From: Trichaptum fuscoviolaceum | Taxonomy: Eukaryota; Basidiomycota; Agaricomycetes; Hymenochaetales; Trichaptaceae | Length of the DNA: 64,000 bases | Reading direction: 5' to 3' | NCBI GenBank assembly: GCA_910574455.1 | Contig: CAJSYZ010000004.1 | Location: 3,404,565 to 3,468,564 of the forward strand | Shown here: positions 1-64,000 of the stretch, in pieces | How the letters are laid out: the number at the start of each line of letters is the position of its first letter | Numbering within the stretch: the first letter of the stretch is position 1 | Translations under genes and position numbers: made by a program | Notes under the pieces: model-generated | The model's input: the letters and a program-made list of their open reading frames with translations, nothing else | What the model was told of the DNA's origin: nothing | Database searches by the model: none

Positions 1-1737
1 TTTAGATCTTGTCCCTCCATCAACACCGAAAGGCATAATCGCATTCTGCAATATCGCACCTGCTCTCGTCGCGAAGGTTGGTTGGCCTTATTTGTTGAAA
101 GGTCGCATTCACTATGCGAAGAGATTGATCGGTTTGCTGCCTTTTGAGCTCATTTGGTATGATCGTAAGTAAAAACTCATTTGTGGACTATCGTTCGATT
201 CGAATTCGATTTAGGTTGTTGCTGCATTCGATTCTCTAGAAATGAGGCTTCTTGGCATCGGCCTGGCATCGCTTTCATCTGGTATGTACTTACTTTAATT
301 TCTTCTTGCTATTATATTGACAGAACTAAGGATTGGGTGAATTAACCTTCTTACAATTGTCTACGAGGTATCATCCGTCATCCGTGGCAGGTCACAGCGT
401 CGGGTATGCGGTATTTATGACAATGCTTTCTTCGTTCTGACTTGTTCAAAAGTTATTTTGCGTCGGGAACGGGGCCGCTGGTCTCGTTGGCGCTTTCATC
501 TGGGGGAGGTCCGAAGCTTAGGCGTCAGAATTGGTGTCGAATGTCTGATGCTGTAAGTAATGCTTTGCTGTGACGGAACGAAATACCTGATATTCCATTA
601 GTTTATGCCTTTCGTGATTCCGTTGACATACCTATTCCTTCTTCCTCGACCCACCGCCTTTGCTTCTCTTACTCTTGAAGAAGAAGAAGAAGCGGTTGCT
701 GACGCACCATCGGAGTATGTGCCTCTGCCAAGTGGCGAGGATGGAACAGACGCGGGAGAAGCGACTTTGTATACCTCGCCAATGAAGGCATCAGTGTCTC
801 TGACTGCCAGAGACAAACTGCGCCTAGTTAGACCCCTCCTTCTGAAGTACATGCTCCCCCTCTGTAAGTCACCCGGTCAATTCTCCTCCCTCGTTACTCA
901 TTCCCGACGACCAGTTTGCGTTTATACAGTCAGTTGTCTTCCGCTGTCTAAATGAAGAAAGCTAATTCTATTGAAGTTCGAATACACGATTAATCAGGTA
1001 GGAGGTTGTTGCTCAATTCATCTCAATTACTGAGAGCTGTCTCAGGGCATCGCACCTACGTTAATCTACCCCGTCCCCTCGACAGAGGAGCATCCGATCA
1101 TGCAACTCATAATCCACTCTATCCGCGATTTACCCCCTGTGGCAACTCGTGTACCAATCTACTGTATTTCTATCACGTTCCTCCATCTCCTTTGGTCTTC
1201 CTCCTCTTCCGAGTCGCCTGCTTTCACTACCAGCTATAGTGCAAGGTGGAATTTTGTTCGTACTCGGGCTCGAGTCTGGTCTGGGATTGATTCCCGATGA
1301 TATGGAAGGGCTCGCCTTTGGCCTTGTATTCCTGCTCATCAGCATCGAAGGCGTCTGTGGTGGCTTAGCTTAGTGGGTTGTCTTGTTCTTGGGTTAATTA
1401 TCTGCATCTTACTGATGACACACAGCGTTAACGTCTTCTATCGCATAAACAAGATTACCAACGTCCTCGAGATAGTGAAGATCCTCACAGTCACGAGAGG
1501 GAGCGGCAAGAGCGGAGTTCAAGATTCGGCTCTATTGGCTTTGCTGATTCGTCTGGTATCTTGCTTGCCTCTCTTCTCTCAATGCCAATGGAAATTGGCC
1601 TTTGTCGTGCTCAAGTGGGTAGGGAAAACGTCTTTGTGCAGAGTTGTGATGTCATAATGGAAACTTGGGGGATTTTTCTGTCATTATTTGACCTTTCGAC
1701 GCATGCGATGTCTGGTATTGTGACTGAGAAAAGGTAG
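1..1737 (+). pseudogene. BTN1: Battenin (CLN3/BTN1) 3' portion, frame broken by several small indels
   Basis: The gene enters from the left edge, so its 5' end is missing. Conserved battenin blocks are readable in order across different frames: PKGIIAFCNIAPALVAKVGW (about 36-95), RLLGIGLASLSSG, LGELTFLQLSTRYHP, MPFVIPLTYLFLLPRP (605 on), FEYTINQ, GIAPTLIYPVP, FLSRSSISFGLPPLP, then YVNVFYRIN and SSGILLASLLSMPMEIGL at the C-terminus. Canonical introns fit at about 165-214, 282-330, 553-601, 864-914, 929-976, 998-1045 and 1373-1425. The reading frame still breaks at about 133 (extra T), 470-500 (two lost bases), 540, 1131 (two lost bases) and 1456 (one lost base). Battenin is a multi-pass vacuolar/lysosomal membrane protein. 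With this many breaks it is a pseudogene, or the assembly carries uncorrected indels here; several breaks fall in short homopolymers. Family identity is secure; functional state is not. Confidence 0.8.
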
Positions 1738-2356
1738 TGCCGTGAGTAATTCTTGTAACCTTTTTCTCAGTCTTTGCAGCGTCCACGTAAGCTTTGTGAT
1801 ACTTATGAAAAAATAGCTTTCATCCTTATTTACCGCAGAATTCTGTACAACTAGCTACATTAGAGCATCCCTTTTCTCTTCCTCTATTCCCGACTCATTC
1901 CAACTTTTCTCCTTTGATTGAAGCCGGCTTCATACTTAACATACTTTCGGATTCAAATTAGTTCTCACACATTCAGCTGTCGTATAAACAGTGACAATTG
2001 CACGCAATCCCAAATAATACACCCCTTTCTTTCGAACCATTCACTATTATCGCGTTATAAACCTTGTCCCCTACTAGCTTGTCAAAACTACTTCTGCTCA
2101 AAGCAATTGGAGTTTGTTTCCAGATATGTGCCACTGGTAATTAGAAATGACTAAGTATTCGAAAAGTAGATTCCCACGTTTGTAACCGATTTTCCCGAGC
2201 TGATCCAATTTTTTGACAGCCGGTACTCGACGACAAGCCACCATCTAGTAACAACCCCCCTGGCCGTCGTGCTCGACAGCGAGCTCGACGCCGGGACAAT
2301 GCCAGACGACCCAGATCGGCGCCAATGAGAATAGACCACGCGAGCCACTTCAGCAA
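1738..2356. other. Intergenic region without recognisable gene
   Basis: About 620 bases between the battenin remnant and the Myb-domain gene. No conserved coding frame was recognised. The last ~200 bases (2215-2356) are GC-richer and contain an open Arg-rich frame (RRARQRARRRDNARRPRSAP). This may be the true N-terminus of the next gene, displaced by one frame, or its 5' leader. Confidence 0.5.
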
Positions 2357-4052
2357 ATGGAAGATGTAGAGTGCGCAGAGCAGCCTGAGGTTGTCACTGA
2401 CTTGCGCACCACTAAGTACGTGCTGTGCCATTGTTCGGCTATGTTTCTTGTCTAACGGTCTTTGAACAGCCTCGAAATCCTCAACAACTATATCCAGCGC
2501 CAACGCGCTTTACTGGAACGTATCAAGCTAGATATCAATAATTTCAAAGAGCTCAAGTCGTCTGCCGAGAAGGACCCGCAAAGACACCTCAACCGTATTG
2601 TACATGAATATAATCAAGATGATTGTCTGGAAAGAGTTAATGATTTGGTGGAGGACGTGCGTAATGGTGAAGAGGAAGAAAATATCACGGACACGATTGA
2701 CTGGAAGTTGTTCGAAGGCCACGGTGAGCTTTGCATAAACTGTATCCGTGTATTGCTCATGCTTTGCAGATACGTCGTCTATTTGCGAGCTTGCGGTTAA
2801 GACACGTTATGCACATCCTTCGGCTATGTTTCTTCCTTGGCACTGTCCGCCATTACCCATTCCAAGTGCCTCAAAGCATCCTCCAATCCCATCCGGACTT
2901 TCAAGGCTATGCGAGTCGGAGATGATGGCGCGTGTTCGCGCTGCTAGGTCAAAGATGCTGGACCCGGTATTAGAGCGGAACGTCGAGTTTCTTGCCTCGT
3001 TGCCGCCGGACATAGACGAAGAGTCATCTAAAGGCACAGAAAAATCAAAAGGGAGAACAAACAACGGCAAGCACAAGTCGCACGCGCATGGTGGAAACCG
3101 ACGCAAGAAGCATGTCGGGTCGAACACGACTATACGTCCTCGTGGACCGGGAGGTGTCTTCGTTAAACGGAGTACACTGGTTGACGGCAAGTCCACTCCC
3201 GAATTTGCTACACCTACTACGCCGGCGTCAGCGGCTTCCGAACTTGCTCGATGTATGTCTTCTGTGAGCTCCATTGGTGGTGGTGAGGGTCGGCCAAAGC
3301 GTCAGCGCCGACCATCCGTCCGCGTTCTCGAGGGCGCTCCCCCCCTAGGAAGTCGCAGGACCTCAAGAAGACTGAGCTCTGCCCTTTCGACCCCTGCTGG
3401 ATCAGTGTCTCCAGCACCGGAGACAGCGCAACAAAGTCAAGTGCGTCTGATCATTCGGCTTCCGCCTCGATCTGCCTTTGCTCGTGACAATACTCGCGAC
3501 TCTACCACACCATATGCCTCTACGTCTAGTTCCGTTTCTGCGAGCTTGAATACCCCGTCTGGTAGTACGGTCGTCACTCCAGTCACGCAAACGTTCAGAC
3601 AGTTAGCCGAACAAGGTGACGATATGGACGTGGATGAAGTGAAGGAAGAAGAGGTAGACCATTATGATTGGAACGGCTTGGACAATGTCAGTACTTCTGA
3701 TGAAGAAATATCTGAAGGAGAGGATGAGAAGGTCGAACCAAAACCCTTGTCTTCTACTTCCAAGTCTGTCAATCTGGCCGTGAATGGAAAGAATGGGAAA
3801 GTCCGTTCCAAGACTTTCAATCAGACGTGGAGTGTCTCTGAGCAGCACCTTCTCGATCAACTTCTCGAGCAGTTTCCCGATGGCACAAAGAATCGGTAAG
3901 CCTCAGAATTCATCTATATATCTGATCCCTAATTGAGACACTGCAGCTGGTCAAGGATATCGAAAGCGATGGATGGCCGTCGAACTGCTCGACAAGTCGC
4001 ATCTAGGGTGCAGAAGTATTTCGCTAAAATGAAGAAGTATGGAATCATATGA
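2357..4052 (+). CDS. Myb/SANT-domain protein, ZZZ3-like
   Basis: Four exons: 2357-2415, 2470-2723, 2770-3895 and 3947-4052. All three introns have GT-AG ends and the phases match, giving 514 codons plus stop. The N-terminal third is charged and helical (NNYIQRQRALLERIKLDINN). The middle is a long Ser/Thr/Pro- and Lys/Arg-rich disordered stretch followed by an acidic patch (DDMDVDEVKEEEVDHYDWNG). The C-terminus is a single Myb/SANT repeat split by intron 3: QTWSVSEQHLLDQLLEQFP, then WSRISKAMDGRRTARQVASR and VQKYFAKMKKYGI. That ending resembles the SANT domain of ZZZ3-type chromatin proteins, so a nuclear chromatin-associated role is inferred. No ZZ zinc finger is seen. The start is the first in-frame ATG of exon 1; a longer N-terminus in another frame just upstream cannot be excluded. 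Confidence 0.75.
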
Positions 4053-4534
4053 TGTGAAGTAGATTACGATCAATACCCTCTCCGAGCCGTTATTTTTCCG
4101 CACCAATATGTTTATGAGTTTAAATTTTTGAACTATGTCCCTGTTTCAACTGGACTTCTAGCATTGCTACTATTTCGCTTCATATAAAGCTCTCGCATAG
4201 GATATACAATACGTCTATTTTTCATTAAAAATGCTATACATTCGGACAATCTAAGGTTCACGGACTCAAAGCTCAAGCTGTTACTTGTTAGTGCCACAGT
4301 TACGCCGCCACACTGACTGCACTTGGTACGCACCTTGTTTTCTCGTTTTCTCGCTTCTGAGACTTCAAATAAGTACAGTGTTTATCTTCATCATTGTGTC
4401 TTGCGGCACCGTGACTGCCAGTGTGACGTGCCGGAGCGTGCCTGTGGCTCGGAATCCGACGCGTTTAGCGCGACCACTTGCTGCTTTTGTGATGTCTTGC
4501 TCCTTACCTTCATCTTCACCACTTTCATTCGACA
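4053..4534. other. Intergenic region between Myb-domain and F-box genes
   Basis: About 480 bases, AT-rich at the left (likely 3' UTR and polyadenylation region of the Myb gene), then CT-rich just before the F-box ATG, as is usual for basidiomycete promoters. No gene recognised. Confidence 0.5.
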
Positions 4535-6278
4535 ATGCCCGATATTTTCGCGATAGATGAAGTATTGCGCACCTTTCTACGCTTTTGTGATAAAGCAAGT
4601 CTTGCCCGCTTGGCACGTACAAGCAAACTGCTCTCAGACCCAGCGCTGGACATACTATGGGAAACTCTCGAGTCGTTCTTACATTTCCTGAAGCTCTTTC
4701 CAGAAGACTTGATCACATTCAATGTTATGGATAATGGGATGGTGAAACCTGTGGGTACTAGCAGAGTTCTCGTCTTTGAGTCATCGATGACCCCTTTTCC
4801 AGACGGTCAACCACTTGATCATACCGCGCCATTGGAAGCGCGTAACACCGTATGCTCGACGGATTCGTGTTTGGAAGTCGGAGGATCTTTCGTACATCGA
4901 TGAACCTGTTGTCGACCACTTGGCATTCGGAAGGCCACCGGAGTACATCATGCCCCGTCTCCAGCATATGGAGGTAGCAGGAACGAGTGTCTCGGGAGTA
5001 CATCTGCAGACCTTCCTCACCTGTCCGTCTCTCGAGACTGTCACTGTGTGGAACACCGATCCGGATCTTTGGACATCGCGCGCGATGAACACCTACTTTC
5101 GCACCCTCGCAGACCGCGCACTGAACCTGCGGAAGCTCATCGTGCATTGGGGCGACCTTGGGCCTGCGAATGCCTCCTTGCAAGCCTCGCAGACCCCATT
5201 CGTCGACGGTCTGTACGACATATTCTCGTATCAGGGTTCGCAGCTCCAGACGGTGAACCTGTGGTCACCGTTGTCACTGGACTCGAAGACGTTCCTGATG
5301 CTATCTCAGATGCCAAACTTGTCTACGCTACACCTCAACTTGATCGGCATACATAACGCAGACGTGCTGGGAGTAGATATCAAAGACCGCTCGCATGCGT
5401 TTCCAGCACTGAAAGACGTCTTCCTAGCGGGCGCAGTGGGGGCTTTCCCGAAGATTCTTCAGTATTTTGGTAATGCGTCGGACATGACGAGTCTGGGATT
5501 CAGCGTAAGAGAGGTTCCACTCGCGAAATCCTTAGCAGCACTGTTCACGTCGGTGGCAAATACGTTCACGCGACTACGTATCTTGCAGTTCAATGTACCC
5601 AAGGAAGAAATCAGTATGACACTGTCCACCCTTCAATCTATCAACGACACAGAGCTATACCATTATGATATCCATGTCATTAAAAATCTTCTGCGACTAC
5701 ACAGCATCGTCGCAGTCCACCTCGAACTCGGTGTCCCTCTACATCTCACGGACTCAGATCTACGTACGATTGGCAAAGCCTGGCAGAATATAGAAGTGCT
5801 CAATCTTTGCTCTGATCCGTTCTGTGAACGTACGCGAGCACGACCGACGTCATCAGTGAATGGGCTCCTTGCTGTTGTTTCTCAGTGCTCGTCACTCAAG
5901 CACCTCGGTCTCTTTGTCGACTACAGCGCAGGAGTCTCAGAGGATGCCATTGCAAGTGCCGAATTCGCGTCGAGCTCGCTCGTTCACCTCGATGTCGGAC
6001 GCAGCTGGATCAAAGAGCCAGCTCTTGTCGCTGCTCTCCTTAGCGGTGTTTTCCCAGTGCTAAAAGTTTTCCAGTGGTCTGGCATGTCAGATCCCGGAAC
6101 GACCGAGGACGATCCCTGGGCGGACGAAAGGTCGGTGAGCATCGCGTTTGGGCATGCCAGTGGCTGGCGTCGAGTGTTTGATCTCTTGCCTGTATTTCGC
6201 GCTGTTCGAGCAAACGAGCGCCGGGTCCGGAACTTGGAGACTATTCTTCCGATCGAGGCAGGTATGAACGTCGATTAG
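4535..6278 (+). CDS. F-box protein with leucine-rich repeat-like C-terminus
   Basis: Two exons, 4535-4750 and 4803-6278, joined by a 52 nt GT-AG intron in phase 0, give 563 aa. Without this intron the locus looks like two frames. The N-terminus (FAIDEVLRTFLRFCDKASLA, RLARTSKLLSDPALDILWET) is a typical agaricomycete F-box: hydrophobic start, then leucines, then the P-ALDxLW element. The rest has irregular leucine-rich strands such as LQTVNLWSPLSLDSKTFLML, NLSTLHLNLIGI and LKHLGLFVDYSAG, resembling the degenerate LRR region of fungal FBXL-like proteins. F-box proteins recruit substrates to SCF ubiquitin ligases through Skp1; the substrate cannot be inferred. Basidiomycetes carry large families of such genes. 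It is intact and lies about 690 bp from the tandem array. Confidence 0.82.
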
Positions 6279-6968
6279 CGTACTCTTGCCACTCCTCTCG
6301 GTCTTCAGGCATAGACTGAAACGACTTCGACGCCTCGCTATCCATGCGCTTGCTTCCGGCCCGGCTGGCTGGTTATTCCGATGCTTTCAGGTCTCGACGA
6401 GGATTCATGGCTTTCTCCAAGCGCGGTGCATGTTCCAAGAGCGCTACTTCATCTTCGAATCAATGCAGAGAAATACTTATAATGGGGCTAATATCTCGGA
6501 CATAATAAGGTGATTGTACCCGTTTATCTGATTTTGTACATTCCTTCTCTATATAGTCTTATCTGGTTCACATCTTTCTACTTTTCGTTGAAGTTATTCC
6601 GATTCCTTGATTTCCCCTTTTCTAATCCTGTTTTCTATTGCTATTATGTGTTTTGTTTCCATTCACCCTGTTGTACACTATCCAAGCCATCAACCTTGTA
6701 TTATAGCTGATTTATCTGCTGAGTTTTCAGAATAAAATTAGATCTGCCATTATATCCAAGTCAACAAATGTCACATTACTGGAAGAATAGTTTGAATCAA
6801 AGGACAAGATCAATATCTCTCGCCAAATAACCTCAAGCTCATTTAACACATGCATTGAGCTAGAAAGCGGTTACTTGGTGTCCAGACTTAGACCGAGGAT
6901 GATAGTCAACCTTTCAGAGATAGTCAATCCCAGCGCTCTGGCGCTCTGGCATAACGAAACTGCAAGCA
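6279..6968. other. Intergenic region before the tandem array
   Basis: About 690 bases. The first ~200 bases extend the GC level of the F-box gene; the rest is AT-rich. No conserved coding sequence recognised. The sequence changes abruptly at 6969, where identity with the later repeat units begins. Confidence 0.5.
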
Positions 6969-7439
6969 CGTCCTGCCGAGCATGAATATGGAACATGCTC
7001 AATCGTTTCAAGACGTCGTCATTCCTTCATCCGTGTCGCAGCTCTTCTTTTCTCCATTCATTTCCCCACCCTTTCCCAGGTACATTTGAAACAAACTGTG
7101 CTCACATCTCAAAACAAGCTATCGACTTCAAATACAACCATTTCTCATCAAATCCCGCCTAGAGTACCTTTTCATCAAGAATGTGCCTAGACCAATCTTT
7201 CAACTCGCCCATTCGTTGGTTGAAGCTCAAGACACGGGTTTTCTGAAATCTGAGTCCGGCGGCAGTCTCGAATTCTGCTCGGCGGGACGGGGAATGCCGA
7301 TTGAGTGCCCCTTGCTTAATTAGATTGGGGTGACTGAAGGCAATATTTTGCTGCTTCCGACTTGAACACCATCACCATCATCTTAGGGGGAGGATGTCGT
7401 ATGACTTACGCCGTCTTTTCTCCAGAATCCCCACCTTAA

Positions 7440-7453
7440 CGCGACCGGTCGCG
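7440..7453. promoter_or_regulatory. Perfect 14 bp palindrome upstream of the NT-C2 start
   Basis: CGCGACCGGTCGCG is a perfect palindrome ending 41 bases before the NT-C2 ATG. It is kept unchanged upstream of all five gene copies, at 7440, 14780, 22112, 33376 and 40692. It may be a dimeric transcription factor site or part of the 5' leader; position and symmetry are the only evidence. Confidence 0.4.
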
Positions 7454-7494
7454 AACGAACGAAACGACACGATTTAGAGACATCAAGCTGCACG

Positions 7495-8819
7495 ATGCGT
7501 TCAACGTCGCATCTCACTGGCACGTCGTCCACGTCGACAGTCAGACCCAAATCACCGAGGTCGAGTGCTCATACTCGAGCAGAGTCGCCGCTGCCGAAGA
7601 ACAGCGTCCGTACCCATCTCGCAGACTTTCTGCCACTTCCGCGCCACGCACTCTTCCACGTCAAGGTCACGATCCACCAGCTCTGGAATGTTCCGTTTGT
7701 CAACGGTCGATACAGTGTGCGATGGAAGTTTCAGAATGTACAGTCTGTGCGAGGGAATGGGCTGAAGGCGAAGATGAGAGCATCGGCGGCGGCGTCGGTG
7801 TCGAATTTGACGGCAAAGGGGAAGGGCCGGGTGGTGAGCGGCGAGAGCATGGAGAGCAACGGAACCGGAAATGAGTCGCTATTTCCCTCAGAGGATTCAT
7901 CAAGATCATCGGTCGTGAACGACGGAGCGTCGTCTACAAACCCCTCGCCACTGCTAAAGACAGCATTCTTGCCTGACAACGGGGATGTGCTCGAGTTCTC
8001 ACACGACTCCCGGGGGCGCACGGACTATGTCGATCTGAGAGACCATAACGTGAAATGGGGTCAGACAATCAATGTTCTCGTTCAGATGGATGTGCACCGA
8101 GATACCAAGGAGCTGCAGCCAAGCGAGCTCAAGCTCGTGGTCGAGCAAGTGAGTGTCTCAATGATATTATGCGTTAGACGGACTTCTTATTCGTGCAGCT
8201 TGTCATTCCCGGTGACCCAGATTCGCCTCAGACCCCACGCCTGGGTGCTGTGTACCTCAATCTGGCAGAGTACGCAGATGAGGGCCCCGTCACTCGCAGA
8301 TATCTCCTCCGGCAAAGCAAGATAAACGCAACGCTGCAGCTCACCGTCGAGCTCACACATATCGACGGCGAAAAGTCTTATAAATCTCCACCCCTAAGGA
8401 AGGGCGAAGTGATGGCGGGAGTTGCGACACTCCTTGAGAATAGCCCCTTCGGCTCCCTCCATCGCCCGTCCTTCTCTCGCCAGGCATCGACCAGGCCAGC
8501 GTTCGGCCTAGAGAATCTGACACCCGGCGGATCTCGACCGAGCTCCCCACGATCCCGCGCGCACAGTCCGAGTCCGGAATCACTACGAACGACAGACAAC
8601 ATCATTGAGGCGATCTTTAACCCTGTACCTACGAGCTCAACTACACCTTCGCCGTTTACATACTATGTCCCGCCAAAACCTCGCCCTTTACCTGCGCTGG
8701 ATCTTAGCACCATACACGATCAGACCGAGGACGAACCTCCACAGAGTGCTGTCAGCAGAAGCACCAGTGTATCTCGGTCTATCTCGATGTCGACTCATAG
8801 CAGTCATTCGCATGCATGA
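7495..8819 (+). CDS. NT-C2 (EEIG1/EHBP1 N-terminal C2) domain protein, copy 1
   Basis: Exons 7495-8148 and 8199-8819 with a 50 nt GT-AG intron in phase 0 give 424 aa. Residues about 45-70 (HALFHVKVTIHQLWNVPFVN then GRYSVRWKFQNVQ) match the opening strands of the NT-C2 domain. The domain resumes after a Ser-rich insert of about 80 residues at KWGQTINVLVQMDVHRDTKE and LVIPGDPDSPQTPRLGAVYL, and ends near YLLRQSKINATLQLTVELTH. The C-terminal ~170 residues are Ser/Pro-rich and look disordered. NT-C2 domains are thought to bind membranes or Rab/actin adaptors (EHBP1, EEIG1). A trafficking or cytoskeletal adaptor role is family-level inference only. The protein is identical to copy 2. The ATG is the first in the frame and follows a stop-rich leader. 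Confidence 0.85.
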
Positions 8820-9133
8820 GAAGCCTACTCGCCAACGTTGGTGGCAAAAATTCGGACACCATCGGCAGGAACGGCATGCCAGCTCAAACACTTCAAATCA
8901 GGGCAAAAGTAGCCACCCTCCGTCTCAATCTCCTTCACTGGCAATGAGATTGTTGGTGGAAGCAAACAAAAAACATATCATTCTAGGGTTAGGACAGCAA
9001 ATCAAACTTCAAGAATTCTGGCTATCTCCACGTCGTCCAATCCTCCTTTTTTATACATTTGACGATAGTCTCCCCTTATATTGGGCAGAATATCGTGGGT
9101 TAGTAACTAACTACTGCTAACTAACTACGAAAG
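8820..9133 (+). other. 3' flank of NT-C2 gene
   Basis: About 310 bases after the stop, likely 3' UTR and terminator. It includes an interstitial GGGTTAGG string and an AT-rich stretch at about 9050. No separate gene seen. Confidence 0.4.
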
Positions 9134-9716
9134 CCTAAAAGTCAAAGTAAGTCTAAATCTCTGTCTGCATCAATCTAAATTGCTTACATTCGGCGAAGCC
9201 AGGGTAACATCGGTTGCATCGCGTCGCGACGCTTAGGCGCTCGTCGAAGCGCCGACTATGAAGAGACAAAGTAAGTCGAAATCTCTTTTTGCGCTTTCAA
9301 TTGAAATGCTTACATTTAATGCGGGGGCCAGGTTAACGCGCGTCGATTGCGCCGCCTCGACGCTTAGGCGCTCGTCGAAGCGCCGGTTGCACATTGTCGC
9401 TCGAAGATTCTGTGAGGTATTTGTTAATGAAATGTAAAGCTCAATGTAACCATTGTTACTTACCATAGTTTGGAATAGCCCGGGGGCAAAGACGACGCTG
9501 GCGCTTATCAAAGCGCCGCTTCTGGACGTCGCTCGAAGGCTCTACTGTAACAAGAGGTAAGTCAATAACATGGTACACCTAAATGTAATAAGGGATGCTT
9601 ACCATATAATCATGTAGACTAGGCCTCGAGGTCGAAGAGGAGTCGAAAGCAGTGGTGAAGGTCAGGGTAGGTCGACGGCGAGGGGGTTCAGAGTGGGGGT
9701 CGGCGGGGAAGGCCAA
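9134..9716 (-). pseudogene. Minus-strand spliced exon relics with a duplicated exon core
   Basis: Read on the minus strand, four GT-AG introns of 53-58 nt are evenly placed (9602-9545, 9463-9410, 9313-9256, 9187-9135). They separate exon-like blocks up to 9603, 9544-9464 (81 nt), 9409-9314 (96 nt) and 9255-9188 (68 nt). Two consecutive blocks share the palindromic core CGGCGCTTCGACGAGCGCC, and the upstream block has a diverged copy (RRFDKR versus RRFDER). This looks like exon duplication. No single frame stays open through all blocks, so it is probably a decayed gene or a spliced noncoding transcript. The same block recurs in U2, U3, U5 and, diverged, in U6 (about 42345-42900). Confidence 0.45.
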
Positions 9717-9847
9717 TGCGACGGCGCAACAGCATAATGCAATCTACTGACTCGCTAACCTTTCCTCCCAGCCTTTATAGCGATTTTGCGTGGTCTGTGC
9801 GCACGACTCCCTTCCACTCTTGGTTACCCACTCGCTTCGCTTCGCAA

Positions 9848-11024
9848 GCTCGCTCGGCGGACGAAATTACATATATACATTGTTGTTCCATCAAACTGTC
9901 TACTCGCTTGCGAAGCGCGCGCACGCACCGGCCTAACACTTTGTTATCTTGTCAGGCCACCGCTTTACAGAAGACGTTGCTCGCGGGAATTCGATACATA
10001 GCTACAACGCTATCTGAGCTCCTCAAAAGCAGTGAAGACCTGAGCATGAAGAACTGGGCTTGCTCACGTCTGCACAGCAATCAAGACGCAAGGCCCGCTT
10101 TCCCCTCGGCGGACGAATACATTATTATTACGGCTAGGAGAATACTCGCTTGCCAAGCGCGCGCGCGCGCGCGCTGGGCACATTCATTGCCATTTTGTCA
10201 GGCTCGCACAACGCCGCTCGCCGGATTTCTTTACATACATACATTGCTTTGCAGAAGACATTGGTCGCGCGAATTCGATACATACCTACATCGCTATCTG
10301 GACCCCAAGTACTCGCTCTCTTTCACCAAACACAGAGCCAATGCTCTGCAGACGAAGAACTGGGCTTGCACCTTAATCAAGATGCAAGGTTACCGTTTGG
10401 CGGAGAAAATACATTTATGGTGCGCGTCTACCTAGGCCCGCGCTCACATCTGTCTGGTAAGCGAAAATCATTTCGCGTAGTGCTCTATTTCGTGTCCCCC
10501 GGAGGTTGCTCGCCGGTGTATCTTCTGCAGATACTGCTCAGTTGTTTAGAAATGCCTGTACATACATACTTATGAAAATAAAAGTCTTTCTACTGCACAG
10601 TATTGCACGAAGCTGCTCGCCGGAATCATTTATATATATACATTGTGATCCTGCAAGTGCAGTACGCTCTACGGAGGAAATTAGTACATGACAGAGGCAA
10701 GCGAGCTTTGCTACGCGTGAACGTAAGGCTTTCATGCGTCCCCCGGGTCGCTCGCCAGCGGAATTTATATAGCTATATTGTCATTGTAGTATGGAATACA
10801 TTTTATTACTGCAATCATGCCGCCTGCGGCTCTGTAGAGAGTTGTCACTGCTTCGCGTGAAGCTGCTCGCCGGAAGAATTTACATATATACATTGTGATC
10901 TTGCAAGGATTCAAATGGACTGAAAGGCCATTTTAAACTTAAAATCAAGCTTCTATTGGCTGCATGGCATGCTCAGCATCCTGTGAAGCTGCTCGCCGGA
11001 AGAATTTACATATATACATTGCGA
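9848..11024. repeat. Motif A array, U1: ~11 spaced copies of a ~31 nt motif
   Basis: The best copies read GCTCGCCGGAAGAATTTA followed directly by CATATATACATTG. Copies begin near 9848, 9979, 10106, 10215, 10263, 10397, 10508, 10614, 10750, 10865 and 10991, mostly 100-130 bases apart. The spacers are unrelated to each other and often rich in GCGC. Left-hand copies are more degenerate than right-hand ones. No coding function; the block may derive from a decayed satellite or a protein-binding array. Confidence 0.7.
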
Positions 11025-13102
11025 TGCTGCAGCAAAATGCAAAGGCAAAGATCTGAAATGAATTGATTACGTAAGCAACACCTGAAGTGCCGAAATGATG
11101 GCATCCAACCTTCGTTTGCTTCTACCACCACCACCACTTACGGGTACCGCTTCTTCTGCAGAATTTGAGCCCTTTACATGCTACTGCGACTGAGAACAGT
11201 CTAAAACATGTAATATCTCATTGTTTCCGGTGTCTACTGCCTTGAGATATCTCTGCTGTCAGAATTCAATCAGTTGGCATGTCCATAGAATCTGGCCAGT
11301 TCTGCCGATTAGAGCAAGCGAAAACAAGCGATGCAATGTCCGGGGGCTCTGTTCAAATACTCCGATCTGCGTTCCTGGCGCCCGCCCGCATGCTAGCCGA
11401 TTAATACAATTCTGCAACGACTTCCAATCTCTTGCAGCCATTTGCCTCCTTTGAACATATCTGGCAACCTCAATGACTGAAATACTGTTCTTCTATCCTC
11501 TTGAATGGCTTGCGATTGCAGGGAATTAATATCTTAGTGGAAGGCTTTCACGGGGGAGAGAGGGTCATGTTTTGCCCCGATGTCTCCGGGTCTGGTTCTC
11601 CTGTCGGCTAATCTTCATTGTAATGCATTGGCGGAGCAGAGGAGATGACAGGTTACATTCTAGTGGTTCCTGGCGCTCAGCTGAAACCGTCTCACGCAGC
11701 AAAGTATCCATCCTTGCACTCCTTCAACATATGCAAGTACCACCTCTCCATTGATCTAAAATACTTCATTAACACAGATATCACAGCTACCAGCTTTTTC
11801 GGACAAGAAATCGGTGCATTCAGTGTCTCTGTGCGATGCAATGCACGGGCTCACCTGTCCGGCCTTACGTGCGTCCAATATGCGCGCATTCGGCTAGAAT
11901 TTTCACCTAGGAACCTGGATCTTCGCCATTTCTGATTGCTCCACATGCCTGGGAACACCTGAAGGCTTGGCGAGATTCTGACGGGCTTAAAAGACGTCGA
12001 TTACCCGTCATTCCAGCCCCATCCGTGCGCACGGTCCCCTCCCCCTCTCTATGCTTCCTCTTTCTTCGTCATTCGGATGGCCCTCGTCGCCGTGTGGATT
12101 CGCCCTAGTCGTCGTAGATTGGACCTCTTCATTGCAACTGCGAGTCGGCGGGTTAGGGGGACGCCCCTATCCGCAGATTCAAAGGCACCCATGTCATAAG
12201 TTGATTATGTTGTCACCATTTCACTCTATCTGACTTTTACTTGGTTAACAGCTTCGCTCTGAGGCTTGCTTCACATCGCTTCATTAAACAGTAAGCCCAT
12301 TGGCTCTTGCTTGCATTGTTTCTAACATGACTTTCTTCAGGTGTTAAATTTGGGTTGTTGGATAACTTGGGCTTGTCGGTTTTATTTGGGATTTGGGGGC
12401 TGTCACTTTATTTGGGATTTGGGGGCTGTCACTTTATTTGGGCTTCGGGGGCTATCATAATTTATTTTGTGCCTTCTAGGCAATTGCATGTACGTAGTTC
12501 GATTGTCTCTTTTGTATTCTGTCTTACGTCTTTCACTAAGGAACCGAATGATGTCACACTTGGTGAGAATTTGTCTTTTGTCTCACGTTCACTCTGATGC
12601 AGATCTTTCCTCTTTTAATCCCCATTCCCTGACCTGACCTTGGTAAACGACGGAAAGCTAGCTCCGATGCGTGCCTTGGTTGGGTCTCTCGCCTTTTACA
12701 GCTCTTTTCAACTTGGACTCGACTGCGAGTACTTGCCGGATTGAATGCAACCGAATATAAGGGGAAATTATGATTGTACAGGTAAGGGGAACTTATGATC
12801 CTACGATGTATACCGTGACTGACTGCATTTCCGAGGACCGATCACATTTATTTATTTCGCCAGGTAAGCGGTCTTCGCTACATATCATAGTTCTTTTACT
12901 AACTCAAACCAATACCATTTAACATTTAGGTCGGGGCCTTGAGCCATCTATCTTTGTTGTCTTTTGTGCATGTAATAGTTATCAATAATACAATGTTATG
13001 TTTATGAACTGCATCTGCGAATTTGTGTGTTTCCATGACAACGGCTGAAGCGCAGTCACAGCCAGTGGGTCTGTTGAACGCCGGATAGACGGACGTGAAC
13101 TT
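11025..13102. other. Noncoding middle of unit U1
   Basis: About 2 kb with no conserved coding frame on either strand. It contains a short (ACC)n tract near 11140, a CT-rich segment near 12040, and the G-rich minisatellite annotated separately. The position near 11662 (CTAG followed by TGG) is the uninterrupted equivalent of the transposon insertion site in U6. Confidence 0.6.
12381..12459 (+). repeat. G-rich 26 nt minisatellite, about three copies (U1)
   Basis: Tandem 26 nt units built on TTTATTTGGGATTTGGGGG, with runs of three and five guanines, so G-quadruplex formation on the + strand is plausible. Equivalent tracts lie at about 19718-19796, 27054-27132, 31226-31304 and 38292-38369. Confidence 0.75.
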
Positions 13103-13974
13103 GAATGCAGATAGATATGTGCGCATGGGTTAATCAAGTATTTGTACTGTAGGCTTTGAAGAATATCGTGGTCGAGTAGAAGTAAGAGTAGTGCGAGGCG
13201 GAACAGGGACGCGATGACTGATTGCTTGAGAGCCTGCGCATTGCGCGTGTTGTACTGTCTTCGTCAATAGCATCAGTGAATGCAGATAGACATTAAAGTA
13301 GTAGATTCGAGGTCAGTAGATGAAGCGAAAGAATGCAGGTAGACATGCGCCGGAGGTATTAGAATGACAGCCTCGACTGTATGCAGATAGACATGCGCGG
13401 CGCCGTAAAAGTGTAGAATGTGTATAGAGTCCTGGAATGCACAGTGAATGCAGATAGACATGCGTGCGATGATGGGGACAGCGAGTTGACTGGATAAGTA
13501 AAGTGAAAGTCAAACGCGAGTGAAGTGAATGCAAATAGACATGCGCGTGCGAGGACATCTTGCGAGTTTAGCGTCTACAGTGTAGCATAGTCGCATTGTT
13601 GTCAGTCGAATGGCCGTCGGCTGATTTGAACTGCGCAGTGAATGCAGATAGACATGCGCAAGAGAGAAAAGTGCGAGGCCGAACATGTGTGCGCTCAAAG
13701 GAAATCGGAGAGAACGAAAGTTGAAGTTGACGGGATTAAGTTGAGCATGTTGTACTGTGGAATGCAGACAGACATGCGCGCAAGGCTGGTACGACGGACC
13801 GGAATAGTGAGTTCGACACACAGATTAGTAGAAGTGGATTACAGATGTATAAGAAAGTTGAATGCAGATAGACATGCGTGGAGTAGCTGTTAAAGTGGGA
13901 ACAATTACATTGAAATTTAATCAATATGTGCGAAGCAAAGGAGCGCGAGGCTGAGCAGATAGACATGCGCGCGC
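13103..13974. repeat. Motif B array, U1: 10 spaced copies of a 20 nt motif
   Basis: Consensus GAATGCAGATAGACATGCGC. Copies start at 13103, 13278, 13331, 13379, 13446, 13527, 13640, 13760, 13860 and 13955 (the last two nearly and partly matching). Intervals range from about 48 to 175 bases. Some spacers share a second phrase, GTGCGAGGCGGAACA or a close variant, which suggests a decayed higher-order repeat. On the minus strand it translates as a recurring AHVYLHS, but no long meaningful frame results. Confidence 0.75.
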
Positions 13975-14305
13975 GGAAATTCTGGCCCTCGAACCGGACT
14001 CTTGCAGAACGCGGCGCATGCGCAAACGGAGAGAAAGTTGAAGTTGGCAGAGGCGAGGAGAGTCGCGCGCAGCCAATCAGCGTGCGCGCCGGGGCCGGAT
14101 CGCGACCATCGCAGCGTCTGGACGGAGTGGAGCAACAATATTCTCGCTGGAAGTCTTTGGCGTCGACATCTTCGTCAAGGACGTGTTCAACGTTGACTAC
14201 GCATTTCATGTCGGCGACGAGGATAGTTTCCGGGCCGCCGGTGCCACTGGCACTCAGGCTGCCGGCACGTGACCGCGTCACAGTTCAAGTTGCGGTGGAC
14301 GCGAC
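13975..14305. promoter_or_regulatory. GC-rich tail of unit U1: CCAAT box, E-box and KDZ-like sequence
   Basis: CpG-rich block with CAGCCAATCAGCG (about 14078), a CACGTG E-box (about 14266) and GGTGCCACTGGCACTCAGGC (about 14238). The last string resembles the terminal repeats of the KDZ elements near 54.9 and 63 kb. It lies 530-760 bases upstream of the next NT-C2 ATG, so it could act as promoter for copy 2, or be a transposon remnant at the unit boundary, or both. U1 itself has no such block upstream of copy 1. Confidence 0.4.
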
Positions 14306-14834
14306 CGTCCTGCCGAGCATGAATATGGAACATGCTCAATCGTTTCAAGACGTCGTCATTCCTTCATCCGTGTCGCAGCTCTTCTTTTCTCCATTCATTT
14401 CCCCACCCTTTCCCAGGTACATTTGAAACAAACTGTGCTCACATCTCAAAACAAGCTATCGACTTCAAATACAACCATTTCTCATCAAATCCCGCCTAGA
14501 GTACCTTTTCATCAAGAATGTGCCTAGACCAATCTTTCAACTCGCCCATTCGTTGGTTGAAGCTCAAGACACGGGTTTTCTGAAATCTGAGTCCGGCGGC
14601 AGTCAGTCTCGAATTCTGCTCGGCGGGACGGGGAATGCCGATTGAGTGCCCCTTGCTTAATTAGATTGGGGTGACTGAAGCAATATTTTGCTGCTTCCGA
14701 CTTGAACACCATCACCATCATCTTAGGGGGAGGATGTCGTATGACTTACGCCGTCTTTTCTCCAGAATCCCCACCTTAACGCGACCGGTCGCGAACGAAC
14801 GAAACGACACGATTTAGAGACATCAAGCTGCACG

Positions 14835-16159
14835 ATGCGTTCAACGTCGCATCTCACTGGCACGTCGTCCACGTCGACAGTCAGACCCAAATCACCGAGG
14901 TCGAGTGCTCATACTCGAGCAGAGTCGCCGCTGCCGAAGAACAGCGTCCGTACCCATCTCGCAGACTTTCTGCCACTTCCGCGCCACGCACTCTTCCACG
15001 TCAAGGTCACGATCCACCAGCTCTGGAATGTTCCGTTTGTCAACGGTCGATACAGTGTGCGATGGAAGTTTCAGAATGTACAGTCTGTGCGAGGGAATGG
15101 GCTGAAGGCGAAGATGAGAGCATCGGCGGCGGCGTCGGTGTCGAATTTGACGGCAAAGGGGAAGGGCCGGGTGGTGAGCGGCGAGAGCATGGAGAGCAAC
15201 GGAACCGGAAATGAGTCGCTATTTCCCTCAGAGGATTCATCAAGATCATCGGTCGTGAACGACGGAGCGTCGTCTACAAACCCCTCGCCACTGCTAAAGA
15301 CAGCATTCTTGCCTGACAACGGGGATGTGCTCGAGTTCTCACACGACTCCCGGGGGCGCACGGACTATGTCGATCTGAGAGACCATAACGTGAAATGGGG
15401 TCAGACAATCAATGTTCTCGTTCAGATGGATGTGCACCGAGATACCAAGGAGCTGCAGCCAAGCGAGCTCAAGCTCGTGGTCGAGCAAGTGAGTGTCTCA
15501 ATGATATTATGCGTTAGACGGACTTCTTATTCGTGCAGCTTGTCATTCCCGGTGACCCAGATTCGCCTCAGACCCCACGCCTGGGTGCTGTGTACCTCAA
15601 TCTGGCAGAGTACGCAGATGAGGGCCCCGTCACTCGCAGATATCTCCTCCGGCAAAGCAAGATAAACGCAACGCTGCAGCTCACCGTCGAGCTCACACAT
15701 ATCGACGGCGAAAAGTCTTATAAATCTCCACCCCTAAGGAAGGGCGAAGTGATGGCGGGAGTTGCGACACTCCTTGAGAATAGCCCCTTCGGCTCCCTCC
15801 ATCGCCCGTCCTTCTCTCGCCAGGCATCGACCAGGCCAGCGTTCGGCCTAGAGAATCTGACACCCGGCGGATCTCGACCGAGCTCCCCACGATCCCGCGC
15901 GCACAGTCCGAGTCCGGAATCACTACGAACGACAGACAACATCATTGAGGCGATCTTTAACCCTGTACCTACGAGCTCAACTACACCTTCGCCGTTTACA
16001 TACTATGTCCCGCCAAAACCTCGCCCTTTACCTGCGCTGGATCTTAGCACCATACACGATCAGACCGAGGACGAACCTCCACAGAGTGCTGTCAGCAGAA
16101 GCACCAGTGTATCTCGGTCTATCTCGATGTCGACTCATAGCAGTCATTCGCATGCATGA
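14835..16159 (+). CDS. NT-C2 domain protein, copy 2
   Basis: Exons 14835-15488 and 15539-16159 around a 50 nt intron. The encoded 424 aa protein is identical to copy 1, including the two NT-C2 halves and the Ser/Pro-rich tail ending HSSHSHA. This copy has the CCAAT/E-box block of U1 upstream, whereas copy 1 has single-copy DNA there, so the two may differ in expression. Intact by inspection. Confidence 0.85.
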
Positions 16160-17187
16160 GAAGCCTACTCGCCAACGTTGGTGGCAAAAATTCGGACACC
16201 ATCGGCAGGAACGGCATGCCAGCTCAAACACTTCAAATCAGGGCAAAAGTAGCCACCCTCCGTCTCAATCTCCTTCACTGGCAATGAGATTGTTGGTGGA
16301 AGCAAACAAAAAACATATCATTCTAGGGTTAGGACAGCAAATCAAACTTCAAGAATTCTGGCTATCTCCACGTCGTCCAATCCTCCTTTTTTATACATTT
16401 GACGATAGTCTCCCCTTATATTGGGCAGAATATCGTGGGTTAGTAACTAACTACTGCTAACTAACTACGAAAGCCTAAAAGTCAAAGTAAGTCTAAATCT
16501 CTGTCTGCATCAATCTAAATTGCTTACATTCGGCGAAGCCAGGGTAACATCGGTTGCATCGCGTCGCGACGCTTAGGCGCTCGTCGAAGCGCCGACTATG
16601 AAGAGACAAAGTAAGTCGAAATCTCTTTTTGCGCTTTCAATTGAAATGCTTACATTTAATGCGGGGGCCAGGTTAACGCGCGTCGATTGCGCCGCCTCGA
16701 CGCTTAGGCGCTCGTCGAAGCGCCGGTTGCACATTGTCGCTCGAAGATTCTGTGAGGTATTTGTTAATGAAATGTAAAGCTCAATGTAACCATTGTTACT
16801 TACCATAGTTTGGAATAGCCCGGGGGCAAAGACGACGCTGGCGCTTATCAAAGCGCCGCTTCTGGACGTCGCTCGAAGGCTCTACTGTAACAAGAGGTAA
16901 GTCAATAACATGGTACACCTAAATGTAATAAGGGATGCTTACCATATAATCATGTAGACTAGGCCTCGAGGTCGAAGAGGAGTCGAAAGCAGTGGTGAAG
17001 GTCAGGGTAGGTCGACGGCGAGGGGGTTCAGAGTGGGGGTCGGCGGGGAAGGCCAATGCGACGGCGCAACAGCATAATGCAATCTACTGACTCGCTAACC
17101 TTTCCTCCCAGCCTTTATAGCGATTTTGCGTGGTCTGTGCGCACGACTCCCTTCCACTCTTGGTTACCCACTCGCTTCGCTTCGCAA

Positions 17188-18364
17188 GCTCGCTCGGCGG
17201 ACGAAATTACATATATACATTGTTGTTCCATCAAACTGTCTACTCGCTTGCGAAGCGCGCGCACGCACCGGCCTAACACTTTGTTATCTTGTCAGGCCAC
17301 CGCTTTACAGAAGACGTTGCTCGCGGGAATTCGATACATAGCTACAACGCTATCTGAGCTCCTCAAAAGCAGTGAAGACCTGAGCATGAAGAACTGGGCT
17401 TGCTCACGTCTGCACAGCAATCAAGACGCAAGGCCCGCTTTCCCCTCGGCGGACGAATACATTATTATTACGGCTAGGAGAATACTCGCTTGCCAAGCGC
17501 GCGCGCGCGCCGCTGGGCACATTCATTGCCATTTTGTCAGGCTCGCACAACGCCGCTCGCCGGATTTCTTTACATACATACATTGCTTTGCAGAAGACAT
17601 TGGTCGCGCGAATTCGATACATACCTACATCGCTATCTGGACCCCAAGTACTCGCTCTCTTTCACCAAACACAGAGCCAATGCTCTGCAGACGAAGAACT
17701 GGGCTTGCACCTTAATCAAGATGCAAGGTTACCGTTTGGCGGAGAAAATACATTTATGGTGCGCGTCTTACCTAGGCCCGCGCTCACATCTGTCTGGTAA
17801 GCGAAAATCATTTCGCGTAGTGCTCTATTTCGTGTCCCCCGGAGGTTGCTCGCCGGTGTATCTTCTGCAGATACTGCTCAGTTGTTTAGAAATGCCTGTA
17901 CATACATACTTATGAAAATAAAAGTCTTTCTACTGCACAGTATTGCACGAAGCTGCTCGCCGGAATCATTTATATATATACATTGTGATCCTGCAAGTGC
18001 AGTACGCTCTACGGAGGAAATTAGTACATGACAGAGGCAAGCGAGCTTTGCTACGCGTGAACGTAAGGCTTTCATGCGTCCCCCGGGTCGCTCGCCAGCG
18101 GAATTTATATAGCTATATTGTCATTGTAGTATGGAATACATTTTATTACTGCAATCATGCCGCCTGCGGCTCTGTAGAGAGTTGTCACTGCTTCGCGTGA
18201 AGCTGCTCGCCGGAAGAATTTACATATATACATTGTGATCTTGCAAGGATTCAAATGGACTGAAAGGCCATTTTAAACTTAAAATCAAGCTTCTATTGGC
18301 TGCATGGCATGCTCAGCATCCTGTGAAGCTGCTCGCCGGAAGAATTTACATATATACATTGCGA
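17188..18364. repeat. Motif A array, U2
   Basis: Same 11 spaced motif copies as in U1, shifted by 7340 bases, with one base lost in a GCGC run. Confidence 0.7.
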
Positions 18365-20439
18365 TGCTGCAGCAAAATGCAAAGGCAAAGATCTGAAATG
18401 AATTGATTACGTAAGCAACACCTGAAGTGCCGAAATGATGGCATCCAACCTTCGTTTGCTTCTACCACCACCACCACTTACGGGTACCGCTTCTTCTGCA
18501 GAATTTGAGCCCTTTACATGCTACTGCGACTGAGAACAGTCTAAAACATGTAATATCTCATTGTTTCCGGTGTCTACTGCCTTGAGATATCTCTGCTGTC
18601 AGAATTCAATCAGTTGGCATGTCCATAGAATCTGGCCAGTTCTGCCGATTAGAGCAAGCGAAAACAAGCGATGCAATGTCCGGGGGCTCTGTTCAAATAC
18701 TCCGATCTGCGTTCCTGGCGCCCGCCCGCATGCTAGCCGATTAATACAATTCTGCAACGACTTCCAATCTCTTGCAGCCATTTGCCTCCTTTGAACATAT
18801 CTGGCAACCTCAATGACTGAAATACTGTTCTTCTATCCTCTTGAATGGCTTGCGATTGCAGGGAATTAATATCTTAGTGGAAGGCTTTCACGGGGGAGAG
18901 AGGGTCATGTTTTGCCCCGATGTCTCCGGGTCTGGTTCTCCTGTCGGCTAATCTTCATTGTAATGCATTGGCGGAGCAGAGGAGATGACAGGTTACATTC
19001 TAGTGGTTCCTGGCGCTCAGCTGAAACCGTCTCACGCAGCAAAGTATCCATCCTTGCACTCCTTCAACATATGCAAGTACCACCTCTCCATTGATCTAAA
19101 ATTTCATTAACACAGATATCACAGCTACCAGCTTTTTCGGACAAGAAATCGGTGCATTCAGTGTCTCTGTGCGATGCAATGCACGGGCTCACCTGTCCGG
19201 CCTTACGTGCGTCCAATATGCGCGCATTCGGCTAGAATTTTCACCTAGGAACCTGGATCTTCGCCATTTCTGATTGCTCCACATGCCTGGGAACACCTGA
19301 AGGCTTGGCGAGATTCTGACGGGCTTAAAAGACGTCGATTACCCGTCATTCCAGCCCCATCCGTGCGCACGGTCCCCTCCCCCTCTCTATGCTTCCTCTT
19401 TCTTCGTCATTCGGATGGCCCTCGTCGCCGTGTGGATTCGCCCTAGTCGTCGTAGATTGGACCTCTTCATTGCAACTGCGAGTCGGCGGGTTAGGGGGAC
19501 GCCCCTATCCGCAGATTCAAAGGCACCCATGTCATAAGTTGATTATGTTGTCACCATTTCACTCTATCTGACTTTTACTTGGTTAACAGCTTCGCTCTGG
19601 GCTTGCTTCACATCGCTTCATTAAACAGTAAGCCCATTGGCTCTTGCTTGCATTGTTTCTAACATGACTTTCTTCAGGTGTTAAATTTGGGTTGTTGGAT
19701 AACTTGGGCTTGTCGGTTTTATTTGGGATTTGGGGGCTGTCACTTTATTTGGGATTTGGGGGCTGTCACTTTATTTGGGCTTCGGGGGCTATCATAATTT
19801 ATTTTGTGCCTTCTAGGCAATTGCATGTACGTAGTTCGATTGTCTCTTTTGTATTCTGTCTTACGTCTTTCACTAAGGAACCGAATGATGTCACACTTGG
19901 TGAGAATTTGTCTTTTGTCTCACGTTCACTCTGATGCAGATCTTTCCTCTTTTAATCCCCATTCCCTGACCTGACCTTGGTAAACGACGGAAAGCTAGCT
20001 CCGATGCGTGCCTTGGTTGGGTCTCTCGCCTTTTACAGCTCTTTTCAACTTGGACTCGACTGCGAGTACTTGCCGGATTGAATGCAACCGAATATAAGGG
20101 GAAATTATGATTGTACAGGTAAGGGGAACTTATGATCCTACGATGTATACCGTGACTGACTGCATTTCCGAGGACCGATCACATTTATTTATTTCGCCAG
20201 GTAAGCGGTCTTCGCTACATATCATAGTTCTTTTACTAACTCAAACCAATACCATTTAACATTTAGGTCGGGGCCTTGAGCCATCTATCTTTGTTGTCTT
20301 TTGTGCATGTAATAGTTATCAATAATACAATGTTATGTTTATGAACTGCATCTGCGAATTTGTGTGTTTCCATGACAACGGCTGAAGCGCAGTCACAGCC
20401 AGTGGGTCTGTTGAACGCCGGATAGACGGACGTGAACTT

Positions 20440-21311
20440 GAATGCAGATAGATATGTGCGCATGGGTTAATCAAGTATTTGTACTGTAGGCTTTGAAGAA
20501 TATCGTGGTCGAGTAGAAGTAAGAGTAGTGCGAGGCGGAACAGGGACGCGATGACTGATTGCTTGAGAGCCTGCGCATTGCGCGTGTTGTACTGTCTTCG
20601 TCAATAGCATCAGTGAATGCAGATAGACATTAAAGTAGTAGATTCGAGGTCAGTAGATGAAGCGAAAGAATGCAGGTAGACATGCGCCGGAGGTATTAGA
20701 ATGACAGCCTCGACTGTATGCAGATAGACATGCGCGGCGCCGTAAAAGTGTAGAATGTGTATAGAGTCCTGGAATGCACAGTGAATGCAGATAGACATGC
20801 GTGCGATGATGGGGACAGCGAGTTGACTGGATAAGTAAAGTGAAAGTCAAACGCGAGTGAAGTGAATGCAAATAGACATGCGCGTGCGAGGACATCTTGC
20901 GAGTTTAGCGTCTACAGTGTAGCATAGTCGCATTGTTGTCAGTCGAATGGCCGTCGGCTGATTTGAACTGCGCAGTGAATGCAGATAGACATGCGCAAGA
21001 GAGAAAAGTGCGAGGCCGAACATGTGTGCGCTCAAAGGAAATCGGAGAGAACGAAAGTTGAAGTTGACGGGATTAAGTTGAGCATGTTGTACTGTGGAAT
21101 GCAGACAGACATGCGCGCAAGGCTGGTACGACGGACCGGAATAGTGAGTTCGACACACAGATTAGTAGAAGTGGATTACAGATGTATAAGAAAGTTGAAT
21201 GCAGATAGACATGCGTGGAGTAGCTGTTAAAGTGGGAACAATTACATTGAAATTTAATCAATATGTGCGAAGCAAAGGAGCGCGAGGCTGAGCAGATAGA
21301 CATGCGCGCGC
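20440..21311. repeat. Motif B array, U2
   Basis: Ten copies of GAATGCAGATAGACATGCGC-type motif in the same order and spacing as U1 (offset 7337). Confidence 0.75.
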
Positions 21312-22166
21312 GGAAATTCTGGCCCTCGAACCGGACTCTTGCAGAACGCGGCGCATGCGCAAACGGAGAGAAAGTTGAAGTTGGCAGAGGCGAGGAGAGT
21401 CGCGCGCAGCCAATCAGCGTGCGCGCCGGGGCCGGATCGCGACCATCGCAGCGTCTGGACGGAGTGGAGCAACAATATTCTCGCTGGAAGTCTTTGGCGT
21501 CGACATCTTCGTCAAGGACGTGTTCAACGTTGACTACGCATTTCATGTCGGCGACGAGGATAGTTTCCGGGCCGCCGGTGCCACTGGCACTCAGGCTGCC
21601 GGCACGTGACCGCGTCACAGTTCAAGTTGCGGTGGACGCGACCGTCCTGCCGAGCATGAATATGGAACATGCTCAATCGTTTCAAGACGTCGTCATTCCT
21701 TCATCCGTGTCGCAGCTCTTCTTTTCTCCATTCATTTCCCCACCCTTTCCCAGGTACATTTGAAACAAACTGTGCTCACATCTCAAAACAAGCTATCGAC
21801 TTCAAATACAACCATTTCTCATCAAATCCCGCCTAGAGTACCTTTTCATCAAGAATGTGCCTAGACCAATCTTTCAACTCGCCCATTCGTTGGTTGAAGC
21901 TCAAGACACGGGTTTTCTGAAATCTGAGCCGGCGGCAGTCTCGAATTCTGCTCGGCGGGACGGGGAATGCCGATTGAGTGCCCCTTGCTTAATTAGATTG
22001 GGGTGACTGAAGCAATATTTTGCTGCTTCCGACTTGAACACCATCACCATCATCTTAGGGGGAGGATGTCGTATGACTTACGCCGTCTTTTCTCCAGAAT
22101 CCCCACCTTAACGCGACCGGTCGCGAACGAACGAAACGACACGATTTAGAGACATCAAGCTGCACG

Positions 22167-23380
22167 ATGCGTTCAACGTCGCATCTCACTGGCACGTCGT
22201 CCACGTCGACAGTCAGACCCAAATCACCGAGGTCGAGTGCTCATACTCGAGCAGAGTCGCCGCTGCCGAAGAACAGCGTCCGTACCCATCTCGCAGACTT
22301 TCTGCCACTTCCGCGCCACGCACTCTTCCACGTCAAGGTCACGATCCACCAGCTCTGGAATGTTCCGTTTGTCAACGGTCGATACAGTGTGCGATGGAAG
22401 TTTCAGAATGTACAGTCTGTGCGAGGGAATGGGCTGAAGGCGAAGATGAGAGCATCGGCGGCGGCGTCGGTGTCGAATTTGACGGCAAAGGGGAAGGGCC
22501 GGGTGGTGAGCGGCGAGAGCATGGAGAGCAACGGAACCGGAAATGAGTCGCTATTTCCCTCAGAGGATTCATCAAGATCATCGGTCGTGAACGACGGAGC
22601 GTCGTCTACAAACCCCTCGCCACTGCTAAAGACAGCATTCTTGCCTGACAACGGGGATGTGCTCGAGTTCTCACACGACTCCCGGGGGCGCACGGACTAT
22701 GTCGATCTGAGAGACCATAACGTGAAATGGGGTCAGACAATCAATGTTCTCGTTCAGATGGATGTGCACCGAGATACCAAGGAGCTGCAGCCAAGCGAGC
22801 TCAAGCTCGTGGTCGAGCAAGTGAGTGTCTCAATGATATTATGCGTTAGACGGACTTCTTATTCGTGCAGCTTGTCATTCCCGGTGACCCAGATTCGCCT
22901 CAGACCCCACGCCTGGGTGCTGTGTACCTCAATCTGGCAGAGTACGCAGATGAGGGCCCCGTCACTCGCAGATATCTCCTCCGGCAAAGCAAGATAAACG
23001 CAACGCTGCAGCTCACCGTCGAGCTCACACATATCGACGGCGAAAAGTCTTATAAATCTCCACCCCTAAGGAAGGGCGAAGTGATGGCGGGAGTTGCGAC
23101 ACTCCTTGAGAATAGCCCCTTCGGCTCCCTCCATCGCCCGTCCTTCTCTCGCCAGGCATCGACCAGGCCAGCGTTCGGCCTAGAGAATCTGACACCCGGC
23201 GGATCTCGACCGAGCTCCCCACGATCCCGCGCGCACAGTCCGAGTCCGGAATCACTACGAACGACAGACAACATCATTGAGGCGATCTTTAACCCTGTAC
23301 CTACGAGCTCAACTACACCTTCGCCGTTTACATACTATGTCCCCGCCAAAACCTCGCCCTTTACCTGCGCTGGATCTTAG
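22167..23380 (+). pseudogene. NT-C2 domain protein, copy 3, C-terminal frameshift
   Basis: Exon 1 22167-22820 and the start of exon 2 (22871 on) equal copies 1 and 2. At 23341-23344 there are four C where the other copies have three, so after YYVP the frame changes to AKTSPFTCAGS and stops at 23380. This removes about 46 residues of the Ser-rich tail and leaves the NT-C2 domain intact. It may still make a working protein, or the extra C may be a homopolymer sequencing error. Confidence 0.8.
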
Positions 23381-24520
23381 CACCATACACGATCAGACCG
23401 AGGACGAACCTCCACAGAGTGCTGTCAGCAGAAGCACCAGTGTATCTCGGTCTATCTCGATGTCGACTCATAGCAGTCATTCGCATGCATGAGAAGCCTA
23501 CTCGCCAACGTTGGTGGCAAAAATTCGGACACCATCGGCAGGAACGGCATGCCAGCTCAAACACTTCAAATCAGGGCAAAAGTAGCCACCCTCCGTCTCA
23601 ATCTCCTTCACTGGCAATGAGATTGTTGGTGGAAGCAAACAAAAAACATATCATTCTAGGGTTAGGACAGCAAATCAAACTTCAAGAATTCTGGCTATCT
23701 CCACGTCGTCCAATCCTCCTTTTTTATACATTTGACGATAGTCTCCCCTTATATTGGGCAGAATATCGTGGGTTAGTAACTAACTACTGCTAACTAACTA
23801 CGAAAGCCTAAAAGTCAAAGTAAGTCTAAATCTCTGTCTGCATCAATCTAAATTGCTTACATTCGGCGAAGCCAGGGTAACATCGGTTGCATCGCGTCGC
23901 GACGCTTAGGCGCTCGTCGAAGCGCCGACTATGAAGAGACAAAGTAAGTCGAAATCTCTTTTTGCGCTTTCAATTGAAATGCTTACATTTAATGCGGGGG
24001 CCAGGTTAACGCGCGTCGATTGCGCCGCCTCGACGCTTAGGCGCTCGTCGAAGCGCCGGTTGCACATTGTCGCTCGAAGATTCTGTGAGGTATTTGTTAA
24101 TGAAATGTAAAGCTCAATGTAACCATTGTTACTTACCATAGTTTGGAATAGCCCGGGGGCAAAGACGACGCTGGCGCTTATCAAAGCGCCGCTTCTGGAC
24201 GTCGCTCGAAGGCTCTACTGTAACAAGAGGTAAGTCAATAACATGGTACACCTAAATGTAATAAGGGATGCTTACCATATAATCATGTAGACTAGGCCTC
24301 GAGGTCGAAGAGGAGTCGAAAGCAGTGGTGAAGGTCAGGGTAGGTCGACGGCGAGGGGGTTCAGAGTGGGGGTCGGCGGGGAAGGCCAATGCGACGGCGC
24401 AACAGCATAATGCAATCTACTGACTCGCTAACCTTTCCTCCCAGCCTTTATAGCGATTTTGCGTGGTCTGTGCGCACGACTCCCTTCCACTCTTGGTTAC
24501 CCACTCGCTTCGCTTCGCAA

Positions 24521-25697
24521 GCTCGCTCGGCGGACGAAATTACATATATACATTGTTGTTCCATCAAACTGTCTACTCGCTTGCGAAGCGCGCGCACGCA
24601 CCGGCCTAACACTTTGTTATCTTGTCAGGCCACCGCTTTACAGAAGACGTTGCTCGCGGGAATTCGATACATAGCTACAACGCTATCTGAGCTCCTCAAA
24701 AGCAGTGAAGACCTGAGCATGAAGAACTGGGCTTGCTCACGTCTGCACAGCAATCAAGACGCAAGGCCCGCTTTCCCCTCGGCGGACGAATACATTATTA
24801 TTACGGCTAGGAGAATACTCGCTTGCCAAGCGCGCGCGCGCGCCGCTGGGCACATTCATTGCCATTTTGTCAGGCTCGCACAACGCCGCTCGCCGGATTT
24901 CTTTACATACATACATTGCTTTGCAGAAGACATTGGTCGCGCGAATTCGATACATACCTACATCGCTATCTGGACCCCAAGTACTCGCTCTCTTTCACCA
25001 AACACAGAGCCAATGCTCTGCAGACGAAGAACTGGGCTTGCACCTTAATCAAGATGCAAGGTTACCGTTTGGCGGAGAAAATACATTTATGGTGCGCGTC
25101 TACCTAGGCCCGCGCTCACATCTGTCTGGTAAGCGAAAATCATTTCGCGTAGTGCTCTATTTCGTGTCCCCCGGAGGTTGCTCGCCGGTGTATCTTCTGC
25201 AGATACTGCTCAGTTGTTTAGAAATGCCTGTACATACATACTTATGAAAATAAAAGTCTTTCTACTGCACAGTATTGCACGAAGCTGCTCGCCGGAATCA
25301 TTTATATATATACATTGTGATCCTGCAAGTGCAGTACGCTCTACGGAGGAAATTAGTACATGACAGAGGCAAGCGAGCTTTGCTACGCGTGAACGTAAGG
25401 CTTTCATGCGTCCCCCGGGTCGCTCGCCAGCGGAATTTATATAGCTATATTGTCATTGTAGTATGGAATACATTTTATTACTGCAATCATGCCGCCTGCG
25501 GCTCTGTAGAGAGTTTGTCACTGCTTCGCGTGAAGCTGCTCGCCGGAAGAATTTACATATATACATTGTGATCTTGCAAGGATTCAAATGGACTGAAAGG
25601 CCATTTTAAACTTAAAATCAAGCTTCTATTGGCTGCATGGCATGCTCAGCATCCTGTGAAGCTGCTCGCCGGAAGAATTTACATATATACATTGCGA
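24521..25697. repeat. Motif A array, U3
   Basis: Same motif series as U1 (offset 14673). One extra T near 25514 lies in a spacer. Confidence 0.7.
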
Positions 25698-27775
25698 TGC
25701 TGCAGCAAAATGCAAAGGCAAAGATCTGAAATGAATTGATTACGTAAGCAACACCTGAAGTGCCGAAATGATGGCATCCAACCTTCGTTTGCTTCTACCA
25801 CCACCACCACTTACGGGTACCGCTTCTTCTGCAGAATTTGAGCCCTTTACATGCTACTGCGACTGAGAACAGTCTAAAACATGTAATATCTCATTGTTTC
25901 CGGTGTCTACTGCCTTGAGATATCTCTGCTGTCAGAATTCAATCAGTTGGCATGTCCATAGAATCTGGCCAGTTCTGCCGATTAGAGCAAGCGAAAACAA
26001 GCGATGCAATGTCCGGGGGCTCTGTTCAAATACTCCGATCTGCGTTCCTGGCGCCCGCCCGCATGCTAGCCGATTAATACAATTCTGCAACGACTTCCAA
26101 TCTCTTGCAGCCATTTGCCTCCTTTGAACATATCTGGCAACCTCAATGACTGAAATACTGTTCTTCTATCCTCTTGAATGGCTTGCGATTGCAGGGAATT
26201 AATATCTTAGTGGAAGGCTTTCACGGGGGAGAGAGGGTCATGTTTTGCCCCGATGTCTCCGGGTCTGGTTCTCCTGTCGGCTAATCTTCATTGTAATGCA
26301 TTGGCGGAGCAGAGGAGATGACAGGTTACATTCTAGTGGTTCCTGGCGCTCAGCTGAAACCGTCTCACGCAGCAAAGTATCCATCCTTGCACTCCTTCAA
26401 CATATGCAAGTACCACCTCTCCATTGATCTAAAATACTTCATTAACACAGATATCACAGCTACCAGCTTTTTCGGACAAGAAATCGGTGCATTCAGTGTC
26501 TCTGTGCGATGCAATGCACGGGCTCACCTGTCCGGCCTTACGTGCGTCCAATATGCGCGCATTCGGCTAGAATTTTCACCTAGGAACCTGGATCTTCGCC
26601 ATTTCTGATTGCTCCACATGCCTGGGAACACCTGAAGGCTTGGCGAGATTCTGACGGGCTTAAAAGACGTCGATTACCCGTCATTCCAGCCCCATCCGTG
26701 CGCACGGTCCCCTCCCCCTCTCTATGCTTCCTCTTTCTTCGTCATTCGGATGGCCCTCGTCGCCGTGTGGATTCGCCCTAGTCGTCGTAGATTGGACCTC
26801 TTCATTGCAACTGCGAGTCGGCGGGTTAGGGGGACGCCCCTATCCGCAGATTCAAAGGCACCCATGTCATAAGTTGATTATGTTGTCACCATTTCACTCT
26901 ATCTGACTTTTACTTGGTTAACAGCTTCGCTCTGAGGCTTGCTTCACATCGCTTCATTAAACAGTAAGCCCATTGGCTCTTGCTTGCATTGTTTCTAACA
27001 TGACTTTCTTCAGGTGTTAAATTTGGGTTGTTGGATAACTTGGGCTTGTCGGTTTTATTTGGGATTTGGGGGCTGTCACTTTATTTGGGATTTGGGGGCT
27101 GTCACTTTATTTGGGCTTCGGGGGCTATCATAATTTATTTTGTGCCTTCTAGGCAATTGCATGTACGTAGTTCGATTGTCTCTTTTGTATTCTGTCTTAC
27201 GTCTTTCACTAAGGAACCGAATGATGTCACACTTGGTGAGAATTTGTCTTTTGTCTCACGTTCACTCTGATGCAGATCTTTCCTCTTTTAATCCCCATTC
27301 CCTGACCTGACCTTGGTAAACGACGGAAAGCTAGCTCCGATGCGTGCCTTGGTTGGGTCTCTCGCCTTTTACAGCTCTTTTCAACTTGGACTCGACTGCG
27401 AGTACTTGCCGGATTGAATGCAACCGAATATAAGGGGAAATTATGATTGTACAGGTAAGGGGAACTTATGATCCTACGATGTATACCGTGACTGACTGCA
27501 TTTCCGAGGACCGATCACATTTATTTATTTCGCCAGGTAAGCGGTCTTCGCTACATATCATAGTTCTTTTACTAACTCAAACCAATACCATTTAACATTT
27601 AGGTCGGGGCCTTGAGCCATCTATCTTTGTTGTCTTTTGTGCATGTAATAGTTATCAATAATACAATGTTATGTTTATGAACTGCATCTGCGAATTTGTG
27701 TGTTTCCATGACAACGGCTGAAGCGCAGTCACAGCCAGTGGGTCTGTTGAACGCCGGATAGACGGACGTGAACTT

Positions 27776-28552
27776 GAATGCAGATAGATATGTGCGCATG
27801 GGTTAATCAAGTATTTGTACTGTAGGCTTTGAAGAATATCGTGGTCGAGTAGAAGTAAGAGTAGTGCGAGGCGGAACAGGGACGCGATGACTGATTGCTT
27901 GAGAGCCTGCGCATTGCGCGTGTTGTACTGTCTTCGTCAATAGCATCAGTGAATGCAGATAGACATTAAAGTAGTAGATTCGAGGTCAGTAGATGAAGCG
28001 AAAGAATGCAGGTAGACATGCGCCGGAGGTATTAGAATGACAGCCTCGACTGTATGCAGATAGACATGCGCGGCGCCGTAAAAGTGTAGAATGTGTATAG
28101 AGTCCTGGAATGCACAGTGAATGCAGATAGACATGCGTGCGATGATGGGGACAGCGAGTTGACTGGATAAGTAAAGTGAAAGTCAAACGCGAGTGAAGTG
28201 AATGCAAATAGACATGCGCGTGCGAGGACATCTTGCGAGTTTAGCGTCTACAGTGTAGCATAGTCGCATTGTTGTCAGTCGAATGGCCGTCGGCTGATTT
28301 GAACTGCGCAGTGAATGCAGATAGACATGCGCAAGAGAGAAAAGTGCGAGGCCGAACATGTGTGCGCTCAAAGGAAATCGGAGAGAACGAAAGTTGAAGT
28401 TGACGGGATTAAGTTGAGCATGTTGTACTGTGGAATGCAGACAGACATGCGCGCAAGGCTGGTACGACGGACCGGAATAGTGAGTTCGACACACAGATTA
28501 GTAGAAGTGGATTACAGATGTATAAGAAAGTTGAATGCAGATAGACATGCGA
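27776..28552. repeat. Motif B array, U3, nine copies
   Basis: Nine motif copies as in U1. The tenth is cut by the deletion junction at 28631-28633. Confidence 0.75.
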
Positions 28553-28694
28553 GGAGTAGCTGTTAAAGTGGGAACAATTACATTGAAATTTAATCAATAT
28601 GTGCGAAGCAAAGGAGCGCGAGGCTGAGCAGCTTGCGTGGTCTGTGCGCACGACTCCCTTCCACTCTTGGTTACCCACTCGCTTCGCTTCGCAA

Positions 28695-29869
28695 GCTCGC
28701 TCGGCGGACGAAATTACATATATACATTGTTGTTCCATCAAACTGTCTACTCGCTTGCGAAGCGCGCGCACGCACCGGCCTAACACTTTGTTATCTTGTC
28801 AGGCCACCGCTTTACAGAAGACGTTGCTCGCGGGAATTCGATACATAGCTACAACGCTATCTGAGCTCCTCAAAAGCAGTGAAGACCTGAGCATGAAGAA
28901 CTGGGCTTGCTCACGTCTGCACAGCAATCAAGACGCAAGGCCCGCTTTCCCCTCGGCGGACGAATACATTATTATTACGGCTAGGAGAATACTCGCTTGC
29001 CAAGCGCGCGCGCGCGCCGCTGGGCACATTCATTGCCATTTTGTCAGGCTCGCACAACGCCGCTCGCCGGATTTCTTTACATACATACTTGCTTTGCAGA
29101 AGACATTGGTCGCGCGAATTCGATACATACCTACATCGCTATCTGGACCCCAAGTACTCGCTCTCTTTCACCAAACACAGAGCCAATGCTCTGCAGACGA
29201 AGAACTGGGCTTGCACCTTAATCAAGATGCAAGGTTACCGTTTGGCGGAGAAAATACATTTATGGTGCGCGTCTACCTAGGCCCGCGCTCACATCTGTCT
29301 GGTAAGCGAAAATCATTTCGCGTAGTGCTCTATTTCGTGTCCCCCGGAGGTTGCTCGCCGGTGTATCTTCTGCAGATACTGCTCAGTTGTTTAGAAATGC
29401 CTGTACATACATACTTATGAAAATAAAAGTCTTTCTACTGCACAGTATTGCACGAAGCTGCTCGCCGGAATCATTTATATATATACATTGTGATCCTGCA
29501 AGTGCAGTACGCTCTACGGAGGAAATTAGTACATGACAGAGGCAAGCGAGCTTTGCTACGCGTGAACGTAAGGCTTTCATGCGTCCCCCGGGTCGCTCGC
29601 CAGCGGAATTTATATAGCTATATTGTCATTGTAGTATGGAATACATTTTATTACTGCAATCATGCCGCCTGCGGCTCTGTAGAGAGTTGTCACTGCTTCG
29701 CGTGAAGCTGCTCGCCGGAAGAATTTACATATATACATTGTGATCTTGCAAGGATTCAAATGGACTGAAAGGCCATTTTAAACTTAAAATCAAGCTTCTA
29801 TTGGCTGCATGGCATGCTCAGCATCCTGTGAAGCTGCTCGCCGGAAGAATTTACATATATACATTGCGA
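28695..29869. repeat. Motif A array, U4
   Basis: Same motif series. Two bases are lost near 29089 in the fourth copy. Confidence 0.7.
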
Positions 29870-31947
29870 TGCTGCAGCAAAATGCAAAGGCAAAGATCTG
29901 AAATGAATTGATTACGTAAGCAACACCTGAAGTGCCGAAATGATGGCATCCAACCTTCGTTTGCTTCTACCACCACCACCACTTACGGGTACCGCTTCTT
30001 CTGCAGAATTTGAGCCCTTTACATGCTACTGCGACTGAGAACAGTCTAAAACATGCAATATCTCATTGTTTCCGGTGTCTACTGCCTTGAGATATCTCTG
30101 CTGTCAGAATTCAATCAGTTGGCATGTCCATAGAATCTGGCCAGTTCTGCCGATTAGAGCAAGCGAAAACAAGCGATGCAATGTCCGGGGGCTCTGTTCA
30201 AATACTCCGATCTGCGTTCCTGGCGCCCGCCCGCATGCTAGCCGATTAATACAATTCTGCAACGACTTCCAATCTCTTGCAGCCATTTGCCTCCTCTGAA
30301 CATATCTGGCAACCTCAATGACTGAAATACTGTTCTTCTATCCTCTTGAATAGCTTGCGATTGCAGGGAATTAATATCTTAGTGGAAGGCTTTCACGGGG
30401 GAGAGAGGGTCATGTTTTGCCCCGATGTCTCCGGGTCTGGTTCTCCTGTCGGCTAATCTTCATTGTAATGCATTGGCGGAGCAGAGGAGATGACAGGTTA
30501 CATTCTAGTGGTTCCTGGCGCTCAGCTGAAACCGTCTCACGCAGCAAAGTATCCATCCTTGCACTCCTTCAACATATGCAAGTACCACCTCTCCATTGAT
30601 CTAAAATACTTCATTAACACAGATATCACAGCTACCAGCTTTTTCGGACAAGAAATCGGTGCATTCAGTGTCTCTGTGCGATGCAATGCACGGGCTCACC
30701 TGTCCGGCCTTACGTGCGTCCAATATGCACGCATTCGGCTAGAATTTTCACCTAGGAACCTGGATCTTCGCCATTTCTGATTGCTCCACATGCCTGGGAA
30801 CACCTGAAGGCTTGGCGAGATTCTGACGGGCTTAAAAGACGTCGATTACCCGTCATTCCAGCCCCATCCGTGCGCACGGTCCCCTCCCCCTCTCTATGCT
30901 TCCTCTTTCTTCGTCATTCGGATGGCCCTCGTCGCCGTGTGGATTCGCCCTAGTCGTCGTAGATTGGACCTCTTCATTGCAACTGCGAGTCGGCGGGTTA
31001 GGGGGACGCCCCTATCCGCAGATTCAAAGGCACCCATGTCATAAGTTGATTATGTTGTCACCATTTCACTCTATCTGACTTTTACTTGGTTAACAGCTTC
31101 GCTCTGAGGCTTGCTTCACATCGCTTCATTAAACAGTAAGCCCATTGGCTCTTGCTTGCATTGTTTCTAACATGACTTTCTTCAGGTGTTAAATTTGGGT
31201 TGTTGGATAACTTGGGCTTGTCGGTTTTATTTGGGATTTGGGGGCTGTCACTTTATTTGGGATTTGGGGGCTGTCACTTTATTTGGGCTTCGGGGGCTAT
31301 CATAATTTATTTTGTGCCTTCTAGGCAATTGCATGTACGTAGTTCGATTGTCTCTTTTGTATTCTGTCTTACGTCTTTCACTAGGGAACCGAATGATGTC
31401 ACACTTGGTGAGAATTTGTCTTTTGTCTCACGTTCACTCTGATACAGATCTTTCCTCTTTTAATCCCCATTCCCTGACCTGACCTTGGTAAACGACGGAA
31501 AGCTAGCTCCGATGCGTGCCTTGGTTGGGTCTCTCGCCTTTTACAGCTCTTTTCAACTTGGACTCGACTGCGAGTACTTGCCGGATTGAATGCAACCGAA
31601 TATAAGGGGAAATTATGATTGTACAGGTAAGGGGAACTTATGATCCTACGATGTATACCGTGACTGACTGCATTTCCGAGGACCGATCACATTTATTTAT
31701 TTCGCCAGGTAAGCGGTCTTCGCTACATATCATAGTTCTTTTACTAACTCAAACCAATACCATTTAACATTTAGGTCGGGGCCTTGAGCCATCTATCTTT
31801 GTTGTCTTTTGTGCATGTAATAGTTATCAATAATACAATGTTATGTTTATGAACTGCATCTGCGAATTTGTGTGTTTCCATGACAACGGCTGAAGCGCAG
31901 TCACAGCCAGTGGGTCTGTTGAACGCCGGATAGACGGACGTGAACTT

Positions 31948-32823
31948 GAATGCAGATAGATATGTGCGCATGGGTTAATCAAGTATTTGTACTGTAGGCT
32001 TTGAAGAATATCGTGGTCGAGTAGAAGTAAGAGTAGTGCGAGGCGGAACAGGGACGCGATGACTGATTGCTTGAGAGCCTGCGCATTGCGCGTGTTGTAC
32101 TGTCTTCGTCAATAGCATCAGTGAATGCAGATAGACATTAAAGTAGTAGATTCGAGGTCAGTAGATGAAGCGAAAGAATGCAGGTAGACATGCGCCGGAG
32201 GTATTAGAATGACAGCCTCGACTGTATGCAGATAGACATGCGCGGCGCCGTAAAAGTGTAGAATATGTATAGAGTCCTGGAATGCACAGTGAATGCAGAT
32301 AGACATGCGTGCGATGATGGGGACAGCGAGTTGACTGGATAAGTAAAGTGAAAGTCAAACCCGAGTGAAGTGAATGCAAATAGACATGCGCGTGCGAGGA
32401 GATCTTGCGAGTTTAGTGTCTACAGTGTAGCATAGTCGCATTGTTGTTAGTCGAATGGCTGTCGGCTGATTTGAACTGCGCAGTGAATGCAGATAGACAT
32501 GCGCAAGAGAGAAAAGTGCGAGGCCGAACATGTGTGCGCTCAACTTGAAAGGAAATCGGAGAGAACGAAAGTTGAAGTTGACGGGATTAAGTTGAGCATG
32601 TTGTACTGTGGAATGCAGACAGACATGCGCGCAAGGCTGGTACGACGGACCGGAATAGTGAGTTCGACACACAGATTAGTAGAAGTGGATTACAGATGTA
32701 TAAGAAAGTTGAATGCAGATAGACATGCGAGGAGTAGCTGTTAAAGTGAGAACAATTACATTGAAATTTAATCAATATGTGCGAAGCAAAGGAGCGCGAG
32801 GCTGAGCAGATAGACATGCGCGC
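31948..32823. repeat. Motif B array, U4
   Basis: Ten copies. The spacer after the seventh copy carries the U4/U5-specific 6-base gain. Confidence 0.75.
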
Positions 32824-33430
32824 GCGGAAATTCCGAGTCTGGCCGTCGAGAAAGTTGAAGTTGGCAGAGGCGAGGAGAGTCGCGCGCAGCCAATCAGCAT
32901 GCGCGCCGGGGCCGGATCGCGACCATCGCAGCGTCTGGACGGAGTGGAGCAACAATATTCTCGCTGGCAGTCTTTATCCGTGTCGCCGCTCTTCTTTCTC
33001 CATTCATTTCCCCACCCTTTCCCAGGTACATTTGAGACAAATTGTGCTCACATCTCAAAACAAGCTATCGACTTCAAATACAAATTTTTATCATCAAATG
33101 CCGCCTAGAGTACCTTTTCATCAAGAATATGCCTAGACCAATCTTTCAACTCGCCCATTCGTTGGTTGAAGCTCAAGACACGGGTTTTCTGAAATCTGAG
33201 TCCGGCGGCAGTCTCGAATTCTGCTCGGCGGGACGGGGAATGCCGGTTGAGAGCCCCTTGCTTAATTAGATTGAAGCAATATTTTGCTGCTTCCGACTTG
33301 AACACCATCACCATCATCTTAGGGGGAGGATGTCGTATGACTTACGCCGTCTTTTCTCCAGAATCCCCACCTTAACGCGACCGGTCGCGAACGAACGAAA
33401 CGACACGATTTAGAGACATCAAGCTGCACG

Positions 33431-34827
33431 ATGCGTTCAACGTCGCATCTCACTGGCACGTCGTCCACGTCGACAGTCAGACCCAAATCACCGAGGTCGA
33501 GTGCTCATACTCGAGCAGAGTCGCCGCTGCCGAAGAACAGCGTCCGTACCCATCTCGCAGACTTTCTGCCACTTCCGCGCCACGCACTCTTCCACGTCAA
33601 GGTCACGATCCACCAGCTCTGGAATGTTCCGTTTGTCAACGGTCGATACAGTGTGCGATGGAAGTTTCAGAATGTTCAGTCTGTGCGAGGGAATGGGCTG
33701 AAGGCGAAGATGAGAGCATCGGCGGCGGCGTCGGTGTCGAATTTGACGGCAAAGGGGAAGGGCCGGGTGGTGAGCGGCGAGAGCATGGAGAGCAACGGAA
33801 CCGGAAATGAGTCGCTATTTCCCTCAGAGGATTCATCAAGATCATCGGTCGTGAACGACGGAGCGTCGTCTACAAACCCCTCGCCACTGCTAAAGACAGC
33901 ATTCTTGCCTGACAACGGGGATGTGCTCGAGTTCTCACACGACTCCCGGGGGCGCACGGACTATGTCGATTTGAGAGACCATAACGTGAAATGGGGTCAG
34001 ACAATCAATGTTCTCGTTCAGATGGATGTGCACCGAGATACCAAAGAACTGCAGCCGAGCGAGCTCAAGCTCGTGGTCGAGCAAGTGAGTGTCTCAATGA
34101 CATTGTGCGTTGAACGGACTTCTTATTCGTGCAGCTTGTCATTCCCGGTGACCCAGATTCGCCTCAGACCCCACGCCTGGGTGCTGTGTACCTCAATCTG
34201 GCAGAGTACGCAGATGAGGGCCCCGTCACTCGCAGATATCTCCTCCGGCAAAGCAAGATAAACGCAACGCTGCAGCTCACCGTCGAGCTCACACATATCG
34301 ACGGCGAAAAGTCTTATAAATCTCCACCCCTAAGGAAGGGCGAAGTCATGGCGGGAGTTGCGACACTCCTTGAGAATAGCCCCTTCGGCTCCCTCCCTCG
34401 CCCGTCCTTCTCTCGCCAGGCATCGACCAGGCCTGCGTTCGGCCTAGAGAATCTACACCCGGCGGATCTCGACCGAGCTCCCCACGATCCCGCGCGCACA
34501 GTCCGAGTCCGGAATCACTACGAACGACAGACAACATCATTGAGGCGATCTTTAACCCTGTACCTACGAGCTCCACTACACCTTCGCCGTTTACATACTA
34601 TGTCCCGCCAAAACCTCGCCCTTTACCTGCGCTGGATCTTAGCACCATACACGATCAGACCGAGGACGAACCTCCACAGAGTGCTGTCAGCAGAAGCACC
34701 AGTGTATCTCGGTCTATCTCGATGTCGACTCATAGCAGTCATTCGCATGCATGAGAAGCCTACTCGCCAACGTTGGTGGCAAAAATTCGGACACCATCGG
34801 CAACAATTCAAATCAGGGCAAAAGTAG
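33431..34827 (+). pseudogene. NT-C2 domain protein, copy 4, frameshifted tail
   Basis: Exon 1 33431-34084 and intron 34085-34134 are normal. In exon 2 one G is missing near 34455 (CTACACCC versus CTGACACCC). After FGLENL the frame becomes HPADLDRAPHDPARTVRVRN and runs about 125 residues to a stop at 34827, replacing the Ser/Pro-rich tail by an Arg-rich one. The NT-C2 domain is kept. Exon 1 encodes the same protein as copy 1, with synonymous differences. Confidence 0.8.
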
Positions 34828-35761
34828 CCACCCTCCGTCTCAATCACGGAACAATCTGGCAATGAGATTGTTGGTGGAAGCAAACAAAAAACATATCATT
34901 CTAGGGTTAGGACAGCAAATCAAACTTCAAGAATTCTGGCTATCTCCACGTCGTCCAATCCTCCTTTTTTATAAATTTGACGATAGTCTCCCCTTGTATA
35001 GGGCAGAAAATCGTGGGTTAGTAACTAACTACTGCTAACTACGAAAGCCTAAAAGTCAAAGTAAGTCTAAATCTCTGTCTGCATCAATCTAAATTGCTTA
35101 CATTCGGCGAAGCCAGGGTAACATCGGTTGCATCGCGTCGCGACACTTAGGCGCTCGTCGAAGCGCCGACTATGAAGAGACAAAGTATGTCGAAATCTCT
35201 TTTTGCGCTTTCAATTGAAATGCTTACATTTAATGCGGGGGCCAGGTTAACGCGCGTCGATTGCGCCGCCTCGACGCTTAGGCGCTCGTCGAAGCGCCGG
35301 TTGCACATTGTCGCTCGAAGATTCTGTGAGGTATTTGTTAATGAAATGTAAAGCTCAATGTAACCATTGTTACTTACCATAGTTTGGAATAGCCCGGGGG
35401 CAAAGACGACGCTGGCGCTTATCAAAGCGCCGCTTCTGGACGTCGCTCGAAGGCTCTACTGTAACAAGAGGTAAGTCAATAACATGGTACACCTAAATGT
35501 AATAAGGGATGCTTACCATATAATCATGTAGACTAGGCCTCGAGGTCGAAGAGGAGTCGAAAGCAGTGGTGAAGGTCAGGGTAGGTCGACGGCGAGGGGG
35601 TTCAGAGTGGGGGTCGGCGGGGAAGGCCAATGCGACGGCGCAACAGCATAATGCAATCTACTGACTCGCTAACCTTTCCTCCCAGCCTTTATAGCGATTT
35701 TGCGTGGTCTGTGCGCACGACTCCCTTCCACTCTTGGTTACCCACTCGCTTCGCTTCGCAA

Positions 35762-36936
35762 GCTCGCTCGGCGGACGAAATTACATATATACATTGTTGT
35801 TCCATCAAACTGTCTACTCGCTTGCGAAGCGCGCGCACGCACCGGCCTAACACTTTGTTATCTTGTCAGGCCACCGCTTTACAGAAGACGTTGCTCGCGG
35901 GAATTCGATACATAGCTACAACGCTATCTGAGCTCCTCAAAAGCAGTGAAGACCTGAGCATGAAGAACTGGGCTTGCTCACGTCTGCACAGCAATCAAGA
36001 CGCAAGGCCCGCTTTCCCCTCGGCGGACGAATACATTATTATTACGGCTAGGAGAATACTCGCTTGCCAAGCGCGCGCGCGCGCCGCTGGGCACATTCAT
36101 TGCCATTTTGTCAGGCTCGCACAACGCCGCTCGCCGGATTTCTTTACATACATACATTGCTTTGCAGAAGACATTGGTCGCGCGAATTCGATACATACCT
36201 ACATCGCTATCTGGACCCCAAGTACTCGCTCTCTTTCACCAAACACAGAGCCAATGCTCTGCAGACGAAGAACTGGGCTTGCACCTTAATCAAGATGCAA
36301 GGTTACCGTTTGGCGGAGAAAATACATTTATGGTGCGCGTCTACCTAGGCCCGCGCTCACATCTGTCTGGTAAGCGAAAATCATTTCGCGTAGTGCTCTA
36401 TTTCATGTCCCCCGGAGGTTGCTCGCCGGTGTATCTTCTGCAGATACTGCTCAGTTGTTTAGAAATGCCTGTACATACATACTTATGAAAATAAAAGTAT
36501 TTCTACTGCACAGTATTGCACGAAGCTGCTCGCCGGAATCATTTATATATATACATTGTGATCCTGCAAGTGCAGTACGCTCTACGGAGGAAATTAGTAC
36601 ATGACAGAGGCAAGCGAGCTTTGCTACGCGTGAACGTAAGGCTTTCATGCGTCCCCCGGGTCGCTCGCCAGCGGAATTTATATAGCTATATTGTCATTGT
36701 AGTATGGAATACATTTTATTACTGCAATCATGCCGCCTGCGGCTCTGTAGAGAGTTGTCACTGCTTCGCGTGAAGCTGCTCGCCGGAAGAATTTACATAT
36801 ATACTTGTGATCTTGCAAGGATTCAAATGGACTGAAAGGCCATTTTAAACTTAAAATCAAGCTTCTATTGGCTGCATGGCATGCTCAGCATCCTGTGAAG
36901 CTGCTCGCCGGAAGAATTTACATATATACATTGCGA
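35762..36936. repeat. Motif A array, U5
   Basis: Same motif series; one copy near 36802 has lost two bases (ATATACTTG). Confidence 0.7.
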
Positions 36937-39016
36937 TGCTGCAGCAAAATGCAAAGGCAAAGATCTGAAATGAATTGATTACGTAAGCAACACCTGAAGT
37001 GCCGAAATGATGGCATCCAACCTTCGTTTGCTTCTACCACCACCACCACTTACGGGTACCGCTTCTTCTGCAGAATTTGAGCCCTTTACATGCTACTGCG
37101 ACTGAGAACAGTCTAAAACATGCAATATCTCATTGTTTCCGGTGTCTACTGCCTTGAGATATCTCTGCTGTCAGAATTCAATCAGTTGGCATGTCCATAG
37201 AATCTGGCCAGTTCTGCCGATTAGAGCAAGCGAAAACAAGCGATGCAATGTCCGGGGGCTCTGTTCAAATACTCCGATCTGCGTTCCTGGCGCCCGCCCG
37301 CATGCTAGCCGATTAATACAATTCTGCAACGACTTCCAATCTCTTGCAGCCATTTGCCTCCTCTGAACATATCTGGCAACCTCAATGACTGAAATACTGT
37401 TCTTCTATCCTCTTGAATGGCTTGCGATTGCAGGGAATTAATATCTTAGTGGAAGGCTTTCACGGGGGAGAGAGGGTCATGTTTTGCCCCGATGTCTCCG
37501 GGTCTGGTTCTCCTGTCGGCTAATCTTCATTGTAATGCATTGGCGGAGCAGAGGAGATGACAGGTTACATTCTAGTGGTTCCTGGCGCTCAGCTGAAACC
37601 GTCTCACGCAGCAAAGTATCCATCCTTGCACTCCTTCAACATATGCAAGTACCACCTCTCCATTGATCTAAAATACTTCATTAACACAGATATCACAGCT
37701 ACCAGCTTTTTCGGACAAGAAATCGGTGCATTCAGTGTCTCTGTGCGATGCAATGCACGGGCTCACCTGTCCGGCCTTACGTGCGTCCAATATGCGCGCA
37801 TTCGGCTAGAATTTTCACCTAGGAACCTGGATCTTCGCCATTTCTGATTGCTCTACATGCCTGGGAACACCTGAAGGCTTGGCGAGATTCTGACGGGCTT
37901 AAAAGACGTCGATTACCCGTCATTCCAGCCCCATCCGTGCGCACGGTCCCCTCCCCCTCTCTATGCTTCCTCTTTCTTCGTCATTCGGATGGCCCTCGTC
38001 GCCGTGTGGATTCGCCCTAGTCGTCGTAGATTGGACCTCTTCATTGCAACTGCGAGTCGGCGGGTTAGGGGGACGCCCCTATCCGCAGATTCAAAGGCAC
38101 CCATGTCATAAGTTGATTATGTTGTCACCATTTCACTCTATCTGACTTTTACTTGGTTAACAGCTTCGCTCTGAGGCTTGCTTCACATCGCTTCATTAAA
38201 CAGTAAGCCCATTGGCTCTTGCTTGCATTGTTTCTAACATGACTTTCTTCAGGTGTTAAATTTGGGTTGTCGGATAACTTGGGCTTGTCGGTTTTATTTG
38301 GGATTTGGGGGCTGTCACTTTATTTGGGATTTGGGGGCTGTCACTTTATTTGGGCTTCGGGGGCTATCATATAATTTATTTTGTGCCTTCTAGGCAATTG
38401 CATGTACGTAGTTCAATTGTCTCTTTTGTATTCTGTCTTACGTCTTTCACTAGGGAACCGAATGATGTCACACTTGGTGAGAATTTGTCTTTTGTCTCAC
38501 GTTCACTCTGATGCAGATCTTTCCTCTTTTAATCCCCATTCCCTGACCTGACCTTGGTAAACGACGGAAAGCTAGCTCCGATGCGTGCCTTGGTTGGGTC
38601 TCTCGCCTTTTACAGCTCTTTTCAACTTGGACTCGACTGCGAGTACTTGCCGGATTGAATGCAACCGAATATAAGGGGAAATTATGATTGTACAGGTAAG
38701 GGGAACTTATGATCCTACGATGTATACCGTGACTGACTGCATTTCCGAGGACCGATCACATTTATTTATTTCGCCAGGTAAGCGGTCTTCGCTACATATC
38801 ATAGTTCTTTTACTAACTCAAACCAATACCATTTAACATTTAGGTCGGGGCCTTGAGCCATCTATCTTTGTTGTCTTTTGTGCATGTAATAGTTATCAAT
38901 AATACAATGTTATGTTTATGAACTGCATCTGCGAATTTGTGTGTTTCCATGACAACGGCTGAAGCGCAGTCACAGCCAGTGGGTCTGTTGAACGCCGGAT
39001 AGACGGACGTGAACTT

Positions 39017-39893
39017 GAATGCAGATAGATATGTGCGCATGGGTTAATCAAGTATTTGTACTGTAGGCTTTGAAGAATATCGTGGTCGAGTAGAAGTAAG
39101 AGTAGTGCGAGGCGGAACAGGGACGCGATGACTGATTGCTTGAGAGCCTGCGCATTGCGCGTGTTGTACTGTCTTCGTCAATAGCATCAGTGAATGCAGA
39201 TAGACATTAAAGTAGTAGATTCGAGGTCAGTAGATGAAGCGAAAGAATGCAGGTAGACATGCGCCGGAGGTATTAGAATGACAGCCTCGACTGTATGCAG
39301 ATAGACATGCGCGGCGCCGTAAAAGTGTAGAATATGTATAGAGTCCTGGAATGCACAGTGAATGCAGATAGACATGCGTGCGATGATGGGGGACAGCGAG
39401 TTGACTGGATAAGTAAAGTGAAAGTCAAACCCGAGTGAAGTGAATGCAAATAGACATGCGCGTGCGAGGAGATCTTGCGAGTTTAGTGTCTACAGTGTAG
39501 CATAGTCGCATTGTTGTTAGTCGAATGGCTGTCGGCTGATTTGAACTGCGCAGTGAATGCAGATAGACATGCGCAAGAGAGAAAAGTGCGAGGCCGAACA
39601 TGTGTGCGCTCAACTTGAAAGGAAATCGGAGAGAACGAAAGTTGAAGTTGACGGGATTAAGTTGAGCATGTTGTACTGTGGAATGCAGACAGACATGCGC
39701 GCAAGGCTGATACGACGGACCGGAATAGTGAGTTCGACACACAGATTAGTAGAAGTGGATTACAGATGTATAAGAAAGTTGAATGCAGATAGACATGCGA
39801 GGAGTAGCTGTTAAAGTGGGAACAATTACATTGAAATTTAATCAATATGTGCGAAGCAAAGGAGCGCGAGGCTGAGCAGATAGACATGCGCGC
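39017..39893. repeat. Motif B array, U5
   Basis: Ten copies in the U1 order, with the 6-base spacer gain shared with U4. Confidence 0.75.
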
Positions 39894-40746
39894 GCGGAAA
39901 TTCTGGCCCTCGAACCGGACTCTTGCAGAACGCGGCGCATGCGCAAACGGAGAGAAAGTTGAAGTTGGCAGAGGCGAGGAGAGTCGCGCGCAGCCAATCA
40001 GCGTGCGCGCCGGGGCCGGATCGCGACCATCGCAGCGTCTGGACGGAGTGGAGCAACAATATTCTCGCTGGCAGTCTTTGGCGTCGACATCTTCGTCAAG
40101 GAAGTGTTCAACGTTGACTACGCATTTCATGTCGGCGACGAGGATAGTTTCCGGGCCGCCGGTGCCACTGGCACTCAGGCTGCCGGCACGTGACCGCGTC
40201 ACAGTTCAAGTTCAAGTTGTAGGAGGCTCAGGTTTCGTTCTGCCGAGCATGAATATGGAACATGTACAATCGTTTCAAGACGTCGTCATTCCTTCATCCG
40301 TGTCGCAGCTCTTCTTTTCTCCATTCATTTCCCCACCCTTTCCCAGGTACATTTGAAACAAACTGTGCTCACATCTCAAAACAAGCTATCGACTTCAAAT
40401 ACAAATTTTTATCATCAAATGCCGCCTGGAGTACCTTCTCATCAAGAATGTGCCTAGACCAATCTTTCAACTCGCCTATATTCGTTGGTTGAAGCTCAAG
40501 TTTTCTGAAATCTGAGTCCGGCGGCAGTCTCGAATTCTGCTCGGCGGGACGGGGAATGCCGGTTGAGAGCCCCTTGCTTAATTAGATTGAAGCAATATCT
40601 TGCTGTTTCCGACTTGAACACCATCACTATCATCATAGGGGGAGGATGTCGTATGACTTACGCCGTCTTTTCTCCAGAATCCCCACCTTAACGCGACCGG
40701 TCGCGAACGAACGAAACGACACGATTTAGAGACATCAAGCTGCACG

Positions 40747-42071
40747 ATGCGTTCAACGTCGCATCTCACTGGCACGTCGTCCACGTCGACAGTCAGACCC
40801 AAATCACCGAGGTCGAGTGCTCATACTCGAGCAGAGTCGCCGCTGCCGAAGAACAGCGTCCGTACCCATCTCGCAGACTTTCTGCCACTTCCGCGCCACG
40901 CACTCTTCCACGTCAAGGTCACGATCCACCAGCTCTGGAATGTTCCGTTTGTCAACGGTCGATACAGTGTGCGATGGAAGTTTCAGAATGTACAGTCTGT
41001 GCGAGGGAATGGGCTGAAGGCGAAGATGAGAGCATCGGCGGCGGCGTCGGTGTCGAATTTGACGGCAAAGGGGAAGGGCCGGGTGGTGAGCGGTGAGAGC
41101 ATGGAGAGCAACGGAACCGGAAATGAGTCGCTATTTCCCTCAGAGGATTCATCAAGATCATCGGTCATGAACGACGGAGCGTCGTCTACAAACCCCTCGC
41201 CACTGCTAAAGACAGCATTCTTGCCTGACAACGGGGATGTGCTCGAGTTCTCACACGACTCCCGGGGGCGCACGGACTATGTTGATTTGAGAGACCATAA
41301 CGTGAAATGGGGTCAGACAATCAATGTTCTCGTTCAGATGGATGTGCACCGAGATACCAAAGAACTGCAGCCGAGCGAGCTCAAGCTCGTGGTCGAGCAA
41401 GTGAGTGTCTCAATGACATTATGCGTTGAACGGACTTCTTATTCGTGCAGCTTGTCATTCCCGGTGACCCAGATTCGCCTCAGACCCCACGCCTGGGTGC
41501 TGTGTACCTCAATCTGGCAGAGTACGCAGATGAGGGCCCCGTCACTCGCAGATATCTCCTCCGGCAAAGCAAGATAAACGCAACGCTGCAGCTCACCGTC
41601 GAGCTCACACATATCGACGGCGAAAAGTCTTATAAATCTCCACCCCTAAGGAAGGGCGAAGTCATGGCGGGAGTTGCGACACTCCTTGAGAATAGCCCCT
41701 TCGGCTCCCTCCCTCGCCCGTCCTTCTCTCGCCAGGCATCGACCAGGCCTGCGTTCGGCCTAGAGAATCTGACACCCGGCGGATCTCGACCGAGCTCCCC
41801 ACGATCCCGCGCGCACAGTCCGAGTCCGGAATCACTACGAACGACAGACAACATCATTGAGGCGATCTTTAACCCTGTACCTACGAGCTCCACTACACCT
41901 TCGCCGTTTACATACTATGTCCCGCCAAAACCTCGCCCTTTACCTGCGCTGGATCTTAGCACCATACATGATCAGACCGAGGACGAACGTCCACAGAGTG
42001 CTGTCAGCAGAAGCACCAGTGTATCTCGGTCTATCTCGATGTCGACTCATAGCAGTCATTCGCATGCATGA
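40747..42071 (+). CDS. NT-C2 domain protein, copy 5
   Basis: Exons 40747-41400 and 41451-42071, intact, 424 aa. Compared with copy 1 I count three amino-acid changes (V to M in the Ser-rich insert, H to P, and P to R near the C-terminus) against about ten synonymous changes and a few in the intron. That pattern suggests purifying selection rather than drift. It is the only intact copy among the diverged units and may be closest to the ancestral gene. Confidence 0.85.
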
Positions 42072-43022
42072 GAAGCCTACTCGCCAACGTTGGTGGCAAA
42101 AATTCGGACACCATCGGCAACAATTCAAATCAGGGCAAAAGTAGCCACCCTCCGTCTCAATCACGGAACAATCTGGCAATGAGATTTTTGGTGGAAGCAA
42201 ACAAAAAACATATCATTCTAGGGTTAGGACAGCAAATCAAACTTCAAGAATTCTGGCTATCTCCACGTCGTCCAATCCTCCTTTTTTATACATTTGACGA
42301 TAGTCTCCCCTTGTATAGGGCAGAAAATCGTGGGTGGCTACTAACTAATTGCGCTTCTAGATCGTCGCTCGAAGCTCTTGTGCGTCAAAGCACCCCTCAA
42401 ATCGATTGTCGATTACGCGGCCTCGCGACGCTTAGGCGCTCGTCGAAGCGCCGACTGCAAGCATGAATAGACAAAGTAAGTCGAAATCTCTTTTTGCGCT
42501 GTCAATAAAAATGCTTACATTTACTGCGGGAGCCAAGTTAACGCGTCGATTGCGCCGCATCGACGCTTAGGCGCTCGTCGAAGCGCCGGTTGCACATCGT
42601 CGCTCGTAGATTCTGTGAGGTATTTGTTAATGAAATGTAATCATTGTTACTTACCATAGTCTGAAAGGGCTCGGGGACAAAGGGGACAATTGTTTCGCCG
42701 ACTTGCGCCGACCGCAAATTGCTTCAAGATCGTCGCTTACTGCAACGAGAGGTAAGTCAATAACATGGTACACCTTAATGTAATAACAGACACTTACCAC
42801 TTAGTCATGTAGACTACTGCATGGCTCGGGGGCGAGGGAGGACAAGTTAATGCGACGGCGAAGAGGGGTCGACGGGGAAGGCCAGGGTAGCGCGACGGCG
42901 CAACAGCATAATGCAATCTACTGACTCGCTAACCTTTCCCCCAGCTTTTATAGTGTGTTTTTGCGTGGTCTGTGCGCGCAATGCCTTTCCACTCCTGGTT
43001 ATGTGCGTGCCTCGCTTCCCAA

Positions 43023-43678
43023 GCTCGCTCGGCGGACAAAATCGTTATTCCTGCAAACGCAAATCTGGTGCGTGTCTACTCGCTTGCCAAGCGCGCGCGC
43101 GCCGAGCACATTCATTCTTATCTTGTCAGGCTCCCACAACACCGCTCGCCGGAATTTTTTACATACTCAGGTCCCCTGGAGGTTGCTCGCCGGTTGAACT
43201 TCTGTAGGTACATTTGTTTGGTTTGTCAATTAGAGATTCTTGTACATACATACTTATGAGAATAAATGACTTTCTACTGCACACTATTGCGCAAAGCTGC
43301 TCGCCGGAAGCATTTGTATATATACATTGTGATCCTGCAAGTACAGTACGCTCTGCGGAAGAAATTACATGCCAGATGCAAGCGAACTTCGCTATGCGTG
43401 AACGTAAGGCTTTGCACGTCCCCCGGGTCGCTCGCCAGCGGAATTTATATAGCTATATTGTCATTCTAGTAGCAGATACATTTTAGTATTATTCTGCTGT
43501 CGTTACAGACTGCCAGTGCTTTGCGCAGCTCGCCGGAAGAATTTACATATATACATTGCAAAGATTCAAATGGACTGAAAAACCAATTTATGCTTAAAAT
43601 CAATCTTCCATAGGCTGCATGGCATGTTCAGGATCCCGTGAAGCTGCTCGCCGGACGAATTTACATATATACATTGCG
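43023..43678. repeat. Motif A array, U6, shortened and diverged
   Basis: About seven copies remain, the clearest at about 43299, 43429, 43530 and 43642. The array is about half the length of that in U1-U5. Confidence 0.65.
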
Positions 43679-44309
43679 ATGCAGCGGAATGCGAAGGTGA
43701 AAGTTAGAAATGAATTGATTACGTAAGCAACACCTGAAGTGCCGAAATGACATTCAACCTTCGTTTGCTTCTACCACCACCACCACTTACGGGTACCGCT
43801 TTTTCTGCAGAATTTGACACTTTCAGGTGCTACTGCGACTGCGCTTGGTCTCAAACCTGCAATAATCTGTTGTTTACGGTGTCTACTGCCTCGAGATATC
43901 TCTGCTGTCAGAATTCAATCAATTGACATCTCCATAGAATCTGGCCAGTTCTTCCTAACAGATCAAGCGAAAAGAAGCTACACAATGTCCGGGGGCTCTG
44001 TTCAAATGCTCCGATCTGCGTCCCTGGCGCGCGCCCGCGTGCTAGCCGATTAATTCAATTTTACAACAACTCCCAATCTCTTGCAGCCGTTTGCCTCCTC
44101 TGAACATATCTGGCGACATCAGAGAACAGGAATACTAGTGCCCTGTGCCTCTTGAATGGCTTGCGCATGCAGGGAATAGATATCTCAGTGGAAAGCTTTC
44201 ACGGGGGAGAGAAAATCCTGTTCTGCCCCAATGTCTCCGGGTCTCGTTCTGTCGGCTAATCTGCATTGCAATGCAGCGGCGGAGCAGAGGAGATAACAGG
44301 TAATGCTCT

Positions 44310-44311
44310 AG
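44310..44311. repeat. Left target-site duplication (AG)
   Basis: AG here and AG at 50708-50709 flank the insertion. The empty site in U1-U5 reads CTAG-TGG with a single AG, so a 2 bp duplication explains both flanks. Confidence 0.7.
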
Positions 44312-44337
44312 CATCGGGAGAAAGGGAAACGGATTAT
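44312..44337 (+). repeat. Left terminal inverted repeat
   Basis: 26 bp, 23 of 26 matching the reverse complement of 50682-50707; core AAAGGGAAAC. Confidence 0.8.
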
Positions 44338-44760
44338 AGACTGTGTAATCGCATATAAGACCCCAAAATCGTCATAATCGTCATATACCATTTATATTCC
44401 CAAGTAATTCACTATAAACTGTAGTCTACCTTATACGAGCTTCCAATGCCAATAATATCTTATGGACATTACAACTGATTACTAGCCTTGTAATCTTCAA
44501 AATGCATTATATTCTCCATAATAATTGTACCCCTTATCTTACATTATGAAGGCTTATGATCAATTGCAGACATTATCATCTCCGTATTTGCTTATAATTG
44601 CTACCAGACTTATGGTGCTTATATGTGATTGTGAGAGATTATAATGGATTATGAGGATTATATATACTAGAAGGTGATATAAAGCCTGTGTAATCCTTAC
44701 GGTCCTTCTCACTTTCACACAATATGATAGAATGAAAAGCATAGTATATTTAATCAGTAC
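44338..44760. repeat. Left subterminal AT-rich repeat region
   Basis: Dense short motifs in both orientations (GGATTATA, CTTATAAT, TTATGG). No coding sequence. Typical of transposase-binding subterminal repeats. Confidence 0.6.
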
Positions 44761-44763
44761 TAG

Positions 44764-46068
44764 CTACATACAATTGAAATGAAGTACTAAATATATATGA
44801 CCTTGCACCTCTGCAAGGTACCCTGCATTGAGATGCGGTGGGCTGGGTTCCTGGCGCAGACGCCGCATGGCATGGCATGGCATGCCTCCGGGAAATGCTT
44901 GCGGAACCATCGAGGGATGAACGCGTTCTCGTACAGTGCGTTGGCTTCGATATCCTTGCGATCCCTCCCACGGAAGGGCAGCTAATAAAGACGGTGTTAG
45001 TGAAAGTGATGGGTTGGAACAGAGGAAACTCACCATTCCAGAGACAAGCCCGTAGAAAATGACGCCAATGGAGAAACTGTCGGCCTTGTACGAGTAATGG
45101 TCGCCACGAAGCATCTCTGGCGCCATGTAGCCCGTCGTGCCACGTCCTGTGCCAATAGCCATCGTAAGTTAGTACCCCGTCAATGCTTACCCCGTGTCCT
45201 TTGAAAACATGCGCGAGGCCGAGAGCCGACCTTGCTCATCCATGAATACGTGGTCGGGCTTGAGGTCGCGGTAGACATGGCCTGATCGTGCAAGATGCCT
45301 ACTGCATAGCACTGCAAAGACGATGAGTCACCAATCAAGGAAAGGGGGAAACGGAAGACATACTAGTTGCGCCATGATGAACTGGATTTCATGCATGCGG
45401 AACAGCTTCTTCGCGTTGCTCATCGCTCCTCGCAAGGTACCGCCAGCGGCCAAGCCCTGGATGATGATGAAATTGTGCGGGTCCATGAAGGATTCTATAA
45501 GAGGGGTAAAATAGGGTGAGTTAAGCAAAGTCAGGTCAGAAAGGATCTTCTTCTCTGTAAACAACATGTCCCGACTGTCTCGGTCGACACTCGCGCGCGA
45601 AATCTGCTTGATCGCGACCCTCTTGCCGACATCTGTTGACAGTCTGGAAAAAATGGCTTCCCTGAAATAGAAAGAATTGGACTCACTTTTCGGATGGCAC
45701 AAATAAAGCCTTGTCCAACAAGAAGTCTTGAGGTTTTGTTGTGTCGACACTGTCTTGAGGTCTACGCGCACACGGCTCACACGCGGCTCACCTGGCAGTG
45801 AGTGTGACGTAGTGTACTGGCGAGCCCGCATATAGTCACACCTGGGTGGCACACCAGTAAATCATCAGAGAAAGAGCACAAAACAAGATAAGAATATGAG
45901 AGCATACCAATAACAAGAAAAACACGAAAATTGAAGGCCATCCTGTGGATGGATGGAGAGAGACGAGATTGGATGGAAGACGAGGAAGTGGAAGGAGAGA
46001 GAGGAGGGAGGAAGGGGGATTCGCGACGCGTCACGGTCGTGTTGGTAATTAAAACTCCGCAGCATCAT
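44764..46068 (-). pseudogene. Protein kinase fragment, decayed (captured)
   Basis: On the minus strand, kinase subdomains appear in order. RVAIKQISRASVDRDSRDML (about 45570-45620) carries the ATP-binding Lys. VYRDLKPDHVFMDEQG (about 45233-45280) is the catalytic loop with Tyr in place of the usual His. GTGRGTTGYMAPEMLRGDHY (about 45100-45160) holds the APE motif, and YKADSFSIGVIFYGLVSG follows. The DFG motif should lie between LSAS and RMFSK near 45220 and is missing, apparently through a short deletion, and the downstream frame breaks repeatedly. The lobe order and the MLFTEKKILSDL region suggest an AGC-like Ser/Thr kinase. Not functional as it stands. Confidence 0.75.
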
Positions 46069-46117
46069 GATCGCGCCTCAAGCCTCAAATCGCTAAGTCC
46101 GTAAAAACATCAGAGCT

Positions 46118-47868
46118 GCTCTTCAAACGATTTCCAGCTAACGGTCTTCAATTATAATATCTACGAGAAGGTGACTGCATTAGAAGCCCATCCTGACTAC
46201 ATTCGATGCCTTGTTATCCACCCAACATTTAGCATTATGCTGACGGACTGCGATGATATGACGGTCAAGGACTGGGATAAACAGTGGAAGTGTTCAGGTG
46301 CGTACATCTACTGCTTCAAACTTAGACTTCATCTAATTATCTCTGAAGGTAGAAGGACACACACACTCCATCATGAACCTTGTATTCAACCGCAAGGACA
46401 CCAACACCTTTGCCTCCTCTTGTCTTGATCGCACCGTGAAGATGTGGTCGCTCGGTTCCTCGACGCCGAATTTCACCTACGTCGACTTCCATCCCGGTGC
46501 GGACAAGCCATACATTGTCACGAGCGGTGACGACCGAACAATAAAAGTCTGGGACTACCTCAGCAACACCTGTTTACAGACATTGGAGGGACACACCAAC
46601 AACGTCTCGTTTGCCGCATTCCACCCTAATCTGCCCTTGATCGTCGTTTGGAGGATGGTACGATCAAGATCTGGTACCCGGACACTTACCGCCTCGAAAA
46701 TACTTCGAGCTACGCTCTTGTACGCGCATGGTGCATTACCGTCCGACCGCAGGGGAACGAGGTTGGCGTAGGGTATGACGAAGGTGTGGTCGTGGTCAAA
46801 CTTGGCCGTGACGAGCCTTCCACAAGCAAGTTTCCTCTCTTCATCCTAGACTTCTACACGCTAACATGGAATGATAGCCCAATATACCTGCTGGGCAACA
46901 TCCCCGCTCACAACCGTGTTTATCTTGCCGATAAAGACATTAAAGTGTTCGGTTACTCCCTGTCTTTGAACCTCACCGAGTATCAGAGTGCAATCCTGCG
47001 TGGGGATATGGAGGCTGCGGAGGAGATCCCGCCGACTGTACCGAAAGAGCAGCGGAGCAAAGTCGCGCGTTTCCTAGAAGCCCGAGGTACGTCTTTGATA
47101 ACCATCGAATTCAGCAGAAAAACTGACTCAATCGTTCTCCTTTTCACAGATCTTAAGGAGCTCGCGTTACAGGTTACAACAGACCCTGATCACAAGTTCG
47201 ACCTCGCACTTCAACTCGACGATCTAGACGCGGCCCTGGAGATCGCACGTACAACACCCAAGCACGAGGCGGAGTCGAAGTGGAAGGCTGTCGGTGACCG
47301 CGCGCTGGCCGTCTGGCGCCTCGACCTCGCACGGGAACGCTTTGAGAATGCAGGGGATCTGAGCGCTCTCATGCCCCTTCTGCTAGCGATAGGCGACCGG
47401 GATGGTCTCAAGAAACTCGCTGAGCAAGCCGGTGAGTATTCATACCGTTTTAAATAGCTCTTTAGGTTTCTGACGATTTATTGTAGAGGAGAAGGGCCAA
47501 AACAACCTTGCGTTCGCGAGTCGGCTGCAGCTCGGCGACGCGACTGCATGCGTCGACCTGCTGGTGAAGACCGACAGAGCGCCGGAAGCTGCGCTCTTCG
47601 CTCGTACATTTGCGCCTAGGTATGTGATACATCTATTCAAAGTATGAAGAGGCTGTTTATTCCTTCCCTCAATACTCCTCGTAGCCTCGTCCCAAAGACC
47701 GTGAGTGCATGACGGACAAATCTCGATTTAAAAGGCCGTAAAAAGATCGCGACAGCAATCGCATCACCCGAGGAAAACCCTGAGCTTTTCTCTGAAGGGT
47801 GGGCGGACGCACTAGAAAGAGAGAAGGTGATGGACCATTGGAAGCGCAGCAGGCTGGCATACAAGTGA
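46118..47868 (+). pseudogene. Coatomer subunit beta' (COPB2) fragment, decayed (captured)
   Basis: The fragment starts abruptly inside a WD40 repeat at DFQLTVFNYN, so the first ~100 residues are absent. It continues through LEAHPDYIRCLVIHP, LDRTVKMWSLGSSTPNFT, VTSGDDRTIKVWDYLSNTCL, LEGHTNNVSF, DGTIKIWYPDTYRLENT and VVVVKLGRDEP. It then jumps to the alpha-solenoid (PIYLLGNIPAHNRVYLADKD, PPTVPKEQRSKVARFLEA, HKFDLALQLDDLDAALEIAR), skipping the second propeller. Further defects are a short loss before YVDFHPG, a frameshift near 46645, and a Trp-to-stop change (TGA at 47710-47712) in SLVPKTVSA(W)RT. Introns are still present, so it is not retroposed. The intact gene encodes a COPI coat subunit for Golgi-ER traffic; this copy cannot. 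Confidence 0.85.
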
Positions 47869-47889
47869 TTGGACATTCTGGTACGTGTC

Positions 47890-50345
47890 CCATTTTACCT
47901 GCTGCACACTGCAAATAATCATATTACAACGTCTTTTGGAGGCTCGAGGTTACCCGGAAAACGCATGATCCTCACGTATTTTAGCAGAGGTGATGATCCT
48001 ACGCATGTCCCACCCATCCCCGAATGTGCGCGAATACAACATGGCCCTCGGCTTACTCCTCTTGTCTCATGCCCCCGGACAACCGATTACCGTTACGCTG
48101 GAGACGTACAATGAGACGCTCACTCGTCAGATTACGCCCAATGTTCGCACCTACAAGACTATGATTCTGGCATTGTGCGAGTGTGACAAGGAGGTCCGCG
48201 AGTCATCGGTCAGCTCGAATGGCGGCAAAGGCGGCGTGAATTCAATGCCAAGAGAGACACGTTGGATTTCCCAGAATCGGAGCAGGTTCAATTGCTTCGT
48301 AAGGAAGATAACTTTGGCTCAGCATTGTTGATATTTGAAGCTGCCCAGAGTATCTAAGGTGACGGTAAAAAGAGGAACTTACCACTTGGAAAGGGAATCT
48401 ATCATGTTCTCCGTTCTTGCGCGTTCATGGCAATGTCGACGCTGCAGTTCGTATCTGGACCCATATCGAAGACATCCCCCATTTCCAACCCGATGCGATG
48501 TGCTACTTCCTGAGTACCTACGTGTCGACTGGCGACATAGAATCAGCACAAGATGTGTTCACGGAGTTCCGTTTGGCCTCGGCCGAAGGTCGCGTCTCCT
48601 GGGACGTTGCAGAAGGCGTCGAGGATCTTTCAACTCACATCCTTAGCGACGACGTACGCCCTGGGCAGGCGCGTGCGGCGCAAATGCTCGTGTGGATAAA
48701 GATAGCCGAGGCGTATTTCCTGGCGAAGCAGCCCGTGAAGGCTATCGCACTTCTCGAGGAAATGATAGACACGAAAGCAAGCGTTCTGTTCGTCCCGGCC
48801 GATGTTCCCCCTCCCTGCAGTGCTCAGCGGTCTATACTGCCTTCATAACTGGGTCAATACGGAGCGATGACATACACTCGGCGCTCGTGTGGTTCAGATG
48901 CTAGAGCAGGATACAGTCGCTGCGCACACCGCATCCCAGTCGGGCCGCCTGAACATGATACTCGAAGCACTGGCCAAGGAGAAGATGCTCCCCGAACTCA
49001 ACCGCCTATACCGCACTCTGCTGAATGTGGCCAATTGCGACGGTTTGCATATCAGCGACTACGACCGGATCGCCGTTTTCGAGCTCAATGTCGAGCATCT
49101 CCGCCGCCATCCTGATCTTCCTAAGGAGGAGTTCGACGAGCTCCTCGACCGGGTGCCCAATCTGGAATACCGCGCAGGTGCGATCCCGTATTCGCTCGGG
49201 CGCAGCCACCACGATTCGTTTATCGCCTTCCTCGGCATCTTGGCCCAGCGCGGTCGCTACGCCGACACCTTGCAGCTTCTTGAGAAGTTTGTCCAGTCAG
49301 GCGTGCAGTTCCTCAATGACGCGAGGGCATCTGGCGAGCTCGATGCGCAGATGATCGTCAGCAGACTGCGAGGCCTACAGTCGGCGCTGCACAGCGCGAT
49401 GGACAGAGTCCTCCTTATCTAGGACAAGGATTGGAATTACCGCACTCATGCGTTAGATTTCGTCACTCGCATCGGTTCAGTCATGACTGGATTGGATTTG
49501 CTTCCCGACATTCGCGCATGCGCGTCGATCTTGCAGGCTTACAGTGCAGCTTCGCCACAGGAGAAGTCCGGTCTGTCCACGCAACATTGGTCCATCTTAT
49601 TCAATGTAGTGGCCGCATACGTCGGACTTCAGACCAGAGGTGATGTCGAAATGATGAGGAACGATATAGCAAAGGATTTCAGCATCAAAGATCTGACAGA
49701 CTTCTTCACCGACGTTGGGAAAGCCACAAGCGGGTGTACAACCTCAGACACTGGGTGAAGACGTCTCTTGTAGAATTATCGCATCAGTGCTGCTGAAGTA
49801 TGGAAAGAGCGGTGCGGTCGCAAAGGTTCGAAATGGAATGCCTTCCAACACAGCAATCAGTCCATTGCAGCTGAAATCTGAGGTGGAACTTGAGGCTGCA
49901 GAGCTGCGGCCCGCCAAGCTCGATCAGTTCTTCAGCCGCAGCGTCGACGAGTACTACCCTATAAATCCGAAGGTGACACCCCACATCGCTACGAATCTGG
50001 TGCCGCCAACGACACTTTCCCCATGCCTGACGTGGCTGGCCGACTGATAGCTTCGGGCGCATGAACGACACGTAGAAGGTGAACAGGCTGTACCGGGACG
50101 GACAGCACGTGCTGAAGCTCATGGATACGGGGAAGCTGAGCAACGCAAAGTATGATGGTTATACTTCGTTCCTGGTACATTTCCTTATTCTTCATGTGTA
50201 TTGAGTATTTGCTCATACAGGCCTAGCCAGCTGTTGACGGGCTACGGAGAACTCATGCTTGCTGAGAAGTACGGACTTGTGCCGAAAGAGTCTTTTGCAG
50301 AGCCCTATATTCTTTTGGCATCGATGGTCAGTTTTTGTTTGCTTG
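47890..50345 (+). pseudogene. Pentatricopeptide/TPR-like protein fragment, decayed (captured)
   Basis: Helical-repeat coding blocks appear across changing frames: NVREYNMALGLLLLSHAPGQ, ITPNVRTYKTMILALCECDK, LDFPESEQVQLLRKEDNFGS, HGNVDAAVRIWTHIEDIPHF, YVSTGDIESAQDVFTEFRLA, ISDYDRIAVFELNVEHLRRH, FLGILAQRGRYADTLQLLEK and GLDLLPDIRACASILQAYSA. The tandem helix-turn-helix character and NPxVRTYxTMI phrase fit a fungal PPR protein, normally mitochondrial. At least four frame changes and stops (for example TAG at 49420) prevent translation. No N-terminus is seen. Exact orthology not recognised. Confidence 0.65.
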
Positions 50346-50681
50346 AGGCTTATCAGACCTTATGAACTTTATATACTCTGTATTTGAATGTAAGACATGG
50401 ATCTAGCTTATATCACTCTTATAATAGGTCCATATACCTTTCAGAACATTATATGACATTTTAGCAACATTATATGATGGACATAAGCAAGATGCCATTC
50501 TTACAAGGGGACATAAGCATGATAGCAGGATTATAATCTCTGCGTAAGCCTTATGAAGGATTATATTAAACGTATAAGCTTTATGATGCAACTATAATCA
50601 TGGTATAAGCCGGATGCCATATTGTAATCTATAATAAGCATGACAGCTGTCTTATAATCTCCGTAATTGTCCGTAATCCTA
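50346..50681. repeat. Right subterminal AT-rich repeat region
   Basis: Many short motifs (ACATAAGC, TTATAATC, TATATGA) mirror the left subterminal region in composition. No coding sequence. Confidence 0.6.
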
Positions 50682-50707
50682 CATAATCTGTTTCCCTTTT
50701 TCCTGAT
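50682..50707 (-). repeat. Right terminal inverted repeat
   Basis: Reverse complement matches 44312-44337 at 23 of 26 positions. Confidence 0.8.
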
Positions 50708-51170
50708 GAGTGGTCCCTGGCGCTGACAGGCAACCGAGTTGCGCGTCCTCGGTTAGTTTTTTCACTTTGAAACCTGGATCTTCGCCGTTTCTGATTGCAC
50801 CACATGCCTGAATGGCATGGGAAAGCCAGAGGGCTCTGACGGGCTTAAAAGGCGTCGATTACCCGTCCTTCCAGGCTCAAGAACCGTGCGCACGGCCCCC
50901 ATTCCCCTTCTCTATGCTTGTCGACTGCTTCCTCTTTCCTCATTGTTCGGGTGGCCCTCGTCATTGTGGAATGGACCTCGCAACTGCGAGTCAGCGGGTT
51001 AGGGGGACGCCCCTATCCGCAGATTCAAAGGCACCCATCTCGTAAGTTTATCCTCTTGTCACCATTTACTCTATTTGACTTTTACTTTATTCTTTTGGGT
51101 TAATGGCTTTGCTCTGAGCTTTGACCAGTAAGCCCATTTGCTCTTGCATGCATTGTTGCTAACTCAGATT
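50708..51170 (+). repeat. Tandem amplicon unit U6, right remnant
   Basis: Resumes with AGTGGTCCCTGGCGCT, matching U1 from about 11662, but lacks about 200 bases found in U1-U5. Matching ends near GCATTGTTGCTAACTCAGAT, before the G-rich tract and motif B array. This is the right edge of the array. Confidence 0.85.
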
Positions 51171-51779
51171 CATCAGGGAAACTACTTTCTGCTGAAAGTG
51201 ACTTAAGTGTTACTTAAACGTCCTGAGAGACTGAAGTCTTAAATAAGGCAAGCTTCACTTATTCATGCATGTCCTCCCATTATTCAGGACAAGTTGGCTG
51301 AAATAAGTGCGGGCTGGCTTAAATAAGGAAAGATGGCTGAATCAGTGCTCTAAGTGTTTCAGGCATTCAGCACCCCAGTGCTCCAGTGTATCATCCTTTA
51401 ATTACAGCAGTACATAAGTGTTGTAAGACGAATTGCAGTGCTCAAGAGTCTAAGTGCATAAGAACGATCCAAGTATTTCATTGCATCAGAAATATATAAG
51501 ACAACATTATGTAGCTATCAGTGCCTCAGCGTTCAAGTACATCAGTCATTTACGCAAGACTAAGCATAGCAGTCGCAATCATGGGATCCGCCACGACATT
51601 ATCCCGAACCTCTGCCGTGACGGGCAGTGGCAGGCCACATTTCGCTGCCGTGCCTTCAATTCTGCATGTTCTTTGGCGTACCAGTAGAAACGAAGGCTGC
51701 TCTGCAAGTCGATGCTAATATAATATTGAGCGCACGGACAGAAACGAAAAGAAGAGGCTCACCAGTGATCGATTTGCCC
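51171..51779. other. Gene-free stretch with TTAAGT/AATAAGTG short repeats
   Basis: 51171-51470 is dense in short variants such as CTTAAATAAGG, GAAATAAGTG, CTAAGTG and ACTTAAGTGTTACTTAA. It resembles a subterminal region of another TIR element, but no partner end was found. 51470-51779 has no recognised gene. Confidence 0.45.
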
Positions 51780-51862
51780 TTAGAAGTCTACGCAGTCCGT
51801 AGCCGAATCCCATTTTGAAGCGTCGTCCTCCTCATGATCACCATCTCCACCTAAATCCTCGT

Positions 51863-51897
<35 letters not shown>

Positions 51898-54790
51898 CCC
51901 TCGCCCTCGCCCTCGCCCTCGCCCTCGCCCTCGCCCTCGCCCTCGCCCTCAATCTTGTCAACACCCTCGTCCCCGCTCTCGCTCAGGTTGTCGTCACCCT
52001 CAGCATTAGCATGCTCGTCCTCTGCATCACCTTCCACCTCGCCTCTATACTCAGCCCCCTCACGCTCTTCGCCCTTATCGTCGGTTCCGTCGGTTCCGTC
52101 TTCCCAATTATCAGCGCCTTCGTCATACGCTTTCTCGCAGGTCGAATCTGCATCTACAACGTCAAAATACAAGGAAAAGTCCCTGCCAGTGATACCCGAT
52201 CCAACAAGTTCGGTGTTCTTTCTCGTATCGATATCTGTACTGGCATCGTAAGCTAGGAGGCGGGATCGAACCTTTTCCCAGTTTGATTCAGTGAAGAAAG
52301 AGGGATTCGACAACAAGTTAACATAGTCGTCCGTATGAGGCTGCCACAGAGCGCTAGTGAAATACCACTCAGCGCCGCCAAGTTCTTCTTTGATATTTTG
52401 CAACCGAGCCACCTGTTTATCAATGGCAACCTTGACCTATCCATGAGAAGATCAGCGAATAAGGACAATATAAGTACTGAAAAAAATAGATACCGCTGTT
52501 GCCGCAAGGGCGAGGGCACCGATAGGCTTTCCTATGGTGTTTCTGTCCAGTATTTTATGCCGACCCATGGCCAAGACAATGTGTACGGACAACACTGAGA
52601 CCACAAGGTCAGAGCAGAACAGTCCTTGCTTCTGTACATTTAGGGTCAATGCATGGACACAAAATGTGACAATAAATACTCTTTTACTTACCCTCTCCAT
52701 ACTATACCAGCTTTCCCATAGAAACGGTTCGGCTTTCTTCTTGTCAACTAGCGTCTGCAACATCTTCACAATTGCTTCGTTTTGCATTGACTTTGATTGT
52801 TCGCCGCTGATAAAACTAGCAACTGATTGCTCAGCTTTCTCAAACAGCTTCTTGCGCCAGCTATCAGAGCATCTCTGGGCCGCCTGAAATACGAGGATTG
52901 CATCTCAATTTGGTAAAGGTGATTTGAGAATAAGTAAAAATGACTCAACTAGAGAACAGATATCGGCGAACTGAGTTTCGTAAATGAGTTCCACAGAATC
53001 AAACACTTTCCCCCACAATGAGCTGATGAGCTTATTGTCCGGGGTTTGCCATGGTGTGACGGATTTCCAACTGCGCGAAATAGTGAAGGTAATAGAATAT
53101 GAGTCCATCCTGCCTGAGTACCGGGAGGGAGACACTGGTTCGTCGCCCTTTTCCTGCCTGGCACGCGAGATCCTTCCCTTCCTTCATTTCGATCCTTGTC
53201 CTCAAGTCCCACTGATGTCTGCATATACGTACATCAGCAAAATATGTCATAGAAATGAATTTGATTCGACAAACTGAGCTAGTAGTCCGAGAGACTTTGC
53301 GATGACCTTGATAAGCCCCAGTCACTATCACTTCGGGTCCGGGGGTGCGGGACGCTCTCGTCATTGCAAGCGACGGTGCTCGAGGTGCTAACGACATCTT
53401 TCGACCACCAGACTATTAAGAAAAGAAGGTGAATGCTCACGTTTAGAGTGTATCAATCGACTCTCACTTACTTCATTATCAGCCACCAGCAACTGCCTCT
53501 TGCGATTAAAGGTAGCGGATCCAATCTCCGGCTGCAACACGTCAGAAAGCTGTTATCCATGGCAAGTGAGCAGATCGAAAAGAAGCACTTACCGTCGTGT
53601 CGGCCTCAGGCCGATAAGGAATATCAGAGGGGTTCCTCTTCTTACTCAAGTCCTTTCCGCCTGATCAGATACGAACTTGAATGCCAATTACCATAGAATT
53701 GACACTTACTGTGGCACCGGCCTGTGTGTCCATGTCAATCAACAATGACTTATTGATCTTGACAGTCTTATTAGCCTATTGAGATGGTTTAAATTAAGTA
53801 AACATGAAATGAAGGAATTCATTGCACGTGAAGGTAGAAGAATTACCACATTAACCTGAGAGTCGGTGTCTGGTGGCGACTTCCTCTTTCCGTTCTTTGT
53901 GACTGTGATGTCCTATTCATATGCACACATTAGCGATCGACTCGAAGTGAAGAAGGAAACGAATAGTTGCTACAGGAGAGCACCGGAAGTGAGCCTACGG
54001 TGCATCGACGCTCACACATACCTGTACACGGGGTTCCAAAGCTAGTGATCGCACCTTACAACCATAAATAAGGGGGGGAACGAGAGAAGTTGAAATAAGA
54101 TAGACTTACCGGTGCGCTAAGCTGCGAGTTAGCAGTCCTCTTGTTTGCATCCTATGCAAATACCAATTCAGCAATGAAGGATATAGAATGAAGATCACTG
54201 TGCTTCGCTGTCTGGCACTCACCTGTCCACCTGGTTTTATCTCGTTGTTCTTATCCTCGAGTACGGGAAGGGATTGCTTAGTAGAATGAAAAATGAAAAA
54301 TGATATGACATCGCTTACCGTTGAAACCTGCGACCCGGAAAGAGTGTCATGCAATAACTTCCTTTTCTTCGAGTTGAGGTTGCTGCTACCTCCATCCTGT
54401 TCATGACACGGCAGTTGGCAGATAAATAATAACGAAGGGATATGAACAAACGGTCATGGAGTAACTGACGTGAATCGAACAGAAATAAGTCGTACTCACA
54501 CAAGCTTGAGCCGGCCTTGTTAGCCTCTTCGGATTGCTTCCGCCCTATAAACAAGTTATTCAGACTGCATTTGCCATTCTAATTCTCCGTCAACTCACAA
54601 CATTTGATTCCGAATCGACAAGATGTGCCTTCTGTTGCACACTGATTGTGCTATTTTTTACACCATGATAGCTTGTAAGGGTGATTGTTTCTCCTTCATC
54701 CTCCCAGGGACTTAAGTTTTCATCATCTGGCAATGAGATGGTGTGTCTGGTGTAGCTTTGCGTCAGCAAGGCTCATAATACAGTGGTAAC
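51780..54790 (-). CDS. Multi-exon gene of an expanded agaricomycete family, C-terminal part
   Basis: Many small exons on the minus strand are bounded by GT-AG introns. They encode short blocks such as GGSNPKRLTRPAQA, GGSSNLNSKKRKLLHDTLSG, DANKRTANSQLSAP, DITVTKNGKRKSPPDTDSQV, ANKTVKINKSLLIDMDTQAG and QPEIGSATFNRKRQLLVADN. A conserved C-terminal region follows: TPDNKLISSLWGKVFDSVEL, PFLWESWYSMER, GLFCSDLVVSVLSVHIVLAM and GKPIGALALAATAV. The last exon (52436-51780) ends in an acidic tail with a pure GE repeat and DEDEDEDLGG. From memory, this layout matches a large uncharacterised family often found beside KDZ transposons; no function is known. Exons at 55039-56060 are probably its N-terminus, joined by an intron across 54800-55040. 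Confidence 0.6.
51858..51950 (-). repeat. GAGGGC hexanucleotide microsatellite in coding sequence
   Basis: On the + strand a run of CTCGCC (about 12 units, grading into CTCGTC) lies inside the last exon of the minus-strand gene. It encodes an uninterrupted Gly-Glu repeat then Asp-Glu. A multiple-of-three unit keeps the frame when the length changes. Confidence 0.8.
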
Positions 54791-54839
54791 AAGGACAAGA
54801 GCGTCAATATTGCAGGTGAAGGACTTCCAAGTCGGGTCT

Positions 54840-54960
54840 TGGCCCGGGAGCGTCACGGTCAACTTGAACCGCTGGCACCGTGACCGCAGTGACACTGGCA
54901 GCCTGAGTGGCAGGCTCATTAGTAATCTAGTACTACTACTAGTAGTAGTCGGGATGATGT
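54840..54960. repeat. KDZ terminal-type repeat cluster
   Basis: Contains CGTGACCGCAGTGACACTGG, GCAGCCTGAGTGGCAGGCTC and a near-palindromic TACTACTACTAGTAGTAGT. The same elements recur near 62.95-63.25 kb. Probably a transposon end, lying within the presumed long intron of the minus-strand gene. Confidence 0.5.
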
Positions 54961-55038
54961 TTAATCGCACTCACCATTACATTGACTTGACAGTACAAGA
55001 TACTGATTCAGACGCAATGCAAGATTCAAACTTCAAAC

Positions 55039-56060
55039 TCACAAATTGATCCTTTCTGAGTCTATCCCTGCCACTGGCACCTCAAGACCTCCACCCTCTT
55101 CACCGATGAAAGTGGAATCATCTGTGTTGCGAAGCGCCCTGACAGGGCGTTTTGTCTTGTCGTTCCGCCTTGACGTAGCGGGCGAGTCTATTATGTCCGT
55201 TTCTTCACCAGAAAGACTCTCGTTCGGTCCTGCAGGAGCGTGAAAGAATGCGTCGCTGGGAGTGGCGGCAGACCTGGACATCTTTGCGGTCTGCACACGT
55301 GTGCGAAATGGAAGTTCACCTTTGGAATCTTCTTTCCTAGCTTTTTTTGCAGGCTTCCTGTTTGGCTCATCCATACTCGCTGCTTTCGCATTAACGTGAG
55401 TCACAGGGTTCAACCTCCAAGCTTTGAGATCGTCTGAAAATGTATAGGCAATGTTACTCACGAATATCCAAGTCTTCGTTGTGTCCAATCTTCACAATCC
55501 GATATGTCTTTAACATCGTTCTTCGAGTCTGTTTATGCCAGTTCAAATCTGTGTCATCACTGATCTAAAGTTGAAGACTTACAACTAGCTTCGCCTTTTG
55601 GCTTTCTACGTCCACGTTTGCCAGTGAGTTTGGGCACTGTTGAGCCCATCTGGGTGCGTGTCTCAAGAGCCTTTGACAAGTTGTTTTCAAGCTCTACGGT
55701 CTCTAGCATCGCTGCTTCTTGGTTCTCTGCTGCAGTCACCTTCTTGCGAACCTTGTCAGCTGCCTCTTGTTCTTTTGCTGCCCGTTTTTGCTCCGCAGCG
55801 AGTTTTTTCCTCTCTTTCGCAACCGCGACTTGCTGGGCCGCAGCTCTGCGGAAGGCTGCCCGCTCTTCCTTCTGCTTTTCCTTCTCTTCCTTCTCCTTCA
55901 ATGCCTCATCCCGCCTCTCTGCCTGCCGTACTTTCCTTTTCTCTTTTTCTTCCTTCTCCCGCAATATCTCCTCCTGTGTTCGTCTTGTTCTGAGTTGGTC
56001 AACGACTGCTCCGGGGTGCTTTTCCTTGTTCTTAGCCCTTGTCTGTCTTTGAGTTGACAT
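55039..56060 (-). CDS. Coiled-coil N-terminal part of the KDZ-linked family gene
   Basis: Exon 1 (56060 to about 55583) starts MSTQRQTRAKNKEKHPGAVV and runs into a long charged coiled coil (EILREKEEKEKRKVRQAERR and on) to about residue 150, ending KRGRRKPKGEAS. Two short introns follow (near 55575 and 55450). The last visible exon (about 55440-55041) is rich in Lys and Ser, with MDEPNRKPAKKARKEDSKGE and ALRNTDDSTFIGEEGGGLEV. It ends at TGA, or more likely at a GTGAGT donor at the same place, continuing into the exons at 51780-54790. The HPG phrase followed by a coiled coil is characteristic of the expanded agaricomycete family. It is transcribed divergently from the transposase. Function unknown. 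Confidence 0.65.
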
Positions 56061-56338
56061 TTTGTGCAGTGTTTTGAGACTTGTATGATGATAAGATGTG
56101 TCGAAGGTGCAAGTTCAAGATCAGGGAGGCGGGGGCGTCTATCTTAGACAAGTTGAAAATTTACGCCCACTACTACCGTGACTACTCTATGACTAATTTT
56201 AACTCAGGTTCAAGTTCACTGCCAGTGGCACTCCGAGTCCGAGTCACTGCCAGTGCTAGCAGCCTGCCAGTGCCAGTGAGGCTCAGCTGTGAGTCCCAAT
56301 TGTCGACGTGTACTACTACTGAGGTTACATTCAAGTTG
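56061..56338. promoter_or_regulatory. Divergent promoter region with KDZ terminal-type repeats
   Basis: About 280 bases between the divergent coiled-coil gene and the transposase start. 56200-56300 holds CACTGCCAGTGGCACTCCGA and GCCTGCCAGTGCCAGTGAGG with CGAGTCCGAGT, the same vocabulary as the clusters at 54.9 and 63 kb. It may be a transposon end or transposase-binding subterminal sequence that also serves as promoter. Confidence 0.5.
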
Positions 56339-59300
56339 ATGCCAGCGACACGGAAAAAAGCACGATCCCTTTCATTTTCCACCAACTATTCGATGCACCT
56401 TGCCTGGCTGTAGTAGGACGTTCAAGAGTCAATCTGGAAGAGCAAGACATGAATATTCAGCTCATCCGACGTCATTCTTGGCAAGTTCTTCTGCTTGTGG
56501 TCATGAATATGAATCGTCACCTATTCGACCCATACGAGCTCCAAGTCCTCAACTTGAAGCTCTCCTGAGGTCGTCCGAACTTCCATCAGAGGGTCATCTT
56601 GAGAGCGGCTCTGACTCCTACGATTACGATATTTCCATGCTTACACAGGATATCTCGATGCTCAGTATAGGCCGAGACGAGCTGCTTCAAGATTTGGACA
56701 GACCTGATTCTCTGTCCCATTCTGTCACCGGAAGTGACAGTGGCCGTTCTGAAGACTTGGATTCCGACATTGGAGATTATGAGGAGAGCGAGGATAACTT
56801 GAAGGTGTATCACAGATACTTGAATGGTGCGCGCCAAATCAATTGTTCCCGGTTTACTGTAGCATTTTGACACCAAACATTGTGCAGCCACTCCATGCGA
56901 TGCAGAAGGGAACTTCTTAGAATACGAAGACTCACCCGCTCCGCGAAACGAATCTGCGTCAAATGACTGGTTTCCATATTCGTGCCGAGCAGATTTTGAG
57001 CTCGCAGATTTTCTCTATCGGGAAGAGCAAATGTCTGCTGGGAACATAACAAAGCTTCTGGGAATCATGAAGGCTTATCAGCTGATTCAGGAGGCGGAGA
57101 ATGTAAAATCTTGCGGATGTTCCGAATTGGATGCGACATTGCCTGACGATGACTTGGATCTGGGTTCAACTAGTACGCTACTCGATGGAGATGCGCAAAA
57201 AATGTATAACGCCATTGATGCTACGAAAGTCGGTGATGTGTCTTGGAAATCCTTTAGTAACTTCTACACGGACGATCATAGCCAAAAGGCAACAAACGAG
57301 AACACCGAGTCATGGAAGAGGAAAGAATATGATGTATGGTATCGGGATCCTTTGGAAGTGATCCGGAATTTGGTGGACAATCCGGCGTTGGAAGGCGAAT
57401 TCGACTATGTCCCGTTTCGTGAGTATCAGCCGAAAGAGGACTCTGATGACAACAAAGAACGAGTCTTCAGAAACTACATGTCCGGAAATTTTGCTTGGGA
57501 ACAGGCTGTAAGTCATGAATCATGCAGCATTCGAAGTTGGAGGAAGTGTACTGATTATCCTTGACTTAGAACAAAATCTACGCCGAAGATAAAGCAGTTC
57601 ATGGGTCCATGTTCGTTCCGGTAATTTTAGGGAGTGACAAGACAACAGTTTCCGTTGGAACTGGCAACAACGAATATTATCCGTTATATCTCTCAATAGG
57701 AAATGTATCTAACAAGGCCCGGCGGTCCCAAAAGTTGAATACAGTCCAGCTCGTAGCATTTCTAGCAATACCAAAGAGTGTGTGTCAAAAACTGAGCTAT
57801 CCATTTGTGTTCTGATGCTTTGCAGCTGAACGGCAGTACGAAAAGTCGGATGAATTCCGCCGCTTTCGACATCAAGTCTTTCATTCATCTATATCGAGAA
57901 TCTTGAGACCACTGAAGAGCGCAATGTCCATAAACAACGAACAAACCATTTTCCGGTGCCCTGATGGTCACTTGCGTAGGTCGATTCTCGGACTCGGCTC
58001 GTATATAGCCGATTATCCGGAACAGGTGAGTCTATGCGCAATATGCACTGGATGGTGCTGCAAGTAAGTATTGTCCTTTCCACAAATCACATCCGACTTG
58101 AGTTCGAGGAAATGGCTTAATGCGGCTACTATATAGATGTACAGCACCTCACAAGAACCTAGATAATCCGGAATTTGTTACAAATCCTCGAACAAAAGAG
58201 CTGCACGAACGATTGATAGAACAGGTGGATGACAATAGCATAAGTAGAGCCACAATTCGTAAGGAGTATGGGTTCCACCAAGATATCGTCGTATGTGTTC
58301 CAACTTCAAGTTGTCCATTAGATGCACTTACCGCAACTTGAACTATGTCCCGTAGCCCTTCACCAATGATTTTCCGCGTGCAGATATATGCGATCTCATT
58401 TCTCCAGACTTACTGCACCAAATCATCAAAGGCGTGTTCAAGGATCATCTTGTCGAGTGGATTTGCCAGAGCATGACCACGACAGAGCTGGATATTGTGG
58501 ATAAAAGGTACTATTCCCTTACAAGTCGTGTGAATACCACTGCTAACTTTCACGTAGAATCAGAGTTGCTGCTCCTTTTCCTGGACTTCGCAGATTTCCC
58601 GAAGGTCGAGGCTTCAAGCAATGGACAGGTAATGATTCAAAGGCACTTATGAAAGTATGTGGTATTTTCATCATGATCTTGTTTGAGGTGGTGGTTTGCT
58701 GATATCTGATGCAATCCGCTTACTAGGTGTATCTTCCGGCTATTGTGGGCATTGTACATGATGATATAGTTCACGCATTGAGTGCATTTCTGGACTTCTG
58801 TTACCTTGTGCGTCGGTACACGATTACAGCCTCAACTCTTGATCAGGTTAAAGCCTCCCTGGATCACTATCATCAATATCGCAAAATATTCATAGCTAAG
58901 GGCATCCGGGATAACTTCTCACTTCCACGACAGCATGCCATGATTCACTATCCTACAATGATCCCTCTCTTCGCTGCACCAAGCGGGCTGTGCTCATCAA
59001 TCACAGAGAATAAACACATTTACGCGGTCAAGGAAACGTGGCGACGCTCAAACAGAAATGATCCTTTAGGTCAGATGATCACAGCAAACCAACGTCTCAG
59101 TAAACTTATTGCATCGAGGGCAGACTTCAAGAGGCGTGGAATGCTGGAAAGTCCTCTGGCTGAGGCTTCATGGAGAGCTTTGCTAGATGTTCTGCGCAGG
59201 AATATGTCAGAGTCGGAGTCAGATGACGCTGAGAGGACCCAAATTCGGAAGGAGCAGATGCAGCATCAAGATACACCCGAAGCTGGTGCAGCTGATGATA

Positions 59301-60339
59301 CAGAGGACTTCTTCGATGACATTGTGGGCAATAATGAACTCAACGAAATTGCAGACCTGGAAGATCCCGAACTTGAAAGCTTACTAGTAGTGCATGGGCC
59401 ACAGCATCTTGCGGTTCAAGACATACAACATGCTGAACGCCAGATCCGCTTGGGTGGCAGAAATGACCCTTTGAGCTTGATGTTAATGGCTTCGAAGCAA
59501 CGTGGGTATTACTTGGTAACCCATGCTTTTGGTGTTACACATCTGACTTCTTTGTTGTCATCCTTGCAGAGTCCAGTAAGGTGTATCCTAAACAGCTCAA
59601 CACGCTTGCGGCGATAAAAGGTCATCCAGAGCTCCGACAGCTCCGACAGCTCATTAAAGAATACTTATTCAACAAGTACGAGAATCACACCTCCAACTCA
59701 AGGGGCTCCTCTGGTAGAGCCCAACCAGCAGTTGAATTGGACACGAGCAATGACTTTTCAATATTCCATTCAGCCACCGCTTTCTTTGCCTACCATGGCG
59801 AATCGATCCCTATAGAACAAGCAATGAGGGAGGTGATCAGGTCCAATCCCTCTTGGCGCGGAAAAGCAAGACGTGATGCAGTCCTTGTTCGAGTTAGCTC
59901 CTGCACAAAGGGGTTTGCGGGAATGAGAGTTGCCCGAGTTATGCTTCTTTTTTCCTTCACCGCTAAAGGGGAACGTCAGGACTGCGCTCTCGTCCAGATT
60001 TTCAAGCGTGTTGGAGATTCACCCGACCTGAAAACAAGAATGTGGATAGTCGAACCGGAGTATGAGTTAGAGAGCTCTACCACCTGTGTCGGATGCTGTA
60101 CTGGAGTGAATGCCAGTGGCAGATGTCACTATCAGCGCAACTGCAAGGCTCCGAAGCTATCTGTGATAGATGTAGGGGACATCCTCCGTTTAGCCCACCT
60201 CCTGGGGGTTCCGAAGGGTGATGAATGTCCTCCAAAGTCATTGACACCTGAGGAGACCCTGGATTTTTATGATAGATTCTATGTTAACCGATTTGCTGAC
60301 ATGCACATGCACCAAACACTGTACGAAGCTAGACAATAA
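56339..60339 (+). CDS. Plavaka-type (KDZ superfamily) transposase
   Basis: Nine exons fit family homology: about 56339-56826, 56888-57507, 57570-57777, 57826-58063, 58137-58290, 58356-58507, 58558-58654, 58727-59501 and 59570-60339; phases match. The N-terminus is a C2H2-like finger (CTLPGCSRTFKSQSGRARHE then YSAHP). The core follows: YRDPLEVIRNLVDNP, NYMSGNFAWEQA, GSMFVPVILGSDKTTVSVGT with the likely first catalytic Asp, TNDFPRADICDLISPDLLHQ with the likely second, and LCSSITENKHIYAVKETWRR with the likely Glu. The C-terminal part has a Cys cluster (TTCVGCCTGVNASGRCHYQR). It is expected to cut and paste the host element. The one defect seen is a 1 nt frame slip between the MPATRKK start and the zinc finger near 56390, unless translation starts differently. 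Family assignment rests on recognised motifs. Confidence 0.85.
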
Positions 60340-60566
60340 TTACTAAGTTAAACTCTTCCGTTAGCACATTGCCACATAGTACTACAAAGTGTATTGAGAC
60401 TTGTTGTACAGTTTACATTGCCAGAGCCAGCGGCGACGACATCATGGTATTCATTGTTCGAGGTAATATAATTATCAACAAATCTCAAAGCAACAAAAGG
60501 AGAAACTGGAGATGCAAGCATACTGTGTCCATTGTCAACCCACCACCTACGAGAGGGCTAATTCGG
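60340..60566. other. Short spacer between convergent genes
   Basis: About 230 bases between the stops of the transposase (+) and the minus-strand gene. AT-rich start, probably shared 3' UTR/terminator. No gene seen. Confidence 0.5.
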
Positions 60567-62615
60567 CTAGTAGTTGAGGCGACCTCGAGGACTTGAAGGC
60601 TTGGAGTCATCCTTTGACTCTATCGCCAATTCTAAATAATTGCGATACCCTAGAATTTGTTTAATATCAATATTCACCGCGATGCCTTTCGGGGGTTGTC
60701 TGTCGAATGACGCGCACACCGCCTCCGTCAGATACGTTATGTATCTCTGCATGTCCGCATGCTCCAAGAAAGATTTTCCAGTCGTCTGGGTAGTCAAGGA
60801 CGCTGCTGACGTCGATGCTGCCGTGTCCTGTCTTTCCTTCCCCTTGCCCTTCAAGTTCGTATGATAGGCATCCATTTCGTCCTTGTTATAGGCTGCTAAC
60901 ATATCAATAGAATCAAGGACATCATCAGTCGACTCCTGCCTTCGATGTACTATCTTGTTTAAGAGCTCTGATACGACATCGCCTTTCCCCTTCCGCATGA
61001 CGACATCGAAAAGACCCTTTGTGGAGGCAATTTGCAACCATCTCTTGACAATCCTAAGCGCGCTTATCAATCTCCTCTGAAGATGACCCAATTCGCGGAA
61101 GTAATTATTAATCTCAACAGAAGGAATATCTGCCGGTGGTCCGACAGGCCCCTGCTTCGACTTTGCTTCCCTGGTAAACCTTCCTATGATGTCATGCAAA
61201 CGCGCCTGAATAGATTCTGCCGTTGAGATAATCCATAGTCATTGGAGGTGACCTCTAACACCTTCGTCCGATGGAAGAATGCATCGTGAATATTGCACAG
61301 CTTAATCGCCATTTCCCAAGATTTCTGCTCCGTGGTAAACTGCAGTAGCATTTCGTTGACCTCCTCTTTCTGGGGCTGAAAATGAAGCCGTTCAACCGCA
61401 GGCGTCATGTATTTCGATTGCAAACTCCCTGGTTCCGATATCGGATGATAGGGTAGATGCACTTTCAGTGGGGGGGGCCGAATACCGGAAGGATGACTGG
61501 AAGCCTGAGAATGAGCCTGGAAAAGTCTAGAGACCGTAACTGACATGCTTTGGAGACCGGAATCGATGATTGCGATGAGTTTGTAAGTTACGTCGTAGTA
61601 GGCCTGGAAGAACGGTATGAAGAATTGGAAAGCCTTAAGATCTTTGGCATCCGTATCGTATGAGTTCAATACTGCCATAAAATCTTCTGCCTTCTCTTCT
61701 CTATAAAGTCCATATTCAGATAACAGTTGTCTAAGACCTTCCGAGCCGTCGCGAGAATGTCTTCGGTAGTATTGATTCATGATTTTCTGAAACTCGAACC
61801 TGGACAACTCGAAGTAGAGGGAACCAAAGGGATCATCAGTGCCTCGATTGTCAAGGCAATTCCGTATCTCCCCTCTTGAGAACCCAAGGACAATTGCGGA
61901 GGATTCCATGAAGAAGAACCTTAGACTATCCAAGGTCTTCCTTACTCTAACAGCGTCGCCTGCTGCCCGTGACTAACAAGCGTAGGTTATTAGACGTTCT
62001 TTTTCGAAACATGATCATAATACTTACCCCAGCAATATTATCAGTCAAGAGAGCGACATCAGAATATATCTTGCGAAGAGTATCGTTCAACGTAGCAACC
62101 TGACCCTCCAAACTCGCAATCCTATCATCTGATGAAAGGCCTGGATGGCCTGAAGTCGAGCGAACCGACGCGCTGCCTTCTATGCCAGTGTGCGACATGG
62201 CACCTGGATGGCCTGAAGTCGAGTGAACCGACTCGTTGCCTTCTATGCCAGTGGACTGTGCATTTTGTGCCACAGCGTCAAGCAGTTCACCCATAGTACG
62301 TCCGGGAGATTTATTAGGTGGTTCGAGAACACCGCCAGGTCCCGGGACGCGATAATCGGCCAGTGATGGTGACCTTGATGGTGGTGGAACGGATGTCGGG
62401 AATGATTCCCCCCCTTTAAGTTCAAGTTTGGGCCTTTTCTGATTGGGCTCACTAGGACTCGGAGATTGACTTGCGCCTACTATCTGCGTGTACGCAGCAA
62501 TCCTGTTTGGGTGTTGTGAGCTGCCGCCACCAGCGGGTGAGTTGCTGATCTGCCTGTGTGAGCTGCCGCCCCTGCGTGAGCTGCCGCTACCACCTCTAGA
62601 ATTTGATCCCGACAT
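60567..62615 (-). pseudogene. Unknown companion gene of the KDZ element, one frameshift
   Basis: The start ATG is at 62615, exon 1 is 62615-62028, a 55 nt GT-AG intron follows, and exon 2 runs from 61972 to the stop at 60567. The N-terminal ~150 residues are Ser/Gly/Pro-rich. They include two imperfect copies of a ~19-residue repeat (GIEGNESVHSTSGHPG and GIEGSASVRSTSGHPG), then a short coiled coil (ASLEGQVATLNDTLRKIYSD). Exon 2 is a well-formed helical domain with FQKIMNQYYRRHSRDG, FQFFIPFFQAYYDVTYKLIA and YMTPAVERLHFQPQKEEVNE. At about 61210 one base seems to be missing: the frame ends in SQRQNLFRRVCMTS while the continuation AESIQARLHDIIGRFTREAK is in another frame to the natural end. I do not recognise the family. 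Its convergent position inside the KDZ region suggests transposon cargo. Confidence 0.6.
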
Positions 62616-62699
62616 GTTAATTGTGTGAGACCCAAGCGTCACTGGCGTGGTGGGATAATATTCAAGTTCATCATTCCGATTCCTTTTACGATCTACAAT

Positions 62700-63320
62700 T
62701 TAGTTATTGTCAGAACCAACAAGGGCGTTCGACTCAAACTCAGGCTCACTGGACATTTTGGACATTTTGAACAAAACTGTGACTTGAAGCCTGATAGGAG
62801 GTTGTTTTGCTTTCTCCAACAGCTTCAAAATGGAGTTAAAACTGGTGCAATAGTATAGTAGCTGTGAGCCTACCAACTCCGAGTCCGACTCCGAGTCGTC
62901 GGAACCGAATAGTAGTATCTTGAACTTCGGTTCAAATTTAGAGATCAAGTTGCCAGTATACTAGTAGTAGTAGATAGTACTACTCAGGCTACAACTTGAA
63001 GTTTGAAGATCTCAGTCAGCGGATGAAGTTGAACTAGGAGACTGGTTGACTCACCGCCAGCCTGAGTACCGCCAGTGGCAGCCTCTGAACTAAAATTTAG
63101 GTGGCAGGGACTTCGACTTTAAGGTGAGAGGGCTTCAAGCTGTTGAAAAGAACAACCTTGAGTACTACTAGAGTACAGTACTACAGAGTATAGTAGACAA
63201 AGACACGATACGTCGATGCCACTGGCAGGGCAGGGGTAGTCAGGCTACTAAATGCGGAACTTGAATCTGAACTTGAAGCCAGACTTCTCAGGCTCACGCC
63301 ACTCAGCCACTGTATTTGGC
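62700..63320. repeat. KDZ terminal-type repeat cluster, right side
   Basis: About 600 bases without a convincing gene, rich in CTCCGAGTCCGACTCCGAGT, ACTAGTAGTAGTAG, CCAGCCTGAGTACCGCCAGT and GAACTTGAATCTGAACTTGA. It shares words with 54840-54960 and 56200-56330, and is the probable right terminal region of the Plavaka element. Exact ends could not be fixed by eye. Confidence 0.55.
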
Positions 63321-63325
63321 AACAA

Positions 63326-63568
63326 TTGTTGGAGATGCGCACCTCCGGTTACGGTGATATTCATTTCGGATTCGAATCACAAAAGGATGATGCAGTGATG
63401 TCGGAACTTGCGGAATATCATCCACAGATTAAGGTAACTAGGGCTAACAAGGGCTCGAGTACATGGAAAGCGTGGTTTAATGAGGAGCACCACAAGGTTG
63501 AGCGGGAACGAGCAGCATTGGGACCTTTTAATTCACTTAGACCGCAGACTCGGAGTCAGACGAAGTAG
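63326..63568 (+). CDS. Small ORF of unknown function
   Basis: 80 codons with balanced, coding-like composition: MLEMRTSGYGDIHFGFESQK, DDAVMSELAEYHPQIKVTRA, WKAWFNEEHHKVERERAALG, ending RPQTRSQTK. The frame is open upstream for a few codons. It could be a whole small gene or the last exon of one within the repeat-rich transposon end. Not recognised. Confidence 0.35.
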   Translation: MLEMRTSGYGDIHFGFESQKDDAVMSELAEYHPQIKVTRANKGSSTWKAWFNEEHHKVERERAALGPFNSLRPQTRSQTK

Positions 63569-64000
63569 CCTGAGGACTCAGGCTTGTACTCAAACTATTT
63601 CTAACTGTTTTCTTTTCGTAGCATTACCTCATACCAGTGCATACCACTAGTATTCAAGTTGTGTCTTTGTATGTTTGTCTCCTGTTCTGTGTTCGTCGAC
63701 CTTATACTTGTGTTTTCTGTGCATCGGTATTCAAGTTGTTGTATTCTGTATGTAAATAAAAAACGATATGAATTGTTTACTAACTATTCCGAGTCGGACT
63801 TGGACTCACTGGCACCAGTGATGCTCTAATTACTGCCCGATAAATTCACGACTGGCTCGAATCCGGGTCTACCAACCTGAAGACCGAACATCGTTACGGG
63901 TCATTGTTCGGCAACTTGAACTTTTGAGCTGAACTTGAAGTCCCACGACTCGGACTCGGTCTCAGGCTCTGACTCGGAAGTTCTTCCGACTCGGAGGTCA
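63569..64000. repeat. Gene-free end with further KDZ-type repeats
   Basis: 63569-63780 is T-rich and looks like 3' flank. From 63784 on, TCCGAGTCGGACTTGGACTC, CACTGGCACCAGTG and ACTCGGACTCGGTCTCAGGC recur up to the edge, suggesting the end of a second KDZ-type element that continues beyond the window. Confidence 0.45.

Follow-up and report, generated by a model that had tools for sequence, protein, structure and literature searches.

A gene-carrying, Plavaka-like transposon with kinase, COPB2 and PPR-like fragments in Trichaptum fuscoviolaceum

A 6397-bp element at positions 44312-50708 of the window (the whole stretch of DNA analysed, 64,000 nt from Trichaptum fuscoviolaceum) is bounded by terminal inverted repeats (TIRs) and contains gene fragments, which confirms the observation of an earlier note on this DNA. 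Judged from its sequence, the element, called U6 after the tandem unit that it interrupts, belongs to Plavaka (CACTA-like) as a non-autonomous member that carries genes, a "Pack-Plavaka". Very probably it is a PlavakaB-like, CACTA-related cut-and-paste transposon of the Pack type, with fragments of host genes in place of the transposase.

Ends of the element and its insertion site

The insertion breaks its tandem unit, and the empty site can be read in the sister units, as the earlier note had said. The joined flanks of U6 read CTCTAG followed directly by TGGTCCC, and all five sister units have CTCTAGTGGTTCC, with one AG each, compared with an AG on both sides of the element (Table 1). Its two ends, CATCGGGAGAAAGGGAAACGGATTAT and CATCAGGAAAAAGGGAAACAGATTAT, form 26-bp TIRs with 3/26 mismatches in a count by eye, the same number reported earlier. 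The right end lies at 50708; the earlier position of 50707 was 1 bp short. No Rfam family reached its gathering threshold anywhere in the 64,000 nt, and the idea that the tandem array holds an RNA gene was rejected.

Table 1. Features of the U6 element and its target site duplication (TSD), in window coordinates
Feature	Position	Strand	Basis or remark
Left TSD, AG	44310..44311	.	Empty-site comparison with sister units
Left TIR, 26 bp, begins CATCGGG	44312..44337	+	Among 21 exact left-end pattern matches, U6 counted
Left terminal region, GATTA/TTATA-type subterminal repeats	44312..44777	+	Similarity to other copies
Broken protein kinase fragment	44886..45666	-	Pkinase; main match with 1 TGA, 2 TAA
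Broken COPB2 (coatomer beta') fragment	46114..47840	+	WD40, TPR_COPA_B; introns retained
Broken PPR-like gene fragment	47960..50117	+	DNA match to C3 locus; weak PPR/TPR matches
Stretch beyond the candidate PPR parent match	50118..50367	+	Common to copies C4c and C8a
Right terminal region with subterminal repeats	50368..50708	+	92% identity to C6a/C12a
Right TIR, 26 bp	50683..50708	-	Terminal sequence read
Right TSD, AG	50709..50710	.	Empty-site comparison with sister units

The terminal regions are rich in short repeats, bearing out the earlier mention of subterminal motifs: within 400 bp of the ends GATTA/TAATC reaches 20-22.5 per kb, versus 0.9 per kb in the interior. Subterminal repeats of this kind are CACTA-like. 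About the first 466 bp of the element are common to many gene-carrying copies, and the first 352 bp are common, at 95-96% identity, to two longer copies, C6a and C12a.

Same-ended copies and the Plavaka transposase

Further TIR-bounded copies, which the earlier note had proposed to look for, are present in the genome. Searched with a 22-base pattern of the left end, the genome gives 21 exact matches including U6 (0 for the reversed control), and right-end matches number 40 with U6 counted. Counts for the family as a whole are lower bounds, since the similarity searches scored the best 40 of 94, 65, 61, 80 and 135 candidates. Duplications of 2 bp flank 18/21 same-ended copies, or 18 of the 19 that can be assessed (P ~4e-21 at 1/16 each); C8a has both ends and no TSD, C12b has altered ends, and the right end of C10c lies beyond the stretch examined. 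By eye, a 2-bp TSD is also seen in one A2 copy and in one copy of a second family, B. Eleven different dinucleotides are duplicated among the copies, and AG as a fixed target was rejected on this ground.

Two of the same-ended copies supply a candidate for the autonomous relative that had been sought. C6a and C12a are 12,598 bp each, 99.8% identical and differ in their TSDs (GA and AT), and both contain a Plavaka transposase ORF (PF18759, E 8.7e-26 for the C6a ORF, above the Pfam cut-off). The putative transposase, whose activity we infer, falls into ORFs of 406, 278 (355 in C12a) and 387 aa, separated by introns or perhaps by damage, and its 3.4-kb region occurs at only two places in the genome (2/2 candidates). 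Homologues of the C6a protein have PF18759 in 119/120 of those listed, and those with names are Agaricomycete. Similarity between U6 and C6a/C12a is confined to element positions 1-352 and 6057-6397, the terminal 352 and 341 bp; no transposase was found in U6, as the earlier note had stated, and PF18759 within the element is absent from the genome matches listed. In the genome as a whole there are at least 165 PF18759 matches (123 of 834 first-look candidates scored).

PlavakaB ends are given as CATCA..TGATG with TSDs of 2 or 3 bp in the portion of PMC12730594 that treats them, and the text of PMC8290104 announces a supplement describing Plavaka TIR motifs. The right terminus of U6, TGATG, is the PlavakaB motif; the left, CATCG, is one base off, and many other copies have CATCG..CGATG ends. 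The catalytic residues of PlavakaB transposases come with C2C and H(3-4)H motifs. Because U6 shares its ends and 2-bp TSDs with copies that encode a Plavaka transposase, it appears to be a non-autonomous, gene-carrying member of this group. The earlier statement that a 2-bp AG duplication does not fit common superfamilies is wrong or at least incomplete: Plavaka can be named from the transposase of same-ended copies, and AG is one of the 11 dinucleotides used. Superfamilies other than Plavaka are ruled out by transposase, TSD length and ends. EnSpm/CACTA proper (CAC termini, 3-bp TSD) does not agree with CATC ends and a 2-bp TSD, the TSD length also excludes Mutator-like elements (Pack-MULEs), which have TSDs of 8-11 bp, and TIR and TSD together exclude Helitrons, which have neither. 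In the mechanism we propose, the transposase of full copies like C6a/C12a would recognise CATCR..YGATG ends and subterminal repeats, and, presumably acting in trans, would excise a U6-type element and reinsert it with a 2-bp duplication at varied dinucleotides.

Origin and shuffling of the carried gene fragments

The decayed kinase, COPB2 and PPR-like fragments of the earlier note are all there, with introns retained in COPB2. Selected U6 ORFs (5 + 2 out of those of at least 60 aa) were searched against Pfam and gave Pkinase (4.5e-09, and 3.1e-07 just below the cut-off), WD40 (1.3e-16) and TPR_COPA_B (9.4e-39); the COPB2 stretch matches coatomer beta' in PDB at 4.4e-51. The PPR matches of U6 are weak and below the cut-offs (PPR 0.005, PPR_2 7.8e-04); a stretch outside the C11a element that is 82% identical to the U6 PPR piece scores above it (L009, PPR 2.2e-06). 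The kinase fragment is placed by protein matches at C4:3449450-3449548 and C4:3449589-3450230. At about 46821, the COPB2 fragment lacks ~0.88 kb of copy C8b, and its end past 47720 is a by-eye reading. One ORF beyond the PPR match, in 50118..50367, has no Pfam family.

Candidate parent genes for COPB2 and PPR, judged from matches and open frames, lie elsewhere in the genome; none was found for the kinase. The COPB2 candidate is at C3:4995870-4998602, with a stop-free N-terminal match; positions 46900-47720 of the window are 91% identical in DNA to C3:4995870-4996690 over 821/821 bases (best 40 of 65 candidates). The PPR candidate at C3:1305341-1307567 has 88% DNA identity and an open frame of 1134 aa (best 40 of 61 candidates). 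Protein-level searches scored the best 150 of 194 candidates for COPB2 and the best 150 of 323 for the kinase; since no kinase free of stops and lying outside the repeats came closer there than 63-66% protein identity, no source gene could be named among those 150.

The earlier note had held that finding the three genes as neighbours elsewhere in the genome, with the same TIR-like sequences, would tell against it. They are neighbours in repeat copies, but the host COPB2 and PPR candidates are unlinked, 3.7 Mb apart, with no partner match within 4 kb. A whole-genome search with the 22-base exact pattern gave no A-type left end on C3, and none of the right-end matches (40/40 scored) is near either candidate; the PPR candidate does have a B-family copy 24 kb away. 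A natural gene cluster copied by segmental duplication, its TIRs arising by chance, could account for the three genes adjoining in 18 match clusters, but given these unlinked candidates, the TIRs with 2-bp TSDs in 18/21 copies and the empty site, we regard it as extremely improbable.

Among 102 hand-picked match clusters, kinase and COPB2 occur together in 55, and PPR too in 18. The pair is present in 18/21 same-ended copies (U6 included) and PPR sequence in 5/21, and both also occur in the B family, which carries the same cassette as U6 within different subterminal sequence. Since so many same-ended copies and a second family have the pair, kinase and COPB2 were not captured at the U6 site. 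The earlier note's "gene-capturing" does not apply to this copy, which did not take up the genes itself. COPB2, at least, very probably came from genomic DNA, introns included; a head-to-head kinase-COPB2 pair was amplified, and the PPR piece, which fewer copies have, probably joined it afterwards. The two genes stand head to head in 53/53 unambiguous clusters, as expected if they were ancestral neighbours taken up in one capture, with PPR alone added separately. We consider this rather unlikely: no kinase match lies beside the COPB2 candidate (C3:4.996-4.999 Mb) among the matches listed, and distances to the nearest unbroken relatives differ (63-66% protein identity for kinase and 91% DNA identity for COPB2, measures that are not alike).

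By sequence comparison, U6 is a patchwork of other copies. C11a gives the best match first, followed by C8a and C5b, and after these by L039 (B family), C7a and C4c, mostly at 95-100% per comparison window; at 45512-46012 the best is 76-87% among the copies compared, i.e. there is no close source. Template switching is the likely builder of such mosaics: broken or excised copies would be repaired by serial copying from other copies, yielding U6-like versions. That the mosaics arose instead by recombination or gene conversion among copies already inserted is somewhat unlikely. Similar copies are numerous, and C8a, with intact ends and no TSD, resembles a recombinant; U6, however, has a perfect TSD and an empty site, yet at least three changes of closest source, and a post-insertion crossover would tend to destroy the TSD, although gene conversion would not. 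Extending the template-switching reading, we tentatively suggest, as something close to an even call, that Plavaka is a gene-shuffling system in mushrooms, whose cassette moves between families differing in subterminal sequence by serial template switching to make new multi-gene mosaics. If true, the cargo outlives the transposon ends that carry it.

Some carried genes, the PPR piece foremost, might instead be working cargo under selection. Substitutions by codon position favour the third (COPB2 664:685:1149, kinase 253:244:375, PPR 89:48:156; exon frames set by hand, pairs >97% identical or with <60% segment coverage removed), internal stops occur in only 17/52 PPR matches listed, and several copies have open frames of 332-542 aa. 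However, the kinase (1 TGA, 2 TAA) and PPR (1 TGA, 2 TAG) fragments of U6 are broken, frame-breaking gaps are common, and for COPB2 and kinase the third-position bias is slight and may date from their time as host genes. This reading is disfavoured and quite unlikely.

Comparison with known gene-carrying transposons

Castanera 2014 reportedly described gene-capturing Helitrons in Pleurotus; like these, U6 is a basidiomycete transposon with captured genes, but it has TIRs and a TSD. Transduplication is said to be the subject of one paper on Pyrenophora (PMC3538342). In plants, capture of the Pack type is well documented among MULE and CACTA elements. Our literature search, which covered the Plavaka literature in part, found no report of Plavaka gene capture and returned nothing on gene capture by CACTA elements in basidiomycetes or mushrooms. 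The sections of PMC6710886 on histone H3 in Dothideomycetes hAT elements describe intron-less transcript copies with 8-bp TSDs and hAT domains kept. Both cases are fungal host genes amplified within a DNA transposon; unlike the H3 elements as portrayed there, U6 has COPB2 with introns, three genes and no remaining transposase. With PlavakaB of Agaricomycotina, as far as the account in PMC12730594 goes, it shares 2-bp TSDs and PF18759 in full family copies, with ends close to the CATCA..TGATG kind, and it differs in lacking the transposase, in carrying host gene fragments and in the G at the fifth base, found at its left end and at both ends of many copies.

The Plavaka group is abundant in the T. 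fuscoviolaceum genome, and Pack-type capture there is apparently unreported. One 12-contig genome holds mosaics, an empty site and candidates for both the parents and the autonomous partners, and the mode of gene pick-up (gap repair, replication switching or recombination) can be tested from breakpoints there. In genomes of this kind, gene models for pieces of kinase, COPB2 and PPR genes may be transposon cargo.

Plant Pack-MULEs and Pack-CACTA elements are TIR-bounded and TSD-flanked, lack a transposase and carry unlinked host gene fragments. U6 resembles them in each of these respects; its ends are common to the candidate autonomous C6a/C12a, and candidate parents of its COPB2 and PPR fragments lie elsewhere. 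It differs in being Plavaka and fungal, and in that one cassette sits at dozens of places and is common to families differing in subterminal sequence. The plant Pack-MULEs are described, in the part concerned with them, in PMC8277862. With no transposase and with host fragments in mixed combinations among its relatives, U6 appears to be the equivalent, in a fungus, of the Pack elements of plants.

Boundaries and copies of the element

The Pack-type element inserted in the broken tandem unit U6 is a real, well-bounded Plavaka element, and it has a family. Its termini are CATCGGGAGAAAGGGAAACGGATTAT on the left and CATCAGGAAAAAGGGAAACAGATTAT on the right (given reversed). The earlier note had claimed an AG duplication and an empty site readable in the sister units, and both hold: AG flanks the element on the left and right, and when the U6 flanks minus the element were aligned to units U1-U5, 5 of 5 read CTCTAGTGGTTCC with a single AG. 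Domain matches in selected ORFs are to Pkinase (minus strand) and to WD40, TPR_COPA_B and, weakly, PPR/TPR (plus strand).

Just right of 50722, ~12 bp from the insertion site, U6 lacks approximately 190 bp present in U1-U5, a difference separate from the insertion. Units of the tandem array are 96-99.9% identical along long stretches, and U6 is ~78-86% identical to the remaining units. A 26-bp triple repeat is present in each of five units, and the array has no Rfam match at the gathering threshold. The stretch separating the PPR fragment from the right terminus falls outside the alignment with the candidate PPR parent and is possibly a fourth gene fragment.

Coordinates in the window and closest sources of U6. 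Scan windows are 200 bp, alignments <150 bp are uncounted and closest means among the copies compared; C-numbered copies share the U6 left end (A type; number, contig).
Feature	Positions	Length	Closest copy	Identity
U6 element (ends, with AG on each side)	44312-50708	6397 bp		
U6 part	44312		C4c	98%
U6 part	44412-44812		C11a	96-100%
U6 part	44912-45012		C8a	97.5%
U6 part	45112-45412		C5b	97-100%
U6 part	45512-46012		no close source among copies compared	76-87%
U6 part	46112-46912		L039	92-99.5%, one window 84%
U6 part	47012-49112		C7a	97.5-100%
U6 part	49212-50312		C4c or C7a	90-99.5%
Possible fourth gene fragment	50118-50367			
Tandem array	6969-44301			
PF18759 match, + strand	57582-58463			

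Other copies with the same left end, on which the earlier note had made its reading depend, were found in the genome that the window comes from (12 contigs totalling 59.09 Mb), where an exact pattern search gave 21 matches including U6 and a reversed control gave 0. The right-end 403 bp of U6 has 40 matches including U6 (40 of 40 candidates scored). A 2-bp duplication flanks 18 of the 21 left-end copies: TG, TC and AT three times each, GT twice, and AG, GG, TA, TT, GC, GA and AC once each. Three copies have no counted duplication: C8a, whose flanks are unequal although both ends are intact; C12b, with altered ends; and C10c, the right end of which lies beyond the stretch compared. Kinase and COPB2 (coatomer beta') pieces occur in 18 of the 21 copies; C10b has a COPB2 piece only, and C6a and C12a have neither. 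PPR sequence is present in five (U6, C7a, C4c, C8a and C5a), and several large copies contain ORFs judged by eye to be LTR-retrotransposon-like.

Transposase-bearing relatives

C6a and C12a are 12,598 bp each and 99.8% identical, with duplications of GA and AT, respectively, and U6 has only its outer 352 bp and 341 bp in common with them. One C6a ORF, 406 aa long, matches PF18759, the Plavaka transposase family (8.7e-26), and has 427 homologues at E ≤ 1e-20, with PF18759 in 119 of the 120 listed; the named homologues among those listed are from mushroom-forming fungi. The 3.4-kb transposase region was located at C6a and C12a only (2 of 2 candidates). Judged by this transposase, membership of the family in Plavaka is well supported.

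TTATA/TATAA occurs at 32-38 per kb in the terminal 400 bp of U6, C6a, C7a and C9a versus 0.6-2.3 inside. CACTA elements have termini dense in short repeats, a feature that these four copies share. Plavaka is grouped with EnSpm/CACTA, and PlavakaB has 2-3 bp duplications and CATCA..TGATG termini, in the parts of PMC12730594 that describe them. PlavakaB is a tentative label for our family, judged by the duplication and by ends that differ from the published motif at one base.

Opposite the transposase strand, C12a (stretches L023 and L033) has a second gene-like frame, up to 849 aa open, that is split in C6a (L022 and L032); the two C6a pieces matched no Pfam family. The PF18759 match in the window has internal stops and is one of at least 165 in the genome.

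A shared, mosaic cassette

The main interest of the family is its shared, mosaic cassette. Hand-picked kinase, COPB2 and PPR matches, joined if <4 kb apart, form 102 clusters: kinase with COPB2 (37), all three (18), COPB2 with PPR (11), COPB2 only (13), PPR only (12) and kinase only (11). Clusters are not elements, as the large-insert copies C5a, C4b, C5c and C11b are counted split and the PPR piece of cluster C11:1506709 lies outside the A-type copy. Kinase and COPB2 are oppositely oriented in 53 clusters, mixed in 2 and all-same in 0. These counts therefore identify an amplified kinase-COPB2 block, common to the copies and inherited by U6.

Stretch L039 carries a copy of another family, B, with left end CATCAGG at 614, right end CCCGATG at 7808 and GC on both flanks; ends aside, its terminal sequences are unlike those of U6. 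The match stops ≤3 bp from 7808 at at least 18 other places (40 of 135 candidates scored). Its cargo order is kinase-COPB2-PPR, as in U6, to which it is also 94-100% identical in most of the windows from 47012 to 48112, with 84% in one. Kinase and COPB2 are found, too, in a third, A-like subfamily, whose ends are CATCGGGAAAAAGGGAAAAAG; a nested copy of it in L035 has TA on both flanks. A single cassette is thus found behind different terminal sequences.

Sources, decay and origin of the cargo

The U6 COPB2 part is 91% identical to C3:4995870-4996690 over 821 of 821 bases, a stretch spanning at least two GT..AG introns that U6 has kept (introns read by eye in U6), and a typed COPB2 N-terminus query matches C3:4998210-4998602 at 86%, stop-free. 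This locus is likely the host gene of the COPB2 cargo. The PPR part is 88% identical to C3:1305341-1307567, likely its host gene, where the protein query falls in a 1134-aa open frame. These candidates lie 3.7 Mb apart and both fall among single-gene clusters; a B-family copy is 24 kb from the PPR candidate. The exact pattern search of the genome found no A-type left end on C3, and no right-end match is near either locus (40 of 40 candidates scored). For the kinase, the listed matches include no close source beyond the repeat set; of those there that lack stops, C2:1237481-1238106 is nearest, at 63-66%.

At three kinase-only places (C2:1101931, C2:1127950 and C2:1212620), the match begins with a part that is 91% identical to the kinase query and has open frames of 393-405 aa, and its second part contains stops. 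Near C11a but outside it, a PPR fragment (L009:802-1659) adjoins a coding-like 158-aa frame without a Pfam match.

The U6 kinase and PPR matches contain stops and its COPB2 is spread over several frames. Decay in other copies is less clear: internal stops occur in 17 of the 52 listed PPR matches, and several copies retain an uninterrupted PPR frame of 332-542 aa. Mismatches by codon position, summed over pairs with U6, are 664:685:1149 for COPB2, 253:244:375 for kinase and 89:48:156 for PPR, counts that are not independent because the pairs share history; the third-position lean for COPB2 and kinase is mild. Weighing the open frames and this lean together with the stops, we consider it quite unlikely that any of the carried genes is working cargo, the PPR piece being the least unlikely case.

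A Plavaka transposase of the C6a/C12a type probably mobilises U6-type elements in trans. Transduplication is known in fungi from histone H3 in hAT elements, a captured transcript, as described in part of PMC6710886. Passages on Marasmius oreades place Plavaka among the major DNA elements, with one Plavaka-related deletion, and report no gene capture by it (PMC8290104, PMC9674265); titles and abstracts found, from literature mostly outside subscription journals, likewise hold no such report. In the sections of PMC8277862 on animal Pack-TIRs, template switching at excision-gap repair or stalled replication is proposed, and by the same route the cargo of the U6 family was likely acquired and shuffled, with the PPR piece probably added later.
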